A DNA stretch of 64,000 bases from NCBI RefSeq assembly GCF_006094275.1, contig NZ_CP034412.1:3038001-3102000 (forward strand). The letters are read 5' to 3'. Below, piece by piece: positions 1 to 64,000 of this stretch; within the stretch, counting starts at the first letter, position 1, and each line of letters begins with the position of its first letter. The notes below the pieces were generated by a model. It ran no database searches. It saw nothing but the letters and a program-made list of their open reading frames with translations, and had not been told where the DNA came from. The translations under genes were made by a program, and so were the position numbers. The DNA is from Glutamicibacter creatinolyticus. Its GTDB lineage: Bacteria; Actinomycetota; Actinomycetes; Actinomycetales; Micrococcaceae.

Positions 1-382
1 GCAGGTATTCGTAGCCGACCGCGTTCACCTCCCGTTCGGTGCCGAAGGCCTTGTGGCTGTCCGCGCCCTTGGCCCGGGCGTAAATCAGCGAACGGGTGTC
101 CCGGTCAAAGGGCTTGCCGTCGGTATTCCGCTCAATGAAGTACTGCTGCAGTTCCGGGCGAATGAACTCGAAGAAGAACCGAAAGTGGCCCAGGATTGGG
201 TAGTTGCGCAGGATCGCGTGGCGGGTCTGCAGCAGGTCGTGGATCCCCACCCCCAGCAGCACCGCACAGAAGGCGGCCAGCACCAGCCAGGCGGCGCTGC
301 CCAGCGCGGAGGCGAAGATTGCGGCCACTGCGGCGGCCGTGGTGATCACTATCAGGAAGATCAGAATGAAAAACCGTGCCAT
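1..382 (-). CDS. FMN-binding glutamate synthase family protein, N-terminal part (runs off the left edge)
   Basis: The 127 visible codons start at the ATG at 382 and stay open to the window edge, so the 3' end is missing. A hydrophobic N-terminus of about 45 residues (probably two membrane helices) is followed by HDLLQTRHAILRNYP, LGHFRFFFEFIRPELQQYF and NTDGKPFDRDTRSLIYARAKG. That arrangement is typical of the membrane-anchored, stand-alone GltB domain-2-like proteins (FMN-binding glutamate synthase family) before their TIM-barrel domain. The catalytic barrel is not visible, so activity cannot be judged. Family members resemble the synthase domain of glutamate synthase, but the physiological substrate of the stand-alone membrane form is not settled. 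The family call is strong; function is inference. Confidence 0.8.
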   Translation of the reverse strand, partial: MARFFILIFLIVITTAAAVAAIFASALGSAAWLVLAAFCAVLLGVGIHDLLQTRHAILRNYPILGHFRFFFEFIRPELQQYFIERNTDGKPFDRDTRSLIYARAKGADSHKAFGTEREVNAVGYEYL

Positions 383-519
383 GGCCCGAGCCTAGCCCCA
401 CTGGGTTGGTGCCCGAAAGTGGCTCTTCCCAGTGATCTGGCAGTTCCCAGCTTCGGGGTCTGCAGCGGCAGATCAGCGACGAAAGTGAGCGTAGCGAAGC
501 TTTCCGCGCAGGTAAGGCA

Positions 520-1017
520 TCATCCTGGGATGTCTGCCTCGACGACGGAAGCAGCTTCAAGCGCTTGCTGGAATTTCGCGGTGACGTCTCTACCGTTCTC
601 AAATGCCTGCAACGTTCCTAGACGGAACCCGGTGGCATGCCTGGTCACCAGGCTTTCCACCTCGGCAACATCGAATTCTCGAGCCCACTGCAAGGCATTC
701 GTTTTTCGATCAAAGCGCAGGCATACCGCGAGGTCGAAGTCCAGATCAGCAAAGGCAAAGATGCGTTGCGTATCGCGTGGAAGGGTACGTGTCTTGATCT
801 GAATCCGTCGCTTCTGCCCATCGACAAGGTCGAAGGACTTGTTGCCCGGCGCCGTGAGGTGGCCTCCATAGACACGAAGTGCAAGGTACTCACCAAGTTC
901 TCCGCCCAGATCGCTGTCCGTCTGGGTGATCCCGCGCCGTTTGAACTCGGCTCGCAGTGCTGCTTCCATCTTCAGCAGATCGTCAACGGTCCACCCGCTG
1001 AAGTCGATATTCCTCAT
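520..1017 (-). CDS. Small PD-(D/E)XK nuclease-like hypothetical protein (DUF6998-like)
   Basis: This encodes 165 residues if translation starts at the ATG at 1017; the frame is open upstream to 1065, but those residues look non-coding. I do not recognise a named enzyme. Visible are E40 and E43 in a helix (GGELGEYLA), D63 (SFDLVDG) and Q73-I-K75 (RIQIKTR). This E...D...QxK layout on alternating strands is that of PD-(D/E)XK nuclease folds. A DUF6998-type restriction-like domain is the closest match I can name from memory. Neighbours give no functional clue and no methyltransferase is adjacent, so this is not an obvious restriction system. No clear ribosome binding site precedes the start. The gene is real by codon bias; nuclease activity is inferred from the motif only. 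Confidence 0.6.
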   Translation of the reverse strand: MRNIDFSGWTVDDLLKMEAALRAEFKRRGITQTDSDLGGELGEYLALRVYGGHLTAPGNKSFDLVDGQKRRIQIKTRTLPRDTQRIFAFADLDFDLAVCLRFDRKTNALQWAREFDVAEVESLVTRHATGFRLGTLQAFENGRDVTAKFQQALEAASVVEADIPG

Positions 1018-1105
1018 AGGAGCAATTCTACGAACTCTCAGCGGGCCCGGGGTACGCCAGAGCAAGGGTAGGGACGGGGTTCAATTGGCCACCGGTTCGG
1101 GTCTG

Positions 1106-2896
1106 CTACACCCCGTCCTCGATGCTGGCCAGTTCGCGCCGACGCATCCTGGCGAAGAGCGAGTCGGGGCGGTCCAGCAGGGCGGCGGCGCTGCCCCGCT
1201 CGATGACTTCCCCGTCGGCGAGCACGATCACTTCGGCGAAATCCTGCAGCACACCGAGCTTGTGGCTGATCATCAGCAGCCCCATGCCCGCATCCACGCG
1301 GCGTGCCAGGGCCTGCATCACCAGGGTTTCGGTGTGCGTGTCCAGTGCGCTGGTGGCCTCGTCGAGGATCAGGAACTGCGGTTCGCGCAGCAGCGCCCGG
1401 GCCAGCACCAGACGCTGGCGCTGCCCGCCGGAGATCCGCGATCCGCGCTCCCCCAGCCGGGTGTCAAGCCCCTCACGCTGGGCGGCGAACCACTGGCCGA
1501 GCCCCAGCTCCTGCAGCACGCCGGCCAGCGTCGCATCGGTCATCCCGGTGCGTCCCAGGGTGAGGTTTTCGCGCAGGGTCCCGCGCACCAGCGAGTCGTC
1601 CTGCGCCACCAGCACCAGCGCGGTGCGCAGGTCACTCAGCGTCAGCTCGTCGATCGGCACCCCGTCCAGGAGCACGGTGCCGTGCGAATCGACGGCGCGC
1701 AGCAGCGCGGCGGCCAGCGTGGATTTGCCCGACCCGGATTCGCCCACCAACGCCACCCGTTCCCCGCGGCCCAGTTCCAGGTCCAGTGCGCGCAGCACGG
1801 TGCGGCCCTGACGCTGGACGCTCAGGTCCTGCACCTGCAGTCCGTCACCCGCGGCGCCCAGGGCGCGGGCGGCGCCCGGTTCGGCCACCGGCGGTTCGGC
1901 CAGGTGGTTTGCGTACAGGGTGCGGATGCTGTGCAGCGATTCCTGCAGCGAGCCGACGAACCCCTCCACACCGCGCACCGCCTCAAAGGAGGGGACGGTG
2001 AGCACCAGCAGCAGGATCAGTTCCCCACCCGGCACCCGGCCGAGCCCGGCGACCGCCACACCCAGCACGGCCAGCCACGGCACCACCGCGACCGCGCTGG
2101 CCCGCAGCCCGCGCACCCAGGAGGCCCGGCGCACCCCGCCGGGCAGCCGGCCGGCACGGCCCAGCCGGTCGGTCATCGCCGCCTGCGCGTGCAGGCTGAA
2201 CACCGCTTCGGCCCCGGAAAGCGTGTCACCGATGGCGCGGGAGGTGCGGGCCCGGGCCGCGGCTTCGGCTCCCGCCGCGCGGCGCAGGCTGCCCAGCCCG
2301 AGCCACGGAACCAGCAGCCCCAGCACCAGGTAGCCGCCGAGCAGGATCAGACCGCTGGGCCCGTCCACCCCGAAGCCGACCAGCACGGCGACCAGCACGC
2401 TGGTCACCAGCGCGGCCACGGCCGGGGGCAGGGTGTGGGCGAAGAAGACCTCCACCCGGTCGATGTCGCGCACCGCCCGCTGCAGCATGCTGCCGCTGTG
2501 CGCGCCGGAGGCGAACGGGGCCTGGCGTTCATAGTCCGCGTAGACCTGGGTGCGCAGCCGGGCCAGCGCCAGGAACGCGACCTTGTGCCCCACGTACTGC
2601 TCCGCGTAGCGCAGCACCCCCTTGGCCAGGGCCAGGGCGATCAGCCAGCCGGCCAGCACCCCGTAGCCGGCCGCGGACCCGGGCAGCGCCAGCGCCAGCC
2701 CGCTGGCCCGGATGAGGCCGAGCCCGGCCACATAGTAGATGGCCAGGGCCACCAGCCGGGTCAGGCAGGCCAGCACGCTGGCCAGCAGCAGCGGGGCGAC
2801 GATGTCCCGCGTGCTGGCCAGGATCCAGCGCACCGCGCCGGCCGTGGCGTGCGGGCGCTGCCCACGTGCGGGGGCCTGGTGGTGTTCGGTGCTCAT
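1106..2896 (-). CDS. cydC: Thiol reductant ABC exporter subunit CydC
   Basis: This 596-residue half-transporter has an N-terminal six-helix permease domain (about residues 30-320) and a C-terminal ATPase domain. The Walker A is GESGSGKST, the ABC signature ISGGQRQR and the Walker B FLILDEATSALD, followed by a switch histidine (MISHKLG). CydC pairs with CydD to export cysteine/glutathione-type thiols to the outside of the membrane, where they are needed to assemble cytochrome bd oxidase. Its ATG lies inside the stop of cydD (ATGA overlap), so the two are translationally coupled. No cydA or cydB lies in this window; upstream of cydD the next gene is divergent. The order (D first, C second) and overlap support the subunit assignment; a generic paired ABC exporter is the alternative. 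Confidence 0.82.
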   Translation of the reverse strand: MSTEHHQAPARGQRPHATAGAVRWILASTRDIVAPLLLASVLACLTRLVALAIYYVAGLGLIRASGLALALPGSAAGYGVLAGWLIALALAKGVLRYAEQYVGHKVAFLALARLRTQVYADYERQAPFASGAHSGSMLQRAVRDIDRVEVFFAHTLPPAVAALVTSVLVAVLVGFGVDGPSGLILLGGYLVLGLLVPWLGLGSLRRAAGAEAAARARTSRAIGDTLSGAEAVFSLHAQAAMTDRLGRAGRLPGGVRRASWVRGLRASAVAVVPWLAVLGVAVAGLGRVPGGELILLLVLTVPSFEAVRGVEGFVGSLQESLHSIRTLYANHLAEPPVAEPGAARALGAAGDGLQVQDLSVQRQGRTVLRALDLELGRGERVALVGESGSGKSTLAAALLRAVDSHGTVLLDGVPIDELTLSDLRTALVLVAQDDSLVRGTLRENLTLGRTGMTDATLAGVLQELGLGQWFAAQREGLDTRLGERGSRISGGQRQRLVLARALLREPQFLILDEATSALDTHTETLVMQALARRVDAGMGLLMISHKLGVLQDFAEVIVLADGEVIERGSAAALLDRPDSLFARMRRRELASIEDGV

Positions 2897-4710
2897 CGTG
2901 CCCCTTTCGCTTCCCCGGCCCGCTGCCGGTACTGGCCCATCACCCGGTACAGGTAGCCGTCGGTGTCCTGCATCAAATCCTCACGCCGCCCGGCCTGCAC
3001 CACCTGCCCGTCGTGCATCACCACCACCCGGTCATAGTCCGCCAGCAGGGAAAGCCGGTGGGTCACCGTGATCACGGTGCGCCCCTGCCCGGCGGTGCGC
3101 AGCAGCTGCAGCACCTGCTGTTCGGTGTGCACGTCCAGGGCGCTGGTCGGCTCATCGAGCAGCAGCACCGGACGCTCGGCCAGCAGGGCGCGGGCGATCG
3201 CCAGGCGCTGGCCCTGCCCGCCGGAGAGCCGCGCCCCGGCCTCCCCCAGCTGCAGGTCCAGCCCCTCGTCCAGCTCGTCAAACCAGGGCCCGAGCCCCAC
3301 CTGGCGCAGCAGCCGCACCAGCTGTTCGTCCTCGGCGCGCGGGTCGGCCAGGAGCAGGTTCTCGCGCAGGCTCATCGCAAACAGCGCCGCCTGCTGCTCA
3401 ACCACCGCGGTGTTCAGCCGCAGCGTGGCCGGGCCCAGCGCCTGGCGGGCATCATGCACGATGCCGGCGGTGGTCTCCAGCTGCCCGCTCAACACCCGCA
3501 GCAATGTGGACTTGCCGCTGCCCGACGCGCCGATCACCGCGGTGCGTGAACCGGGCGGGAAGCTGAGGTTCACGGCGCGGATCGCCTGCGGGTTCCGCTC
3601 ATAGCCGGCGGCCAGGTCCTGCAGCTGCAGCCCGCTGGCGGACAGGTCCACCGGCACCGGGTGCAGCATCGCCGGGTGCGCCGGTTCGGCCAGCGCCTCG
3701 GCGATCTTCTCCTGCGCCGCCCGCCCGGTCATGCCGATGTAGAAGAAGCTGCCCACGTAGTTCACCGGGGCCAGCATCAGGAAGCTGAGCAGCACCAGCG
3801 CGGTGCCCTGTCCGGGGCTGAGCACCCCGGCGCCCACCCGCCACCAGGCCAGACCCGCCGCCGCGGCCAGCAGCAGCAGTGCGAAACTCGCGTCGATCAC
3901 CAGCAGCAGCAGCTGGTTGCGCGCCAGCAGGCGCATCACCTGCACCCGCACCGCCTCCGCCGCGGCGGCGACCTTCGCCCCCATCCACAAGCTGGCGTTG
4001 TTCAGCTTCAGCATCCCCAGGTTGCGCAGCGCATCCATGAACACGGCCGCCAAAATCCCCTGCGAGCGCCGGTACTGGCCGGAGGAGGCCCGGAACAGCC
4101 GACCGAACCCGAACACCAGCAGCGGCACCAACAGCAACAGCACCCCCAGGACCGCGGCGCACAGCGGGTCCAGGGCGAGCGCCACAAAACCAAGCACCAC
4201 GAACGGGGTGATCACCGCCGCCAGCGCCGGCCCGGTGAACCCGGCCCGGAAGCGCACCTTGCGGTCCACCGCGTCCATCGCCGTGTTCACCCGCTCCCCC
4301 TGCCCGCGCCGGCGCAGCCCCAGCGGCCCGATCGCCAGATAGTGCTCCAGCAGCTGGCGCCGGGTGCCCTCCAGCATCCGCTCGCTGGCCCGGTCGATGA
4401 CCACCGGCACCAGCAGGGTTCCGGCCACCGCCAGCACCAGTGCGGTTCCGGCCATCATGAACCAGGACCCGGGCAGCGCCGGCGCCGCGGCCCCGCCGGC
4501 CGGGGCGTCCAACGCCGCGTCCACCGCCGCGCCCAGCAGCACGGCCAGCCAGGCCGTGGCCGCGCCGGAAAGCACCGAAAGCCCCACCACGATCCCGGTG
4601 GGTGAAGAAGTTCCCGCCAAATCCTTACGCACCCTCCCATCGTAGGCCGTCACGCCAGCGTCCCCGGGCCGGGCGCCGCGGCGGTCCAGCAGCCGGGCGC
4701 CGGGCGTCAT
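2893..4710 (-). CDS. cydD: Thiol reductant ABC exporter subunit CydD
   Basis: About 605 residues from the ATG at 4710. The frame is open further upstream (to 4872), but that stretch overlaps the divergent thioesterase gene and does not look coding. A permease domain with the CydD-like ASSGQYRRSQGILAAVFMD region is followed by an ATPase domain: Walker A GASGSGKST, signature LSGGQGQR, Walker B VLLLDEPTSALD, switch VTHRLS. It is the heterodimer partner of CydC, with which it shares an ATGA overlap. The first gene of the operon starts only about 40 bp from the divergent thioesterase gene, so both promoters must lie in or across that short gap. The exact start is uncertain; GTG codons lie a little downstream. 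Confidence 0.82.
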   Translation of the reverse strand: MTPGARLLDRRGARPGDAGVTAYDGRVRKDLAGTSSPTGIVVGLSVLSGAATAWLAVLLGAAVDAALDAPAGGAAAPALPGSWFMMAGTALVLAVAGTLLVPVVIDRASERMLEGTRRQLLEHYLAIGPLGLRRRGQGERVNTAMDAVDRKVRFRAGFTGPALAAVITPFVVLGFVALALDPLCAAVLGVLLLLVPLLVFGFGRLFRASSGQYRRSQGILAAVFMDALRNLGMLKLNNASLWMGAKVAAAAEAVRVQVMRLLARNQLLLLVIDASFALLLLAAAAGLAWWRVGAGVLSPGQGTALVLLSFLMLAPVNYVGSFFYIGMTGRAAQEKIAEALAEPAHPAMLHPVPVDLSASGLQLQDLAAGYERNPQAIRAVNLSFPPGSRTAVIGASGSGKSTLLRVLSGQLETTAGIVHDARQALGPATLRLNTAVVEQQAALFAMSLRENLLLADPRAEDEQLVRLLRQVGLGPWFDELDEGLDLQLGEAGARLSGGQGQRLAIARALLAERPVLLLDEPTSALDVHTEQQVLQLLRTAGQGRTVITVTHRLSLLADYDRVVVMHDGQVVQAGRREDLMQDTDGYLYRVMGQYRQRAGEAKGAR

Positions 4711-4750
4711 CCAATTGCGCCCGCGCGCGGCGGTACACCACACTTGGAGC

Positions 4751-5755
4751 ATGGAAACCACCGGCGAAGCACCCCGCCCCCACCAGATCACCCTGCGCTT
4801 CCTGGCCGCGCCCATGGATGTGGGCCTGTCCGGCACCGTCGAGGCCGGCACCGTGCTGGAGTGGGTGGACAAGGCCGCGTACGCCGCGGCCGTGGGCTGG
4901 GCCGCCAGCTACTGCGTCACCGCGTACGTGGGCAACATCCACTTCTCCGACCCGGTGGGCAGCGGGGATTTGGTGGAGGTCACCGCCAGCATCGTCTACA
5001 CCGGCACCTCCTCCATGCACGTGCACACCGAGGTCTCCTTCCGCGACCCGCGCGGCGAGCGCACCGGCACCTCCACCACCTGCCTGGTGATCTTCGTGGC
5101 CGTGGACGAGCACGGCAAGCCGCGCCCGGTGCCCAGCTTCACCCCGCGCACCGAGCTGCAGACCCGGCGCCGGGACGACGCGCTGGCCCGGATCGGGATC
5201 CGCGACGCCATCGTGGAGGAAATGAAGGGCCAAAGCTACACGCAGGCCGGCACCGCCGAACGCATTACGCTGCGCTTCCTGGCCGAGCCGACGGACGTGA
5301 ACTGGGGCGGGAAGGTGCACGGCGGGATCGTGATGAAGTGGATCGACACCGCCGCGGCGCTGTGCGCCTCGCGGTACTGCGGGCAGGACACCGTCGCGGT
5401 GTTCTCCGGCGGGATCCGCTTCTACCGGCCGCTGCGCATCGGGGACCTGGTGGAGGTCGAGGCCCGCCTGGTCTACACCGGGGTGAAGGGCATGCACATT
5501 GCGGTGCATGTGCGCTCCGGGGACCCCAAGGGCGGGCAGCTGAACCTGACCACCTACTGCCTGACGGTGATGGTGGCGCGCGACGCGACCGGAACCGCGG
5601 TGCCGGTGACCCCCTGGGTGCCGCGCTCCGCGGAGGACCGGGCGCTGTGGGAGCACGCCCGCACCCTGGTGCGCATCCGCGCCAACTCCCCCGGCGGCTA
5701 CCGCCCGGGGCACCTGGAGCAGTCCGTGCCGGTGGGACGGCAGGCCTCCCGGTGA
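4751..5755 (+). CDS. Acyl-CoA thioesterase with two tandem hotdog domains
   Basis: 334 residues made of two homologous hotdog domains, at about residues 12-140 and 175-305. Each begins ITLRFLA(A/E)P and holds the family core: first copy GTVLEWVDKAAY, second copy GGIVMKWIDTAAA, then a GDLVEV strand and a VYTG(T/V) strand. Two-domain hotdog hydrolases of this type cleave medium- or long-chain acyl-CoA to free acid and CoA in the cytoplasm. The second domain keeps the usual D-T-A catalytic context; the first has D-K-A, a difference commonly seen between the two halves. The stop overlaps the GTG start of trpF (GTGA), so the two genes are coupled. An upstream in-frame ATG at 4715 was rejected because it lies in the divergent promoter gap. 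Confidence 0.88.
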   Translation: METTGEAPRPHQITLRFLAAPMDVGLSGTVEAGTVLEWVDKAAYAAAVGWAASYCVTAYVGNIHFSDPVGSGDLVEVTASIVYTGTSSMHVHTEVSFRDPRGERTGTSTTCLVIFVAVDEHGKPRPVPSFTPRTELQTRRRDDALARIGIRDAIVEEMKGQSYTQAGTAERITLRFLAEPTDVNWGGKVHGGIVMKWIDTAAALCASRYCGQDTVAVFSGGIRFYRPLRIGDLVEVEARLVYTGVKGMHIAVHVRSGDPKGGQLNLTTYCLTVMVARDATGTAVPVTPWVPRSAEDRALWEHARTLVRIRANSPGGYRPGHLEQSVPVGRQASR

Positions 5756-6426
5756 GCGCGCCCGACGAAACCCCGGCGGTGCCCGGCCCGTGGGTGAAGA
5801 TCTGCGGGTTGTCCACCGCCGCCGATGTGGCGGTGGCAATCGAGCACGGGGCCGCGGCGCTGGGCTTTGTGCTCACCGATTCGCCGCGGCGCATCAGCCC
5901 GCAGCGGGCGGCCGAACTGGTGGCCGCGGTGCCCGAATCGGTGGCCAGCGTGGCGGTGGTGCGCCACGAGGACGTGGACACCGCGATCGACCGGGCGCGG
6001 GCGGCCGGGGTGGGGTGGATCCAGCTGCATGGGCAGCGCACCGCCGCCGAGGTGCGCCAGGTCCGCTCCGCCGGCTTCCAGGTGATCCGCGCGGTGCGGA
6101 TGGATGACCCGCCGCAGATGTTCGAGGACTGGGGCGAGCAGCTGCTGCTGATCGACGCCGCCGTGCCCGGCAGCGGTGCGGCGTGGGACTACTCGCTGGT
6201 GCGCGAGGCCGCGGCCGGGCGGCGCTGGCTGGTGGCCGGGGGCCTGGATCCGCGCAACGTGGCCGCGGCGCTGGCCGCCTCGGGGGCGGCGGGGGCCGAT
6301 GTCTCCTCCGGGGTGGAGTCCTCCCGCGGGGTCAAGGACCCGCAGCTGATCGCCCGCTTCCTGCACGCCGCCCACGGCCGGCACGAGGCCGGCGCCCCCG
6401 CCGCGGACTCACCGAACGGGGCCTGA
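5752..6426 (+). CDS. trpF: Phosphoribosylanthranilate isomerase
   Basis: 224 residues from a GTG start that overlaps the preceding stop codon. TrpF performs the Amadori isomerisation of phosphoribosylanthranilate to CdRP in tryptophan synthesis. The catalytic Cys is C18 in VKICGL and the catalytic Asp is D135 in LLLIDAAVPG. The substrate-handling strands QLHGQR, IRAVRM, VAGGLDP and DVSSGVE all match the family (beta/alpha)8 barrel, and the length is normal. No other trp gene is in the window, and trpF is translationally coupled to a thioesterase, an unusual partner. A bifunctional PriA can replace TrpF in many actinobacteria, so a dedicated trpF here is noteworthy but not strange. Confidence 0.92.
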   Translation: MSAPDETPAVPGPWVKICGLSTAADVAVAIEHGAAALGFVLTDSPRRISPQRAAELVAAVPESVASVAVVRHEDVDTAIDRARAAGVGWIQLHGQRTAAEVRQVRSAGFQVIRAVRMDDPPQMFEDWGEQLLLIDAAVPGSGAAWDYSLVREAAAGRRWLVAGGLDPRNVAAALAASGAAGADVSSGVESSRGVKDPQLIARFLHAAHGRHEAGAPAADSPNGA

Positions 6427-6468
6427 TCCGGCTCCGGCCCGCCGGGCGGCCAGATGATCCGCGCCGGC

Positions 6469-7020
6469 TTAGCCCACCCAGCTGTGCGGGGCCGGGCGGC
6501 GGGCCGAGGGCAGGGAGCTGTCCTCACGCCACTGGGTGATCCAGGCCGGGACCTGCCGGTCATCGGGCATGCTCACCCCGGCAGCGGCGAAGATCTGCTC
6601 ATTGGGCACCGGACCGGACTTGGAGACCAGTCGGGTGGCGATGTAGCCGCGGGCATAGATCTCCCCGTCGACCACGATGCGCTGTTCAAAGTAGATGCAC
6701 TTCTCATCGGCGCCCAGCACCTGGGTCTCCTGGGTGAACTTCACCCCGAGCTTCACCGACTTGCGGAAGGTGATCATCTCCGCCTGCACCACCGGGGTCC
6801 ACTTGTTCCGGCGCAGCGCCGCCCACATCCCGGAGCGGAACATCAAATCAAAGCGGCCCAGGTCGAAGATCGAGAAGTACATGCCGTTGTTGATGTGCCC
6901 GGCGAAGTCGATGTCGGTCAGGGTGGCGCGCATCGGCACGCTGCCGGCATCCAGCATGCTCAGCTTCGGTCGGCGACGGCTGCTGAACAGCAGGATGAGG
7001 ATACGGAAGATCATGTGCAT
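6469..7020 (-). CDS. THEM6-like acyl-CoA thioesterase (single hotdog domain)
   Basis: 183 residues with a short hydrophobic N-terminus (MHMIFRILILLF) that may anchor it to the membrane. The hotdog core DIDFAGHINNGMYFSIFDLG RFD is characteristic of the 4-hydroxybenzoyl-CoA thioesterase/THEM6 superfamily, where the D..GH.NN segment forms the active-site helix start. The later strands QAEMITFRKSV and CIYFEQRIV fit the family. The predicted reaction is hydrolysis of an acyl-CoA; the chain is unknown. It converges on trpF and is divergent from the kinase gene at 7170. This makes two thioesterases within 2.5 kb on either side of trpF, of different subfamilies, so not a recent duplication. Confidence 0.8.
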   Translation of the reverse strand: MHMIFRILILLFSSRRRPKLSMLDAGSVPMRATLTDIDFAGHINNGMYFSIFDLGRFDLMFRSGMWAALRRNKWTPVVQAEMITFRKSVKLGVKFTQETQVLGADEKCIYFEQRIVVDGEIYARGYIATRLVSKSGPVPNEQIFAAAGVSMPDDRQVPAWITQWREDSSLPSARRPAPHSWVG

Positions 7021-7169
7021 ACCGTCACATTACCGCCGGGTAACAATATCTTCCACCCCCGCCACCGCCGGGCACGACCTTTGGCGTAATCCTCCCGGCC
7101 CATCCGCCCCGCCCGGGCACCGGGTAAAGTGCGAAGCACCCCCGCCGGATGCTGCCCCAGGAGAAGGCC

Positions 7170-8618
7170 ATGGCCCGACTCGCCGACCACGTGCACCGCC
7201 TGCTGCCCTCCCTGCCCCCGGCCGAATGGGAACGTCCGGCCCCCGCGCCGGCCTCCCTGCGCCGCGATGTGTGGGCCGGCTTGGGGTTCCTGGTGCTGGC
7301 GCTGTTCATGCAGGAACTGGTCCAGTCCCTCAGCGAACGCGAGGACGCGGTCAGCCGCGCCATCGCCTACCTGGTCATCGCCGGACTGGTGGCGCCCCTG
7401 CTGGTGCGCCGGCGCTGGCCGATCCTTGTCATGCTGAGTTCCTCGGCCGTGTTCATGCTCGCCGGGGTCGGGGACAGCGCGATTGTGGCCATGCAGCTGT
7501 GCGCCCAGCTGGCCTACTTCCTGGCGATCTACACGGCGGTCGCCTGGGCCCGCAACCGCCGCGCGCTGTGGACCGCGCTGGCCGTGGTGCTGCTGGCCAT
7601 GGCGCTGTGGCTCGTGCTCTCCTTCTTCACCTCCGACCTGGCCACCGCCACCGGCCGGACCCTGGTCGAGGACCCCGCCGGGGCGTTCGACCCGCTGGGG
7701 GCACTGCCGCTGTACACCTTCCTGATCAACCTGCTCTACTTCGGCGGGGCCATCTTCCTGGGGCTGATCAGCTGGTCCAACGCCTACGCGAACCAGGTGG
7801 TCGGCGAACAGGCGGCCCGCATCGCCGCGCAGGCCGAGGAACTGGCCGCCCGGGCGGTCAGCGAGGAACGGCTGCGCATCGCCCGGGAACTGCACGACGT
7901 CATCGCCCACCACATCTCCTCGGTGGGAGTGCAGGCCTCCGCGGCCCGGCTGGTGCAGGACCGCGACCCGCAGCGCGCCACCGAGCTGCTGCGCGGCATC
8001 GAATCCTCCGCCCGCAGCGCCGTCAGCGAAACCCGCGCCCTGCTGGGGGTGCTGCGCGACCCCGCCCACCACACCCAGGCCCAGGCCCAGAGCCCGGAAC
8101 TGGGCGATACCCGCCACCCCGAACCCTCCCTAGGGCAGCTGGGGAAGCTGATCACCCACAACGCCGGGCTGGGGCTGCAGGTGCAGCTGAGCGTCGCCGA
8201 ACACCGCCCGGGCTTCCTTGCCACGCTGCCCCAGGGCCTGTCCCTGGCCCTGTACCGAATCAGCAGCGAGGCCCTGTCCAACGTGCGCCAGCACTCCACC
8301 GCCCGCACCGCCCGGCTCAGCCTGCGTTCGGGCCGCGACGCGCACGGGGACTGGGTGGAAACCGAAACCACCGATGCGGGCACCGCGCGCCCGGGCACCG
8401 CCGGATCCGGGTTTGGGCTGCGCGGCATCCGGGAACGGGCCGGCCTGCACCACGGGCAGGTGGAGATCGGGCCGCGCGCCGAACGCGGCTGGCGCACCCG
8501 CGCCCGGCTTCGGGTCCAGGCCCCCGCCGATTCGGCGACCGGCGCGGCCGCTGCCCCCGGTGCGGTCCCGGGCGGCGGGTCCGTCATGGATCCGGGCGCC
8601 GGCCCGGCGCGGCAGTAG
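7170..8618 (+). CDS. Two-component sensor histidine kinase (HisKA_3 / NarL-partner type)
   Basis: 482 residues from the ATG at 7170, chosen because AGGAG lies seven bases upstream; an earlier in-frame ATG at 7149 lacks this. Five or six membrane helices (about residues 30-215) are followed by a coiled-coil linker. The dimerisation/phosphoacceptor helix is RIARELHDVIAHHISSVG, with the phosphorylated His in ELHDV. The ATPase domain shows SEALSNVRQHS and GFGLRGIRERA. There is no large extracytoplasmic domain, so it probably senses the membrane or a transporter partner. The response regulator starts nine bases downstream and an ABC exporter follows, which suggests that the pair controls that exporter. 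Confidence 0.9.
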   Translation: MARLADHVHRLLPSLPPAEWERPAPAPASLRRDVWAGLGFLVLALFMQELVQSLSEREDAVSRAIAYLVIAGLVAPLLVRRRWPILVMLSSSAVFMLAGVGDSAIVAMQLCAQLAYFLAIYTAVAWARNRRALWTALAVVLLAMALWLVLSFFTSDLATATGRTLVEDPAGAFDPLGALPLYTFLINLLYFGGAIFLGLISWSNAYANQVVGEQAARIAAQAEELAARAVSEERLRIARELHDVIAHHISSVGVQASAARLVQDRDPQRATELLRGIESSARSAVSETRALLGVLRDPAHHTQAQAQSPELGDTRHPEPSLGQLGKLITHNAGLGLQVQLSVAEHRPGFLATLPQGLSLALYRISSEALSNVRQHSTARTARLSLRSGRDAHGDWVETETTDAGTARPGTAGSGFGLRGIRERAGLHHGQVEIGPRAERGWRTRARLRVQAPADSATGAAAAPGAVPGGGSVMDPGAGPARQ

Positions 8619-8627
8619 GCTGAAGGC

Positions 8628-9347
8628 ATGCCTGCTATCCGCGTGGTGATCGCCGATGACCAGCCCCTGATCGTCTCCAGCCTGCAGCTGATCCTGGAAA
8701 CCGACCCGGGGATCAGCGTGGTGGGCACCGCCGGCACCGGGCGCCAGGCGATCGACACCGCCACCGCCCTGGAGCCGGACGTGGTGCTCATGGACATCCA
8801 GATGCCAGAACTCGACGGGATCGCCGCCACCGCCCAGCTGGCCGGCCAGACCGGCGCCAAGATCATCGTGCTGACCACCTTCAACCGCGACGACTACCTG
8901 TTCGACGCACTGCAGGCCGGCGCCAGCGGGTTCCTGCTGAAGAACGCCGAACCGGAAATGCTCATCCACGCGGTGCACCAGGTCGCGGCCGGGCACGGGC
9001 TGCTGGCCCCGGAGGTCACGCTGAAGCTGATCCGCCACCGGCTGCACCCCGCCGCCCACCCCGACCCGCTCCCGCCCACCGGCCCCGGCGCGCACCCCGC
9101 CGACGGCGGCGGCACCGCCGCGCCCCGCCCGGTTGCGGAGCAGGCGGTGCTGCAGCGGCTGACCGAACGCGAAACCCAGGTGCTGCGCGCCCTGGCCGGC
9201 GGGCAGAACAACCAGGAAATCGCCGCCCAGCTCGGGCTGAGCGAGGCCACGGTGAAAACCCACCTGTCCAACCTGCTGGCCAAGGCCGGGCTGCGCGACC
9301 GGGTCCAGGCGGTGCTCTTCGCCCACCGCGCCGGCCTCATCCAATAG
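8628..9347 (+). CDS. NarL/LuxR-family response regulator
   Basis: 239 residues. The receiver domain has the acidic pair D10/D11, phosphoacceptor D56 (VVLMDIQMP), switch T84 (VLTTF) and K105 (FLLKNA). A proline- and alanine-rich linker at about residues 138-168 is longer than usual. The C-terminal LuxR helix-turn-helix is LTERETQVLRALAGG...NQEIAAQLGLSEATVKTHLSNLLAK. The gene is separated from the kinase gene by nine bases, so it is the cognate partner. It probably regulates the ABC exporter genes downstream (9450-11494), a common arrangement for NatAB-like exporters. Confidence 0.92.
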   Translation: MPAIRVVIADDQPLIVSSLQLILETDPGISVVGTAGTGRQAIDTATALEPDVVLMDIQMPELDGIAATAQLAGQTGAKIIVLTTFNRDDYLFDALQAGASGFLLKNAEPEMLIHAVHQVAAGHGLLAPEVTLKLIRHRLHPAAHPDPLPPTGPGAHPADGGGTAAPRPVAEQAVLQRLTERETQVLRALAGGQNNQEIAAQLGLSEATVKTHLSNLLAKAGLRDRVQAVLFAHRAGLIQ

Positions 9348-9449
9348 TTTCATCCCTGCGCGTGAGCCGTGCCGGCCAAAGCCCACCTAGGCTGGAGGGC
9401 AGAACCCCCACCCCGCCCGCACGGCGCGGAACCCAGCCAAGGAGCCCAC

Positions 9450-10331
9450 GTGCTTGAACTGCGAAACATCAGCCGGTCCTTCGCCGAGCACCAGGTGCTG
9501 CACGATGTCAGCTTCCAGGTGCCCGCCGGGTCCCTGACCGGCTTCGTCGGCGCGAACGGGGCCGGGAAGACCACCACGATGCGCATCATCATGGGGCTGC
9601 TGGCCGCCCACCACGGCACGGTCCGGCTCAACGGCGGCGATCTGGGCGCAGGCACCCGCCGCGGCTTTGGCTACATGCCCGAGGAGCGCGGCCTCTACCC
9701 GAAGCAGCCGGTCATCGACCAGCTGGTCTACCTCGGCTCCCTGCACGGCCTGGCCCGCTCCACCGCCCGGCAGCGGGCCATGGAACTGCTGGAACGCTTC
9801 GGCCTGGCCGAACGGGCCCGGGCCAAGCTCGAATCCCTGTCCCTGGGCAACCAGCAGCGCGTGCAGGTCACCGCCGCGCTGCTGCACGAACCGCAGGTGC
9901 TGGTGCTCGACGAACCGTTCAGCGGCCTGGACCCGCTGGCGGTGGACGCGATGAGCTCCATTCTGCGCGACTACGCCAACCGCGGGGTGCCGATCCTGTT
10001 CTCCAGCCACCAGCTGGACCTGCTGGAAAACCTCGTCGACCACCTGGTCATCATCCAGGACGGGCGCATCCTGGCCAACGACGCGGCCGGGGCCCTGCGC
10101 CGGCGCCACACCGACAAGCACCGGCTGGTGCTGGAGCACGACGCCGGCTGGCTGCGCGAGCACCCCGGGGTCACCGCCCTGGATGTTTCCGGGCCCGAGG
10201 CGCTGGTCAGCTTCGCCGACCCCCAGCTGGCCCAGCAGGTGCTCGCCGAGGCGATGCGCCGCGGCGCCGTCCACGAATTCGCCACCCACCGCCCCACCCT
10301 GGCCGACATCTACCGGGAGATCATCCGATGA
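9450..10331 (+). CDS. ABC transporter ATP-binding protein (NatA-like)
   Basis: 294 residues from the GTG at 9450, preceded by AAGGAG at five bases; the frame is open upstream to 9369 but without coding character. Walker A is GANGAGKTT, the signature is degenerate as LSLGNQQR (consensus LSGGQ), Walker B is VLVLDEPFSGLDP and the switch is SSHQLD. The C-terminal extension (about residues 225-294) is the DUF4162-like tail of NatA/DrrA-type exporters. It energises the permease encoded next, whose ATG overlaps its TGA. Substrates could be sodium, a drug or a lipid-like molecule; sequence does not decide. LSLGNQQ is a common variant in this subfamily and should not be read as inactivating. Confidence 0.9.
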   Translation: MLELRNISRSFAEHQVLHDVSFQVPAGSLTGFVGANGAGKTTTMRIIMGLLAAHHGTVRLNGGDLGAGTRRGFGYMPEERGLYPKQPVIDQLVYLGSLHGLARSTARQRAMELLERFGLAERARAKLESLSLGNQQRVQVTAALLHEPQVLVLDEPFSGLDPLAVDAMSSILRDYANRGVPILFSSHQLDLLENLVDHLVIIQDGRILANDAAGALRRRHTDKHRLVLEHDAGWLREHPGVTALDVSGPEALVSFADPQLAQQVLAEAMRRGAVHEFATHRPTLADIYREIIR

Positions 10332-11494
10332 GCACCACCCCCGCCTGGCTGACCGTGACCCTGCGCGAAGTCGAGACCAAGGTCCGCGACAAGGCGTTCA
10401 TCATCTCCACCCTGATCACGGTCGGGCTGATCGTCGGCTCCATCGCGCTCTCCGGGTTCCTGGCCAACCGCACCAGCACCTACACGGTGGCCGGCGCCGA
10501 CCAGCCCAGCCTGCAGGTGCTGGAGCACGCCCAGCAGACCCAGCCGCAGGACGTGGACCTCTCGGTGCAGAACCTGCCCGACGACCAGGCCCGCCAACAG
10601 GTGGAGGCCGGCACCCTGGACGCGGTGCTGCACTCCACCGGCCCCGGGAAGTTCACGCTCACCGGTGGCGAAGAGGTGCCCGCCAAGCTGCGCAGCCTGC
10701 TGGACACCTCCGTCGAGCAGGTGCTGACCGCCGAGCTGCTCAGCAGTGCCGGCATCGATCCGGGGCAGCTGCCGGCGGACACGGCGCTGAGCGTCACCCT
10801 GCTGCAGGGGGACGCCGAACGCAACTCGATGATCCAGGCCATGGCGTTCATCTTCTCCTTCCTGTTCTACATGGCCGCACTGATCTTCGGGATGCCGATC
10901 GCCAACTCCGTGATCGAGGAGAAGCAGAACCGGGTGGTGGAGATCCTGGCCAGCACGATCCGGCTGCGCGAACTGCTGGCCGGGAAGATCATCGGCAACG
11001 TCATCCTGGCCCTGGGCCAGCTGCTGTTGTTCCTCGGGGTGGGGCTGCTGGCCGCCTGGCTGGCCCCCATCGAGATCCCGTTCCTGGGCGTCGTCTTCCA
11101 GGTGGCGACCTGGTTCGTCGTGTTCTTCCTGGCCGGGTTCCTGGTGCTGGCCGGATGCTGGGCCGCGCTGGGTGCCCTGGCCACCCGCACCGAGGACCTG
11201 CAACAGTCCTCCGGGCCGGTGGTCACGGTGCTGATCGGCATCCTGTTCATCGGCCTCTACGCCAAGGGCACGGTGCTGGTGATCGCCTCCTACGTGCCGA
11301 TCGTCTCCTCCGTGGCCATGCCCATCAGGCTGCTGACCGGGCAGGTGCCCTGGTTCGAGCCGGTGCTCTCACTGCTGGTGGCGCTCGCGTTCTGCTGGGT
11401 GGTGCTGGTGTTCGCGGAGAGGATCTACCGCCGCGCGGTGATGCACACCGGCGGGGCGCTGACCCTGCGCAAGGCGCTGAAGCTCGAGGAGTAG
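10328..11494 (+). CDS. ABC-2 type exporter permease (NatB-like)
   Basis: 388 residues. After a first membrane helix (about 25-45) comes a large extracytoplasmic domain (about 48-175), then five or six helices from residue 176 on. The cytoplasmic loop VIEEKQNRVVEILASTIRLRELLAGKIIGN is the hallmark of ABC-2 permeases of the NatB type. The start codon overlaps the stop of the ATPase gene (ATGA), so the two form a transporter. With the kinase and regulator upstream this is a complete signal-responsive export module. The transported molecule is unknown. Confidence 0.9.
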   Translation: MSTTPAWLTVTLREVETKVRDKAFIISTLITVGLIVGSIALSGFLANRTSTYTVAGADQPSLQVLEHAQQTQPQDVDLSVQNLPDDQARQQVEAGTLDAVLHSTGPGKFTLTGGEEVPAKLRSLLDTSVEQVLTAELLSSAGIDPGQLPADTALSVTLLQGDAERNSMIQAMAFIFSFLFYMAALIFGMPIANSVIEEKQNRVVEILASTIRLRELLAGKIIGNVILALGQLLLFLGVGLLAAWLAPIEIPFLGVVFQVATWFVVFFLAGFLVLAGCWAALGALATRTEDLQQSSGPVVTVLIGILFIGLYAKGTVLVIASYVPIVSSVAMPIRLLTGQVPWFEPVLSLLVALAFCWVVLVFAERIYRRAVMHTGGALTLRKALKLEE

Positions 11495-11516
11495 CCCGTC
11501 CCGGGCAGGGCCAAAC

Positions 11517-11542
11517 CCAACGCCTGCACCCAACGCCTGCAC
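11517..11542. repeat. Two tandem copies of a 13-bp unit
   Basis: The unit CCAACGCCTGCAC occurs twice head to tail, followed by a partial third copy (CCAGCAC). It lies in the gap between the permease gene and the next membrane-protein gene and is non-coding. It is one of several short tandem duplications in this window. Confidence 0.7.
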
Positions 11543-11625
11543 CCAGCACCGGCACAGCCACGGGCGCTAGGCTGTTCGGTGGAGAATTTCCCGATCCCGC
11601 CCAGAACCCAAGGAGCCGACGGCCC

Positions 11626-12228
11626 GTGAGCCCTACCACCCGACGCGTGGACCTGCCCGCCAAGCACATCCTGATCTGGCTGGTGCTGCTGGCCGGGCTG
11701 ATCGCCAACAGCATGCTCAGCCTGGTTCACCTCTCCTTCGGCGGCAGCGGCCTGCTGGTGGTGAGCCTGTGGGCGGTGCGCCTGGTCGTGCTCGGCACCT
11801 GCTGGCTGCTGCCGGCCCCACGCACCGCCAAGGCCTGGGGGCTCGGGTTGATCCTGGGGTTCCTGGTGCTCGACGCGCTGCTCAAGGCTCCGGTGCTTGG
11901 CCACATCGAATACGGGGACTGGTTCCTGGCCCGCGCCTTCGACCTGACCGGGCAGTACGCCGGCTACCTGGGCTTCTGCGGGTTCCTCTTCCCGCTGCTG
12001 CTGCTCACCGGCTGGTTCATCTTCCGCACCCGCCAACTGGCCGGCTGGCTGACCGGGTTCGCCGCCAGCCTGCTGCTGAGCTGGGCGATGCTGGCGGCCA
12101 GCAACTCCGAACAGGCCACCACCACGCTCTTCGTGCTGCTCGGGGTTGCCCGCTACGTGCTGCCGGCCTGGTTGGCGGCCGCCGCCGACGCGGTGGCCGC
12201 GCGCCGCGGGTTATCCACAAAACCCTAG
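11626..12228 (+). CDS. Integral membrane protein of unknown function
   Basis: 200 residues from a GTG at 11626 with AAGGAG ten bases upstream. I recognise no family. Five or six hydrophobic segments are visible: about residues 15-35, 40-60, 70-88, 108-130, 138-158 and 165-185. Charged residues are few and mostly lie at helix ends. It sits 130 bp after the ABC permease on the same strand and may belong to the same transcription unit or be independent. No motif suggests transport or catalysis. Codon use matches the neighbours, so it is native. Confidence 0.75.
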   Translation: MSPTTRRVDLPAKHILIWLVLLAGLIANSMLSLVHLSFGGSGLLVVSLWAVRLVVLGTCWLLPAPRTAKAWGLGLILGFLVLDALLKAPVLGHIEYGDWFLARAFDLTGQYAGYLGFCGFLFPLLLLTGWFIFRTRQLAGWLTGFAASLLLSWAMLAASNSEQATTTLFVLLGVARYVLPAWLAAAADAVAARRGLSTKP

Positions 12229-12269
12229 CCCCCACCGGCGCCCGCTGGCCGGCGGGGCACACTGGGGAC

Positions 12270-13871
12270 ATGACCACCACGGAACTGGCCGCGAGCCTGA
12301 ACGGGATGCAGCGGGTGCTGGCACAAGCCACCGGCAACGCCTCCCCGGTGGTGCCCGAAAACGACGGGACGCTGCTGCGTTCCCTGCTCACCCACGGCCG
12401 CCAGCTGCTCAGCTCCCTGCGGGAGGCGCTGGCCGCCACCACGGATCCCCGGCTGGCCCTGGAGCTGGCCACCGCGGCCCGGGAACTGCAAAATGAGGCC
12501 ACGCGCATGTCCCTTACCGCCGCCGACCGGCTCGCGGCCACCAACGCCCACCTGCTGGATCCGGCCGAATACGAACAGCTGCGCACCACCCCCGCGGACA
12601 CGACCCGCCCGGCCCGCCAGTGCAAGGGCCGGGCATCGTTCAAGAACACCGCCGAACTGCTGGCCGCCTGGCTGCGCATCCCCTACTCCCAGGCCAACAA
12701 GATGGTGCTGGACGCCGCCGACCTCATCGCCCGCCGCGACCCGTCGGGCAACCAGCTGCCCCCGCGCTTCAGCCACCTGGGCCAGCTGTTCAACGACCCC
12801 GGCCAGGACCCGCAGCAAGTGCGGGAAACCAGCGGCAAGCTCTCCCGCCACGAACCGAAGGACACCAGTTTCGAGGGTGCCAGCAGCGCCCCGACGCTGA
12901 CCCACGAGGACGGGCGCAGCATCGAGGAACACGCCGCCGAGGTCCTGCGCCGGGGGCACACCCCACGGGAAACCGACCAGCTGGTGCGCACGCTGATCGG
13001 CCGCGCCGCCGCGAACCCGCAGAACAGCTCCCCCGCTGCCCTGCGCCGCGGCCTGTTCCGGCTGCCCACGAACAACCCGTTGGTGCGCGAATACCTGCTG
13101 CGCGTCTCCATCCTGGAGGCCGAACGGCTTGAATCGGCGATCGCCCAGGCCAACAACCCGCGCACCAATGCCGGGCAGGCGGCCCGCAGCACCGAGCGTC
13201 AGCTCGACGAACAGCAGGCGAACGCCGGGGCAGCTGACCGTCCGGACTTCCTGCCCGACGACGTGGATGACTCGGCCCGTTGGGAACCGGCGGCCCCGGG
13301 GCTGGAACCCACCCCACCGGAACGGGCGCTGAACGCGATCATGGACCTGCTCACCAGTTCCCCCACCGGCACCGGGCAACGCAAGACGATCCGCCCCGAA
13401 GCGGTCGTCTACCTGCAGCTGCAGGACCTGCGCGATCTGGCCTCGGCCCACGCGCAAACGGCCCACGGGCTGGACCTTCCGCCAGGAGAACTCAGGCGGC
13501 TGCTGTGCCAGGCCAACATCATTTCGGCCGTGCTGGGCGCCAAGAGCGAACTGCTGGACTACGGGCGAACCCAACGCCTGGTTCCGCTCTCGCTGCAGCG
13601 CGCGGTGTTGGCCCGGGACCGATGTTGCCTGGTGCCCGGGTGCACCGCGCCACCCTCCCAACTGCAGTTCCACCACATCAAACCGTGGTACCTCGGTGGG
13701 AAAACGGAGCTGGCCAATATCGGGCCGTTCTGCGACTCCGACCACCACGCGGTGGACAGCGGGCAGATCGAGGTGGTGGTGATCGACGGGCTGCCCTACG
13801 TGATCATGCCCAAGCACATCGATCCGGAACAAAAGCCGCAGCGCAACACCTACTGGAACCCGAACCCGTAG
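12270..13871 (+). CDS. HNH endonuclease signature protein with DUF222 (13E12 repeat family)
   Basis: 533 residues from the ATG at 12270. The long alpha-helical DUF222 part (about residues 1-400) contains the family's NEATRMSLTAADRL-like and RRGLFRLPTNNPL-like segments. It is followed by a C-terminal HNH domain: two Cys in CCLVPGC, the HH in LQFHHIKPW, an Asn in ELANIGPFC and a final His in DSDHHAVDSG. All metal and catalytic positions of the HNH fold are present. Such proteins are found in many copies in mycobacteria and Micrococcales; their role is unproven, and mobile-element association has been suggested. No inteins or repeats flank it. It ends 46 bp before a strong hairpin shared with putA. 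Confidence 0.88.
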   Translation: MTTTELAASLNGMQRVLAQATGNASPVVPENDGTLLRSLLTHGRQLLSSLREALAATTDPRLALELATAARELQNEATRMSLTAADRLAATNAHLLDPAEYEQLRTTPADTTRPARQCKGRASFKNTAELLAAWLRIPYSQANKMVLDAADLIARRDPSGNQLPPRFSHLGQLFNDPGQDPQQVRETSGKLSRHEPKDTSFEGASSAPTLTHEDGRSIEEHAAEVLRRGHTPRETDQLVRTLIGRAAANPQNSSPAALRRGLFRLPTNNPLVREYLLRVSILEAERLESAIAQANNPRTNAGQAARSTERQLDEQQANAGAADRPDFLPDDVDDSARWEPAAPGLEPTPPERALNAIMDLLTSSPTGTGQRKTIRPEAVVYLQLQDLRDLASAHAQTAHGLDLPPGELRRLLCQANIISAVLGAKSELLDYGRTQRLVPLSLQRAVLARDRCCLVPGCTAPPSQLQFHHIKPWYLGGKTELANIGPFCDSDHHAVDSGQIEVVVIDGLPYVIMPKHIDPEQKPQRNTYWNPNP

Positions 13872-13917
13872 CCTCCCAGTGCCCGACGCGGCGGCGCTAC
13901 GCCCTGGGTAGGCCAAC

Positions 13918-13959
13918 GGCGCCGGGCCCAGTTTCCCTCAGGAAGCTGGGCCCGGCGCC
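13918..13959. terminator. Bidirectional terminator hairpin between convergent genes
   Basis: A perfect 14-bp inverted repeat (GGCGCCGGGCCCAG and its complement) encloses a loop in which TTCC and GGAA can also pair. It lies between the convergent HNH gene and putA. There is no T-run on either side, as is common in high-GC actinobacteria. Confidence 0.85.
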
Positions 13960-14021
13960 GTGGCGGCTGACGCGGCCGGAGCCGGTCACACCGGATATTC
14001 AGTTAGCGCGCAAACCGCGGA

Positions 14022-17000
14022 CTAGATGACACCGTCGCTTAGGGTGTTCGGGGTACCGAAACGGTGCGCGGTGATCGACACGGCCTGCTCGTGCAGGAAC
14101 GGCAGCAGCTCAACGCGTCCGGCGGAGGTCACCGGCGAGGCGTAGATGGCCACATCCGGCTTGCCGTCGGTGGCCTCGGCGACCTCGGCCAGCGACCCGC
14201 CGATCAGGCGGATACGGGCGGCCGAGTCCGGGCCGGTCTTCCCGGCAAGGGCGGCGGCTCGCTGGGCGAAGGCCGCAGCGTCTTCGATGACCACGACCAC
14301 GGAGTGCTCGGCCAGCAGTTCACGCACCCGGCGCGGCAGCTCCACCGCGCTGGAGAACGTCACGCGCGAGCCGGCGGTGACACCGGCGGCGACCACGCGC
14401 AGGGCCTCGGCGATGCCGTGGCCGCTGGTTTCGTTCTCATAGCGCACGGTCACATCCAGCGCACGGTAGCGCAGCAGGTTGCGTTCGGCCTGCAGGCCGG
14501 AGCGGTCCTTGGCCACGTTGAATTCGGTGGCCCACCAGTGCTGGTCGCTGCCCAGGGCGCCTTCCAGCCAGCTCGCGTCGGCGACTTCCAGGTCGGCGGC
14601 CTGCAGCAGGCGCTGCCCGAAGCTGGACAGCGGCGCCTTCTGGCTGACCGGGGCGTCGCTCCAGGTGCCCATCCCGATCAGGTAGTTCGGGCCGCCGGCC
14701 TTGGTGCCGGCACCAATCGCGGACTTCTTCCAGCCGCCGAAGGGCTGGCGCTGCACGATCGCACCGGTGATGCCGCGGTTGACGTACAGGTTGCCGGCCT
14801 GGATGTTTTCCAGCCAGTAGGCCAGTTCATCGGCGTCCAGCGAGTGCAGCCCGCTGGTCAGCCCGTAGTCGATCTCGTTGACCATGGCCACGGCTTCTTC
14901 CAGGGTTTCGGCGGTCATCACGCCGAGGATCGGGCCGAAGTACTCGGTCAGGTGGTATTCGCTGCCGCGCTTGACCCCGTAGCGCACGCCCGGGGAGTAC
15001 AGCTTGCCCGAATCATCGAGCTCCTTGGGCTCCAAGGCCCAGCGCTCGCCCTCGCCCAGGGTGCTCAGCCCGCGCATCAGCTTCTCGCCGGGCTTGTCGA
15101 TCACCGGGCCCATCTGGGATTCCGGGTTCCACGGGTAGCCGACGGTCAGCGACTTCACCGCGTCGACCAGCTGGCTGTTGAAGCGGCGGGATTCGGCGAC
15201 CGAACCGACCAGGATCACCAGCGAGGAGGCCGAGCACTTCTGCCCGGCGTGCCCGAAGGCCGACTGCACGACGTCGCGCGCGGCCAGATCCAGGTCGGCG
15301 TGCGGGGTGACGATGATGGCGTTCTTCCCGGAGGTTTCGGCCAGCAGCGGCAGGTCCTTGCGGAAGGAGCGGAACAGTTCGGCGGTCTCGTAGCCGCCGG
15401 TGAGGATCAGGCGGTCCACGCGCGGGTCGCTGACCAGTTCACGGCCCAGGTCGCGCTCGGCCAGGAACACCAGCTGCAGCACGTCCTTGGGCACCCCGGC
15501 ATCCCACAGCGCCTGCACCATGGTGGCGCCGATGCGGGCGGCCTGGCCGGCCGGCTTGATGATGACCGCCGAGCCGGAGGCCAGCGCGGAGAGGGTCGAG
15601 CCGGCGGGGATCGCCATCGGGAAGTTCCACGGCGGGGTCACCACGGTCAGCTTCGAGGGGGTGTAGCTCGCCCCGTCGACGTTCTCCAGCTCCAGGCCGC
15701 GCTGGGCGTAGTAGTGGGCGAAGTCGATCGCCTCGGAGACTTCCGGGTCGCCCTGGTCCAGGGTCTTGCCGCATTCGGAGCCCATGACCTCCAGCATCAG
15801 CCCGCGGCGCTCCTCGAAGAGCGCGCCGGCGCGGTGCAGGATCTCGGCGCGCTTGGCGGCGCCCATGGCCTGCCAGTCGGCGGCGGCGTCCACGCCCATG
15901 GCGATGGCCTCATCCAGTTCGGCGGAGGACTTCAGCGTGTTGGCCTTCACCGCGTCGGCGCCGACGGTGGAGTCCTTCATGCGTTCCAGGATGCCGCGCG
16001 CCCATTCGCGGTTCGCGGGCAAATCCGGGTCGGAGTCGGGGGTGTTGAAGAAGTCGCGGTCCCCGCTGATCAACCCGTCGACGGCGCTGGCCAGGGCCGG
16101 GTCGGCCTCCTGGCGGTTCTGCACCCGGTGCGGGCCCGGGACGGTGTCGCCCATGGCGTGCAGCGAGGCCAGGAAGCGCTGCTTCTCGCGCTCAAACAGT
16201 TCGCGGCTGGAATCCAGTTCGAAGACCGCGGACATGAAGTTTTCCTGGCTGGCGCCTTCCTCAAGGCGGCGGATCAGGTAGGCGATGGCCACGTCGAATT
16301 CCGCGGGGTGCACCACCGGCGTGTAGAGCAGCAGCTTGCCCACGTCGCGGCGCACCGCTTCGGCTTGGCCGGTGGCCATGCCCAGCAGCATCTCGAATTC
16401 GATGCCCTCGGTGACCCCGCGGGCCTTGGCCAGCAGCCAGGCCAGGGCGATGTCGAACAGGTTGTGTCCGGCGATGCCGATCTGCACATTGCCGATGTGG
16501 TCCGGGCGCAGCGCGTACTCCAGCACCTGCTTGTAGCTGGTGTCCGAGTCCTGCTTGCTGTGCCAGGTGGCCAGCGGCCAGCCGTGCAGGTCCGCCTCCA
16601 TGGTTTCCATCGGCAGGTTCGCGCCCTTGACCACGCGCACCTTGATCGGGGCCCCGCCCTCGGCGACGCGGGCGGCGGCAAATTCCTGCAGCCCGATCAT
16701 CGCGCCCAGCGCGTCGGGCAGGTAGGCCTGCAGCACGATGCCGGTGCGCAGGTCCTTGAAATCCTCGCGGGAGAGCAGCTTGGTGTAGACCGCAATGGTC
16801 AGCTCCAGGTCCTTGTACTCTTCCATGTCCAGGTTGATGAACTTCTTCGGCGAGGCGTTGTTGGCCTGGCGGTAGAGCGGCACCAGCTTCTCGACGATGT
16901 TCTCCACCGCTTCGTCGAAGGCCCAGTGGTTGTGCGGGGCGACGGTCGAGGAGACCTTGATCGAGACGTAGTCCACGTCATCGCGGGCCAGCAGCTTCTC

Positions 17001-17543
17001 GGTGCCGGAAATGCGGCGGGCGGCTTCGCCCTCACCCAGGATGTATTCGCCGAGCAGGTTGACGTTCAGGTCCACCCCTTCGCGGCGGATCTTGGAGATC
17101 GACTTGCCCAGCTTCGCATCGGAGGCGTCGATGATCAGGTGCCCGACCATTTCGCGCAGCACGCGCCGGGCGATCGGCACCACGATGCCGGGCATGACCG
17201 GGGCCATGGTCCCACCCAGGGCGACGGCCTTGCGCATGTACCAGGGCAGGAAGGAGGGCACCTTGGGGGCCAGCATCTTCAGGTTCGCGGCGGCCACCTT
17301 CAAGTCCTCGGGGCGGATGACCCCGTCAACGAATCCGACGGTGAAGTCCAGGCCGTTGGGGTCCTTCAGCACCCCGGCCAGGCGCGCGGCGGCGGCGTCG
17401 GCCGGGATTTCGGAGGCCTGCTGCAGCCAGCTCTTGACCAGTTCGATGGCCTCGTCGGCCAGTTCGGTTGGCTGGACGAGGGCACTGCCGTCGGCGGCCT
17501 GCGCCGGGGGAATGTTCTTGGGGATGTGGCTAGTGACTGACAC
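14022..17543 (-). CDS. putA: Bifunctional proline dehydrogenase / L-glutamate gamma-semialdehyde dehydrogenase
   Basis: 1173 residues from a GTG at 17543 preceded by GGAAAGG. PutA oxidises proline to pyrroline-5-carboxylate (FAD domain, about residues 30-480) and then to glutamate (NAD aldehyde dehydrogenase domain, about 520-1000). In the first domain the barrel strands MEEYKDLELT, LQAYLPDA, RVVKGAN and IGIAGHNLFDIA are seen. In the second, PPWNFPMAIPAGS, the catalytic Glu in LLAETSGKNA and the nucleophile in AGQKCSA are intact. There is no N-terminal ribbon-helix-helix DNA-binding domain, so PutA is not its own repressor here; the divergent LysR gene probably takes that role. The last 170 residues form an extra, partly degenerate dehydrogenase-like tail, as in other actinobacterial PutA. 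Confidence 0.95.
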   Translation of the reverse strand: MSVTSHIPKNIPPAQAADGSALVQPTELADEAIELVKSWLQQASEIPADAAAARLAGVLKDPNGLDFTVGFVDGVIRPEDLKVAAANLKMLAPKVPSFLPWYMRKAVALGGTMAPVMPGIVVPIARRVLREMVGHLIIDASDAKLGKSISKIRREGVDLNVNLLGEYILGEGEAARRISGTEKLLARDDVDYVSIKVSSTVAPHNHWAFDEAVENIVEKLVPLYRQANNASPKKFINLDMEEYKDLELTIAVYTKLLSREDFKDLRTGIVLQAYLPDALGAMIGLQEFAAARVAEGGAPIKVRVVKGANLPMETMEADLHGWPLATWHSKQDSDTSYKQVLEYALRPDHIGNVQIGIAGHNLFDIALAWLLAKARGVTEGIEFEMLLGMATGQAEAVRRDVGKLLLYTPVVHPAEFDVAIAYLIRRLEEGASQENFMSAVFELDSSRELFEREKQRFLASLHAMGDTVPGPHRVQNRQEADPALASAVDGLISGDRDFFNTPDSDPDLPANREWARGILERMKDSTVGADAVKANTLKSSAELDEAIAMGVDAAADWQAMGAAKRAEILHRAGALFEERRGLMLEVMGSECGKTLDQGDPEVSEAIDFAHYYAQRGLELENVDGASYTPSKLTVVTPPWNFPMAIPAGSTLSALASGSAVIIKPAGQAARIGATMVQALWDAGVPKDVLQLVFLAERDLGRELVSDPRVDRLILTGGYETAELFRSFRKDLPLLAETSGKNAIIVTPHADLDLAARDVVQSAFGHAGQKCSASSLVILVGSVAESRRFNSQLVDAVKSLTVGYPWNPESQMGPVIDKPGEKLMRGLSTLGEGERWALEPKELDDSGKLYSPGVRYGVKRGSEYHLTEYFGPILGVMTAETLEEAVAMVNEIDYGLTSGLHSLDADELAYWLENIQAGNLYVNRGITGAIVQRQPFGGWKKSAIGAGTKAGGPNYLIGMGTWSDAPVSQKAPLSSFGQRLLQAADLEVADASWLEGALGSDQHWWATEFNVAKDRSGLQAERNLLRYRALDVTVRYENETSGHGIAEALRVVAAGVTAGSRVTFSSAVELPRRVRELLAEHSVVVVIEDAAAFAQRAAALAGKTGPDSAARIRLIGGSLAEVAEATDGKPDVAIYASPVTSAGRVELLPFLHEQAVSITAHRFGTPNTLSDGVI

Positions 17544-17687
17544 GTTGCGCCTTTCCTAATGCTTCATCTGATTGGACCGGAGCACCAACGCATCTTTCGT
17601 TCTGGGACCGGCCGGGGACGGGTGGGTTCCGATGCGGCGTCTTGCTGCGAAAAAGCTGTGTGCACTAAGAGTATGGCCCTTAAATCA

Positions 17688-17704
17688 GTTCAGGAAAAGT
17701 GAAC
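17688..17704. promoter_or_regulatory. Inverted repeat in the putA-lysR divergent control region
   Basis: GTTCA and TGAAC face each other across seven bases in the only A/T-rich part of the 258-bp gap between putA and the divergent LysR gene. LysR proteins bind such dyads between themselves and their targets. This is a candidate operator; no further evidence is visible in sequence. Confidence 0.4.
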
Positions 17705-17801
17705 AAAACTTAACTATTCCATTCGGTTTTCCCAAGGTATCGTTGGGGGTGCCGAAACCCCGGTTTTTCCCGGGTTCTCTAGGGCGAAAGGTACGAGGAA
17801 C

Positions 17802-18764
17802 ATGCTGGAAATGCGCCGTCTGCGCCTGCTGCGCGAACTGAGCCTGCGCGGCACGATCGCGGAGGTCGCCTACGAGCTGAGCTACTCCCCCTCATCGGTC
17901 TCCCAGCAGCTGAGTCTGCTGGAGGCGGAGGCCGGGGTGAAGCTGCTGCAGCGCAACGGGCGCACCCTGAGCCTCACGCCCCAGGCACAGGTGCTGGTCG
18001 CGCACACCGAGCAGCTGCTGGACTCGATGGAGCGGGCCGAGGCGGACCTGTCCGCGACCCTGTCCACCGTCTCGGGCACGGTGCGCCTGGCCGTGTTCCA
18101 GACCGCGATGCTGGCGATCCTGCCCGGGGCGCTGGGCCAGCTGCGCCAGCAGCACCCGCACCTGCGCGTGGAGATGAGCCAGCAGGAGCCCGAACGCGCC
18201 CTGCATGAGACCGCGGCGCGCAACTTTGACCTGGTGGTCGCCGAACAGTATCCGGGGCACGCGGCCCGCCACTTTGAGAACCTGGACCGGCGCACGCTCA
18301 CCCACGACGCGCTGCGCCTGGCGCTGCCGGCCACCGACCCCACCGAGGTCTCGGAGTTCGATCGGGTCATCCGCATCGAGGACGCCGCCCACCTGCCCTG
18401 GGTCATGGAGCCGGTGGGCGCCGCCAGCCGGCACTGGGCCGAACAGGCCTGCCGGACAGCCGGGTTCGAACCCGACGTGCGCTACGAGACCGCTGACCTG
18501 CAGGCGCATGTGCAGCTGGTGGAGTCGGGCAACGCGGTGGCGCTGCTGCCGGATCTGGTGTGGGCCCAGCGTCGGCGGGGGCTGCGCATCGCCGATTTGC
18601 CCGGGGCGCCGGTGCGTACCGTGTTCACCGCGATGCGTCATTCCTCCGAGCGCAACCCGGCGATCCTGGCGGTGCGCGAATGCCTGCACGACCAGGCGCA
18701 GTCGCTGCCCTCCCCGCACGCCGCGGAGCGGAACGCCGAGGTGGTGACCCCAGCCACAGACTAG
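17802..18764 (+). CDS. LysR-family transcriptional regulator, probable regulator of proline use
   Basis: 320 residues. The N-terminal winged helix-turn-helix runs from about residue 3 to 60 (AEVAYELSYSPSSVSQQLSLLE, then LLQRNGRTLSLTPQAQ). The [22 protein letters not shown] effector domain follows from about 90. The gene is divergent from putA and followed by putP on the same strand, so by position it is the likely regulator of the put genes. The effector may be proline or pyrroline-5-carboxylate; that is inference. GAGGA lies close before the start. A different function would be expected only if the neighbouring genes were not targets. Confidence 0.87.
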   Translation: MLEMRRLRLLRELSLRGTIAEVAYELSYSPSSVSQQLSLLEAEAGVKLLQRNGRTLSLTPQAQVLVAHTEQLLDSMERAEADLSATLSTVSGTVRLAVFQTAMLAILPGALGQLRQQHPHLRVEMSQQEPERALHETAARNFDLVVAEQYPGHAARHFENLDRRTLTHDALRLALPATDPTEVSEFDRVIRIEDAAHLPWVMEPVGAASRHWAEQACRTAGFEPDVRYETADLQAHVQLVESGNAVALLPDLVWAQRRRGLRIADLPGAPVRTVFTAMRHSSERNPAILAVRECLHDQAQSLPSPHAAERNAEVVTPATD

Positions 18765-18765
18765 G

Positions 18766-18797
18766 TCACGAAATGGTAACGACGCGGGCTTTCGTGA
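18766..18797. promoter_or_regulatory. Inverted repeat between the LysR gene and putP
   Basis: TCACGAAA and TTTCGTGA, perfect 8-bp arms 16 bases apart, begin directly after the LysR gene's stop codon and lie about 110 bp before putP. The element could be a weak terminator for the regulator gene or an operator for putP; the wide spacing and low GC favour a protein-binding site. Confidence 0.45.
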
Positions 18798-18908
18798 GCG
18801 ACAAATCACTCAAAGGATGCCATAGTGGTTTTCCGCACCCGGTGACCGTGCGCCCCATTCGTTCATGGGGGAACCACCCCGCACGGGAGCACTAGCAATG
18901 AGGAAATC

Positions 18909-20414
18909 ATGTCCGACCATACATTCCAGATGATCGCGATCGTCTTCTATATGTGCGTGATGCTCGGTATCGGCTACTTCGCCTACCGTCGCACCAGCAA
19001 CATCGACGATTACATGCTCGCCGACCGCGGGCTCAAACCCTGGGTGGCCGCGCTGTCCGCGGGGGCCTCCGACATGTCCGGCTGGCTGCTGATGGGCCTG
19101 CCCGGCGCCATCTACGTCACCGGCCTGCACGAAGCATGGATCGCCATCGGCCTGACCATCGGCGCGTGGCTGAACTGGAAGTTCGTCGCCCCGCGACTGC
19201 GCTCCTACACGCAGATCGCGCAGAACGCCATCACCATCCCCAGCTTCTTCGAAAAGCGCCTGAAGGACCGCAAGCACCTGCTGCGCATCGCCTCGGCGCT
19301 GATCATCCTGGTGTTCTTCACCTTCTACGTCTCCTCGGGCATGGTCGCCGCCGGCAAGTTCTTCCAGGCCTCCTTCGGGTGGCCATACCTGAACGGCATG
19401 CTGTTCGTCGCGGCCATCACCCTGCTCTACACCCTGTTCGGCGGGTTCCTCGGCGCCTCACTGACCGACGTCGCCCAGGGCGTGCTGATGTTCGCCGCGC
19501 TCATCGCGGTGCCGATCGTGGCGGTCTTCCGCAGCGGGGACATCTCCACGCTGGGCAGCCGGATCACCGAGGCCAACCCGCAGGCGTTCAACCTGTTCTC
19601 CTCCTTCGATGAAACCAGCTGGATCCTGGCGCTGGTGGCCATCATCTCCACCGCCGCCTGGGGCCTGGGCTACTTCGGCCAGCCGCACATCATCGTGCGC
19701 TTCATGGCGCTGCGTACCCCGGGCGAGGCCAAGGTGGCCCGCCGCATCGGCATCGGCTGGATGTTCCTGACCGCGCTGGGCGCCATCTGCACCGCGCTGA
19801 TCGGCGTGGCGTACTTCGCCGACGAGCCGCTAAGCACCGCCGACAGCGAAACCGTGTTCCTGCTGCTCTCGCAGATCTTCTTCCACCCGCTGATCGCCGG
19901 GCTGGTGCTGGCCGCGGTGCTGGCGGCCATCATGTCCACCATGTCCTCGCAGATGATCGTGTGCTCCTCGGCGCTGGTGGAGGACCTGTACAACCTGATG
20001 GGCCGCAAGGGCAGCCCCAAGTCGCTGGTGCTGCTGGGCCGGCTGGGCGTGCTCGCCGTGGCGGTCATCGCCGCACTGCTGGCGCTGAACCCGGATTCCT
20101 CGATCCTGGAACTGGTGGCGTTCGCCTGGGCCGGGTTCGGCGGCGCGTTCGGCCCGATCATCCTGCTCAGCCTCTACTGGCGCAAGCTGAACGCCGTCGG
20201 CGCCTTTGCCGGCATGGTCAGCGGCGCGGTCGTGGTCTTCGTGTGGGGCAACATCGCGGCCCTGAGCGGTGTGATGTACGAAATCGTGCCCGGCTTCCTG
20301 GTCAACCTGCTGGTGGCCTGGCTGGTGTCGCGTTCCACCTACCGTCCGAACGAGACCATCGAGTCCGAGTTCACCGCCATGGAGGACGAGGTCGGGGCCA
20401 AGGCCCGCGCCTAA
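18909..20414 (+). CDS. putP: Sodium/proline symporter
   Basis: 501 residues with about 12-13 membrane helices, the normal length of PutP (SSS family). Typical features are the N-terminal DYMLADRGL loop, the SAGASDMSGWLLMGLPGA helix that lines the sodium and proline sites, RLRSYTQIAQNAITIP after it, and STMSSQMIVCSSALVEDLY near helix 8. It imports proline with sodium for PutA. Together with putA and the LysR gene it makes a self-contained proline catabolic regulon. GAGGAAATC precedes the start. A strong hairpin follows the stop. Confidence 0.93.
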   Translation: MSDHTFQMIAIVFYMCVMLGIGYFAYRRTSNIDDYMLADRGLKPWVAALSAGASDMSGWLLMGLPGAIYVTGLHEAWIAIGLTIGAWLNWKFVAPRLRSYTQIAQNAITIPSFFEKRLKDRKHLLRIASALIILVFFTFYVSSGMVAAGKFFQASFGWPYLNGMLFVAAITLLYTLFGGFLGASLTDVAQGVLMFAALIAVPIVAVFRSGDISTLGSRITEANPQAFNLFSSFDETSWILALVAIISTAAWGLGYFGQPHIIVRFMALRTPGEAKVARRIGIGWMFLTALGAICTALIGVAYFADEPLSTADSETVFLLLSQIFFHPLIAGLVLAAVLAAIMSTMSSQMIVCSSALVEDLYNLMGRKGSPKSLVLLGRLGVLAVAVIAALLALNPDSSILELVAFAWAGFGGAFGPIILLSLYWRKLNAVGAFAGMVSGAVVVFVWGNIAALSGVMYEIVPGFLVNLLVAWLVSRSTYRPNETIESEFTAMEDEVGAKARA

Positions 20415-20439
20415 GCCTCCCGCCCGCGGCCTGCCGTCT

Positions 20440-20474
20440 GCGCCCCGCTACGCCCCACCGGCGTGGCGGGGCGC
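20440..20474 (+). terminator. Terminator hairpin after putP
   Basis: A 15-bp stem with one G-U pair (GCGCCCCGCTACGCC against GGCGTGGCGGGGCGC) closes a five-base loop, 26 bp after the putP stop. No T-run follows. Confidence 0.8.
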
Positions 20475-20625
20475 AACCCGTTAAGCACCCAGCGCCCACG
20501 GCCCGGCCAGCGGCCACGCACCTGGACGCGAATGCTGTGCAGCGGCGCACGCCGTGCCTACGATGGAGACACGATCCCTGCCCGGTGCCCCGACCGGACG
20601 GGGCAGGACCGAACCCGAAGGACTG

Positions 20626-22050
20626 ATGACCCTGGCCTCGCTGAAGCACACGCTGACCTCCTGGCAGCGCACCGAATCCCGTTTCCTCTCCGCCAACCCG
20701 GACGCGATCTTCGCCGTGGTGGGCAATCTGAAGCAGACCGGGCAGTGGATGAAGAGTTTCGACGGGTTCCTGGTGCACGACGACCAGCGCGGGGTGGGCA
20801 GCACCGTGGACCTGTTGCCCCCGGGCCGCCTGCTGGGCGCCCTGCACCGCGAGACCGCCCCTTCCGGGTCCATCACCCGGCGCAACCAGGCCCAGCGCCT
20901 GGTCGAATTCACCCAGCCGCAGCCCGGCGGCTCCCTGGCGCTGCGCTGGGCGGTGGAGGCGGTCCAGGGCGGGGCCCGGCTGCACTTCACCGTGGAGCTG
21001 ACCGGCCCGGGCACCACCGCGTTCAAGCACACGGTCGCCAATCCCCTGTTCGACGATTTCGACATCAGCTGCGCGCGCCTCTACCGGCTGATCCCGCACC
21101 AGGGCCGGTATCGGGTGCGCCGCCACGTGGTGATCGCCGGCGGCCGCGGCTATCTGGGCCGGAGGCTGACCGCGGATCTGGTGTGCCGCGGCAACTCGGT
21201 GGTGGTGCTCACCCGCACCCAGGAACCGGATTTTCCGGCCGCCCAGTTCCTCTGGGACGGCAAGCACCAGGGTCCGTGGCGGGCGGCGTTCCTGCGCGAG
21301 AACTACCCGGTGAGCCTGGTCAACCTGGCCGGTGAGCTGGTGGACCAGCGCAACACCCCGGCTTCCCTTGACCGGTTGCGCAGTTCCCGCGTGGATTCCA
21401 CCCGCGCCCTGGCCGATGCGGTGGCCCGCCTTGGTGTTCCGGTGCAGACCTGGGTGCAGTCCAGCACCACTGCGATCTTTGGCGACGCCGGCGAGGCCCG
21501 GCTCACCGAATCCAGTGCGCTGCCCACCGGCAGCGCCGCGCTGCCGGAGATGACCGGGGTCGCCCGCCCCTGGGAGGAGGCGTTCGCCCAGGCCCCGGTG
21601 CTGGCCGAGCACAATTACGTGCTGCGCACCTCACTGGTTTTCGGCGAGCAGGCGCCGCTGCTGCGCCGGCTGCTGTTGCTGGTGCGTTCCGGGCTCGGCG
21701 GCCTGGTGGGCACCGGGGCCCAGTGGGTCAGCTGGATCGCACTGGCGGACTGGCTGAAGCTGGTCCGCCAGCTGCTGGGCATCGAAGGCGAGCGCCCGGC
21801 GGAGGGCATCGTGCATGCCGCGGCCCCGCACCCGGTGCGCAACGAGGAGATGATGCGGGCGCTGCGCGCCAAGTACTCCATGCCCGGCATCGGGGCGCCG
21901 GCCCGCCTGGTGCAGGCCGGGGCGAACCTGCTGGGCAGCAATCCGCGCATGGCGCTGACCGGACGCCACGTCACCAGCAGCGTGCTGGAGGAGCTGGGTT
22001 TCCAGTTCGACGAGCCCACTTTCGACCAGATGCTGCAGCGGCTGCCGTAG
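20626..22050 (+). CDS. TIGR01777-family NAD-dependent epimerase with N-terminal SRPBCC domain
   Basis: 474 residues from the ATG at 20626, chosen over an upstream in-frame ATG (20554) because GAAGGA lies just before it. Residues 1-155 form a START/SRPBCC-like domain (RTESRFLSANPDAIFAVV, then FKHTVANPLFDDFDI). From about 165 a Rossmann domain begins with VVIAGGRGYLGRRL and has NLAGE, VQSSTTAIFG and the C-terminal DUF1731 segment with LTGRHVTSS. The family is often called cell-division inhibitor-like (YfcH/SulA-related naming), but its reaction is unknown. The gene is flanked by terminators on both sides, so it is monocistronic. Confidence 0.85.
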   Translation: MTLASLKHTLTSWQRTESRFLSANPDAIFAVVGNLKQTGQWMKSFDGFLVHDDQRGVGSTVDLLPPGRLLGALHRETAPSGSITRRNQAQRLVEFTQPQPGGSLALRWAVEAVQGGARLHFTVELTGPGTTAFKHTVANPLFDDFDISCARLYRLIPHQGRYRVRRHVVIAGGRGYLGRRLTADLVCRGNSVVVLTRTQEPDFPAAQFLWDGKHQGPWRAAFLRENYPVSLVNLAGELVDQRNTPASLDRLRSSRVDSTRALADAVARLGVPVQTWVQSSTTAIFGDAGEARLTESSALPTGSAALPEMTGVARPWEEAFAQAPVLAEHNYVLRTSLVFGEQAPLLRRLLLLVRSGLGGLVGTGAQWVSWIALADWLKLVRQLLGIEGERPAEGIVHAAAPHPVRNEEMMRALRAKYSMPGIGAPARLVQAGANLLGSNPRMALTGRHVTSSVLEELGFQFDEPTFDQMLQRLP

Positions 22051-22139
22051 CGCGCGTCCGCCCCACATTGGTGCTGGGGTACTGGCGGGCAAGGCGCCCA
22101 CATGGCAAGGTAGTCTTCACGAGGCACAGATCACATTGG

Positions 22140-22187
22140 ATGCCCGTGCTGGATCGGTCTTCGGACTGGTTCAGCACGGGCATTTTT
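22140..22187 (+). terminator. Canonical Rho-independent terminator with cUUCGg loop
   Basis: A 12-bp perfect outer stem (ATGCCCGTGCTG and its complement) contains an inner five-bp stem closed by a C(TTCG)G tetraloop, followed by five T. It lies 90 bp after the epimerase stop codon and insulates the ATP-grasp operon from it. Confidence 0.92.
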
Positions 22188-22284
22188 CGTTCCGGCAGGG
22201 CCCGGGGCGGTGCCTGGAAAATTGCATAGCGCTGGAAGTTCATCATGATTTCACATCCAGGCACGCGTCCGATTACGTCGGCGG

Positions 22285-22302
22285 TGTCACATGGATGTGA
22301 CA
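22285..22302. promoter_or_regulatory. Perfect 18-bp palindrome, probable operator of the ATP-grasp/hydrolase pair
   Basis: TGTCACAT-GG-ATGTGACA has perfect eight-base arms and ends 21 bases upstream of a TTGACA hexamer. The position fits an activator site or a repressor that also touches the promoter. The arms do not match the CRP/GlxR consensus (TGTGA...TCACA) in order. No regulator gene is adjacent. Confidence 0.6.
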
Positions 22303-22323
22303 TAAATTGATTTTCAACGCCTG

Positions 22324-22352
22324 TTGACACAAGCTCTTGTCTACACGAGATT
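22324..22352 (+). promoter_or_regulatory. Promoter for the ATP-grasp gene
   Basis: A consensus -35 box (TTGACA, 22324-22329) is followed after 17 bases by GAGATT (22347-22352), which keeps the two most conserved -10 positions. An imperfect palindrome, ACAAGCTCTTGT (22329-22340), overlaps the spacer and could be a second operator. The surrounding sequence is A/T-rich compared with the rest of the window. Confidence 0.5.
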
Positions 22353-22396
22353 TCGATCACACTAAGACTACGAGAACCTGAACAGTGGGGGACCTG

Positions 22397-24019
22397 ATGA
22401 TGGGCAAGGATGTAGCCGCACCTGAAATTCGCCGCAAGCAGCGGATGCCGAAACCGAGCGATATCGCCCGCTGGCGGGCCACCCCTCCCAGCGAGGACGT
22501 GCCCACGGCCAACGTGGGCACCGACGCCGCCTACACCACCGAGATTTCCGAGGACAGCGAAGCGCGGATCGTGAAGTTCACCCGGCCGCTGAAGAACATG
22601 AGCGAGGTGCGCCATTTCTTCCGGACCAACGAAACCCCGATCTACTTCGTGGGTGCCACCCCCTTCAATCTGCTCGGGCTGGACCGCTGGGTGCGCCGCT
22701 TCAGCTACATCTCCTACTACGACGGCTGGGACGGGGCCCATCCCCGGGTCTTCTCCCCCACCGAGAAGCCGTACATCGAATTCGAAAGCGGCGAGGCGAT
22801 CAACAACTGGCTGCTGCAGAACCCGGAGGTGCGCGAGCACATCGATTCCCGGCGCCCGGCCAGCGGCGAGCGCCCGAAGATCGCCATGGTGTTCTTCGAT
22901 GAGGAAACCGAGCAGATCTGCGAGGAGCTGGGCTACGACCTGATCCTGCCGCCGGCGGAACTGCGCACCCACCTGGACTCCAAGATCGTCACCACCGAGC
23001 TGGGCAACAAGGCCGGGGCCGCCTCGGTGCCCAACGTGCTGGGCTATGCGACGAACTATGCGGATCTGCTGGAACTGGCGCGCAGCAACCGGCTGGGCAC
23101 CGACCTGGTGGTGCAGACCCCCTACGGGGACTCGGGCAAGACCACGTTCTTCATCGCCGAGGAAGCGGACTGGGACAAGAACGCGGCGAACATGATCGGC
23201 GAGCAGCTGAAGGTCATGAAGCGGATCAACAACGTGCCGGTGGCCGTGGAGGCGGTGCTCACCCGCTGCGGCACCGTCGTCGGCCCGTTCCTGACCGAAC
23301 TGGCCGGCTACGACGAGCTGACCCCCTACAAGGGCGGCTGGTGCGGCAACGAGATGCACCCCGACGTGCTCACCGCCTCCCAGCGGGCGCGGGCCATCGA
23401 GCTGGTGCGCAAGGTGGGCAGCGGGCTGCAGGACAAGGGCTACCGCGGCTTCTTCGAGGTCGACGTGCTGGTGGACACGGACAGCGACGAGGTGTACCTG
23501 GGTGAGCTGAACCCCCGCATCTCCGGGGCCAGCGCCATCACGAACGTGACCGCCGGGGCCTACGCGGACGTACCGCTGTTCCTCTTCCACCTGCTGGAGT
23601 TCCTGGACGTCGACTTCGAGCTGGACGTCGACGAGATCAACGAGCGCTGGGAGGCGCTGAGCGGGGCCGATATCTGGAGCCACATGATCATCAAGGAAAC
23701 CGATGACATTGTGGAGTACCTCACCCACGCCCCACGCACCGGGCAGTACGTGCTGGACTCCTCCGGCAAGCTGCAGTACGTGCGCGCCGCGCTGGACTGG
23801 CACCAGCTGCAGCACCACAAGGAGGCTTTCTTCCTGCGCATCTACGGGGCGGAGGACTACCGCTGGAAGGGCGCTGATCTGGGGGTACTGGTCACCAAGG
23901 CGAAACTGCAGTACGAGGGGCGCAAGGGCACCAGGCTGAGCATCGACGCCAAGCACTTCATCTCCTCGGTGCGTTCGCTCTACAAGGGCATCCCGGTGCC
24001 CCCGGCGGCCGCCGAGTAG
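22397..24019 (+). CDS. ATP-grasp domain protein, biotin-carboxylase-like, uncharacterised
   Basis: 540 residues; the start is 22397 or 22400 (two adjacent ATG after GGGGGA), and an in-frame GTG at 22385 is also possible. After an N-terminal pre-ATP-grasp region, residues about 190-400 form an ATP-grasp fold: K196 region, the glycine loop TPYGDSGKTTF (241-251), E354 in FFEVDV and metal ligands E370 and N372 in YLGELNPRISGAS. Such folds join a carboxylate to an amine or thiol through an acyl phosphate. There is no biotin carrier domain and no carboxyltransferase nearby, so a biotin carboxylase role is unlikely despite the usual database label. An amide-forming ligase is the better guess. The gene precedes a NylB-like hydrolase by 86 bp and has its own control region. 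Confidence 0.75.
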   Translation: MMGKDVAAPEIRRKQRMPKPSDIARWRATPPSEDVPTANVGTDAAYTTEISEDSEARIVKFTRPLKNMSEVRHFFRTNETPIYFVGATPFNLLGLDRWVRRFSYISYYDGWDGAHPRVFSPTEKPYIEFESGEAINNWLLQNPEVREHIDSRRPASGERPKIAMVFFDEETEQICEELGYDLILPPAELRTHLDSKIVTTELGNKAGAASVPNVLGYATNYADLLELARSNRLGTDLVVQTPYGDSGKTTFFIAEEADWDKNAANMIGEQLKVMKRINNVPVAVEAVLTRCGTVVGPFLTELAGYDELTPYKGGWCGNEMHPDVLTASQRARAIELVRKVGSGLQDKGYRGFFEVDVLVDTDSDEVYLGELNPRISGASAITNVTAGAYADVPLFLFHLLEFLDVDFELDVDEINERWEALSGADIWSHMIIKETDDIVEYLTHAPRTGQYVLDSSGKLQYVRAALDWHQLQHHKEAFFLRIYGAEDYRWKGADLGVLVTKAKLQYEGRKGTRLSIDAKHFISSVRSLYKGIPVPPAAAE

Positions 24020-24094
24020 CCGCGCTTGCCCGGCGTCCGGCGGCTGGCGGTGGTATCCTCCGATGGATTGCAACTGACCACCGGGGAAAGGACA

Positions 24095-24109
24095 ATGGGC
24101 GCCCGATGA
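24095..24109 (+). other. Four-codon minigene overlapping the hydrolase start
   Basis: ATG-GGC-GCC-CGA-TGA begins just after the GGAAAGGA ribosome binding site, and its stop overlaps the hydrolase ATG (ATGA). The binding site is 13 bases from the hydrolase start but only two or three from this ATG. It could serve as a re-initiation leader or be chance. Confidence 0.3.
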
Positions 24110-25308
24110 CACCTGCCAAGCCGAACCGGACCGTGACGGTCGAGAATTGGCAGCACCCGGAAAACCTGGCGTGGAGCTTCCAGAACCTCTCCGAAGTCCT
24201 GCCCACCGCCAGGGTCAGCCGCGGCGGTGAGCCGATCGCCAAGCTGCACCTGGTGCCGATGGACCTGGGCCGCATCGAGCTGCTGAAAAACAACGAGAAC
24301 GAGCCGTCGCTGACCGTGCGCAGCGTCATCCAGGCCACCAACACCGACGGCTGGCTGGTGATGCACCAGGGCAAGATGCTGGTTGAGGAATACTTCGGGT
24401 CGATGACCTCGGTGACCGACCACCTGCTGATGAGCGTGAGCAAGACCCTGGTGGGCACCGTGGCCGGGATCCTGTGCGGGCAGGGCAAGCTGCAGGTCGA
24501 CCGGCCGGTCACCGACTATGTCCCGCAGCTGGAGGCCAGCGGCTATGCCGGGGCCACCGTGCGCCACCTGCTGGACATGCGCTCGGGCATCAAATTCTCC
24601 GAGGAGTACCTGGACCAGCAGGCCGAGGTGCGCCTGCTGGAGCAGGCGATCGGCTGGGCAGTGCGCGATGAGCAGAACCAGAACCCGGCCCACGGCATGT
24701 ACGAATACCTGGCCACCCTGCAGGCCAAGGCGCCGCACGGCGGCCCGTTCGAGTACCGTTCCTGCGAAACCGATGTGCTGGGCTGGGTGTGTGAGGCCGC
24801 CGGCGGGCAGCCGATGCAGCAGCTGTTGTCCGACCTGGTGTGGTCGCGCATCGGCGCGCAGCAGGACCTGGTGATGGGCACCGACCAGCTGGGCACCGGG
24901 ATGTTCGACGGCGGGTTCAACGCGACCCTGCGCGACCTGGCCCGCTTCGGGCAGATCTACGTCAACGGCGGGACCGCGCTGAACGGCAACAAGGTGCTGG
25001 ACGAGGCCTGGATCCAGGACACGTTCACCGGGGCGGCGGACTCCCGGCAGGCCTTTGAGGACTCCCCGGGCGACAACCGGATGCCCGGTGGGATGTACCG
25101 CAACCAGATCTGGTTCCCGTACCCCGGCTCCGACGTCGCCCTGGCCCTGGGGATCCACGGGCAGATGATCTACATGAACCCGAACACCGCCACCGTGGGG
25201 GTCAAGCTCTCCAGCTGGCCCTACCCGCAGGATCCGGGCAAGCTCTTCCCCACGATCCGGGCGTTCGACGCGATCGCGAACCACCTGGCGGCCAACCCTC
25301 CGCTGTAG
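24106..25308 (+). CDS. NylB-like serine hydrolase (class C beta-lactamase fold)
   Basis: 400 residues, no signal peptide, so cytoplasmic. The SxxK nucleophile motif is S110-V-S-K113 and the second catalytic element is Y217 in FEYRSCETD, the spacing found in 6-aminohexanoate-dimer hydrolase (NylB, S112/K115/Y215). LLMSVSKTLVGTVAGIL and VRHLLDMRSGIKFSE are typical of that family. These enzymes hydrolyse linear amides or esters. The gene follows the ATP-grasp gene in one operon, so it may cleave the bond the ligase makes or process a related amide. Esterase or peptidase activity is an alternative. Length and motifs are intact. Confidence 0.85.
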   Translation: MTPAKPNRTVTVENWQHPENLAWSFQNLSEVLPTARVSRGGEPIAKLHLVPMDLGRIELLKNNENEPSLTVRSVIQATNTDGWLVMHQGKMLVEEYFGSMTSVTDHLLMSVSKTLVGTVAGILCGQGKLQVDRPVTDYVPQLEASGYAGATVRHLLDMRSGIKFSEEYLDQQAEVRLLEQAIGWAVRDEQNQNPAHGMYEYLATLQAKAPHGGPFEYRSCETDVLGWVCEAAGGQPMQQLLSDLVWSRIGAQQDLVMGTDQLGTGMFDGGFNATLRDLARFGQIYVNGGTALNGNKVLDEAWIQDTFTGAADSRQAFEDSPGDNRMPGGMYRNQIWFPYPGSDVALALGIHGQMIYMNPNTATVGVKLSSWPYPQDPGKLFPTIRAFDAIANHLAANPPL

Positions 25309-25343
25309 CAGGCCCTGGTCCCCGCCCGCCTTGGTCTTTCCCG

Positions 25344-25363
25344 CCCCGGGTCCCTTTCCGGGG
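25344..25363 (+). terminator. Short hairpin after the hydrolase gene
   Basis: CCCCGG and CCGGGG pair across eight bases, 36 bp after the hydrolase stop. It is a plausible end of the ATP-grasp/hydrolase operon, but the stem is short. Confidence 0.45.
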
Positions 25364-25534
25364 TTAGCGCGCCGGCCCCGGCCTTTCACGGTCTTGCGTG
25401 CCCGCCCCGCTCCTTCGGGAGGTCTGCATCTGGCCGAAGCACGGGAAGCGGCGCACCGGTGCCCGTTCCCGGGCCGTCGGCGGCGCCTGGCATAGGGTGG
25501 GTGGTGCCGCTACCCGCCACCCGAAGGAAGGCCG

Positions 25535-25957
25535 ATGACCCGATCCGCCCAGGCAGCCCTGTCCACCCTGGCCGCCACCGCGCTGCGCCTGGTGGTCGGC
25601 GCGGTGTTCATGATCCACGGCTGGCAGAAGTACCGTGAGGGCGTGCCGGCCACCGTGAAATGGCTGGAGACCATGGCCGTGCCCTATCCGACCCTGGCCG
25701 CCCCGGTGCTGATCGGCGTGGAACTCCTGGGCGGGGCGCTGCTGGTGCTCGGGCTGGCGACCCGGTTCGTGTCGCTGCTGCTGCTGGCGGAAATGGTGGC
25801 CGCGTTTTTCCTGGTGCACCGGGAAGCCGGGTTCTTTGCCGCCGACGGCGGGTATGAGCTGGTGCTGCTCCTGGCCGTGGTGCTGGCCGGTTTCGCTCTG
25901 ACCGGGGCCGGGCGGGCCGGCGTGGACCGCTTCATCGGCCGACGCCGCGGGTTCTAA
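25535..25957 (+). CDS. DoxX family membrane protein
   Basis: 140 residues with four membrane helices (about 10-30, 50-70, 75-95, 105-122). The first helix carries the family pattern ALRLVVGAVFMIHGWQKY. AAGGAAGG precedes the start. DoxX proteins are small quinone-related or redox-stress membrane proteins; in mycobacteria one works with superoxide dismutase and a thiosulfate sulfurtransferase. Neither partner is adjacent here, so the role is open. It stands alone on the + strand and converges on the HAD gene. Confidence 0.82.
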   Translation: MTRSAQAALSTLAATALRLVVGAVFMIHGWQKYREGVPATVKWLETMAVPYPTLAAPVLIGVELLGGALLVLGLATRFVSLLLLAEMVAAFFLVHREAGFFAADGGYELVLLLAVVLAGFALTGAGRAGVDRFIGRRRGF

Positions 25958-26050
25958 AACCGCCGGCCCGGTAACCAGGGGTGCCAAAACCACCGGCTCC
26001 GGCCACAGGTTCTGCACCCCACGCACGTCCGGTTCGATGCCGGCGCAGGT

Positions 26051-26902
26051 TCAGCGCACCTGGTGACCCAGCAGCTGCGGCGCACCTGCCAGGTAGGCCT
26101 GCAGCACCTGCAGCACCCCGTACTCGCTGTTCGGCGGGGCGGTGAACCGCGCCTCCTGCCGGATGGTGGGGTGTGCGTTGTGCATCGCGAAGGAATACGT
26201 CGCGGCCTGCAACATCTGCAGGTCGTTGAGGTAGTCCCCGAACACCGCCGTCTGCTGTGGCCCGATGCCCAGGGATTCCTGCAGCCGGCGCACCGCGATG
26301 CCCTTGTGCACGCCCAGGTTCATCACATCCACCCAGTCCGGCCCGGAAATCACCACCTGCAGCTCCTGGCTGAGCGGTTCCAACACCTTGGCCACGGCCG
26401 CGGAATTCGCGGGGCTGTGGATCGCCAGCTTGATGGTGTCGTCGCGGACCTGCAGGAGATCGGGCACCGACTCGGTGCGCGCGTAATAGGGGGCGACCGC
26501 CCGGGCCACCTGTTCGGTGGGCTGCTGCAGGTAGCCCACCCGTCGCCCGCAGCGCACCACCGCCGCGTCCAGTTCCGGCCCGGCGTCCCGCAGCCGCCGA
26601 ATCACGTGTTCCACCCGCTGCGGGTCGATCACGTTTGAGTAGACCTCGGTCTCCCCACGCATCACCACGGTGCCGTTCTCGGCGATGATCGTCAGTTCCG
26701 GGCCCAGTGCGGCGAACTGCTCGGCCAGCCGGGCGTGCTGCCGGCCGCTGGCCGGGGCGAAGGTGATGCCGCGCCGGTGCAGCTGGTCGATCACCGCCCA
26801 GGCCGCCTGGGGGATGTTCCCCTCCGGATCCAGGAAGGTGCCGTCCATGTCCACCGCGACCAGTTTGATCTGCGCGGTGGGGTCAATCGCGTCGAAACGC
26901 AA
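26051..26902 (-). CDS. HAD-superfamily hydrolase, Cof type
   Basis: 283 residues from a TTG start at 26902, supported by AAGGAG five bases upstream. Motif I is AVDMDGTFLD (nucleophile and acid/base Asp), motif II the SGR in PASGRQHA, motif III the Lys in KGIAVRRL, and motif IV FGDYLNDLQML. The C2B cap between motifs II and III assigns it to the Cof/YidA group of sugar-phosphate or cofactor phosphatases. The substrate is unknown. It lies 24 bp after the tyrosine phosphatase gene on the same strand and probably shares its transcript. Confidence 0.9.
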   Translation of the reverse strand: MRFDAIDPTAQIKLVAVDMDGTFLDPEGNIPQAAWAVIDQLHRRGITFAPASGRQHARLAEQFAALGPELTIIAENGTVVMRGETEVYSNVIDPQRVEHVIRRLRDAGPELDAAVVRCGRRVGYLQQPTEQVARAVAPYYARTESVPDLLQVRDDTIKLAIHSPANSAAVAKVLEPLSQELQVVISGPDWVDVMNLGVHKGIAVRRLQESLGIGPQQTAVFGDYLNDLQMLQAATYSFAMHNAHPTIRQEARFTAPPNSEYGVLQVLQAYLAGAPQLLGHQVR

Positions 26903-26926
26903 GGTTCTCCTTTCCGCCCCGGCCGC

Positions 26927-27712
26927 CTAGCTCAGCAGCCGTTCGCCCAACGCCTCCAGACGCTGTGGTGCCAGCCCTCCGGCCAGCAGGTAGTCGGCGG
27001 CGCTGCCGTGGCGTTCCTCCACCCGGCGCAGCGCCCTGTCCAGGCCGGGGACACTGGTCCCCACCATCATCTCCACCATTTTCTCATCCACCCGCACCCC
27101 GGCCTGGGTGATCTGCTCGCGCATCGACTCCAGCCAGGCCCCGGACAGGGCGGCGGTGGAGGCGGCGTAGTCCTCGAATACGGCGTCGCGTTCGGCGCCA
27201 ACCGCCAACAGCAGCAGCGCCACCGCCACCCCGGTGCGGTCCTTGCCGGCCGTGCAGTGCACCAGGGTGGAGTGCCGGTTGCCGGCGACCTCGTCGGCGA
27301 TCCGCGCCCACACCGGGGCGTGTTCCAGCACCAGGGGCAGGTAGAGCTCCTCCAGCGAGGGCAGCTGACCGCCCGGGGCGAACGCCCCCTCCAGCAGCGG
27401 CAGCCTGGTGCGCACCGCGGCGCCGGAGGTTTCCGGGAAGCCGTTGACCCGCCGGGCCTCAAAGTCGCTGCGCAGATCGAAGATGCGGGTGATGCCGGCC
27501 TGGGCGACCCACCCTGAGATCGCCTCATCCACATGGTGTGGTGCGGCGCTGCGGAAGAGCACCCCGGGGCGCACGGTGGCCGAGCCGGCCGCGATGCCCC
27601 CGACCTGGCGCACATTGGCCAGGCTGGCCGGGAACCGGGTTTGCGACGTGTCCGGCCCGGTGGCGGTGGGCGTGGGCCGCGCTGTCTGGCCGGCCTGCTC
27701 AAAAGTGTCCAT
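26927..27712 (-). CDS. Tyrosine-protein phosphatase (PtpB-like)
   Basis: 261 residues with AGGAGG before the ATG at 27712. The P-loop HCTAGKDRTGVA carries the catalytic Cys and Arg, and the added K-D pair (HCxxGKDR) marks the PtpB-like, lipid/Tyr dual phosphatase family. Upstream, NVRQVGGIAAGSATVRPGVLFRS is the standard N-terminal segment of that group, followed by IFDLRSDFE. No signal peptide is present, so it is cytoplasmic or exported by another route. It heads a two-gene unit with the HAD phosphatase. Confidence 0.88.
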   Translation of the reverse strand: MDTFEQAGQTARPTPTATGPDTSQTRFPASLANVRQVGGIAAGSATVRPGVLFRSAAPHHVDEAISGWVAQAGITRIFDLRSDFEARRVNGFPETSGAAVRTRLPLLEGAFAPGGQLPSLEELYLPLVLEHAPVWARIADEVAGNRHSTLVHCTAGKDRTGVAVALLLLAVGAERDAVFEDYAASTAALSGAWLESMREQITQAGVRVDEKMVEMMVGTSVPGLDRALRRVEERHGSAADYLLAGGLAPQRLEALGERLLS

Positions 27713-27943
27713 CTGCTACCTCCTGCTCGTGCCGCAGTTCCCACGCTACCAAGTCCGGCGTCGCTTCCGGGGCCGCTGCTGCTCCCCCACGACCCGTTCC
27801 CGGCGTCGCCGCCACGACGCCGCCACCTTGGGATGCTGCGCCACCTTGGCAGGCTGCGGCACCATGCCTTCCCGGCTGCTGGGTGCTGGCTCCTGGCTCC
27901 TTGTCCCCTGGCGCTTCTGTTTTGGCGGGAGGAGCCGTGCCGG

Positions 27944-28759
27944 TTAGCCCGGTGAGCCTCCCGGGGCGACGGCATACAGCTCGGGGCGGATCCGGGAAAG
28001 GTACGGATCCAGCTTGCGGATCGCCTGCTGGCGGATCGGGTCCACGTCGGCCATGATCAGCTGCGGGTCGTTGCCCGCCACCCGCAGGTTCTGCCCGTCC
28101 GCGCCGATGATGGTGCTGGTTCCGGCCATCGGGATCCCGCCCTGCACCGAGCAGTGGTTCGCCCAGGCCAGGTAGATGCCGTTCTCCATTGCCCGGGTGG
28201 GCAGCAGCTTCACCGCCAGGGACTCGGAGCCCTGCTCGGCGGCGGCCGGCACCAGCAGGATCCCGGCCCCGGCCAGGGCCGCGGCGCGGGCATGTTCGGG
28301 GAACTGCACGTCATAGCCGCTGGAGAGCGCGAACCCGGTGCCCTGGTAGTCGAAAACCTGCGGGGGCAGCTGGCCGGGGTCGAAGGTGTCGTGTTCCGCG
28401 GCGCTGCGCAGGTGGGCGCGGGCATAGCTGGCCAGCAGGTCCCCGGCGTCGTCCACGAAGTAGCTGGTGATCTGCGGCCGGCCGGCCGCCCCGTCCGGCG
28501 GGTAGGCGGGCAGCGAATAGGCCAGGGCGATGTTGTAGGAGCTGGCGATCCCCGCCACCGCCTGGTGCACATCGCGCAGCCCGGCCGGGGAGAGCACCCG
28601 GGTGACCAGGTGCGGGTCCGCGCCGGTGAGGAACAGCTCCGGGCTGAGCAGCACGTTGCCGTGGTGTTCGGCGGCCATCTGCGCCGCCTGCTCCAGGTGG
28701 TGCAGGTTGCTGGTCACATCCGAGGGATGCGCGTCGTGCTGCAGTACTGCCAGGCGCAT
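27944..28759 (-). CDS. Carbon-nitrogen hydrolase (nitrilase) family protein with a degenerate catalytic triad
   Basis: 271 residues from the ATG at 28759 with GGAAGG upstream; the frame is open to 28915 but is not coding there. The nitrilase fold is clear: VLLSPELFLTGAD with the catalytic Glu (E41), SYFVDDAGDLLASYARAHL, FALSSGYDVQFPEHAR, and MENGIYLAWANHCSVQGG. In active members the Lys of Y-x-K-x-H-L and the Cys of C-Y-D are essential. Here they are R114 and G148. Hydrolysis by the usual Cys thioester route is therefore not expected. It may be a pseudoenzyme with a binding or regulatory role, or use another chemistry. The remaining fold is complete and codon use is normal, so it is not obviously decaying. 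Confidence 0.85.
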   Translation of the reverse strand: MRLAVLQHDAHPSDVTSNLHHLEQAAQMAAEHHGNVLLSPELFLTGADPHLVTRVLSPAGLRDVHQAVAGIASSYNIALAYSLPAYPPDGAAGRPQITSYFVDDAGDLLASYARAHLRSAAEHDTFDPGQLPPQVFDYQGTGFALSSGYDVQFPEHARAAALAGAGILLVPAAAEQGSESLAVKLLPTRAMENGIYLAWANHCSVQGGIPMAGTSTIIGADGQNLRVAGNDPQLIMADVDPIRQQAIRKLDPYLSRIRPELYAVAPGGSPG

Positions 28760-28969
28760 GGCCTTCCGCCTTCCCACCCCGTGCCGGTTCATCCGGTGCG
28801 GGCCTTTTCCCGCTGCCACCAGCCTAGACCCGTGGGCCGGGCCCCGGCCAGCGCCTGCGAGCCAGCTCCCAGCAGCCGCGGCCGCCAGGTGGAGGCGACG
28901 GGCAGGGCCGGGCAAAGTGGTCGGGCCGGCAAGGCGCCCGGTCCGGGCAAGGTGACCTGGTCGGGCCGG

Positions 28970-30487
28970 CTACTCCTGCTGGCTGGCGTACTGTTCCTCG
29001 CTCAGCAATCCCAGCCGGGAGTGGCGTCGGCCGTATCCCAGGTAGATCCCGGCGCCGATCACCATCCAGATCCCGAAGACCGCCCAGGTGCGCCAGTCCA
29101 GGTTCAGCATCAGGAACAGGCAGGCGGCGATGCCCAGGATCGGGGTCAGCGGGTACAGCGGCACCCGGAAGGTGCGTTCGGCCTTGGGCTGGGTGCGGCG
29201 CAGGTAGATCACCGCGGCGCCCACCAGCGCGAACGCGAACAGGGTGCCGATGCTGGTCGCCTCGGCCAGTTGCCCCAGCGGGATCAGCGCGGCGGTGAGC
29301 GCCACGACGGATCCGACCACCAGGGTGCCGGCCAGCGGGGTGCCGGTGCGCGGGGACACCCGGGCGAACAGCTGCGGGACCAGCCCGTCGCGGCCCATGC
29401 TCATCAGGATGCGGGTCTGCCCGTAGAGCACGGTGAGCACCACGGAGAGGATCGCCACGACCGCGGCCAGCGCGAACAGCAGCACCACCCAGCGCTGTCC
29501 GGTCAGTTCGGCTACGATCTGCACCAGCGCCGCCTCGGTCCCGTCGAACCACTGCCAGGGGCGCACCCCGATCGCGGCGACCGCGACCAGCACGTATACG
29601 GCGGTGACGATGAACATGGCGATCAGGATCGCCCGGGGCAGGTCGCGCTGCGGGTTGACCGCTTCCTCCCCGGCGGTGGAGGCGGCGTCGAACCCGATGT
29701 AGGAGAAGAAGACCATGGAGGCGGCCGCGCTCATTCCGGCGGCGCCCATCGGCAGCAGCGGCTGGAAGTTCCCGGCGTTGAACGCGGTGAACGCCACGAC
29801 GGCGAAGAACACCAGGATGCCGATCTTGATGAGCACCATCACCGTGTTGGCCAGCGCCGATTCGCGGGCCCCGCGGGCCAGCAGCACCATGGCCAGCACG
29901 ACGGTGGCCAGCGCCGGCAGGTTGACGGCCCCGCCCTCGGCCGGGCCGGCGGCCAGGGCATCGGGCAGCGCCAGGCCGAACACCGCCAGGGTCTGGTTCA
30001 CGTACTGCCCGGAGCCAACCGCGACGGCCGCGACCGAGACCGCGTACTCCAGCACCAGACACCAGCCGCACACCCAGGCGATGCCCTCGCCCAGGGTGGC
30101 GTAGGAGTAGGAGTAGCTGGACCCGGAGACCGGGACCATGCCGGCCATTTCCGCGTAGCTGACCGCCGAGAGCAGGGCGGTGACACCGGCCAGCACGAAG
30201 GAGAGCCAGATGGCCGGGCCGGCGATCGGCACGGCGTCGCCCAGGATCACCAGGATGCCGGTGCCCAGGGTGGCGCCCACGGAGATCATCGTCAGCTGCA
30301 GGACCCCGAAGCTGCGCCGCAGCTTGCCGTGCCCGGCGTTGTCGGCGGCCTCGCTGACCATGTGGTTGATGGATTTGCGGCGGCGCAGCTGTGCCGCCAG
30401 GGCGGTGCGGGCCGTTGGGGAGGGGTGGTGGGGCAGCTGGGGTGCGCTGCCGGTGCCGGTTGGCTGTTTGCCAGAGGGCGTGCTCAC
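28970..30487 (-). CDS. APC-family amino acid permease (cationic amino acid transporter type)
   Basis: 505 residues from a GTG at 30487, with about 12-14 membrane helices. The first helix region VGATLGTGILVILGDAV carries the substrate-binding GTG break of APC transporters, and SFVLAGVTALLSAVSYAEMAGMVPVSGSSYSYSYATLGE is the classic second segment. FFSYIGFDAASTAGEEAVNPQRDLP is the conserved helix 6-7 loop of the YfnA/CAT subgroup. It imports amino acids with protons; specificity is not readable. It stands alone, about 210 bp upstream (in its reading direction) of the nitrilase-like gene, with no clear terminator between, so cotranscription is possible. Confidence 0.9.
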   Translation of the reverse strand: MSTPSGKQPTGTGSAPQLPHHPSPTARTALAAQLRRRKSINHMVSEAADNAGHGKLRRSFGVLQLTMISVGATLGTGILVILGDAVPIAGPAIWLSFVLAGVTALLSAVSYAEMAGMVPVSGSSYSYSYATLGEGIAWVCGWCLVLEYAVSVAAVAVGSGQYVNQTLAVFGLALPDALAAGPAEGGAVNLPALATVVLAMVLLARGARESALANTVMVLIKIGILVFFAVVAFTAFNAGNFQPLLPMGAAGMSAAASMVFFSYIGFDAASTAGEEAVNPQRDLPRAILIAMFIVTAVYVLVAVAAIGVRPWQWFDGTEAALVQIVAELTGQRWVVLLFALAAVVAILSVVLTVLYGQTRILMSMGRDGLVPQLFARVSPRTGTPLAGTLVVGSVVALTAALIPLGQLAEATSIGTLFAFALVGAAVIYLRRTQPKAERTFRVPLYPLTPILGIAACLFLMLNLDWRTWAVFGIWMVIGAGIYLGYGRRHSRLGLLSEEQYASQQE

Positions 30488-31061
30488 TTCTCTGTCGTTC
30501 CTTCGCCGTTGTCCTTCGTCAAGCCCGCACGACGGCAGCGCTGCGCTGTGCCGTGTGCTTCCGGTTGCGAAAGCTCGGGCGGGGCCGGCAGGTCCCGCCC
30601 AAGGGCGTCAGCCATGCTACCAACGTCCACTGTGAGCCACCGCCCGTCCGGCCCGCCGCCGCGGGTCCTCCGGCGGCGGGCCACGGCACGCGGTGGAACG
30701 CTGCGCAACGCCCCTGGGCCGGTGCGCACGGTTCCCGTGCGGCCTCGTCCGGGGCAACGGGCCCGCGGTTTCCAGCCTTCGCGCCGTTTTGGCGAAAATT
30801 AGTTTGACTTGGATGGATTCCGTTCGATCGGGCGGCGTGCCCGGCCCGCGAAGCGCGGGGTCCAGGGGGTTGTTCCGCCCCGGTCCGGCGCCCGCGGTTC
30901 GGCGCCGGCAGCGGATCGGGCCCGGGCAAAGGCGCCTGCGCCGGCTGCACATGGCATGCCCGGCTTCACCGACGGCTGTGGCGCAGAGCACGGGCAACGC
31001 GCCCCTGTTCGGGCGCTAGAGGGTGTGGCCGCGCCCGGCCGGCTGCGTCTAGAGTCAAGAC
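30488..31061. other. Intergenic region of about 570 bp between divergent genes
   Basis: It must hold the promoters of the APC permease (leftward) and the GNAT gene (rightward). Overlapping open frames exist in all directions but none has a ribosome binding site or protein-like composition; the sequence is Pro/Arg/Ala-rich in every frame, as expected for random GC-rich DNA. A locally A/T-rich patch (about 30790-30815) with TTGACT may belong to a promoter. Nothing else is visible. Confidence 0.6.
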
Positions 31062-31721
31062 ATGAGCGATGCGATCTTCCCCCTGGCCACCGGACGGCTG
31101 GAACTGCGATTCCACTCGGCCGAGGACGCCGCGGACCTGCTGCGCGTCTACGCGCAGGAACCGGTGGCCCGCTACCTGCTGGAGGAGCGCTGGGATGAGG
31201 AGTACACCCAGGAGCAGCTGGCCAAGCGCGTGGTGCGCACCAGCCTGGACGAACCGCCGCACGCCCTGGCCCTGGTGATCGCCGACGGCTCGGGGCGCTA
31301 CGTCGGGGACCTGGCCCTGTGGCTGACCGACATCCCGCACCGGCAGGCGGAGATCGGCTGGGTGCTCGATCCCCAATGCGCCGGGCTGGGCTACGCGACC
31401 GAGGCGGCCGCCGCCCTGCTGCAGGTGGCCTTCACCCGGCTGGGCGTGCACCGGATCGCCGCCGAAATGGATGCCCGCAACACCGCCAGCGCGGCGCTGG
31501 CCCGGCGCCTGGGCTTCCGGCTGGAGGGGCACCTGCAGGAGCACCTGTACAGCAAGGGCGAATACACCGACACCCTGATCTTCGGCATGCTCGTCGGGGA
31601 CCTGCCGGGGCAGGGCCCCGCAGCGGCGGACGCTGAGACACCGACGGACGCTGAGACACCGGCCGCGGATCCCGCCTGCAGCCCGGCCGCCGCGACGGCG
31701 CAAGGCACGGGCCGCCCATGA
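31062..31721 (+). CDS. GNAT family N-acetyltransferase (RimJ/RimL type)
   Basis: 219 residues. The RimJ/RimL-like acetyl-CoA fold is seen in LELRFHSAEDAADLLRVY, the acetyl-CoA loop after IGWVLDPQCAGLGYATEAA and the signature HRIAAEMDARNTASAALARRLGF. Residue 180 onwards is a low-complexity Ala/Pro/Thr tail that includes an 18-bp tandem duplication (from 31627) encoding DAETPT-like repeats. The stop overlaps the start of the sensor kinase gene (ATGA), so the two are translationally coupled. The substrate could be a protein N-terminus, an antibiotic or a small amine. Confidence 0.87.
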   Translation: MSDAIFPLATGRLELRFHSAEDAADLLRVYAQEPVARYLLEERWDEEYTQEQLAKRVVRTSLDEPPHALALVIADGSGRYVGDLALWLTDIPHRQAEIGWVLDPQCAGLGYATEAAAALLQVAFTRLGVHRIAAEMDARNTASAALARRLGFRLEGHLQEHLYSKGEYTDTLIFGMLVGDLPGQGPAAADAETPTDAETPAADPACSPAAATAQGTGRP

Positions 31722-33043
31722 CCGGCGAGGGGAACGCCCCGGAGGACGGCGGAATGGGCGTGAACGCCCTGCCGGATGGGGCCGGGCACGGTGCGGCGGC
31801 CGTCGCCGCCATCGGCACCGGTGCGGTGCGCGGGCGGCTGCTCACCGCGAAGGTCATGCGCCTGGGCCAGCATGCGATCACCGGGGTCCTGCTGGTGATC
31901 GCGGTGGTGCGCGGCATGGCCGAAAGCACGGGACCGGGCTGGCTGGTGCCGATCGTCGGGATCGGCTTCGCGCTGTGGTACTTGGGCGGGCTGCCGCGGC
32001 TGGCCCGGCGGGAATCGGCGGCCGGGCTGGACGCCTCGGGCAGGACCATGCTCTGGCTGGGAGTGCTGCTGGCGATCTGGGCGGCCGGGCTGGCGGCCAG
32101 CAGCGAATTCATGTGGCTGGCGTTCAGCCTGTGGCTGCTGATCGGGCACCTGCTGCCGCTGGCCAGCTCCGTGCTGGTCTCGCTGCTGGTGTACGCGCTG
32201 GCGATCGTCGCGCCCTTCCTGCACCACGGGCAGACCAGTTACGCCAGCATCATCGGCCCGCTGGTGGGCGGGTGCTTCGCATGGGGCATCTCCCGCGGCT
32301 ACCTGCAGCTGCTGCGCGACGCACAGGAACGCAACGCGCTGGTCAGCTCGCTGCTGCAGGCGCACCGCGAGATGGCCGGGCTGCACGAGGAGCTGGCCCG
32401 GTCCCAGCACCAGGCCGGGGTGCTGGCCGAGCGGGCCCGGCTGGCCCGCGACATCCACGACACCGTCGCCCAGCAGCTGGCCTCCATCTCGCTGCACGCC
32501 CGGGCCGCCACCGGCGCGGGTGACGCCGCCGGGGCGGTCAACGCCCTGGAGCGGGTGCAGCAGCTGGCCGGCCAGGCGCTGGCGGACCTGCGCCGGATCA
32601 TCGCCGCGCTGGCGCCGGCCGAACTGGAGGACCAGGCGCTGGCGGGGGCGCTGGGGCGGATGCTGGAAAGGCTGGGCGAGGAAACCGGGATCCGCACCGA
32701 ACTGCGGGCCGACCCAGACGTGCCGGCGCTGGACACCACGGTGCAGGTGGCGCTGCTGCGCGTCGCCCAATCGGCGCTGGCCAACATCCGCCGCCACGCG
32801 CACGCCAACCAGGTGGTGCTCTCGCTGCAGCTGGCCGGTGGTATGGTGCGTCTGGACATTTTCGACGACGGAATCGGGTTCGACGCCGACAGCTGGCAGC
32901 AGGCGCCCACCCACCTGGGCGACGGCGGGTTCGGGCTGCGCTCGATGCGCGAACGGCTGCGGGAGCTGGGCGGCGGGCTGGATGTGGAAAGCACCCCGGG
33001 CACCGGCACCGGGCTGTCCGCCTACCTGCCGTTGCGGCCCTGA
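31718..33043 (+). CDS. Two-component sensor histidine kinase (HisKA_3 type)
   Basis: 441 residues. Four to six membrane helices (about residues 50-200) are followed by a coiled coil and the phosphoacceptor helix ERARLARDIHDTVAQQLASI, with the His in DIHDT. A long helix pair ends in LADLRRIIAALAPAEL, the DesK/NarX-like pattern. The ATPase domain has the N-box ANIRRHAHANQV, IFDDGIGFD and GFGLRSMRERL. It pairs with the regulator gene 58 bp downstream. No extracytoplasmic sensor domain is present, so input is probably from the membrane. Confidence 0.9.
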   Translation: MTGEGNAPEDGGMGVNALPDGAGHGAAAVAAIGTGAVRGRLLTAKVMRLGQHAITGVLLVIAVVRGMAESTGPGWLVPIVGIGFALWYLGGLPRLARRESAAGLDASGRTMLWLGVLLAIWAAGLAASSEFMWLAFSLWLLIGHLLPLASSVLVSLLVYALAIVAPFLHHGQTSYASIIGPLVGGCFAWGISRGYLQLLRDAQERNALVSSLLQAHREMAGLHEELARSQHQAGVLAERARLARDIHDTVAQQLASISLHARAATGAGDAAGAVNALERVQQLAGQALADLRRIIAALAPAELEDQALAGALGRMLERLGEETGIRTELRADPDVPALDTTVQVALLRVAQSALANIRRHAHANQVVLSLQLAGGMVRLDIFDDGIGFDADSWQQAPTHLGDGGFGLRSMRERLRELGGGLDVESTPGTGTGLSAYLPLRP

Positions 33044-33082
33044 CCGAGGAACTCTGACCAAGGAACTCTGACCAAGGAAAGG
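33041..33082. repeat. Three tandem copies of a 14-bp unit between kinase and regulator genes
   Basis: TGACC(G/A)AGGAACTC is repeated at 33041, 33055 and 33069, the third copy diverging at its end. The first TGA is the kinase stop codon. Each copy carries an AGGAA that resembles a ribosome binding site, but the effective one for the regulator is the GGGGAGGAG further on. Confidence 0.85.
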
Positions 33083-33101
33083 AAAGGGGAGGAGCGCGCC
33101 G

Positions 33102-33719
33102 ATGATCCGCATCATGCTGGTCGATGACCACCCGATCGTGCGCACCGGACTGAAGGCCGTGTTCGACAACTACCCGGACATCACCGTCGCCTGCCAGGCC
33201 GGCAGCGGCGAGCAGGCCGTCGAACTGGCCCGGCAGTGCCCCATCGACGTGGTGCTGTGCGACCTGCGCCTGGGCGAGGGGATGAACGGGGTGCAAACCA
33301 CCGCGGCGCTGCGCGCCCTGCCCGATCCCCCACAGGTGCTGATCCTGACCACGTTCGACAAGGACGCCGAAATCCTGGCCTGCGTGGAGGCCGGCGCGGC
33401 CGGGTACCTGCTCAAGGACGTCGCCTCGGACACCATCGTCGATTCGGTGCGCCAGGCCGCGGCCGGCCGGATGGTGCTGGCCCCGGAGATGGCCCAGCGC
33501 GTGCTGGCCGGGCTGCGCACCGCCCGCCCGGTGCTCACCGCCCGGGAACGCGAGGTGCTGCAGCTGCTGGCGACCGGGGCCAGCAACCGGCAGATCGCCG
33601 GCTTCCTGTTCGTCACCGAGGCGACGGTGAAGACCCACCTGGTGCACATCTTCGACAAGCTGCAGGCCACCAGCCGCACCCAGGCCGTAGCCACGGCGCG
33701 TGAACAGGGCTTGATCTAA
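33102..33719 (+). CDS. NarL/LuxR-family response regulator
   Basis: 205 residues. Receiver residues are D8/D9 (LVDDH), phosphoacceptor D54 (VVLCDLRLG), the switch Thr in ILTTF and the Lys in YLLKDV. The C-terminal helix-turn-helix is LTAREREVLQLLATGASNRQIAGFLFVTEATVKTHLVHI. GGGGAGGAG precedes the start. It is the partner of the kinase just upstream. The MMPL transporter that follows after about 140 bp is a possible target. Confidence 0.92.
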   Translation: MIRIMLVDDHPIVRTGLKAVFDNYPDITVACQAGSGEQAVELARQCPIDVVLCDLRLGEGMNGVQTTAALRALPDPPQVLILTTFDKDAEILACVEAGAAGYLLKDVASDTIVDSVRQAAAGRMVLAPEMAQRVLAGLRTARPVLTAREREVLQLLATGASNRQIAGFLFVTEATVKTHLVHIFDKLQATSRTQAVATAREQGLI

Positions 33720-33783
33720 CCCTCCCCTCCGCCCCCGCACCCCGGCCCGCGCGGCGCAATAACGCACCCGACGCCGGTGCGCA

Positions 33784-33799
33784 TCAACCAAACGGTTGA
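33784..33799. promoter_or_regulatory. Palindrome upstream of the MMPL gene
   Basis: TCAACC-AAAC-GGTTGA is a perfect six-base dyad 58 bp before the MMPL start, and a further GGTTGA half-site sits at 33844-33849. MMPL genes are often controlled by TetR-type repressors or two-component regulators through such dyads. It is a candidate operator. Confidence 0.45.
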
Positions 33800-33857
33800 G
33801 CCGGCTTTCGACCGCTTCCCCGATTTGGATCCCGCCAAAAATCGGTTGACTGGAAGC

Positions 33858-35942
33858 ATGTTGACTTCCCTCTCTTCCTCGCTGACCTCCCGGCGCGGCG
33901 CGACCGGCTGGCTGCTGGGCTTCCTGGCCGTCATCGCCGTGCTGTTCTCCGTGCTCTCCTCCGCCGACGCGGCCACCCGCGCCCCGGACAGCGGCGTGCC
34001 GGGCTCCGAATCCGCCCGGGTGCAGCAGCTGCTGGACGGCTTCGAATCCTCCGGCCGCAGCACCGCCGTGCTGGTGGCCACCCGGCCCGACGCCGCAACG
34101 CTGACCGACGCGGACCGGACCGCGCTGGATCAGCTTCAGGGGCGCCTGGACCTGGCCGGGGTGCAGCTGGGCAAGCCGCTGCTCAGTGATGACGCCCAGG
34201 CCGGGATGCTCACCGCCAGCTGGGACGAGCGCGGCAGCCTGGCCGACCGGCAGGTGGTCGCCGAACTGCGTGAGCAGCTGGCCGCCGCCCCCGCCGCCGC
34301 CCTGCAGGTGCAGGTGACCGGCGGGCCGGCGTTCGCGCTGGACGTGGCCCACTCCTTCGACGGGGCCAATTTCACGCTGCTGGCGGTGACCGTCGCCATC
34401 GTGGCGGTCCTGCTGATCCTCACCTACCGCTCCCCCATCCTGTGGCTGCTGCCGCTGGCCGTGGTCGGCCTGGCCGACCGGGCCGCCAGCCTGGTCACCG
34501 CCGCGCTGGCCGGGGTGTGGGACCTGCACTTTGACACCGGGGTGCTCTCGGTGCTGGTGTTCGGCGCCGGCACCAACTATGCGCTGCTGCTGATCTCCCG
34601 CTACCGCGATGAGCTGCGGGTGCACGCCGGGCACCGCACGGCGCTGGCCGCCGCCTGGCGCTCGAGCTTCGAGGCCATCGCCACCTCCAACCTCACCGTC
34701 GTACTGGCGCTGGCCAGCCTGGTGCTGGCGGTCATGGAGGACACCCGCGGCCTGGGGATCGCCTGCGCGGTGGGGCTGCTGATCGCCGCGCTGTTCGTGC
34801 TCGGGCTGCTGCCCCCGGTGCTGGCCCTGGCCGGACGTAAGGTGTTCTGGCCGCTGGTGCCGGCCCCGCACCAGCCGGCCCCACGCCGCAGCCGGTGGGC
34901 GCAGATCGCCACCGCGGTCACCGCCCGCCCGGTGCTCTCCCTGGTCTCGGTCGGTGCCGTGCTGGCGGTGTTGGCCGCCGTGCTCACCGGCACCGGCCTG
35001 GGCCTGAAGCCCGCCGAGCAGTTCCGCAGCCCGACGGAATCGGCGAGCGCCTCAACGGTGCTCACCGAGCACTTCCCGGCCGGGGAAACCCAGCCGGCCA
35101 CCCTCCTCACCCATCCTGACCAGGCCCCACAGGTGGCCCGGGCCGCCGAACAGGTGCCCGGCGTGCAGCGGGTGAGCGAAATGGGCCGCAGCGCCGACGG
35201 CTCCTGGCAGCGGCTGCTGCTGGTGGGCCAGGCGGACCCCGGATCGAGCGAAGACCAGCAGATGCTGCGTGAGGTGCGCACCGCCATCCATGCGGTGGAC
35301 GGGGCCGATGCCCTGCTGGGCGGGGCGGGGGCCGAACAGCTCGATGCCCACAACGGGCACCTGCGGGACTTTGCCGTGGTCGCCCCACTGGTCTTGGGCA
35401 TCTGCTTCGTGATGCTGCTGGTGCTCACCCGTTCCTGGCTGACCGCCGCCCTGCTGGCGCTGGTGAACCTGCTCAGCGCCGCGGCCGCACTGGGGCTGGG
35501 CGGGCTGATCGGCTCACTGGTGCTGGGCACCAGCGCATTCGATGTGCAGGTCCCGCTGCTGGCCTTCCTGTTCCTGGTCGCGCTCGGGGTGGACTACACG
35601 ATCTTCCTCACCCAGCGGATCAAGCAGGAGGCGGCCCGCCAGCCGATCCGGGAGGCGGTGATCGACGCCGTCGGGCACACCGGTGCGGTGATCACTTCCG
35701 CCGGCGTGGTGCTGGCCGGGGTGTTCGCGGCGCTGGCCACCCTGCCGCTGATGGTGCTGGGCCAGCTGGGCCTGGTCGTCGGGCTCGGGGTGCTGCTCGA
35801 TACCTTCCTGGTGCGCACCGTGCTGGTTCCGGCGCTGTTCACGCTGCTGGGGCGGCGCAACATCCCGGCCTGGGCGCCGACCCGGCAGCCGGAAACCGCT
35901 GCGGCGCCCCGCACCGAGATGGCGCAGACGCCGCGCAGCTAG
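33858..35942 (+). CDS. MMPL/RND family transporter
   Basis: 694 residues from the ATG at 33858; an in-frame GTG at 33777 was rejected because it would include the palindrome region. The topology is RND-like and duplicated: one helix (about 15-35), an extracytoplasmic domain, five or six helices (about 165-340), a second extracytoplasmic domain, then six helices to the end. FGAGTNYALLLISRYRDEL in the first half and LGVDYTIFLTQRIKQEAAR in the second are the conserved helix 4 motifs with the proton-relay Asp-Tyr in the second half (N-Y in the first). Actinobacterial MMPL proteins export lipids, siderophores or drugs; the cargo here is unknown. Confidence 0.9.
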   Translation: MLTSLSSSLTSRRGATGWLLGFLAVIAVLFSVLSSADAATRAPDSGVPGSESARVQQLLDGFESSGRSTAVLVATRPDAATLTDADRTALDQLQGRLDLAGVQLGKPLLSDDAQAGMLTASWDERGSLADRQVVAELREQLAAAPAAALQVQVTGGPAFALDVAHSFDGANFTLLAVTVAIVAVLLILTYRSPILWLLPLAVVGLADRAASLVTAALAGVWDLHFDTGVLSVLVFGAGTNYALLLISRYRDELRVHAGHRTALAAAWRSSFEAIATSNLTVVLALASLVLAVMEDTRGLGIACAVGLLIAALFVLGLLPPVLALAGRKVFWPLVPAPHQPAPRRSRWAQIATAVTARPVLSLVSVGAVLAVLAAVLTGTGLGLKPAEQFRSPTESASASTVLTEHFPAGETQPATLLTHPDQAPQVARAAEQVPGVQRVSEMGRSADGSWQRLLLVGQADPGSSEDQQMLREVRTAIHAVDGADALLGGAGAEQLDAHNGHLRDFAVVAPLVLGICFVMLLVLTRSWLTAALLALVNLLSAAAALGLGGLIGSLVLGTSAFDVQVPLLAFLFLVALGVDYTIFLTQRIKQEAARQPIREAVIDAVGHTGAVITSAGVVLAGVFAALATLPLMVLGQLGLVVGLGVLLDTFLVRTVLVPALFTLLGRRNIPAWAPTRQPETAAAPRTEMAQTPRS

Positions 35943-36097
35943 CGCGCCACCATACCGGCTCGGGGTCGTGAGCGGCGATCCGCGGGCGGCAGACATTTTC
36001 CAATCAACCGGGCAGCCGTGGAGCACCACGGAGCACTGCCCAGCAACCACCGGTGCCCTCACTCCCGGGGCATCACCAAACCACAAGGAGAAAACAG

Positions 36098-36559
36098 ATG
36101 CGCAGGATCCTGAACTGGGCCTTTGGCTACATGCTGGTCGGGGTGGCCTCCGGCCTGTTCTACCGCGAGTTCACCAAGGCCAACGACTTCCCGGCCGGCG
36201 AATTCACACAGCTGGGCCTGGCCCACACCCACCTGCTCACCCTGGGCTTCATCGTCCTGCTGATCGTGCTGCTGCTGGAGAAGGCGTTCGCGCTCTCCAC
36301 GCACCGCAAGCTGTTCGGCTGGTTCTTCGCCACCTACAACGCCGGGGTCATCCTCACCTCGGCGATGCTCATCGTGCACGGCATGCTCACCGTGCGCGGG
36401 GTGGAGTCCTCCGCGATGATTGCCGGGTTCGCCGGGTTGGGGCACATGTTCCTGACCGCCGGGATGATCCTGCTGTTCGTGCTGCTGCGCCGCCAGGTGC
36501 GTCCTGCCATGGCGGGCGGCACCACGGCCGCTGCGGGTCAAGCCGGGCTGCAGCGCTAG
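36098..36559 (+). CDS. DUF2871 family membrane protein
   Basis: 153 residues from the ATG at 36098 with AAGGAG nine bases upstream. Four membrane helices are visible (about 5-22, 42-64, 75-100, 108-132). GLFYREFTKANDFP and the His pair in LAHTHLL, with a later His in LIVHGMLTV, fit DUF2871. Conserved histidines within helices suggest haem or metal binding, but the function is not known. The gene is single and ends before a strong hairpin. Confidence 0.82.
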   Translation: MRRILNWAFGYMLVGVASGLFYREFTKANDFPAGEFTQLGLAHTHLLTLGFIVLLIVLLLEKAFALSTHRKLFGWFFATYNAGVILTSAMLIVHGMLTVRGVESSAMIAGFAGLGHMFLTAGMILLFVLLRRQVRPAMAGGTTAAAGQAGLQR

Positions 36560-36620
36560 CGCTCGGCGGTGAGGGCTGCGGGGTACTCGGACCAGACCGG
36601 GACCCAGCCCAGCAGCACCA

Positions 36621-36652
36621 ACCCGGGTGTGGCCTTCTGGCCGCACCCGGGT
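36621..36652. terminator. Terminator hairpin between DUF2871 and alcohol dehydrogenase genes
   Basis: ACCCGGGTGTGGCC pairs with GGCCGCACCCGGGT (one G-U) around a four-base loop. It lies 60-90 bp from the ends of two convergent genes and can serve both. Confidence 0.85.
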
Positions 36653-36715
36653 GCGTCCCTGCCCGCCTGAAGTCTGTTGCCGGCACCTGGGCGGGCTGGG
36701 ACCCTGCGCGCGGGG

Positions 36716-37891
36716 TTAGTAGGTGACCAGGGTGCGCACCGCCCGACCGGCGGCGAGCTCCTCCAGCCCGTCGTTGATCTCATCCAGGGTGCAGGTGCCC
36801 GAAACCAGTTCCTCCACCGGCAGCCGCCCTTCGCGCCACAGCCGCTCATAGAACGGGATGTCCGTCGCCGGCACTGCCGACCCCAAGTAGGAACCAATAA
36901 TGGTTCGGGCCCCGGCGGTCAACGCCAGCGGTTCGATCTGGCTCATCGCCCCGGGCGCCGGCAAGCCGACGGTTACCAGGGTGCCGCCCACCGCGGTGGC
37001 ACTGAACGCGGTCTCAAAGGCACGCGGGTGGCCGGCCGCCTCGATCACCACCGCGGCGCTCAGCCCCTGCTGGGCCAGCTGCTGCGGGGTGAGTGCCACA
37101 TCGGCTCCCAACCGTTGGGCGGTGCGCAGCTTCTGCGGGTTCATGTCCACCGCAATCACCTTGCCGTGCGGCGTGTGCGCGCCGGCACCGGTCCTGGTGC
37201 TGCCGGGGTCCTTTCCAACCGATGGGCCGGGATCGCGCACGGTTGCCAGGGCCACCAGCAGGGCCGCCATCCCCACCCCGCCCAGGCCCACTACCAGGAT
37301 GCTGTCCCCCGCGGTGGCGCGTGCCGCGTTGCGGATCGCTCCGCCGCCGGTGAGTACCGCGCACCCCAGCACCGCCGCCACCTGCGCAGGCACGTCGTCG
37401 CCGACCGGCACCAGGCTGCGGGCGTCCATCACCGCATGCGTGGCAAAGCCGGAAACCCCCAAATGGTGGTTGAGGGCCCTCCCGCCGCGCATCAACCGCC
37501 GCTGCCCGCCCAGCAGCGTACCGGCGGTGTTGGCGGCACTGCCGGGGGTGCAGGGCAGCTTGCCGTTGGTGGCGCATGCCGGGCAGGTCCCGCAACGCGG
37601 CAGGAAGCTGGAGACCACCCGCTGCCCCACCCGCAAACCCTGAACCCGATCGCCGAGCTGTTCGACGATGCCGGCGCTTTCATGACCGAGCACCATGGGC
37701 AGCGGTCGGGGCCGGTTTCCGTCGACCACCGACAGGTCCGAATGGCACAGTCCGGCCGCCTCGATGCGCACCAGCACCTCTGCGGGGCCCGGATCGTTCA
37801 GCTGCACCTGCTGCACGCGCAGTGGTTGGGAGGCGCCGTAGGGGCGCGCTGCGCCCGATTCCTCCAGCACTGCCGCACGAATGCTTCGCAT
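36716..37891 (-). CDS. Zinc-dependent alcohol dehydrogenase (MDR family)
   Basis: 391 residues. The catalytic zinc ligands lie in GLCHSDL and GHESAG, and the structural zinc site is the four-Cys loop CGTCPACATNGKLPC. The NAD-binding fold VVGLGGVGMAALL is followed by an unusual Gly/Pro-rich insertion of about 25 residues (around 225-250) before VIAVDMNPQKL. The fold resembles class III-like/NDMA-type actinobacterial dehydrogenases that oxidise alcohols or aldehydes. Its ATG overlaps the stop of the upstream 3-hydroxyisobutyrate-dehydrogenase-like gene (TGATG), so they form an operon, probably under the divergent LysR regulator. Confidence 0.87.
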   Translation of the reverse strand: MRSIRAAVLEESGAARPYGASQPLRVQQVQLNDPGPAEVLVRIEAAGLCHSDLSVVDGNRPRPLPMVLGHESAGIVEQLGDRVQGLRVGQRVVSSFLPRCGTCPACATNGKLPCTPGSAANTAGTLLGGQRRLMRGGRALNHHLGVSGFATHAVMDARSLVPVGDDVPAQVAAVLGCAVLTGGGAIRNAARATAGDSILVVGLGGVGMAALLVALATVRDPGPSVGKDPGSTRTGAGAHTPHGKVIAVDMNPQKLRTAQRLGADVALTPQQLAQQGLSAAVVIEAAGHPRAFETAFSATAVGGTLVTVGLPAPGAMSQIEPLALTAGARTIIGSYLGSAVPATDIPFYERLWREGRLPVEELVSGTCTLDEINDGLEELAAGRAVRTLVTY

Positions 37892-38877
37892 CAGGCGCCT
37901 TGGCGGGCGGGCCGGCTGGGCTGCGCGGATCCTTGGCCCGACTGCTCGCCAGCGTCCGGACCGGAAATCGGGTTGTAGCCCCGAACGTTGCCGTCGGGTA
38001 CCAGGTTTTTCACGATCAGCGAGCAGTCCTTGTCGGCCAGCCCCTGGCTGATCAATTCGTCGAAGTGTTCCTGAGCCAGGGTGGCGGCCGGCAGCCTCAC
38101 CCCGGTCTGTTGCCCCGCCGCCAGGGCCAGGGCGACGTCCTTGCGGGCCAGATCGGTGCGGAAGGTGGCGTCGAAATTGTTGTTCGCCGCTGCGGTGTCG
38201 ATGATTCCGGGGACCGGGTACCAGGTCTGCTGCGCCCAGGACCGTCCGGAGGAGACCGAGACGATCTGCCAGAACACTTCGGGATCCAGTCCCAGCTTCT
38301 CGGCCAGCTGGGAGCCCTCCGCGCTGGCCATCAGGTCGATGAACAGCATCATGTTGTTGCAGATCTTCGCCGCGATCCCCATGGTCGGCCCACCGGCGAC
38401 GATGGTTCGCCCGGACATCGGTGCGATCAGCTCGGTGGCCCGCTGCATCAGGTGTTCCTGGCCCCCAAGCATGAACGCCAAGGTCGCGGCCGCAGCCCCG
38501 GAGATCCCTCCGGAAACCGGCGCATCCACGAATTCCAGGCCCCGTTCGGCCGATCCCTGATGGATGTAGCGGGAAGTTTCCACGTCGACGGTGGAAGAAT
38601 CCAGCAACAGCATCTGCGCGGTGGCGTTCGCCCAGATCCCCTCCGGCGCTTCATAGACCGAACGCACATGCTCCCCCTTGGGCAGCATCGTGAACACCGC
38701 GTCGGCCCCGTCCATGGCCTCTGCAATATTGGGGGCAATGCGCACCCCGCCGGCGGCCGCGGCTGCGCAGGCCTGCTCGTTCAGGTCGTAGCCGCGCACC
38801 TCATTTCCGGCCTTCACCAGGTTTGCGGTCATCGGACCGCCCATGTTGCCCAACCCGATCCATGCGTACACGCTCAT
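37891..38877 (-). CDS. NAD(P)-dependent beta-hydroxyacid dehydrogenase (3-hydroxyisobutyrate dehydrogenase-like)
   Basis: 328 residues. The N-terminal Rossmann motif is IGLGNMGGPMTANL, the substrate loop DAPVSGGISGA, and the catalytic Lys lies in GIAAKICNNMM. These are the three signatures of the family that includes MmsB, tartronate semialdehyde reductase and related enzymes. The C-terminus carries about 20 extra Ser/Pro/Gln residues. Valine degradation (with the dehydrogenase downstream) is one option, but no acyl-CoA genes are nearby, so the substrate remains open. It is the first gene of the operon, divergent from the LysR gene. Confidence 0.87.
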   Translation of the reverse strand: MSVYAWIGLGNMGGPMTANLVKAGNEVRGYDLNEQACAAAAAGGVRIAPNIAEAMDGADAVFTMLPKGEHVRSVYEAPEGIWANATAQMLLLDSSTVDVETSRYIHQGSAERGLEFVDAPVSGGISGAAAATLAFMLGGQEHLMQRATELIAPMSGRTIVAGGPTMGIAAKICNNMMLFIDLMASAEGSQLAEKLGLDPEVFWQIVSVSSGRSWAQQTWYPVPGIIDTAAANNNFDATFRTDLARKDVALALAAGQQTGVRLPAATLAQEHFDELISQGLADKDCSLIVKNLVPDGNVRGYNPISGPDAGEQSGQGSAQPSRPARQGA

Positions 38878-38990
38878 GTCCTCACCCTTTCCGTCGGCGC
38901 CCTCACCCCTGGCCTACCTGTGGCTGAGGGTGCTGTCAGTGGCGCACCGTCTCACTGTCTGCCCCCAGCGTAGGTGCGCCACATCACCTT

Positions 38991-39037
38991 CTCAATGCAC
39001 ACTGTGAGGGGAAAATTGCAAGGCTGTCGTGCATTGA
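38991..39037. promoter_or_regulatory. Inverted repeat in the LysR / dehydrogenase control region
   Basis: TCAATGCAC (38991-38999) and GTGCATTGA (39029-39037) are perfect nine-base inverted copies in the 174-bp gap between the divergent operons. Distant paired sites of this kind fit a LysR tetramer that bends DNA. The right copy lies 14 bases before the LysR start, so autoregulation is likely. Confidence 0.6.
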
Positions 39038-39051
39038 CGCACACTATTCCC

Positions 39052-39987
39052 ATGGAGCGCCCCATCGACTACCGTCATCTTGAATCCCTGATCGCTTTTT
39101 TGACCGTGGCCCGGCTCGGGCGCTACACGGCGGCTGCGAACGTGCTCGGAGTGAATCACTCTACGATCTCCCGACGGATTGCCGCGCTGCAGAAGGCCAT
39201 GGGCGGCCGGTTGCTGACCCGCACACCGAACGGGTGGGAACTGACCGACCTGGGACGGCGTGCCATGGTTTCAGCCGAAACGATCGAACAGGCGGTGGCG
39301 GCCATTGGCGCGGACGGGGACTCCGAGCAGCTCAGCGGGCACGTGCGGATCGCCGCTCCCGACGCATTCAGCGCCCACCTGGCCGCCCCGGCGTTGGCCA
39401 GACTGCACCGGACCCACCCGCAGCTGGTCTTCGAGCTGGTCTCCGAAACAACCCGCACCCGCCAAACCCGCACCGGCATGGACCTGGAGATCGCCATCGG
39501 CCAGCCTTACGTGCGCCGCGCGGTATCCACGAAACTGCTGGATTACGAGCTGCGGCTCTACGCGACGGAAGAGTATCTGCACGCGCACGGGCATCCCACG
39601 CGCCTGGAGGACCTGTCGGAGCACTATCTGAACTACTACATCGACACCGCCCTGACCGTGGACAAGCTCGATGACGCGAGCGCGGCACTGCCGCCCATGC
39701 GCCGCGCGGTGTCCTCCACCAGCATCGCGGTGCAGTTCTCGGCGACGATGTGTCACGCGGGAATTGGGCTACTGCCCGAATTCCTCTCCCGGCAGTACCC
39801 CAACCTTGTGCCGGTGCTGCACGAGCAGTTCAGCCACCATGCCGAGTACTGGCTGGTCGGCCGGGAGGAGGCGCTGCGCAGCCGGGCGGTGCAGGCGACC
39901 GTCCAGGCCTTTACCCAGGCCGCAAAGGACCAGGACTGGTTCATCGCCCCGTTCACGCCATCTGCTCCAACCCCGCCGGAACGTTAA
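39052..39987 (+). CDS. LysR-family transcriptional regulator
   Basis: 311 residues from the ATG at 39052; the frame is open from 38974, but that start would swallow the operator-like repeat. The N-terminal helix-turn-helix reads LGRYTAAANVLGVNHSTISRRIAALQ, then RTPNGWELTDLGRRAM. The effector domain is of the shorter LysR subtype with LSGHVRIAAPD at its start. By position it controls the divergent dehydrogenase operon; the effector is unknown. It could also regulate the MHS transporter beyond. Confidence 0.87.
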   Translation: MERPIDYRHLESLIAFLTVARLGRYTAAANVLGVNHSTISRRIAALQKAMGGRLLTRTPNGWELTDLGRRAMVSAETIEQAVAAIGADGDSEQLSGHVRIAAPDAFSAHLAAPALARLHRTHPQLVFELVSETTRTRQTRTGMDLEIAIGQPYVRRAVSTKLLDYELRLYATEEYLHAHGHPTRLEDLSEHYLNYYIDTALTVDKLDDASAALPPMRRAVSSTSIAVQFSATMCHAGIGLLPEFLSRQYPNLVPVLHEQFSHHAEYWLVGREEALRSRAVQATVQAFTQAAKDQDWFIAPFTPSAPTPPER

Positions 39988-40059
39988 AATTCCATAGTCA
40001 GAGCGCACGCGCCTAACTGTTTCACCTGTTGCCTGAAGGCCGCTGCCCGTTATTTGTTT

Positions 40060-40092
40060 GACAGTCCCTTAATCCGCGATGACGGGACTGTC
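40060..40092 (+). terminator. Hairpin after the LysR gene
   Basis: GACAGTCCC and GGGACTGTC form a nine-bp stem with a 15-base loop, 70 bp after the LysR stop. The 5' arm overlaps a TTGACA hexamer, so a regulatory role is also possible. Confidence 0.5.
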
Positions 40093-40280
40093 GGCCAACC
40101 AGCCTTGGCATGGTGCCTTCCCCCGCCTGCTAATGATCCGGAGGGTATTGTCAGCAAGACTAATAGGCAGCGAAGTGATTGCTGATTAGGGGCGCGGCGC
40201 TAGATACCTGGGCGCCTGTCACAACCTGGATGCGAGGCATCACTGTGAACGGTTGGCCGATAATCGGGCGGCCCGGCACG

Positions 40281-40318
40281 GCGAAGGCCCCGACGGATCT
40301 TCGTGTCGGGGCCTTCGC
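40281..40318. terminator. Strong hairpin after the MHS transporter gene
   Basis: A perfect 14-bp stem (GCGAAGGCCCCGAC and its complement) encloses a 10-base loop, about 45 bp beyond the transporter stop on the minus strand. It can also stop transcripts from the LysR side. No T-run is present. Confidence 0.85.
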
Positions 40319-40361
40319 GCTGCAGCACCGCTGCCAACCAACCACGGTGCCGTGCGGCGGG

Positions 40362-41795
40362 TTAGTTCTGCCGGGCCCGGCCATCCTCGCCCAGGCGGGG
40401 ATCGGACTGGGCTTCAAGACCCGGCGTTGGTTCCGCGTCCGCCACCGGCGCCCGCAGCCCGTTGTCGCGACGGTCCTGCTCATCGATGCTGCCCAGGTCC
40501 AACCCCTTGGTTTCCCGCAGGAAGAACACGGCGACGAGGGTCACCAGGGCCGCGAACACCACATACCCGGCGACCGGAATCCAGCTGCCGGTCACCCGCA
40601 GCAGGGCCGCGGCAATGATCGGCGCCATGGAGCCGGCGACGATCGAGGTCACCTGGTAACCCAAGGACACCCCGGAATAGCGCATCCGGGTGGGGAACAT
40701 TTCGGCCATGATGGCCGGCTGCCCGGCGTACATCAGTCCGTGAACGAACAGCCCGGCGACGATCGTCATCAGGATCACGAAGTCGTTCTCCGTGTTGAAC
40801 AGCGGGAAAGCGACCACACCCCACACTGCCATGAGGATCACGCCCGCCGCGTAGACCGGACGTCGCCCCATGGTGTCGGTGAAGCGCCCGATCACCGGGA
40901 CGATGATCGCGTGGAACACGTGAGCCAGCAGCATCAGCTCCAGGATGACCGAGGTCTGCATGTGCAATTGCACGCTCATGTAGGTGATCGAGAAGGTCAC
41001 CACCATGTAGTACAGGATGTTCTCCCCGAAGCGCAGTCCCATGGCCGTAAAGACCCCACGCGGGTAGCGCTTGAACACCTCGGCAACCCCGTACCCGGCG
41101 GCTGCGTTTTGTTCCAGTTCGGCCTTGGCCTCCTGGAAGATCGGGGCGTCGGTGACCCGGGTGCGGATGTAGTACCCGACCAGTACGATGACCACCGACA
41201 GCCAGAAGCCCACACGCCAGCCCCAGGCCAGGAAGGCCTCGGGACTCAGCGTCCACGAGAGCACCAGCAGCACCACGGTGGCCAGCAGGTTGCCTATCGG
41301 CACTGCCGCCTGCGGCCAGGAAGACCAGAAACCACGCTCCCGGTTGGGCGCATGCTCGGCCACCAGCAGCACCGCACCGCCCCATTCGCCGCCCACGGCG
41401 AAGCCCTGCAGGAAACGCAGGACGATCAACAGGATCGGGGCAGCGTAGCCGATGGAGTCGAATGTGGGCAGGCAGCCCATCAGGAACGTGGTGACCCCGA
41501 CCAGAATGATCGCCACCTGCAGCAGATGCTTGCGCCCGTACTTGTCGCCGAAGTGGCCAAAGACGATGCCGCCGATCGGACGGGCCACAAAGCCGACCGC
41601 GTAGGTCAGGAACGCCTTGATGATGTTGTCCAGGTCGTTGCCCGTATCCGGGAAGAAGATCTTATTGAAGACCAGGGTCGCCGCGGTAGCGTACAGGAAG
41701 AATTCGTACCATTCGACCACGGTTCCGGCCATGGAGGCCGCGACGACCCGGCGCAGCCCCTTGCGCTCGGATCTGCTTGAGGTTTCAGATGCCAC
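40362..41795 (-). CDS. MFS transporter, metabolite:H+ symporter (MHS) family
   Basis: 477 residues from a GTG at 41795 with GGAAGG upstream; 12 membrane helices. MAGTVVEWYEFFLYATAA is the first helix signature of the MHS (ShiA/ProP/KgtP) group, and GHFGDKYGRKHLL is the A-like motif of the loop between helices 2 and 3. FLQGFAVGGEWGGAVLL follows in helix 4, and GRFTDTMGRRPVY is the repeat of the loop in the second half. The C-terminal 45 residues are hydrophilic. Substrates are organic acids or zwitterions. The genes next to it encode dehydrogenases on the same strand with a LysR gene between, so it may feed that pathway. Confidence 0.9.
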   Translation of the reverse strand: MASETSSRSERKGLRRVVAASMAGTVVEWYEFFLYATAATLVFNKIFFPDTGNDLDNIIKAFLTYAVGFVARPIGGIVFGHFGDKYGRKHLLQVAIILVGVTTFLMGCLPTFDSIGYAAPILLIVLRFLQGFAVGGEWGGAVLLVAEHAPNRERGFWSSWPQAAVPIGNLLATVVLLVLSWTLSPEAFLAWGWRVGFWLSVVIVLVGYYIRTRVTDAPIFQEAKAELEQNAAAGYGVAEVFKRYPRGVFTAMGLRFGENILYYMVVTFSITYMSVQLHMQTSVILELMLLAHVFHAIIVPVIGRFTDTMGRRPVYAAGVILMAVWGVVAFPLFNTENDFVILMTIVAGLFVHGLMYAGQPAIMAEMFPTRMRYSGVSLGYQVTSIVAGSMAPIIAAALLRVTGSWIPVAGYVVFAALVTLVAVFFLRETKGLDLGSIDEQDRRDNGLRAPVADAEPTPGLEAQSDPRLGEDGRARQN

Positions 41796-42038
41796 TGTTT
41801 TTCCTTCCAGCCCCGGGGATCCCAGGTTGGACCCCGCCCCTCAGCACCAGAGTATGGCCCAGATCACACTCCCAAGGGAAGGTGCGCGGCAGTGAATTCA
41901 GGAGCGGATTACGCACATCAAGCGTGCAGCAATGCACAGTAGCCGGCTTCCCGGATGCGGCAGAATGGTACGGGAAACTTGCGGCGCCCTCAGTCCGGGC
42001 GCGAACTTCCGCCAGTTGCCCGCAGACAGGAGAGACGC

Positions 42039-42359
42039 GTGAACGACGCACCCCGCCGGCCGCAGGTCCACGGCGTGAATCCGGACCCGCAGACCCGCTG
42101 CGCGCACTACCACCGGGACGTCGACGTCATCGCGATCAAGCACTACTGCTGCGCCAGGTACTACCCCTGCCACCTGTGCCACGCCGAGCTGGCCGATCAC
42201 CCGGCCCAGGTGTGGCCGTTACGCCACTTCGACCAGCCGGCAGTGCTGTGCGGAGTGTGCGGCACCCAAATGAGCGTCGCCCAATACCTGGGCACCGACC
42301 ACTGCCCGCACTGTGCGGCGCAGTTCAACCCCGGGTGCAAGCTGCACCGCGAACTGTAA
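42039..42359 (+). CDS. CHY zinc-finger protein
   Basis: 106 residues from a GTG at 42039 with AGGAG a few bases upstream. The C-x-H-x-H.. pattern CAHYHRDVDVIAIKHYCC, then YPCHLCHAEL, CGVCGTQM and CPHCAAQFNPGC give the full set of Cys and His ligands for the three zinc ions of the CHY fold. Stand-alone bacterial CHY proteins are uncharacterised; a related yeast protein (Hot13) helps redox biogenesis in mitochondria. No partner gene is nearby. The gene lies alone between divergent units. Confidence 0.85.
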   Translation: MNDAPRRPQVHGVNPDPQTRCAHYHRDVDVIAIKHYCCARYYPCHLCHAELADHPAQVWPLRHFDQPAVLCGVCGTQMSVAQYLGTDHCPHCAAQFNPGCKLHREL

Positions 42360-42560
42360 TTCGCCGGCGCGGAAACATGCCGCGGCAGCGACACGGACCA
42401 GCCCCTGCCGGGCCTCGAATCCCGGCCCGGCAACTAGCGCCCCTGCCCGTCCGGGGAGCGGCTGCCCCCGCGTGGAGTTCGTTCCCGTGCGGAATTCGAT
42501 CCCCCGTGGGGTTCGAACCCGCGGTGGGATGCCGGCGTTAGCCCCGGCGCGGGGCGGCGG

Positions 42561-43079
42561 CTATCCTTCCCAGGGAAGCCGGCCGGATTCGTTGGCGACC
42601 TGCGGCACCACCAGGACCGGGCGGCCCTGCCGGTGCGACAGGCTCACGGCGATCGACCCGTCAATGAACTGCTCCATGCGGTTGCGCCAGCCCTTGCGGC
42701 GCGTGCCGACCACGATCATGTTGGCATCCAGCTCCTCGGCCAGTTGCGCCAGCGCCTTGGCCGGGTCCCCTTCCACCTCGCGCGCCTCCCAGCTGACCTG
42801 CAGCGGATCGAACACCTCAGCCAGGTGATCGCGCAGCCCCTGCGGGAACGGCACCTCCTGCTCATCGGGGTGCGCCGAGCCGCTGATCGCCGGGCTGGCC
42901 TCGGCCAGGTTCTCGGGCAGGCGCTGGGTGATGAACCGTCCGGTGTGCACGTGCACGCACACCACGCGGGCCTGCAGCTGCGCGGCCAGCGGGGCGACCG
43001 CGTTGAGCACCGTCGGGGACTGGTCCGGCTCGACGCCGACCAGCAGGGTGGCGGTAGAAGGGGACGGGTTCTGGGTCAT
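42561..43079 (-). CDS. Universal stress protein (UspA family)
   Basis: 172 residues from the ATG at 43079 with GGGAG upstream; the frame is open to 43370, but that part overlaps the divergent ATPase gene. The fold starts ATLLVGVEPDQSPTVLNAV and ends with MIVVGTRRKGWRNRMEQFIDGSIAVSLSHRQGRPVLVVP. The G-x2-G-x9-G-(S/T) ATP loop is changed: after GTRRKG the final G-S is present but the spacing region is unusual, so nucleotide binding is uncertain. It is a small cytoplasmic stress protein, divergently placed from the AAA gene. Confidence 0.82.
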   Translation of the reverse strand: MTQNPSPSTATLLVGVEPDQSPTVLNAVAPLAAQLQARVVCVHVHTGRFITQRLPENLAEASPAISGSAHPDEQEVPFPQGLRDHLAEVFDPLQVSWEAREVEGDPAKALAQLAEELDANMIVVGTRRKGWRNRMEQFIDGSIAVSLSHRQGRPVLVVPQVANESGRLPWEG

Positions 43080-43263
43080 CGGTACTCCCGTGCTCGTGCA
43101 GCACCTGCGCCACTCAAAGTGCAGGTGGCGGCGAGGATCTTCGCCGCTCAACCCCAGTATGGCATGGCCGCCGAACGCTTTGGCACCGCCGGACACCCCG
43201 CCCCGGCGGTACTGCGCGGATACAGCGCGGATGCTGTCGGGCAGGGCCGGTAGGGTGGGGTGC

Positions 43264-44453
43264 ATGCTGCAGATCCTGGCGATCAGCGGGTACCGTTCGG
43301 TGCGCGACCTGGTCATCGAACTGGCCCCGCTGACCGTGATCACCGGAGCCAATGCGGTGGGCAAATCCAACGTCTACCGCGCGCTGAAGCTGATCAGCGA
43401 ACTCGGCCACGACGGGGCGATCGCCTCCCTGGCCCGCGAGGGCGGGCTGGGTTCGGCCGCATGGGCCGGACCGGAGGCCGGAAGCCGTCCGCGCGGCAGG
43501 CGGGACTCGGGACCGGCGCAGGGCACGGTGCGCGGCGGGACTCGGGACCGGCGCAGGGCACGGTGCGCCGCGAACCGGTCTCCTTGAAGCTGGGGTTCGC
43601 CTCCGAAGAGTACGGGTACGCGGTGGACCTGGGGCTGCCGGTGCCGGACACGGACATGCGCGACCCGAGCATGTTCGGCCAGGACCCGGTGCTCAAGAGC
43701 GAGGCGGTCTGGTTCGGCCCGGTGCTGCGCCCGTCGACCACCAGCGTGCTGCGCCAGGGGGCGCTGGTGCAGATTCGCGGGCAGGCGCGCCTGGAGGACA
43801 GCGGGCTGCGGCTGCCCGAGTGGGAGTCGGTGCTCTCCACCATCGACGCCTCCAGGGCCCCGGAAGTGAGCCAGCTGCGGGTGATGCTGCAGGGCTGGCG
43901 GTTCTACGATGCGCTGCGCACCGATGCCGGCGCACCGGCCCGGGCCGAGCGGATCGGCACCCGCACCCCGGTGCTGGCCTCCGACGGGGCGGATCTGCCT
44001 GCGGCGGTGCGCACCATCCACGAGATGTCCAGTCCCGCGGCGTTCAACCAGGCGATCGCCGACGCGTTTGACGGATCCCGCCTGGAGGTGCGATCGGAGC
44101 ACGGGCGCTTCAGCCTGCACCTGCACCAGCCCGGCCTGTTGCGCCCCCTGCAGGCCAGTGAGCTTTCCGACGGGACACTGCGCTACATCCTGCTGGCCAC
44201 CGCCCTGCTCTCCCCGCGCCCGGCCCCGCTGCTGGTGCTGAACGAACCGGAAAACAGCCTGCACCCGCAGCTGCTGCCGGCGCTGGCGGCCCTGATCGCC
44301 CACGCCTCCCGGGACTCGCAGATCGTGGTGGTCTCCCACTCCCCGCAGCTGGTGGCGGCGCTGGAGCGTGAGGGGGCGCTGCGCCACGAACTGCTCAAGG
44401 AGGCCGGGGAGACGATCCTGCAGGACCAGGGAGTGTTCGACCGGCCGGCCTGA
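43264..44453 (+). pseudogene. AAA family ATPase (AAA_21/ABC-like), frameshifted by a 35-bp tandem duplication
   Basis: The first frame starts at the ATG at 43264 and reads SGYRSVRDLVIELAPLTVI then Walker A GANAVGKSN. It is lost after the repeat and stops at 43587. The rest of the protein is in another frame up to 44453, with the signature-like SDGTLRYILLATALLS, Walker B LLVLNEPENSLHPQ (Asn in place of the usual Asp) and VVVSHSPQLV. Removing one 35-bp copy restores a single frame of about 384 codons. It belongs to the OLD/RecF-like AAA_21 ATPases without a TOPRIM domain. As read here the product would end after about 107 residues. A sequencing or assembly error, a fixed mutation and reversible slippage are all possible. 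Confidence 0.85.
43501..43568. repeat. 35-bp tandem duplication inside the AAA ATPase gene
   Basis: Copy one starts at 43501 and copy two at 43536; 33 bases are identical (CGGGACTCGGGACCGG... onward) and only the two joining bases differ. 35 is not a multiple of three, so the duplication shifts the frame. Loss of one copy joins GTG-CGC directly to CGC-GAA and restores the reading frame. Confidence 0.92.
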
Positions 44454-44540
44454 GCCTGGCCGCGGCGCTAGCTGCCGCACTGCGCACCGGCGCTGCCGAG
44501 TTGACCGCCCGCGTCGCTGCTCAACGCCGGGATGGGGCAG

Positions 44541-45950
44541 CTAGAGCGGGGCGTCCTGGCCCTGCGGGACGTCCAGTCCCAGCAACGCGTTCTCGGTGAC
44601 CTCCATCAGCGCCGGGTGGATCCAGTACTGGCCGCGGGCCGCGGTGTAGGCGTCGATGCCCAGGTTCATGGCCATCACCACCGGCTGGATCAGGTTTGAG
44701 GCCTGGTAGCCCATCACGTGCGCGCCCAGGATCGAACCGTCACGCCGATCGGCGACGACCTTGAACAGCCCGGTCTGATCCTCCAGCGCCCAGCCGTAGG
44801 CGGTGTCCCCCACCATCTGGGTTTTGGTGCTCACGTTCTGCCGGCCGATGCACTGCACCGCCTCCTGCTCGGTCAGCCCGATCTGCGCCAGCTCCGGGTG
44901 GGTGAACACCGCCGCGGGCACCGCCCGGTCGGAATTCGCCCGCAGCGCGTGCGGGTGCTGCAGGTTGTGGGCGACCACCCGGGCCTCGTAGTTGGCCACG
45001 TGCTTGAGCTGCTCGGTGCTGCAGATGTCCCCCAGCGCGTAGAGCCCGGGCACCGGCTGGCCGCCGCGCAGCACCCGCTGGTACTCATCGACCACCAGCC
45101 GGCCGTCCTGGTGCAGGTCCAGCCCGGCCTGCTGCGCGCCGATCAAATCCGTGTTGGGCTTGCGCCCGGTAGCCACCAGCACGATGTCCGCGGTGTGGGT
45201 GCCCGCGCTGGTGTGCACTTCCAGGGTCCCGTCCGCGTTCTTGGTGATCCGCTGGGTTTCGGTGTTGCGCTCAACGTTCCAGTACTTCGGGGCCTCGGCG
45301 TTGAACGCATCGCGGATCTCCGTGTCCATGTGCCGCATCAGGTGTTGGCGGCGGATCAGCTGGGTGGTGCGGGAGCCCAGCCCGGAGAAGATCGCGGCGA
45401 ACTCGCAGGCGATGAACCCGCCGCCGACGATCACGATCCGCTCCGGCAGGCGCTCCAGGCGCATCACCGTGTCCGAGGTGTGCACCCCGGGCAGGTCGCA
45501 GCCCTCGATGTCCGGGATCACCGCGCGGGATCCGGCCGCGATCACCAGCTGCTCGGCGCTGATGCTGGTGCCCTGGGCGGTGCGAAAGCCGTGGGTGCCA
45601 TCCAGGGTCACCTCTTCGGCGATGACCTGCACGTTGGGCGACTGGTCCCGGTATTCGTAGCCGTTCTGCGCGATCGGGTCGATGCGGGAGAAGATCCGGT
45701 CGCGGATCGCCGGCCAGTCGGCGCTGCCCTCCGGCAGGGACACGTTCAGCCGCTGCGCCTCGACGGGGGTGCGGGCCAGTTCGGCCGGGCGCACGAACAT
45801 CTTGGTGGGGATGCAGCCCACGTTCAGGCAGGTGCCGCCGAACGGCCCCTTTTCCGCGATGGCGACCTGCTTGTCGTCCCAGTAGTCGGTGAGCAGCGTG
45901 TTGCCCGAGCCGGCGCCGATGATTGCCAAATCCACCTGATGCTGTGTCAT
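44541..45950 (-). CDS. mtr: Mycothione reductase
   Basis: 469 residues from the ATG at 45950. It is a flavoprotein disulfide reductase: the FAD motif IIGAGSGN, the redox-active pair C41 and C46 in GGTCLNVGCIPTKMF, the NAD(P) motif VIVGGGFIACEFAAIF and the interface HPALMEVTENALLGL with the catalytic His. The GCIPTKMF and HPALxEVxENALLGL versions distinguish mycothione reductase from lipoamide or glutathione reductases. It regenerates mycothiol from mycothiol disulfide with NADPH in the cytoplasm. The presence of mycothiol chemistry supports an actinobacterial host. It is read away from a ferredoxin reductase gene on the same strand, with a repeat-rich gap between. Confidence 0.9.
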   Translation of the reverse strand: MTQHQVDLAIIGAGSGNTLLTDYWDDKQVAIAEKGPFGGTCLNVGCIPTKMFVRPAELARTPVEAQRLNVSLPEGSADWPAIRDRIFSRIDPIAQNGYEYRDQSPNVQVIAEEVTLDGTHGFRTAQGTSISAEQLVIAAGSRAVIPDIEGCDLPGVHTSDTVMRLERLPERIVIVGGGFIACEFAAIFSGLGSRTTQLIRRQHLMRHMDTEIRDAFNAEAPKYWNVERNTETQRITKNADGTLEVHTSAGTHTADIVLVATGRKPNTDLIGAQQAGLDLHQDGRLVVDEYQRVLRGGQPVPGLYALGDICSTEQLKHVANYEARVVAHNLQHPHALRANSDRAVPAAVFTHPELAQIGLTEQEAVQCIGRQNVSTKTQMVGDTAYGWALEDQTGLFKVVADRRDGSILGAHVMGYQASNLIQPVVMAMNLGIDAYTAARGQYWIHPALMEVTENALLGLDVPQGQDAPL

Positions 45951-46040
45951 GAGCTCATCGTAGGCACCTTCCCTGCCCGGCGCACAGTGTCGCACGTCGC
46001 ATTGCGGCGTCGGGCCGCTCTCACCGGTGGTCCGCGGCGC

Positions 46041-46107
46041 GGCCTCCCATCATCCGGGGCCGGCTCCCATCATCCGGGGGCGGCTCCCATCACCCGGGCC
46101 CGGCTCC
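46041..46107. repeat. 20-bp tandem repeat, just over three copies
   Basis: Units GGCCTCCCATCATCCGGGGC, CGGCTCCCATCATCCGGGGG and CGGCTCCCATCACCCGGGCC follow each other from 46041, then a partial CGGCTCC copy. They fill the gap between the reductase 3' end and the mycothione reductase 5' side. There are no spacers, so this is not CRISPR. Confidence 0.85.
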
Positions 46108-47327
46108 TACTGCCCGGCGGCCAGCTGCCCCAGCTCGATGGAGGTGTCCTGCAGCCGTTCCGGGTCGATGCGCTGACCCACCAGGGAACGCAGCGTGTCG
46201 TTCACATCCCAGATGTTCACGTTCATCGCCGCGGTGATCCGCCCCTCACGCAGCCAGAACATGATGAACTCGCCCTCGTCCATGTCCCCGCGGACCACAT
46301 CGGCGTCCCCGTCCTGGCGGTCCCCGACGTACTCCATTCCCAGCTCGAACTGGTCGGTGAAGAAGTAGGGCAGCCAGTCATACTGCTCGTCGGCGCCGGT
46401 GAGCGTGGCCGCGGCCAGCTTGCCCTGGCGGATCGCGTTGTCCCAGTGCTCCACCCGCAGCTGGCGGCGCAGCGTCGTGTTGAACGCCTGGGCGATGTCC
46501 CCGACGGCCAGCACATCCGGGTCCGAGGAGCGCAGGGACGCGTCGACCACCACCCCGTGATCGGTTTCGATCCCGCTGGCGGCGGCGACCTCCAGGTGCG
46601 GGCTGGCGCCGATCGCCAGGAGCACCAGGTCCGCGCCGGTCTGCCAGCTGCCGGCGTGCACCACCAGCTGATCGGCGCCGCGTTCGATCCGGCCCACGTG
46701 GGTGGCCAGCTCAAACTGCACCCCGGCCTCCTGATGCATCCGGGTCAGGTGGTTGCCGAAGGGTTCGCCCAGCACATTGCCCAGCGGGATGCGCGACGGG
46801 GAGATGACGGTGACCTCCGCGCCCTGCTGGCGGGCGGAGGCCGCGGCCTCCATGCCGATCCACCCCGAGCCGACGATCACCAGACGGGTGCCCTCATTCA
46901 GGTCCTCGCGCAGCGCCCGGGCGTCGTCAATGGTGCGCAGCACCCGCACCCCGGGCAGGTCCGCCCCCTCAATGCCGCCGCTGGGGTTGGCCCGCGACCC
47001 GGTGGCCAGCACCAGCTGGGCGTAGTCCAAGGTGCCGCCGCCGTCCAGGGTCACCCGTTTGGCGGTGCGGTCGATCGCCTCCACCCGGGTGCCCAGCAGC
47101 AGATCGATGTCGTGCTTGGCGTACCACTGCGCGTCGTGCACGGTGAAGTCCGGCAGCTCGCTGCTGCCCTGCAGGAAGTCCTTGGACAGCGGCGGACGCT
47201 CATAGGGCAGGTGCTCCTCGCCGGCGATCAGGGTCACCGCCCCGCCGTAGCCGCGTTCACGCAGCTCGCTGGCCGCGGTGGCGCCGGCCAAGCCGCCGCC
47301 GATGATGATCACTGGTGCCTCTGACAT
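46107..47327 (-). CDS. NAD(P)/FAD-dependent ferredoxin reductase (rhodocoxin reductase-like)
   Basis: 406 residues. The N-terminal FAD motif is IIIGGGLAGATAASEL, the linker YERPPLSKDFLQG is the hallmark of oxygenase-coupled ferredoxin reductases, the NAD motif is VIVGSGWIGMEAAA and the second FAD motif DVLAVGDIAQ. YFFTDQFELGMEYVG in the C-terminal domain also matches. It passes electrons from NADH to a ferredoxin, often for a cytochrome P450 or dioxygenase. Neither ferredoxin nor oxygenase gene is adjacent, so the partner must be elsewhere. Confidence 0.88.
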   Translation of the reverse strand: MSEAPVIIIGGGLAGATAASELRERGYGGAVTLIAGEEHLPYERPPLSKDFLQGSSELPDFTVHDAQWYAKHDIDLLLGTRVEAIDRTAKRVTLDGGGTLDYAQLVLATGSRANPSGGIEGADLPGVRVLRTIDDARALREDLNEGTRLVIVGSGWIGMEAAASARQQGAEVTVISPSRIPLGNVLGEPFGNHLTRMHQEAGVQFELATHVGRIERGADQLVVHAGSWQTGADLVLLAIGASPHLEVAAASGIETDHGVVVDASLRSSDPDVLAVGDIAQAFNTTLRRQLRVEHWDNAIRQGKLAAATLTGADEQYDWLPYFFTDQFELGMEYVGDRQDGDADVVRGDMDEGEFIMFWLREGRITAAMNVNIWDVNDTLRSLVGQRIDPERLQDTSIELGQLAAGQ

Positions 47328-47542
47328 GATCCTGCCCCTTCTGGGCGCCGGGACCGACCCCGGGCCCCGGTGTTGCCTTGAGCCTGTCCTCTGCTTCGAT
47401 CCTCACACCGTTGCCCGGGGCGTGGCAAGAGCTGGAGCGTGGTGAGGCAGGTTCCCGGGAGCTGGAGGCTGACCGAGACGCATCTCACAGGCAGCGGGAT
47501 TTGCGCGATAATTGGCGGCACCCGCGCCGGGGGTTGCCGGGC

Positions 47543-47572
47543 GTTAACCTGCGGTTCAGGCGCCGGTTGCCG
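47543..47572 (+). promoter_or_regulatory. PHO-box-like direct repeats upstream of the alkaline phosphatase gene
   Basis: GTTAACC (47543) and GTTCAGG (47554) are exactly 11 bases apart, with weaker GTTGCC units at 47533 and 47566. This is the spacing and core of actinobacterial PhoP boxes (GTTCACC repeats every 11 bases). They lie about 100 bp before the phosphatase start. It is an inference that phosphate starvation controls the gene. Confidence 0.5.
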
Positions 47573-47658
47573 GTGCGACAGCTGGCTTGGGCAGCATCGG
47601 CCCTGGTGCCGCCGCATCGATCACGGCGGCCAGGAAAACTTCAGTTGAAGGGTAGATC

Positions 47659-49113
47659 ATGTTTTCTCGTACCAAGAGGTTGGTTCCGGCGGCGGCCGCG
47701 CTGGTGTTGGGCGTCGGCGCCCTGTCCGGGTGCTCGGTGGGTGCCGGGGCGGTGGAGTCCAGCCAGGATCCGGCCCCGCTGCTGGATCGTGCCGCCACCG
47801 GTGGGCTCTCCGAGCACGGCGGGGCGCGGCGCATGGACGGTGACACCACCGATGCGGTGCGCGAGGCGGTGAAGGACGCCGGGGCGAAGAACGTCATCCT
47901 GCTCATCGGCGACGGCATGGGCGATTCGGAAATCACGGCCGCACGCAACGTCGCCGAGGGTGCCGGCGGCTTCTTCAAGGGGCTGGACGCGCTGCCGCTG
48001 ACCGGGCAGTACACCCACTACGCGCTGGACAAGGAAGGCAAGCCGGACTACGTGACCGACTCGGCCGCCAGCGGGACCGCCTGGGCCACCGGCACCAAGT
48101 CCTACAACGGTGCGATCTCGGTGGACATCCACGGCAAGAGCCAGCAGAGCCTGCTGGAACTGGCGAAGGAAGGCAACCTCGCCACCGGCGTGGTCACCAC
48201 CAGCGAAATCCAGGACGCCACCCCGGCCGTGCAGTATTCGCATGTGGCCGAGCGCAAGTGCTATGGCCCGGAGGCCACCAGTGAGAAGTGCGCGCAGAAC
48301 GCCCTGGAAAACGGCGGCGCCGGCTCGATCACCGAGCAGATGCTGGCCACCCGTCCGGACCTGGTGTTCGGCGGCGGGGCGGAGACCTTCGCGGAGAAGG
48401 CCAAGGCCGGGGACTACAAGGACAAGACCCTGCGCCAGCAGGCCAACGAGCGCGGCTACACGATCGTGGAGGACACCGCCGGGATGCAGCAGGCCCAGGC
48501 GGCGAACCAGGACACCCCGCTGCTGGGGCTGTTCGCCGAGGGCAACATGGAGGTGCGCTGGACCGGGGACCTGGCGTCCAAGGACGGCATCTCCAAGCCG
48601 GCCCAGCAGTGCAAGGACAACCCGGCGCGGGACTTCGAAAAGGCCCCGGACCTGAAGAGCATGACCTCCAAGGCGATCGACCTGCTCAAGGACGATGAGG
48701 ACGGGTTCTTCCTGCAGGTCGAGGGCGCCTCGATCGACAAGCAGGACCACGCGGCGAACCCGTGCGGGCAGATCGGCGAGACCGTGGACCTGGACGAGGC
48801 GGTGCAGGAGGCGCTGGCCTTTGCCAAGGAAGACGGTGAGACCCTGGTGGTGGTCACCGCCGACCACGCGCACACCAGCCAGATCGTGGCCCCGGACACC
48901 GAGTCCCCGGCGCTGACCTCCAAGCTGGTCACCGCGGACGGCAGTGAGATGGCGATCCTCTACGGCACCGGTGAGGAGGCCGCCTCCCAGGGCCACACCG
49001 GCGCGCAGCTGCGCATCGCCGGCTACGGTCCGGGGGCCGCGAACGTGGTGGGCCTGAGCGATCAGACGGACCTGTTCTTCACGGTGCGTGACGCGCTGGG
49101 GCTGGGCAAGTAG
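47659..49113 (+). CDS. phoA: Alkaline phosphatase, lipoprotein
   Basis: 484 residues. The N-terminus is a lipoprotein signal ([18 protein letters not shown] then ALSGC, lipobox Cys 25), so it is anchored outside the membrane. [13 protein letters not shown] provides the first metal ligand Asp, [13 protein letters not shown] holds the phosphorylated Ser, and [12 protein letters not shown] and VTADHAHTS supply further metal ligands. All PhoA-family active-site elements are present. It releases phosphate from phosphomonoesters. A PHO-box-like element precedes it and a hairpin follows. AAGG lies before the ATG. Confidence 0.92.
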
Positions 49114-49133
49114 CAGCACCGCAACCCCAACAG

Positions 49134-49168
49134 CATCAGGGGCCGATCCAGTGGGTCGGCCCCTGATG
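49134..49168 (+). terminator. Terminator hairpin after the alkaline phosphatase gene
   Basis: CATCAGGGGCCGA pairs perfectly with TCGGCCCCTGATG (13 bp) around nine bases, 20 bp after the stop codon. Confidence 0.88.
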
Positions 49169-49237
49169 TGCTGCGTGGAAAGTGGGTGCGGTTCAGCCTC
49201 TGGCACCGCGGCGGCAGCCGGTGCGGGGGTCGCACCC

Positions 49238-49254
49238 GGTGCGGCGGCCGCACC
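49238..49254 (-). terminator. Hairpin after purU
   Basis: GGTGCGG and CCGCACC form a seven-bp stem with a three-base loop, ending 11 bases beyond the purU stop on the minus strand, within a GC-only stretch that can form alternative pairings. Confidence 0.5.
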
Positions 49255-49264
49255 CGGCGGCGGG

Positions 49265-50125
49265 TTAGCGCAGCACCACGGTGCGGTTGCCCCAGAGGAA
49301 TACCCGCCCCTCGCAGTGCCAGCGCACCGCGTTGGACAGGGCCTTGCATTCGCTGTCGCGCCCGGCGGCGACCAGGTCCTCGGGCATGTAGGTGTGGTCC
49401 ACCTCCACCACCTGCTGGGCGATGATCGGCCCCTCGTCGAGCTCCGAGTTCACGTAGTGGGCGGTGGCGCCCACCGTCTTCACCCCGCGCTCCCACGCCT
49501 GGTGGTAGGGCTTGGCCCCCTTGAAGGAGGGCAGGAAGGAGTGGTGGATGTTGATGGTCTTGCCGGTCAGCTCGGTGGCCAGTTCATCGGAGAGCACCTG
49601 CATGTAGCGGGCCAGAACCACCAGTTCGGTGCCGGTCTGCTCGATCAGCTGCAGCAGTTCGGCTTCCGCGGCCGGCTTGGTCTGCTTGGTGACCGGGATG
49701 TGGTGGAAGTCGATGTCGTGCCATTCCACCAGTGAGCGGTGGTCCGGGTGGTTGGAGACCACCGCGACCACATCGATGGGCAGCTCCCCGGTGTGGGCAC
49801 GGAATAGCAGGTCGTTCAGGCAGTGGTCGAACTTCGAGACCATGATCAGGGTGCGGGTCTTCTGCCCGCGTTCGCGCAGGTTCCAGTCCATCCCCCATTC
49901 CTCGGCGACCGGGGTGAAGTCCTCGCGCAGCCGCTGCAGCAGGTCCGCACCGTCCTGCCCGGCGAAGTCCACGCGCATGAACAGGCGCTCGGCGCTCATG
50001 TCATCGAACTGCTTCAGCTCCACGATGGTGCGCCCGTGCTTGACCAGGAAGCCGGTGACGGCGTGCACGATGCCGGCCGCCTCCGGGCATTGCAGGGTCA
50101 GAACGTGCCGGACCTGCTCGCTCAT
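49265..50125 (-). CDS. purU: Formyltetrahydrofolate deformylase
   Basis: 286 residues from the ATG at 50125 (a GTG at 50143 is the alternative). An N-terminal ACT domain (LTLQCPEAAGIVHAVTGFL) precedes a formyltransferase-like domain with NIHHSFLPSFKGAKPYHQA, VGATAHYV and LDEGPIIAQ, which hold the catalytic Asn, His and Asp. It hydrolyses 10-formyl-THF to formate and THF. In methyl-group catabolic loci it restores free THF and disposes of one-carbon units made by sarcosine oxidase and serine hydroxymethyltransferase. It follows sdaA on the same strand after about 160 bp that contain a hairpin, so it may be only partly cotranscribed. Confidence 0.93.
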   Translation of the reverse strand: MSEQVRHVLTLQCPEAAGIVHAVTGFLVKHGRTIVELKQFDDMSAERLFMRVDFAGQDGADLLQRLREDFTPVAEEWGMDWNLRERGQKTRTLIMVSKFDHCLNDLLFRAHTGELPIDVVAVVSNHPDHRSLVEWHDIDFHHIPVTKQTKPAAEAELLQLIEQTGTELVVLARYMQVLSDELATELTGKTINIHHSFLPSFKGAKPYHQAWERGVKTVGATAHYVNSELDEGPIIAQQVVEVDHTYMPEDLVAAGRDSECKALSNAVRWHCEGRVFLWGNRTVVLR

Positions 50126-50244
50126 CCTCGTTTGTCCTTTCACTTCTTCACCAGGCGCCCGCCCGGTGCCCGCGAGTGTTCGCGGCCGGGTCGCGCCTGG
50201 TGTGTTTGCTTCCAGCTTAGGGCCTTGGGGCCGGTGGGTTTGGG

Positions 50245-50266
50245 CCGGTCCAGTTTGCTGGACTGG
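50245..50266 (-). terminator. Hairpin between sdaA and purU
   Basis: CCGGTCCAG pairs with CTGGACTGG (one G-U) around a TTTG loop, about 17 bases after the sdaA stop. Without a T-run it may be a partial terminator that lowers purU expression. Confidence 0.55.
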
Positions 50267-50282
50267 ATTGACGGAGCCGGGC

Positions 50283-51668
50283 TCAGCACTGGGCCAGGGT
50301 CAGCGCCAGCCCGCCGCGCGAGGTTTCCTTGTACTTGCTTTTCATGTCCGCCCCGGTAGCGCGCATGGTCTCGATCGCCGCGTCCAGGCTCACCGTGTGC
50401 TGCCCGTCCCCGTGCAGGGCCAGGCGGGCGGCGTTGATGGCCTTCACCGAGGCGATCGCGTTGCGTTCAATGCATGGAATCTGCACCAGCCCACCGACCG
50501 GATCGCAGGTCAACCCCAGGTTGTGCTCCAGCGCCACCTCCGCGGCGTTCTCCACCTGTTCAGGGGTGCCGCCAAGCACGGCGCACAGTCCTGCGGCTGC
50601 CATCGCGCACGCCGAGCCGACTTCGCCCTGACATCCAACTTCTGCCCCGGAGATCGAGGCATTGGTTTTGATGATGATCCCGATCGCGGCGGCGGTAAGC
50701 AGGAACTGGATGACCTTCTCATCGCTGGCGCCGGTGACGAAGCGGGTGTAGTAATGCAGCACCGCAGGAATGATTCCGGCCGCCCCGTTGGTCGGGGCGG
50801 TGACGATCCGCCCGCCTGAGGCGTTTTCCTCATTGACGGCCAACGCGTAGAGGTTCACCCATTCCATCGCCCACAGCGGATCCATCGACTCCGACGCTTT
50901 GGCCTCAGCTTCCTGCCGACGCAGGCGTTCGCGCAGGGCTGGGGCACGACGGGTGACGTTCAGGCCGCCGGGCAAGGTTTTCTCGGTACGCCGACAGCCG
51001 TTCTCGACGCACTGCTGCATGACCTTCCAAATCTCCAGCAGTGCGTCGCGGACCTCGGTTTCGCTGCGCCAGGAGAGCTCGTTCGCCCACATCACCTCGG
51101 CAATGGATTTGCCGGTGGCGGCACAGGTCTCTAGGAGCTCGGCGCCCGAGGTAAATCGATAGACGGCGTCGTTTTCGGTGTTCAACGGAGCCTGGAGCTC
51201 TTGGTCGTTCACTACGAACCCGCCGCCAATTGAGTACAGTGTTTGGCTGGCCAGCTCGGTGCCGTCGGAGTTAAAGGCGGCAAATCTCATGGCATTCGGA
51301 TGTCCGGGCAGGGACTTGCGAGAATGCAACACCACATCGGCGTCGATCGAAAACTCGATCGGGGCCCGCCCGGCCAGCCGCAGGACCGCCGAGTCCCGGA
51401 TCTGCTGAATCAAGTCCGGCACTTCATCGGTATTCACAGTGGCCGGGTCATGTCCCGCCAACCCGAGGATGACCGCAATATCCGAATGATGGCCGATGCC
51501 GGTGGCTCCCAGGGAACCGAACAGCTCGGCGCGCACCCGTGCCACCTGCCCAAGTACCCGCCCATTCAGGGCGGCCGCGAAGCTCGCGGCCGCCCGCATC
51601 GGCCCCACCGTGTGTGATGATGAGGGACCAATGCCAATGGAAAACATGTCCAGCGCGGACAGTGCCAT
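50283..51668 (-). CDS. sdaA: L-serine ammonia-lyase (iron-sulfur type)
   Basis: 461 residues in one chain (alpha and beta domains fused). [18 protein letters not shown] opens the beta domain; the alpha domain has the [4Fe-4S] cysteines in [17 protein letters not shown] and [18 protein letters not shown]. It converts serine to pyruvate and ammonia. Its ATG follows the soxG stop without any gap (TAG-ATG), so it is part of the sarcosine operon. It drains the serine made by GlyA from sarcosine-derived glycine and methylene-THF into central metabolism. Length and motifs are complete. Confidence 0.93.
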
Positions 51669-52286
51669 CTAGTCCACCTCTGGCGAGCCGAACTCGGTCA
51701 TGGCGTCGACCAGCCACCGTACCGTGTGCTCGGTGAAGGAGGCACGCGGAAGAATCCGCCAGGTCTGCTCGCTGACCCTCCACAGCAGCACCGGGACGTT
51801 CGCCACCGTGGTGGTGATCGCCTGATTCACGGCAAACGCGCTGGGGTGCAGATCCGCCGGGCAGCTCTTGCGCAGCACCAGCGGCGCAGACGGGCCTTCC
51901 AGCTCCAGCACGCTGCGGTTGGCCGACAAGTCCACGACCTGGCCGGCCTGGTCTCCCAGCGCCTGGGTGAGTTGCTCGCTCAGCTGAACGTTCTCGGGTG
52001 CAAACACCAGGAATTCATCAGGTCCGAGCCACAGCACGGCAGTGCCGGTGACATCTCCGGCGACCTCACCCACCTGTGCGGGCAGGCCGACCCCCGTGGC
52101 GTCAGCCAGCTGCTGGTGGCCGGCGGTGCCGGGTGCTGCGCGCAAACCCACCTGGGTGGCGAAAGCGACCTCGCGTAGGGCCACCGCACGCTCGCCGGTC
52201 ACGGTCGCCGCCGCCATCTCCCCGGCAAGGTGCTCGGCCGGGGAGCGGCGCAGGACGGTGGTTTCGATCAGAGTGTTGTTAGCCAT
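51669..52286 (-). CDS. soxG: Sarcosine oxidase subunit gamma
   Basis: 205 residues from the ATG at 52286, which lies eight bases inside the end of soxA. It is a GcvT-related small subunit of heterotetrameric sarcosine oxidase: RSPAEHL near the N-terminus, [31 protein letters not shown] and the ending [15 protein letters not shown]. It packs against the alpha subunit's folate domain. Gene order B-D-A-G is the standard one. No anomalies are seen. Confidence 0.9.
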
Positions 52287-55182
52287 CTCGGCGGCTTCCT
52301 TCCGGGTCAAAGAGTACGGTTTCGGAGACCACGACGTCGACCAGGCGGTCGCCAATCGGTGTCTTCAGCGTTTCGCCGATACGATTACGCCCATTCTTGA
52401 TCAGCGCCAGTCCGAAGGTCCGGCCCAGGGCGGCCGAGTTGTAGGAGCTGGTCACCCACCCGTCCATCGGGGTGATGCCGTTCTCGGTGCCCGCGTCGGC
52501 AGCGACCAGGGCGGCGCCTTCCGGCAGACGCAGGGTTTCGTCGACCGGCAGCACCGATACCAGTTGCTTGCGGTCATCCCGCAGGTTGTCATCCCGCGAG
52601 AAGGAGCGCTTGCCCACGAAGTCCTTGATCTTGGAAACAACCCACTCCATGCCCGCATCCTGCGGGGTCACCGTGCCGTCCGTATCCTGCCCCACGATGA
52701 TGAAGCCCTTTTCCGCGCGCAACACGTGCATGGTCTCGGTGCCGTACGGGGTGATGTTGAATTCCTGACCGGCTGCGTAGACATCTTCCCAGATCTTCAG
52801 TCCATGCCAGCTGGGGACCGCGATTTCGAAGGCCAACTCGCCGGAGAACGAAATACGCGAGATCCGGGCCTCGATGCCGCTGTCCAGGGTGACGTCCTGG
52901 AAGGCCATGAACTTGAATGCGTCGTTGGAGACATCCAGGTTGGACGCCAATTTCCCGATGACATCACGGGAACGTGGACCGACCACTGCCACGGTCGCGA
53001 ACTGCTCGGTCACCGAGGTGCACGTTACATCCAGTTCAGGCCACTCGGTCTGCAGCCACTCCTCCAGCCAGTCAAGCACGTCGGCGGCCCCGCCGGTGGT
53101 GGTGTGCATGAGGAAGCGGTCTTCAGCCAAGCGCAGGGTCACCCCGTCGTCGAAGATCATTCCATCGGCCTTGCACATGACGCCGTAGCGCCCCATGCCC
53201 ACCTTCAACTTGCTGTAGCCGTTGGTGTACATGCGGTTGAGGAACTCGGCAGCGTCCTTGCCCCGGATTTCGATCTTGCCCAGGGTTGTGGCGTCGAGCA
53301 TGCCGACGGAATCGCGCACCGCGGCGCACTCGCGCAGCACGGCCGCGTCCATGTCCTCCTCGCCCTGCGGGAAGTACCAGGCGCGCTTCCACTGTCCCAC
53401 GTCCTCAAACTTTGCCCCGTGTTCCAGGTGCCAGGAGTGCATCGGGGTGATGCGCGCGGGGTCCAGCAATTGTCCGCGGGTACGACCAGCCAGAGCCGCG
53501 AACGCTACCGGAGTGTAGGGGGCGCGGAAGGTGGTGGTTCCGATTTCCGAGGGGTCCTCGATGCCCAGCACGGCGGCGATCACGCCGATGGCTGCCACCC
53601 CGGAGGTCTTGCCCTGGTCGTTCGCCGTGGAAATGGAGGTGTACCGCTTGATGTGCTCCACGGACCTCATTCCGGCCCCGGTGGCGCGCAGCACGTCAGC
53701 CACGGTCTGGTCACGCTGCAGGTCCACGAAGTGGCGCGTGTAGTTCGCCGCGTCGTCGCCATTTAGCGAAGGAACCAGCCACACCGGGCGAGTCTCCCCG
53801 AGGGCGGTTTCGGGCGCCTGCGGGACGGTGGCCACATGCTGGTAACCGGCAGCCGAGGCGGCTGCCGCCCCGGTGGCGGCACCGGTTGACAGGGCACCGG
53901 CGGTGTCCAGCCGTCCGGTCACTGCCCCGGCCAGGTGTTGGTTGGCCACGGCGTCGGCGGGCACGAAGGCGTGGATGGTGGTGTCCCACACCAGCTTGCC
54001 CTGCCGCTGGGAGTGCAGGTGCACGACGGGGTTGAACCCGCCGGCCACGGCCAGCACGTCAACTTCGAAGCGTTCGTGGTCACCGAGCTCGCTGTTCTCG
54101 TCCAGTGGAGCGACCAGGATGGCTGATAGTTCCCCGGACTCATCCGCTTCGGTGTCGACAACTACCGAACCGGTCAGCACGGTCACCCCGTCGGCGACGG
54201 CTTCGGCCGCCGCCGCGGAGGCGGTCGACCGGGCGTCGATGACGGCGACCACCCCGCCGCTGGCCGCCAGTTCGGAAACTAGCGGGTAGACCGAATCATT
54301 GGTCGTAGCCACCGCGATGCGCTGTCCCACGCGGACACCGTAGCGGTTCAGGTAGCTTCGAACCGCTCCGGCCAGCATGATGCCGGGCCGGTCGTTGTTT
54401 TCGAATACCATCGGCCGCTCGTGGGCCCCGGTGGCCAGCACAACTTGCTTGGCACGCACATGCCAGACGCGTTCGCGCGAAACTCCCTTGCCGGCCGGAC
54501 CGTTGAGGTGCACCGTGCGCCGCTGTACGGCAACGATGTAGTTCGCATCGTAGGAGCCGAGCACAGTGGTGTTCTGCAGGTGGGTGGTCTCCTCGGCCTG
54601 CGCCAGCTCCGCGGTGACCTCCTCGATCCAGTTGGAGGCGTCCTTGCCGTCGATCTGCTCCCCGGATGTGTCGCGCAGGGTGCCGCCAGCCTCGGTGCGC
54701 TCATCCATCAGCAGCACACGGGCACCAGAACGGCTGGCCTCACGCGCCGCGGCCAGGCCGGCCGGCCCTGCCCCCACGACCAGCACATCGGTGTGTACGT
54801 GGACATGGTCGTAGTAGGCCGGATCCGTGGTTGGGTCCAGTACGCCCAGGCCCCGCAGCAAAGTGGCGTGCATCCGGTCGGTGACCGTAACGGTCGTGGC
54901 GGGAAGCATCGATTCGTCGATGTCCTCGTGGTGGCGGGCCGCCACGGTGATGAGCGCGTTGGGTTCCTCAACTCCGGCAGAGAAGATGCCCCGGGGGCGG
55001 TTCAAATACATCGAGTTGCCACAGGAGCGCATCCCATTGGCGAGCATGGCGCTAGCGACGGTGTCCCCCGACAGAGCGGAGAGCTGCTGGCCGTCAACGG
55101 TGAGCAGCAAAGCCTCCTCACGCTGAACACGCGCGGACGGTGCCATGGCGGCGTCCAGCCGGTAGGGCTTGTTCTGGCTCAT
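52279..55182 (-). CDS. soxA: Sarcosine oxidase subunit alpha
   Basis: 967 residues from the ATG at 55182, which overlaps the soxD stop (ATGA); the frame extends upstream to 55365 but overlaps soxD. An N-terminal ferredoxin-like fold ([26 protein letters not shown]) is followed by an NAD+/FAD-type domain with [19 protein letters not shown] and, from about residue 560, a GcvT-like THF-binding domain. The complex oxidises sarcosine to glycine and hydrogen peroxide and passes the methyl carbon to THF as methylene-THF. Length and order match corynebacterial and Arthrobacter enzymes. Codon use is somewhat less GC3-rich than in soxB. Confidence 0.94.
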
Positions 55183-55478
55183 CGGGTACCTCCCTGGGTG
55201 TTCTGCAGTTCCGGGCGTGCTTCCCCGGCGCGGTAAACGGCCTTGAATTCGTAGGTGACGGTGTCGCGAAGGGCGTTGAACCACTTGCGGCACCCTCCGG
55301 AGTGGACCCAGCGTTCGGCGAAGATCCCCTTCGGGTTCTGGCGGTAGAACAGGAAGTGGGCCCATTCCTTGTCGCTCAGCGCGTGGGGGTCGGCGGGGTA
55401 GGCGACGTGCGCCTGCCCGCCGTACTTGAATTCGGTTTCATTGCGTGGCCCGCAGTTCGGGCACTCAATCAGCATCAT
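55179..55478 (-). CDS. soxD: Sarcosine oxidase subunit delta
   Basis: 99 residues, the normal size. The zinc ligands lie in [11 protein letters not shown] near the N-terminus and in [10 protein letters not shown] near residue 63. [20 protein letters not shown] is the family core. It overlaps soxA by four bases and follows soxB by 11. It is required for assembly of the heterotetramer. Confidence 0.93.
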
Positions 55479-55489
55479 GGTGGCGGCTC

Positions 55490-56707
55490 CTAGTGGGCCA
55501 CGGCGGCGGCGCCGTGTTCGTCGATGAGGTGTCCGGTTTCGAAGCGATCCAGGCTGAACGGGGCGTTCAGGGCGTGCGGTTCATCGTTGGCGATGGTGTG
55601 GGCCAGGGTGAACCCGGCCCCGGGGGTGCCCTTGAACCCGCCGGTCCCCCAGCCGCAGTTCACGTACAGGTTCTGGATCGGGGTCTTGGAGATGATCGGG
55701 GAGGCGTCCATGGTGGTGTCCACGATTCCACCCCAGGTGCGCAGCACGTGGGCCCGGGCGAAGATCGGGAACAGCTCCACCGCGGCGGCCATCTGCTCCT
55801 CGATCACGTGGAAGGCGCCGCGCTGGCCGTAGCCGTTGTAGGTGTCGATGCCCGCGCCCATCACCAGTTCGCCCTTGTGCGCCTGGGAGACGTAGACGTG
55901 GATGTGGTTGGACATCACCACGGTCGGGTGCACCGGCTCGAACAGCTCGGAGACCAGCGCCTGCAGCGGGTGGGACTGGATCGGCAGCTCAAAGCCGGCC
56001 ATTTCGGCCAGCACCGAGGAGTGACCCGCCCCGGCCAGGGCGACCTTGCCGGCGTGGATGGTGCCACGGGTGGTCTTCACCCCGGTGACCTTCTCCCCGT
56101 CCTTCAGGAAACCGATGACCTCGCAGTTCTGGATGATGTCCACGCCCATCTCATTCGCCTTGCGGGCAAACGCCCAGGCGACGTGGTCGTGCTTGGCGAT
56201 GCCGGCGCGCGGCTGGTAGGTGGCCCCCATGACCGGGTAGCGGATGTCATCCCCGGTGTTGATGATCGGGCAGACCTCCTTGACCTGTTCGGGGCTCAGC
56301 CATTCGGCATCCACGCCGTTGAGCTTGTTCGCCTCGACTCGGCGCACCGATTCGCGCACGTCGCCCAGCGTGTGGGCCAGGTTCAGCACGCCGCGCTGGG
56401 AGAAGAGGAAATCGTAGTCCAGTTCCTCGGGCAGCTGCTCCCACAGCTTCAGCGACTTCTCGTAGATTCCCGAGGACTCGTCCCACAGGTAGTTGGAGCG
56501 GATGATGGTGGTGTTGCGGGCCATGTTCCCGCCGGCCAGCCAGCCCTTTTCCAGCACGGCGATGTTCGTCATGCCGTGGTTCTTGGCCAGGTAGTAGGCC
56601 GTGGCCAGGCCGTGTCCGCCGCCGCCGACAATCACGGCGTCATAGGAGGACTTCGGTTCGGGGTTCGCCCAGAGGAATTCCGGGTGCTCAGGCAGCAAGT
56701 CAGCCAT
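55490..56707 (-). CDS. soxB: Sarcosine oxidase subunit beta
   Basis: 405 residues, full length. The FAD-binding motif is [37 protein letters not shown] contains the His that carries covalent FMN in this family. [22 protein letters not shown] near the C-terminus is also diagnostic. SoxB holds the sarcosine dehydrogenase site. Codon use is strongly C/G-ending and CTG-rich, unlike glyA just upstream. The ATG lies two bases beyond the old glyA stop codon that remains as a remnant. Confidence 0.94.
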
Positions 56708-56709
56708 GA

Positions 56710-56777
56710 TTATTCTCCAATCTTCTTCAGGTTTGGGTAGAGCGGGTGGGCCGCAGCCAAATCCAGCACCCGCTGCT
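56710..56777 (-). pseudogene. Out-of-frame remnant of the glyA C-terminus
   Basis: Between the present glyA stop (56778) and soxB, another frame encodes [19 protein letters not shown] then NLKKIGE and a TAA at 56710-56712. That is the expected C-terminal end of serine hydroxymethyltransferase. It is out of frame with the rest because of an internal loss just before it. Confidence 0.8.
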
Positions 56778-57953
56778 TCAACTCCCCAAGCTTGCCCGTA
56801 CTACCGTCGCCAACGCCGGGGTACCGATCCGCAACCCCGAAGTCACCATCGGCGGACGCGGATCAAACGGCACCGCATTACGGTTCACCGTGATCTCCAC
56901 CTGCGCCAACAAATCCTCGGCCTGCTGGCCATCGAGCTCGCTGTTACGCAGATCCACCAACACCAAATGCACATCAGTGCCGCCGGTCAGCACGCTGATC
57001 CCCTTGGCCTCGACATCGGCCTGGGACAAACGCTCAGCCAGGATCCGCGCACCAGCCAACGTCCGCTCCTGGCGTTCCTTGAACTCTTCCGACGCGGCGA
57101 TCTTGAACGCCACCGCCTTGCCCGCGATCACATGCTCCAACGGCCCACCCTGCTGACCCGGGAACACCGCCGAATTCAGCTTCTTGGCAATCTCCGCGTC
57201 ATTCGACAAAATAATCCCGCCACGCGGACCAGCCAAAGTCTTATGCGTGGTCGAGGTGACCACATGCGCATGCGGCACCGGCGACGGATGCAACCCCGCA
57301 GCCACCAAACCAGCAAAGTGCGCCATGTCCACGAACAGGTACGCACCGACCTTGTCCGCGATCTCACGGAAGCGGGCGAAGTCCAACTGGCGCGGATACG
57401 CCGACCAGCCGGCCACGATCATCTTCGGGGAATGCTCAACCGCCAGACGCTCGACCTCGTCCATGTCCACCAGGTTCGTCGCCTCATCCACCCCATAGGG
57501 CACGATATTGAACAACCGTCCGGAGAAGTTCAGCTTCATCCCCTGGGTCAAATGCCCGCCGGGGGCCAGATTCAACCCCAGCACGGTATCCCCCGGACCC
57601 ACCAGCGCGTGATACACCGACGCGTTGGCCTCCGCCCCCGAATGCGGCTGGACGTTGGCGAACTTCGCCCCGAACAACGCCTCCACGCGCTCAATGGCCA
57701 GAGTCTCGATCACGTCGACCTCTTCACAGCCACCGTAATAGCGGCGGCCCGGGTACCCCCCGCCATACTTGCTCGTAAACACCGACCCCTGCGCCTGCAT
57801 CACCGCCTGCGCCGTATGATTCTCCGAAGCAATCATCTCCAGGCCACGCTGCTGACGCGCCAACTCAGCATCAATCCGCGCCGCCACCTCAGGATCAAGC
57901 TCACCCAACGACTGGGTCAGCGATTCTGCGACGGGTGACTGGGTTTCCAGCAT
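56778..57953 (-). CDS. glyA: Serine hydroxymethyltransferase, C-terminally damaged
   Basis: 391 residues from the ATG at 57953 with GGAGGG upstream. [29 protein letters not shown], the PLP lysine in [13 protein letters not shown], and [13 protein letters not shown] are all intact. After ALAT the normal RGFG helix is missing; the frame runs into VVRASLGS and a stop. About 20 residues and the frame have been lost, with the true C-terminus left behind as a remnant. The enzyme joins glycine and methylene-THF to serine (or the reverse) and links SoxBDAG to SdaA. Third positions favour T and G (TTG, ATT, GGT, GCT), unlike soxB, so the gene or a segment of it looks imported. Residual activity is doubtful. 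Confidence 0.88.
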
Positions 57954-57986
57954 CTATCCCTCCAAAGTGTACGAATTGCCGACAAC

Positions 57987-57996
57987 TGATATATCA
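57987..57996. promoter_or_regulatory. Palindrome between glyA and gntR, probable GntR operator
   Basis: TGATATATCA is a perfect 10-bp palindrome centred in the 139-bp gap between the two divergent arms. FCD-type GntR proteins commonly bind AT-rich dyads of this size. A TATGAT at 58014-58019 may be the -10 of the rightward promoter. It would let one regulator control both arms. Confidence 0.6.
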
Positions 57997-58092
57997 ATGT
58001 CTGCGTCTTAGCGTATGATCTAACTCACAGCCCGTCAATGGGTTGGGGAATTATTTTTTACCAGCCCTTTCCAAGGCAGAATCAGCGAGTCC

Positions 58093-58647
58093 ATGGCGGA
58101 GCGGTCCTACCGGATTCTGCGCGACCGCCTGATCATGATGGACATCGCCCCCGGCGACCCGATCAACGAGGCGCTGCTCGCTACCGACCTCGGCATGGGG
58201 CGCACCCCCATCCGCGAGGCGCTGAAGCGCCTGGAAGTGGACCACCTGGTGATCTCCTACCCGCGCCGCGGGACCTTCGCCACCGGGGTGGACATCACCG
58301 AGCTGGCCGCCATCTCCGAAATGCGTCAGGTTCTGGAGCCGTTGGCCGCGCAGCGGGCGGCCGAGAATCGCGGCGGCGCCTTGCGCGAGGAGCTGACCCG
58401 CACGATGCAGGCGATCCGCCAGCTCGATCCATTGCGGGACCGGCGCCAGCTGATGGAATACGACCTGGAAGTGCACCGGCTCATTTATCGTGCCGCCCAG
58501 AACCACCACCTGGAGGAAACGCTGGTGCGCCTGGACAACCTCGCGACCCGGATCTGGTGCATGGTCCTGGACCGGTTACCGGACATTCACGCTCACATTT
58601 CCGAACACGCCACGCTGATCGAGCTGATCCTGGACGGGGCCAGATGA
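58093..58647 (+). CDS. GntR-family (FCD) transcriptional regulator, C-terminally shortened
   Basis: 184 residues. The winged helix-turn-helix is intact (YRILRDRLIMMDIAPGDPINEALLATDLGMGRTPIREALKRLE then YPRRGTFATGVD). The all-helical FCD effector domain starts at about 70 and shows YDLEVHRLIY and ISEHATLIELILDG, which hold the first metal/ligand positions. It then stops at GAR where family members continue for roughly 35 residues with the last helix and its His. The stop is fused to the ATG of the creatininase gene (ATGA), so the ending was probably removed. Binding to DNA may persist while ligand response is lost. It is the likely regulator of both arms. Confidence 0.85.
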   Translation: MAERSYRILRDRLIMMDIAPGDPINEALLATDLGMGRTPIREALKRLEVDHLVISYPRRGTFATGVDITELAAISEMRQVLEPLAAQRAAENRGGALREELTRTMQAIRQLDPLRDRRQLMEYDLEVHRLIYRAAQNHHLEETLVRLDNLATRIWCMVLDRLPDIHAHISEHATLIELILDGAR

Positions 58648-59369
58648 ACGGTCAGGATCCTGCCGGTCTCCCGTGGGTCCCCACCGATCAGCGCGAAGAT
58701 CTTGGTCAGGCGCTTATGCATGGTTTGCCGCTCCAGGTATCGACTGTCATCATTCCCACCGGCGCCACCGAGCAGCACGGGCCACACCTGCCGCTGGGCG
58801 TGGATGCGATGCTTTCCCGGGCCATCGCCGCCGAAGTGGCCCGGCAGGTGGGCGCGCTGGTGGCGCCGGAGTTCTCCTACGGCTATAAGTCGCAGCCCCG
58901 TTCCGGGGGCGGGAACCACCGGCTTGGGACCACCAGCCTGGGAGCAGCCGCGCTGACCGGCATGATCGACGATGTGGTCTCGTCCTTCATCGACCAAGGG
59001 GCGTGTAACGTCATCGTGCTGAACGGGCACTTTGAGAACTACCAGTTCCTCTATGAGGGTCTGGACAACGCGGTCGCCCGGGCGGGCCGCCAGGGCTCGG
59101 GTTCCCGCGGGGTGCTGATGTCCTACTGGGATTTCGTGGACGAGCACACCCTGGCCCAGGTTTTCCCTGACGGTTTCCTGGGATGGGACATCGAGCACGG
59201 CGGTGTGCTGGAAACATCGCTCATGCTGTTGCTGCATCCGGAACTGGTTGACATGGATCGGGTAGTCGATCATCCACCCGCCGTCCTGACGCCCTACGAC
59301 ATTTTTCCCGAAGGACCCGGGGCGCACCCCCGCCAGCGGGCATCATTCCACCGCTGGATCGCCTGCTGA
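58644..59369 (+). CDS. crnA: Creatininase (creatinine amidohydrolase), C-terminally altered
   Basis: 241 residues from the ATG at 58644. The metal ligands are present: E43, H45 and D54 (ATEQHGPHLPLGVD) and H129 with E131 (LNGHFEN), as are YGYKSQPRSGGGNH, GWDIEHGGVLETSLML and DRVVDHPPAVLTPYDIFPE. These match bacterial creatininase closely. It opens the lactam ring of creatinine to creatine. After YDIFPEGPG the sequence leaves the family (a shift of frame would give PASG, the expected continuation), so about 20-25 residues of the end are replaced or lost at the junction with the BCCT gene. The N-terminal 30 residues are also not clearly family-like. Confidence 0.85.
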   Translation: MNGQDPAGLPWVPTDQREDLGQALMHGLPLQVSTVIIPTGATEQHGPHLPLGVDAMLSRAIAAEVARQVGALVAPEFSYGYKSQPRSGGGNHRLGTTSLGAAALTGMIDDVVSSFIDQGACNVIVLNGHFENYQFLYEGLDNAVARAGRQGSGSRGVLMSYWDFVDEHTLAQVFPDGFLGWDIEHGGVLETSLMLLLHPELVDMDRVVDHPPAVLTPYDIFPEGPGAHPRQRASFHRWIAC

Positions 59370-59413
59370 TCCGCACCATTCCCCCGCTGCTCATCGGCGC
59401 GGTCATCCTGTGG

Positions 59414-61294
59414 GTGTTGCTGAACCCCACCGGCGCCTCAACGGTGATCTCCGACCTGCGAACCTTGGTGACCGGGAAGTTCACTTGGCTGTTCATCCTG
59501 TATTCGGCATTCGCGGTCATTGTCTGCATCTGGCTTTCCTTCAGCAGGGTGGGGCGCATCCGTCTGGGCGGGCCCAAGGCGAAACCCCAGCACAGCAAGT
59601 TTGCCTGGTATTCCATGCTGTTCGCCTGCGGCCAGGGCATCGGGCTGATCTTCTGGTCGGTTGCCGAACCGATCATGCTGCGCGATGAGAACCCGGTCAT
59701 TCCCGCCGGCGCAACGGGCGCCGCGGAGGGTGGGATCGTGTGGACCTATTTCCATTGGGGCCTGACGGCGTGGGCCATGTACTGCGTGGTGGCGGTCTGC
59801 CTGGCCTATTCGCACCACAACCTGGGCAAGACGTTGACCTTCAGGGAGGCCACCGTCGACATCCTGCCCAAGTGGTCGCAGCGCGGCGCCGGCGTAGTAG
59901 TTGAGCTGCTGGCCATCATTGCCACGGTGCTGGGGCTGGCCACCTCCTTCGGGTTCGCGGCCCTGCAGTTCAGTTCCGGGATCACCTCCTTCACCGGAAT
60001 CACCTCCAGCCCGATGATGTGGCTAATGGTCATCGCGGTGTTCGCCGGGATCACGGCGATTTCCGCGATCGTGGGCATCAACAAGGGGATGGCGCGCATA
60101 TCGAGCCTGAACTCGATCCTCAGCATTATCCTGGTGGGCGCGGTATTCATCTTTGGACCCACGCTCTACATCGTGTCCAACCTGTCCCAGACCTTCGGCA
60201 GCTTCATGTCGAACTTCATTCACATGAGCCTGTGGACCGATGCGGGAAGCACCGCCAATCCCCTCAGCACCTGGCAGGACAGCTGGAACGGCTGGTGGAC
60301 GGTGTTCATCTGGTGCTGGGTCATTGCCTTCTCGCCATTCGTCGCCGGGTTCATCGCCCGCATCTCCCGGGGCCGCACCATCCGCGAATTTGTCCTGGGG
60401 GTGACGGTGATCCCCACGCTGATCGTGATGATCTGGGTGGGCGTGATCGGTTCGGCCGCCATCTACTATGACGACCGCGCGGAGCGCGGCATCAGTGCCG
60501 CCGTAGCCGCCGACACCTCTGCGGGACTGTTCGCGATGCTGGACCATGTGCCGCTGATCGGCACGATCCTGCTGGTGGTGTCCACGATCCTGGTGGCCAC
60601 CTATTACGTCACCTCCCTGGATTCGGGGATCTATGCGCTCAGCGAGTTTGTTTCGGCGCCCAACAAGTCCGGGCCCATCTTCCGGGTGGTGTTGGTGCTG
60701 TCCATCGCCACCGTGGCCACGGTGCTGCTGACCCTGGGCGGCACGGCGGTCGTCGATACGGTGCAGACCGGCACGATCATTGGGGCATTCCCGTTCTCCT
60801 TCGTAATCCTCTTGATGATCGTCAATCTGATTCGACGTCTGCTCAAGCGCGACAAGGCGATCAAGCAGCTGGAAAAGGACATCAACAATCCCGACCCGTC
60901 GCTGATCTTCACCGCTGACCCCAGCGGTTCGGGCGCAATAGGAGTCGACCATGACCACGACCTCAAACAGCCCCACCAATGTCTCCGAGCTGGAGCGCCT
61001 GAAGACCCTGCACAACGGCTCGAAGCAGCAGCTGACCTTCTCCGACGCGGAGTTCGAGCGCCGCCTGGCGGGCCTGCGCCAGATCATGGCGGCCAAGTCG
61101 CTGGATGCAGTGATCCTCACCAGCTACCACGGCATCAAGTACTACTCGGACTTCCTGTACACCACGTTCGGACGCAACTACGCGCTGGTGGTCACCGCGA
61201 ACAACTCCACCACCGTGACCGCGAACATCGATGCCGGCATGCCGTGGCGCACCAGCTATGGCGAGAACATCGTGTACACCGACTGGAAGCGTGA
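59414..61294 (+). CDS. BCCT-family transporter (betaine/choline/carnitine type) without clear start or stop
   Basis: BCCT similarity runs from about 59345 to 60945. The first usable start in frame is the GTG at 59414, but protein-like sequence (LLIRTIPPLLIGAVILW) precedes it and belongs to the first helix, so the true start has been lost at the creatininase junction. Twelve helices follow; ACGQGIGLIFWSVAEP and the Trp-rich substrate segment FIWCWVIAFSPFVAGF then IARISRGRTIREF are hallmarks. At the 3' end no stop occurs at the expected place; the frame continues through the first 340 bp of the creatinase gene to 61294. A one-base shift would give a TAG at 60938-60940. By context the substrate is creatine, sarcosine or betaine. 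Confidence 0.8.
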   Translation: MLLNPTGASTVISDLRTLVTGKFTWLFILYSAFAVIVCIWLSFSRVGRIRLGGPKAKPQHSKFAWYSMLFACGQGIGLIFWSVAEPIMLRDENPVIPAGATGAAEGGIVWTYFHWGLTAWAMYCVVAVCLAYSHHNLGKTLTFREATVDILPKWSQRGAGVVVELLAIIATVLGLATSFGFAALQFSSGITSFTGITSSPMMWLMVIAVFAGITAISAIVGINKGMARISSLNSILSIILVGAVFIFGPTLYIVSNLSQTFGSFMSNFIHMSLWTDAGSTANPLSTWQDSWNGWWTVFIWCWVIAFSPFVAGFIARISRGRTIREFVLGVTVIPTLIVMIWVGVIGSAAIYYDDRAERGISAAVAADTSAGLFAMLDHVPLIGTILLVVSTILVATYYVTSLDSGIYALSEFVSAPNKSGPIFRVVLVLSIATVATVLLTLGGTAVVDTVQTGTIIGAFPFSFVILLMIVNLIRRLLKRDKAIKQLEKDINNPDPSLIFTADPSGSGAIGVDHDHDLKQPHQCLRAGAPEDPAQRLEAAADLLRRGVRAPPGGPAPDHGGQVAGCSDPHQLPRHQVLLGLPVHHVRTQLRAGGHREQLHHRDREHRCRHAVAHQLWREHRVHRLEA

Positions 61295-62204
61295 CAACTT
61301 CTTCTACGGACTGCAGGAGGCGCTCAAGCGTGACGGGGTAAAGGCGACCCGCATCGGCGTGGAAGATGACTTCCTGCCGGGCCTGACCCGCCAGCGCATC
61401 CAGGATGCGTTCCCCGGCGCCCAGCTGCTGGATGTCTCGCAGGATGCCATGCGTCAGCGCATGATCAAGTCCGCCGAGGAAATCGAGGTCATCAAGCACG
61501 GCGCCCGCATCGGCGACCTGGGCGGTGAGGCCATCAAGGCCGCGATCCGCGAGGGGATCACCGAGTACGAGGTGGCACTGATCGGCACCGAGGCGATGGT
61601 GCACGAGATCGCCAGGACCTTCCCTCACCGCGAAGTGCGCGACACCTGGGTGTGGTTCCAGTCCGGCATCAACACCGACGGCGCCCACAACTGGGCCACC
61701 ACCCGCAAGCTGCAGCGCGGGGACATCCTGTCGCTGAACTGCTTCCCGATGACCTCGGGCTACTACACCGCACTGGAGCGCACCTTGTTCCTGGGTCAGC
61801 CCGACGAGCGCAGCCTGCAGCTGTGGAATGTGAACGTCGAGGTCCACAAGCGCGGCCTGGAGCTAATCAAGCCCGGCGCGGTCTGCAAGGACATCGCCGC
61901 CGAGCTGAACGAGATCTACATTTCCCACGGCCTGCTGCCCAACCGCACCTTCGGCTACGGCCACTCCTTCGGAGTGCTTTCGCACTACTACGGCCGTGAA
62001 GCCGGCCTGGAGCTGCGCGAGGACATCGACACCGTCCTGGAGCCGGGCATGGTGGTGTCGATGGAGCCGATGATCACCGTGATGGATGGCGAGCCGGGGG
62101 CCGGCGGCTACCGCGAGCACGACATCCTGGTCGTGGGCGAAGATGGCGCGGAGAACATCACGAAGTTCGGCTTCGGCCCGGAGAACAACATCATCGACGC
62201 CTAG
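60951..62204 (+). CDS. creA: Creatinase (creatine amidinohydrolase)
   Basis: 417 residues from the ATG at 60951 with AGGAG nine bases upstream. It has the M24 'pita-bread' fold and matches creatinase from end to end: ILTSYHGIKYYSDFLY, IVYTDWKRDNFF, RMIKSAEEIEVIKHGARI, the catalytic His 246 in SGINTDGAHN, LSLNCFPMTSGYYTALERTLF, GYGHSFGVLSHYYGREAGLE and SMEPMI. Creatinase splits creatine into sarcosine and urea without metal ions. It is one of the few fully intact genes of the rightward arm, with a proper start and stop. It supplies sarcosine to SoxBDAG. Confidence 0.93.
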   Translation: MTTTSNSPTNVSELERLKTLHNGSKQQLTFSDAEFERRLAGLRQIMAAKSLDAVILTSYHGIKYYSDFLYTTFGRNYALVVTANNSTTVTANIDAGMPWRTSYGENIVYTDWKRDNFFYGLQEALKRDGVKATRIGVEDDFLPGLTRQRIQDAFPGAQLLDVSQDAMRQRMIKSAEEIEVIKHGARIGDLGGEAIKAAIREGITEYEVALIGTEAMVHEIARTFPHREVRDTWVWFQSGINTDGAHNWATTRKLQRGDILSLNCFPMTSGYYTALERTLFLGQPDERSLQLWNVNVEVHKRGLELIKPGAVCKDIAAELNEIYISHGLLPNRTFGYGHSFGVLSHYYGREAGLELREDIDTVLEPGMVVSMEPMITVMDGEPGAGGYREHDILVVGEDGAENITKFGFGPENNIIDA

Positions 62205-62265
62205 GCCGCTCCACCCCGATCTGGGCCCGACACTCAGCGGACAACAGCGCCCAGACCCCGGTGGC

Positions 62266-63522
62266 GTGGGCAGGGCCACCCGGCGCAAGGTCGTTGCCGC
62301 GAGCTTCATCGGCAACTTCGTCGAGTGGTTCGACTACGCGGCCTACGGCTACCTGGCGGTGACCATCTCGGTGGTCTTCTTCCCCGAATCCGCACCGCAG
62401 ACCGCGCTGCTGATGACCTTCGCCCTGTTCGCGATTTCCTTCCTAGTCCGTCCACTGGGCGGTTTCGTCTGGGGTCACATTGGCGACCGCATTGGCCGGC
62501 GCGAGGCGCTGAGCTGGTCAATCCTGCTGATGTCCGGGGCCACCTTCTGCATCGCCCTGCTGCCGGGCTACGCCAGCATCGGCATCGGCGCCCCGCTCCT
62601 GCTGCTGGCCTTGCGCCTGGTCCAGGGGTTCTCCGCCTCCGGTGAGTATGCCGGCGCGGCGGCCTTCCTGGTCGAATACGCCCCGGCGAACCGGCGCGGA
62701 CTGTACGCCGCGGTGGTTCCGGCCAGCACCGCCACCGGCCTGCTGCTCGGCTCGCTGATGGCAGCCCTGCTCACCGGCCTGCTCCAGGCGGATCAGATGG
62801 AGTCCTGGGGCTGGCGCCTGCCCTTCCTCCTGGCCGCACCGATGGGCCTGATCGGACGCTACATCCGTACGAAGCTGGAGGACTCGCCGGCCTTCAAGGA
62901 GCTGGCTCAGGAGGACGAGGTCATCAAGGCGCCGGTCAAGTCCCTGTTCCGCGACCACTGGCGCCGCCTGGTGCTGGCCGCCGGCGCGGTGCTTTTGAAC
63001 GCGGTCGGCTTCTACGTCATCCTGTCCTACATGCCCACCTACCTGTCCCAGGAGCTGGGACTCGATGAGACGGCGTCCTACGTCGCCACCACGGTGGCGC
63101 TGGTGACCTACATCGGCTTCATCTTCATCACCGGCATGCTTTCGGACAAGTTCGGGCGCAAGCGGGTCCTGATGAGCGCCTCGGTGCTGTTCGTCCTGTT
63201 CACCGTGCCGGCGTTCATGCTGCTGGACACCGGCAACTTCCTGTTGATCATCCTGGTCCAGATCGCCCTGGGAGCCATGCTGACCCTGAATGACGGCACC
63301 CTGCCCAGCTATCTGGCCGAAATGTTCCCCACCCGCGTGCGCTACTCCGGTTTCGCGGTCTCCTTCAACCTGTCCAACGCATTGTTCGGCGGCACCGCAC
63401 CCTTTATGGCAACCCTGCTGATCGCCGCCTCCGGCCACCCGCCGGCCCCGGCCTGGTCCCTAGCTTCATCGGAAACTTCGTGGAGTGGTTCGACTATGCC
63501 GCCTACGGCTACCTGGCAGTGA
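62266..63522 (+). CDS. MFS transporter (MHS family), first copy, fused at its 3' end
   Basis: About 418 residues if started at the GTG at 62266, which has no ribosome binding site; no ATG is available in frame, so the true start may be missing. RRKVVAASFIGNFVEWFDYAAYGYLA and HIGDRIGRREALSW mark the MHS group, as do LVQGFSASGEYAGAAAFLVE and DKFGRKRVLMSAS. Eleven helices are complete. After IAASGHPPAPAW the sequence jumps into the beginning of a second, related gene in another frame and stops at 63522. About 30-50 residues of the natural C-terminus are gone. The likely substrate is creatinine, creatine or a related zwitterion. Confidence 0.8.
   Translation: MGRATRRKVVAASFIGNFVEWFDYAAYGYLAVTISVVFFPESAPQTALLMTFALFAISFLVRPLGGFVWGHIGDRIGRREALSWSILLMSGATFCIALLPGYASIGIGAPLLLLALRLVQGFSASGEYAGAAAFLVEYAPANRRGLYAAVVPASTATGLLLGSLMAALLTGLLQADQMESWGWRLPFLLAAPMGLIGRYIRTKLEDSPAFKELAQEDEVIKAPVKSLFRDHWRRLVLAAGAVLLNAVGFYVILSYMPTYLSQELGLDETASYVATTVALVTYIGFIFITGMLSDKFGRKRVLMSASVLFVLFTVPAFMLLDTGNFLLIILVQIALGAMLTLNDGTLPSYLAEMFPTRVRYSGFAVSFNLSNALFGGTAPFMATLLIAASGHPPAPAWSLASSETSWSGSTMPPTATWQ
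62509..62610. repeat. 102-bp segment identical in the two tandem MFS genes
   Basis: Bases 62509-62610 recur without a change at 63669-63770 (offset 1160). Other identical runs occur shortly after. Flanking codons differ at many third positions, so local gene conversion after duplication is likely. Confidence 0.85.
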
Positions 63523-64000
63523 CCATCGCGGCGGTCTTCTTCCCCAGCGACGACAGGCAACTGGCCCTGCTGATGACCTTTGGTGTTTTCGCCATCTCCT
63601 TCCTGGTCCGTCCACTGGGCGGATTCGTGTGGGGACACCTCGGCGACCGAATTGGTCGCAAGGAGGCACTGAGCTGGTCAATCCTGCTGATGTCCGGGGC
63701 CACCTTCTGCATCGCCCTGCTGCCGGGCTACGCCAGCATCGGCATCGGCGCCCCGCTCCTGCTGCTGGCCCTGCGCCTAGTGCAGGGCTTTTCCGCCTCG
63801 GGCGAGTATGCCGGTGCCTCGGCGTTCCTGGTCGAGTACGCCCCGGCGAACCGGCGCGGACTGTATGCCGCGGTGGTTCCGGCCAGCACCGCCACCGGCC
63901 TGCTGCTCGGCTCACTGTTGGCCGCCCTGCTGACCGGGCCTGCTCCAGGCAGATCAGATGGAGCCCTGGGGCTGGCGCATTCCCTTCGTGCTGGCGGCCC
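63462..64000 (+). pseudogene. MFS transporter (MHS family), second copy, no start, frameshifted, runs off the right edge
   Basis: Similarity to the first copy begins abruptly at SFIGNFVEWFDYAAYG (63462), joined to the 3' part of copy one in a different frame and without any start codon. It keeps FFPSDDRQLALLMTFGVFA, GHLGDRIGRKEALSW and SASGEYAGASAFLVE. At 63936-63938 it has GGG where copy one has GG, and the frame shifts, so QADQMEPWGWR is read only after correction. The extra base lies in a homopolymer and could be a sequencing error. As read, no complete transporter can be made. The 3' end lies outside the window. Confidence 0.8.

Follow-up and report, generated by a model that had tools for sequence, protein, structure and literature searches.

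The right end of the DNA analysed here raises the question of whether a bacterium is losing its creatinine genes or whether its genome was assembled wrongly. This DNA (the window) is a stretch of 64,000 nucleotides from Glutamicibacter creatinolyticus, spanning 3,038,001–3,102,000 on a single contig of 3,309,128 bases. A sequence-only reading had described serial lesions at gene ends throughout the creatinine arm on the right of the window, and attributed them either to recent decay by small deletions or to a mis-assembled contig part. Our comparisons within the genome and with relatives strongly support mis-assembly: we regard these clipped genes as almost certainly an assembly artefact of some form. 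We put the probability at approximately nine in ten that the window arm is a false filler copy, in an organism with one intact creatinine arm. Domains of SHMT, GntR/FCD, creatininase, BCCT, creatinase/M24 and MFS were called in the window arm using Pfam. G+C content in 2-kb steps is 0.64–0.74 in the first 50 kb of the window and 0.63–0.67 in the last 14 kb.

A genome search located a second copy of the gntR-to-MFS arm (copy B) on the minus strand of the same contig at 3,235,089–3,246,479, approximately 140 kb from the copy in the window (copy A). Gene ends are whole in copy B from gntR through the MFS genes. Its frames comprise a full-length gntR (240 aa), a full-length creatininase (263 aa), a full-length BCCT transporter (596 aa), two MFS proteins (458 aa each) and, on the opposite strand, a regulator of 551 aa with PucR domains. 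The creatininase domain covers profile positions 5–235 of 238 in copy B and 15–196 in copy A, and the corresponding coverage of the FCD domain is 2–123 of 125 and 2–110. Creatinase, rightly read as intact in the window, has the same 417-residue frame in both copies; the creatinase domains were called on the window frame, which is identical to that of copy B. The creatininase, creatinase, BCCT and GntR genes of a creatinine degradation cluster are all full-length in copy B, and the gene order from glyA to an IclR-type gene equals that of a relative, G008. In this form the creatinine arm looks complete and ordinary. The glyA gene of copy B is itself cut in half.

Alignment showed that copy A equals copy B minus segments of approximately 51 to 1,657 bp (Table 1). 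Seven segments are missing, which confirms the serial lesions: approximately 51 bp from the start of gntR and 147 bp from its end; 1,657 bp with most of the opposite-strand PucR-type regulator and the creatininase start; 240 bp with the creatininase end and the BCCT start; 375 bp from the BCCT end to just upstream of creatinase; 287 bp with the creatinase–MFS1 gap and the MFS1 start; and 469 bp from the MFS1 end to the MFS2 start. The last four losses match earlier observations that creatininase loses its end at the BCCT junction, that BCCT has neither start nor stop of its own, that MFS1 lacks a convincing start and that it runs into MFS2. The break of glyA near its end and the +1 shift of MFS2 were also correctly seen; the extra base in MFS2 was located by the one-base shift in the offset of the exact matches to copy B. 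The description of gntR needs correction in two details. The gene does stop early, by approximately 24 C-terminal residues of the gntR of copy B rather than approximately 35, and its stop does fall on an ATG, which is not the start of creatininase but is antisense to the regulator gene. MFS1 of copy A consists of exact stretches that switch between MFS1 and MFS2 of copy B, and MFS2 of copy A has the reciprocal order; these mosaics would be expected if reads or contigs of the two paralogues had been cross-placed. No near-identical second copy of window bases 1–56,740 was found in the genome (longest matches: 80% over 1.4 kb, 71–73% elsewhere and 38 bp at 95%), which agrees with the statement that genes in the remainder of the window are almost all clean.

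Table 1. Parts of copy A in window numbering, with their relation to copy B
Part	Position	Strand	Remarks
glyA, 3' part	56735..56803	-	exact 69-bp copy at a third glyA (2613852-2613920); both sites break after the base at 56803
glyA, middle	56804..57328	-	no second copy among the matches listed in the genome search
glyA, 5' half, and gap before gntR	57329..58082	-	also in copy B; patch of 12 substitutions at 57543-57786
gntR body (GntR/FCD)	58083..58637	+	both ends clipped relative to copy B
Scrap of PucR-type regulator, 102 bp, helix-turn-helix end	58638..58739	-	remainder of the gene missing
Creatininase body without start and end	58740..59339	+	extra base at 59313 relative to copy B
BCCT transporter body without start and stop	59340..60936	+	1,597 bp exact to copy B
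Creatinase	60937..62215	+	complete frame 60951-62204
MFS1	62216..63461	+	mosaic of MFS1 and MFS2 of copy B (1-2-1-2-1); both ends clipped
MFS2	63462..64000	+	opposite mosaic; start clipped; extra base between 63938 and 63964 relative to copy B; continues past the window

The blocks between the joins are exact in the two copies over 551, 574, 1,597 and 1,267 bp. Six joins were examined for shared bases, and the numbers found (none at five joins and one at the sixth) rule out microhomology or slippage at the joins of copy A. Between 57,329 and 62,540, the copies differ by 25 mismatches and two one-base indels; 13 of the mismatches are located within 58 bp of a join and the other 12 in a patch within glyA. 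The build-up of substitutions of a dead copy was not found, differences being confined to the neighbourhood of joins and to this patch.

The bases private to copy A at the 13 join-side places match those of other species. Eleven equal the base of G009, identified as G. soli NHPC-3 by 100% identity to that named record over 4,269 bp, from which the other two differ, and 10 equal that of G008; the base of copy B occurs at 0/13 places in either genome. The alignment was centred on copy A, which biases it slightly toward this copy, and a random-letter control with the same places, alignment and bias gave a mean of 3.4 matches (maximum 5) for G. soli and 2.5 (maximum 8) for G008 in 60 runs each. 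G. soli is the best fit of 14 sequences, but coverage of the 13 places is mostly low: the 12 sequences other than these two align at 0 to 8, and the next best fits are L036 (5/8) and three sequences with 3/3 or 3/4. Comparing 14 sequences at 13 places does not name the exact reference genome. The glyA patch differs in kind. Nine of its 12 substitutions are to C on the plus strand, identity is exact on both sides, and several changes fall at positions invariant in the aligned loci (for example, 31/31 at 57,760, with some loci from one genome). None of those aligned is shared with G001 (0/12), G008 (0/12) or G. soli (0/5), which argues against reference bases as the source of the patch; our guess is read error.

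Copy A keeps 4,945 of the 7,702 positions that copy B has between glyA and the start of MFS1, and kept positions are distinguished from dropped ones by their local similarity to a relative. The AUC is 0.967 for G008, 0.962 for G001, 0.913 for G. soli and 0.709 for G003 (0.965, 0.962, 0.912 and 0.707 at coding positions alone), values that describe rather than test, given the dependence between adjacent positions and the heavy weight of the regulator gene. The apparent preference of the lesions for gene boundaries is better explained by boundaries being least alike between species. Because retention follows similarity to relatives, most of the body of the regulator gene was also lost, with only the scrap of 102 bp left.

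The abnormal stretch does not end with the window; it passes 64,000 and reaches approximately 73,559 in window numbering. The remainder of MFS2 and an IclR-type gene are followed by 124 bp (3,103,256–3,103,379) that have no near-identical source in the genome. Next, 27 abutting pieces, each 72 to 1,393 bp long, make up 3,103,380–3,111,559 (65,380–73,559 in window numbering), leaving uncovered gaps of at most 8 bases. Identity to the source is at least 97% for 24 of the 27 pieces and 90, 95 and 95% for the others. Both orientations occur among the sources, which lie at approximately 0.26, 0.28, 0.89, 1.24, 1.49, 2.14, 2.92, 3.13 and 3.25 Mb, and the patchwork includes a second DnaB frame (454 codons) and a ParA/AAA-type frame. 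We know of no cellular process that produces such a patchwork.

The same scar was found at other multi-copy loci, namely, the rRNA spacers and a third glyA. This genome carries four genes each for 16S and 23S rRNA, whereas each of five relatives has six of each; four operons could be a true species difference. The 16S–23S spacers measure 553, 259, 11 and 260 bp here, compared with 575–646 bp in all 30 operons of the five relatives. The 11-bp spacer lies between a complete 16S gene and a complete 23S gene, which together occupy 475,494–480,179. The third glyA (2,613,852–2,613,989), which we read as part of the glycine cleavage genes, is two pieces of 69 bp set exactly end to end, approximately 1 kb between them being absent. 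The first of its breaks coincides to the base with the glyA break of copy A.

Relatives were used to examine the gene order around the two copies. The junction search covered 18 genomes including the own genome, the relatives all being of other species. BCCT and creatinase matches lie 251–371 bp apart in 8/8 relatives having both; the short junctions of copy A, which the sequence-only reading had suggested looking for in close relatives, were not seen. G001 and G008 have the sarcosine oxidase (sox) genes, glyA and the creatinine genes in one contiguous run, and gntR directly follows sox in G003. The left flank of copy A (sox) is the neighbour known from these three Glutamicibacter clusters, whereas the intact arm is separated from the sox genes in this assembly. 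Copy B stops at its outer end inside glyA and meets DNA that adjoins SDR genes in relatives, which suggests that copy B belongs beside the sox genes. The filler is followed on its right by a membrane transport gene (Mem_trans domain) and, in our reading, the urate genes. The Mem_trans transporter is 221–231 bp from an SDR gene in G001, G003, G006 and G015, and the urate-side and SDR matches are 1.1–5.3 kb apart in 7/7 relatives searched, compared with approximately 133 kb here. Rotating the block of approximately 135 kb between copies A and B (approximately 3,111,560–3,246,479) would restore both adjacencies, that of the sox–glyA side to copy B and that of the transporter to SDR. The block is probably inverted in the assembly, and an intact single arm adjoining the sarcosine oxidase genes is the most likely arrangement in the organism.

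Other explanations were weighed against these data. The organism might have two real creatinine arms, the one on the sox side having been garbled by repeat collapse in a short-read assembly. Repeat collapse would also yield exact blocks and paralogue mosaics, and the lower number of rRNA operons than in relatives fits it. We nevertheless consider two arms improbable. A single creatinase match was found in 11/17 relatives, none in 6/17 and two in 0/17; the outer end of copy B, in glyA and against SDR-side DNA, is as expected if copy B adjoins sox; and other-species bases at the joins do not follow from collapse. Low-coverage or collapsed sites, proposed earlier as the kind of artefact, are only roughly right; a better fit is the filling of gaps with a related genome as guide.

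Real events in the cell fare worse. The arm could have been duplicated, after which one copy lost pieces at gene boundaries in a recent series of deletions; the deposited sequence does contain the deletions, and loss in one copy would be tolerated because the other is intact. The zero substitutions in blocks of 1,597 and 1,267 bp beside seven deletions speak against this account, as do the reciprocal MFS mosaics and join-side bases that match G. soli. Microhomology is absent at the joins, although short repeats are common at deletions and not required, and the patchwork of fragments on the right has no place in such a history. Recent decay by small deletions, one of the two explanations offered before, is accordingly rejected as very improbable. 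Still less credible is that template switching or end joining, in one real burst, brought dozens of fragments together at one place. Such a burst would leave a patchwork of fragments in both orientations, and error-prone copying would fit the changes near the joins. It would not be expected to limit the pieces to parts alike between species, to give join-side bases equal to those of another species or to leave the same scar in rRNA spacers. Template-switching rearrangements are known from eukaryotes, and we are aware of no such process in bacteria. A bacterial counterpart, in which dozens of chromosomal segments, perhaps with DNA of a related species, were copied end to end in the cell, has a very low probability.

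The evidence for a filler produced during assembly includes an intact second copy whose kept blocks are exact, the foreign bases at block edges and the like scar at other multi-copy loci. A short-read assembly may have broken inside glyA, a gene present in more than one copy. The true continuation of the sarcosine oxidase–glyA side would be the contig with copy B and the block of approximately 135 kb, placed the wrong way round. The resulting hole would have been filled with the strain's own pieces resembling a related Glutamicibacter reference; gene ends, intergenic DNA and most of the regulator gene, too unlike the reference, would have been omitted, and a few reference bases would have remained at block edges. 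Strain LGCM 259, presumably the strain sequenced here, is described in the available part of a paper on it as sequenced on HiSeq with 2 × 150 paired-end reads, assembled with SPAdes 3.9 and deposited as complete (PMC7355418); the assembly account in that part mentions neither a reference nor gap filling. Authors of this paper seem to overlap with those of work on Corynebacterium, in which, according to the part available, contigs were mapped to a scaffold or a reference after finishing with GapBlaster and FGAP (PMC6841979); the GapBlaster tool has its own paper (PMC4865197). No published account of the fault in this genome was recognised in the literature searched.

Comparable faults are on record. 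Inversion, contig-order and gap-closing errors are reported in deposited complete genomes of Corynebacterium pseudotuberculosis in the available part of PMC6841979. The present case would resemble them in its probably inverted block at a repeat, its missing regions and a presumed finishing with a gap filler or reference, and differs in the probable false second copy of conserved segments, whereas inversions and losses are described there. As in false duplications of genome assemblies, a region is present twice where the organism probably has one; unlike those, the presumed false copy here lacks gene ends and contains other-species bases. Taken at face value, the sequence suggests a decaying creatinine operon and duplicated genes for creatinase, BCCT, DnaB and a ParA-like protein, and counts of pseudogenes, gene copies or rearrangements from this genome would mislead. 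In a collection with one genome per species, the error represents the whole species. Exact blocks without ends, foreign bases at joins and an 11-bp 16S–23S spacer are signs by which other genomes finished from short reads could be screened.

The glyA gene breaks the assembly of a relative as well: a contig of G. soli NHPC-3 ends in glyA, 2 bases past the glyA match. No tRNA or Rfam family was found at the outer end of copy B. An 87-bp segment (3,246,480–3,246,566) beside the cut glyA of copy B recurs once in the genome and is present in 8/17 relatives.
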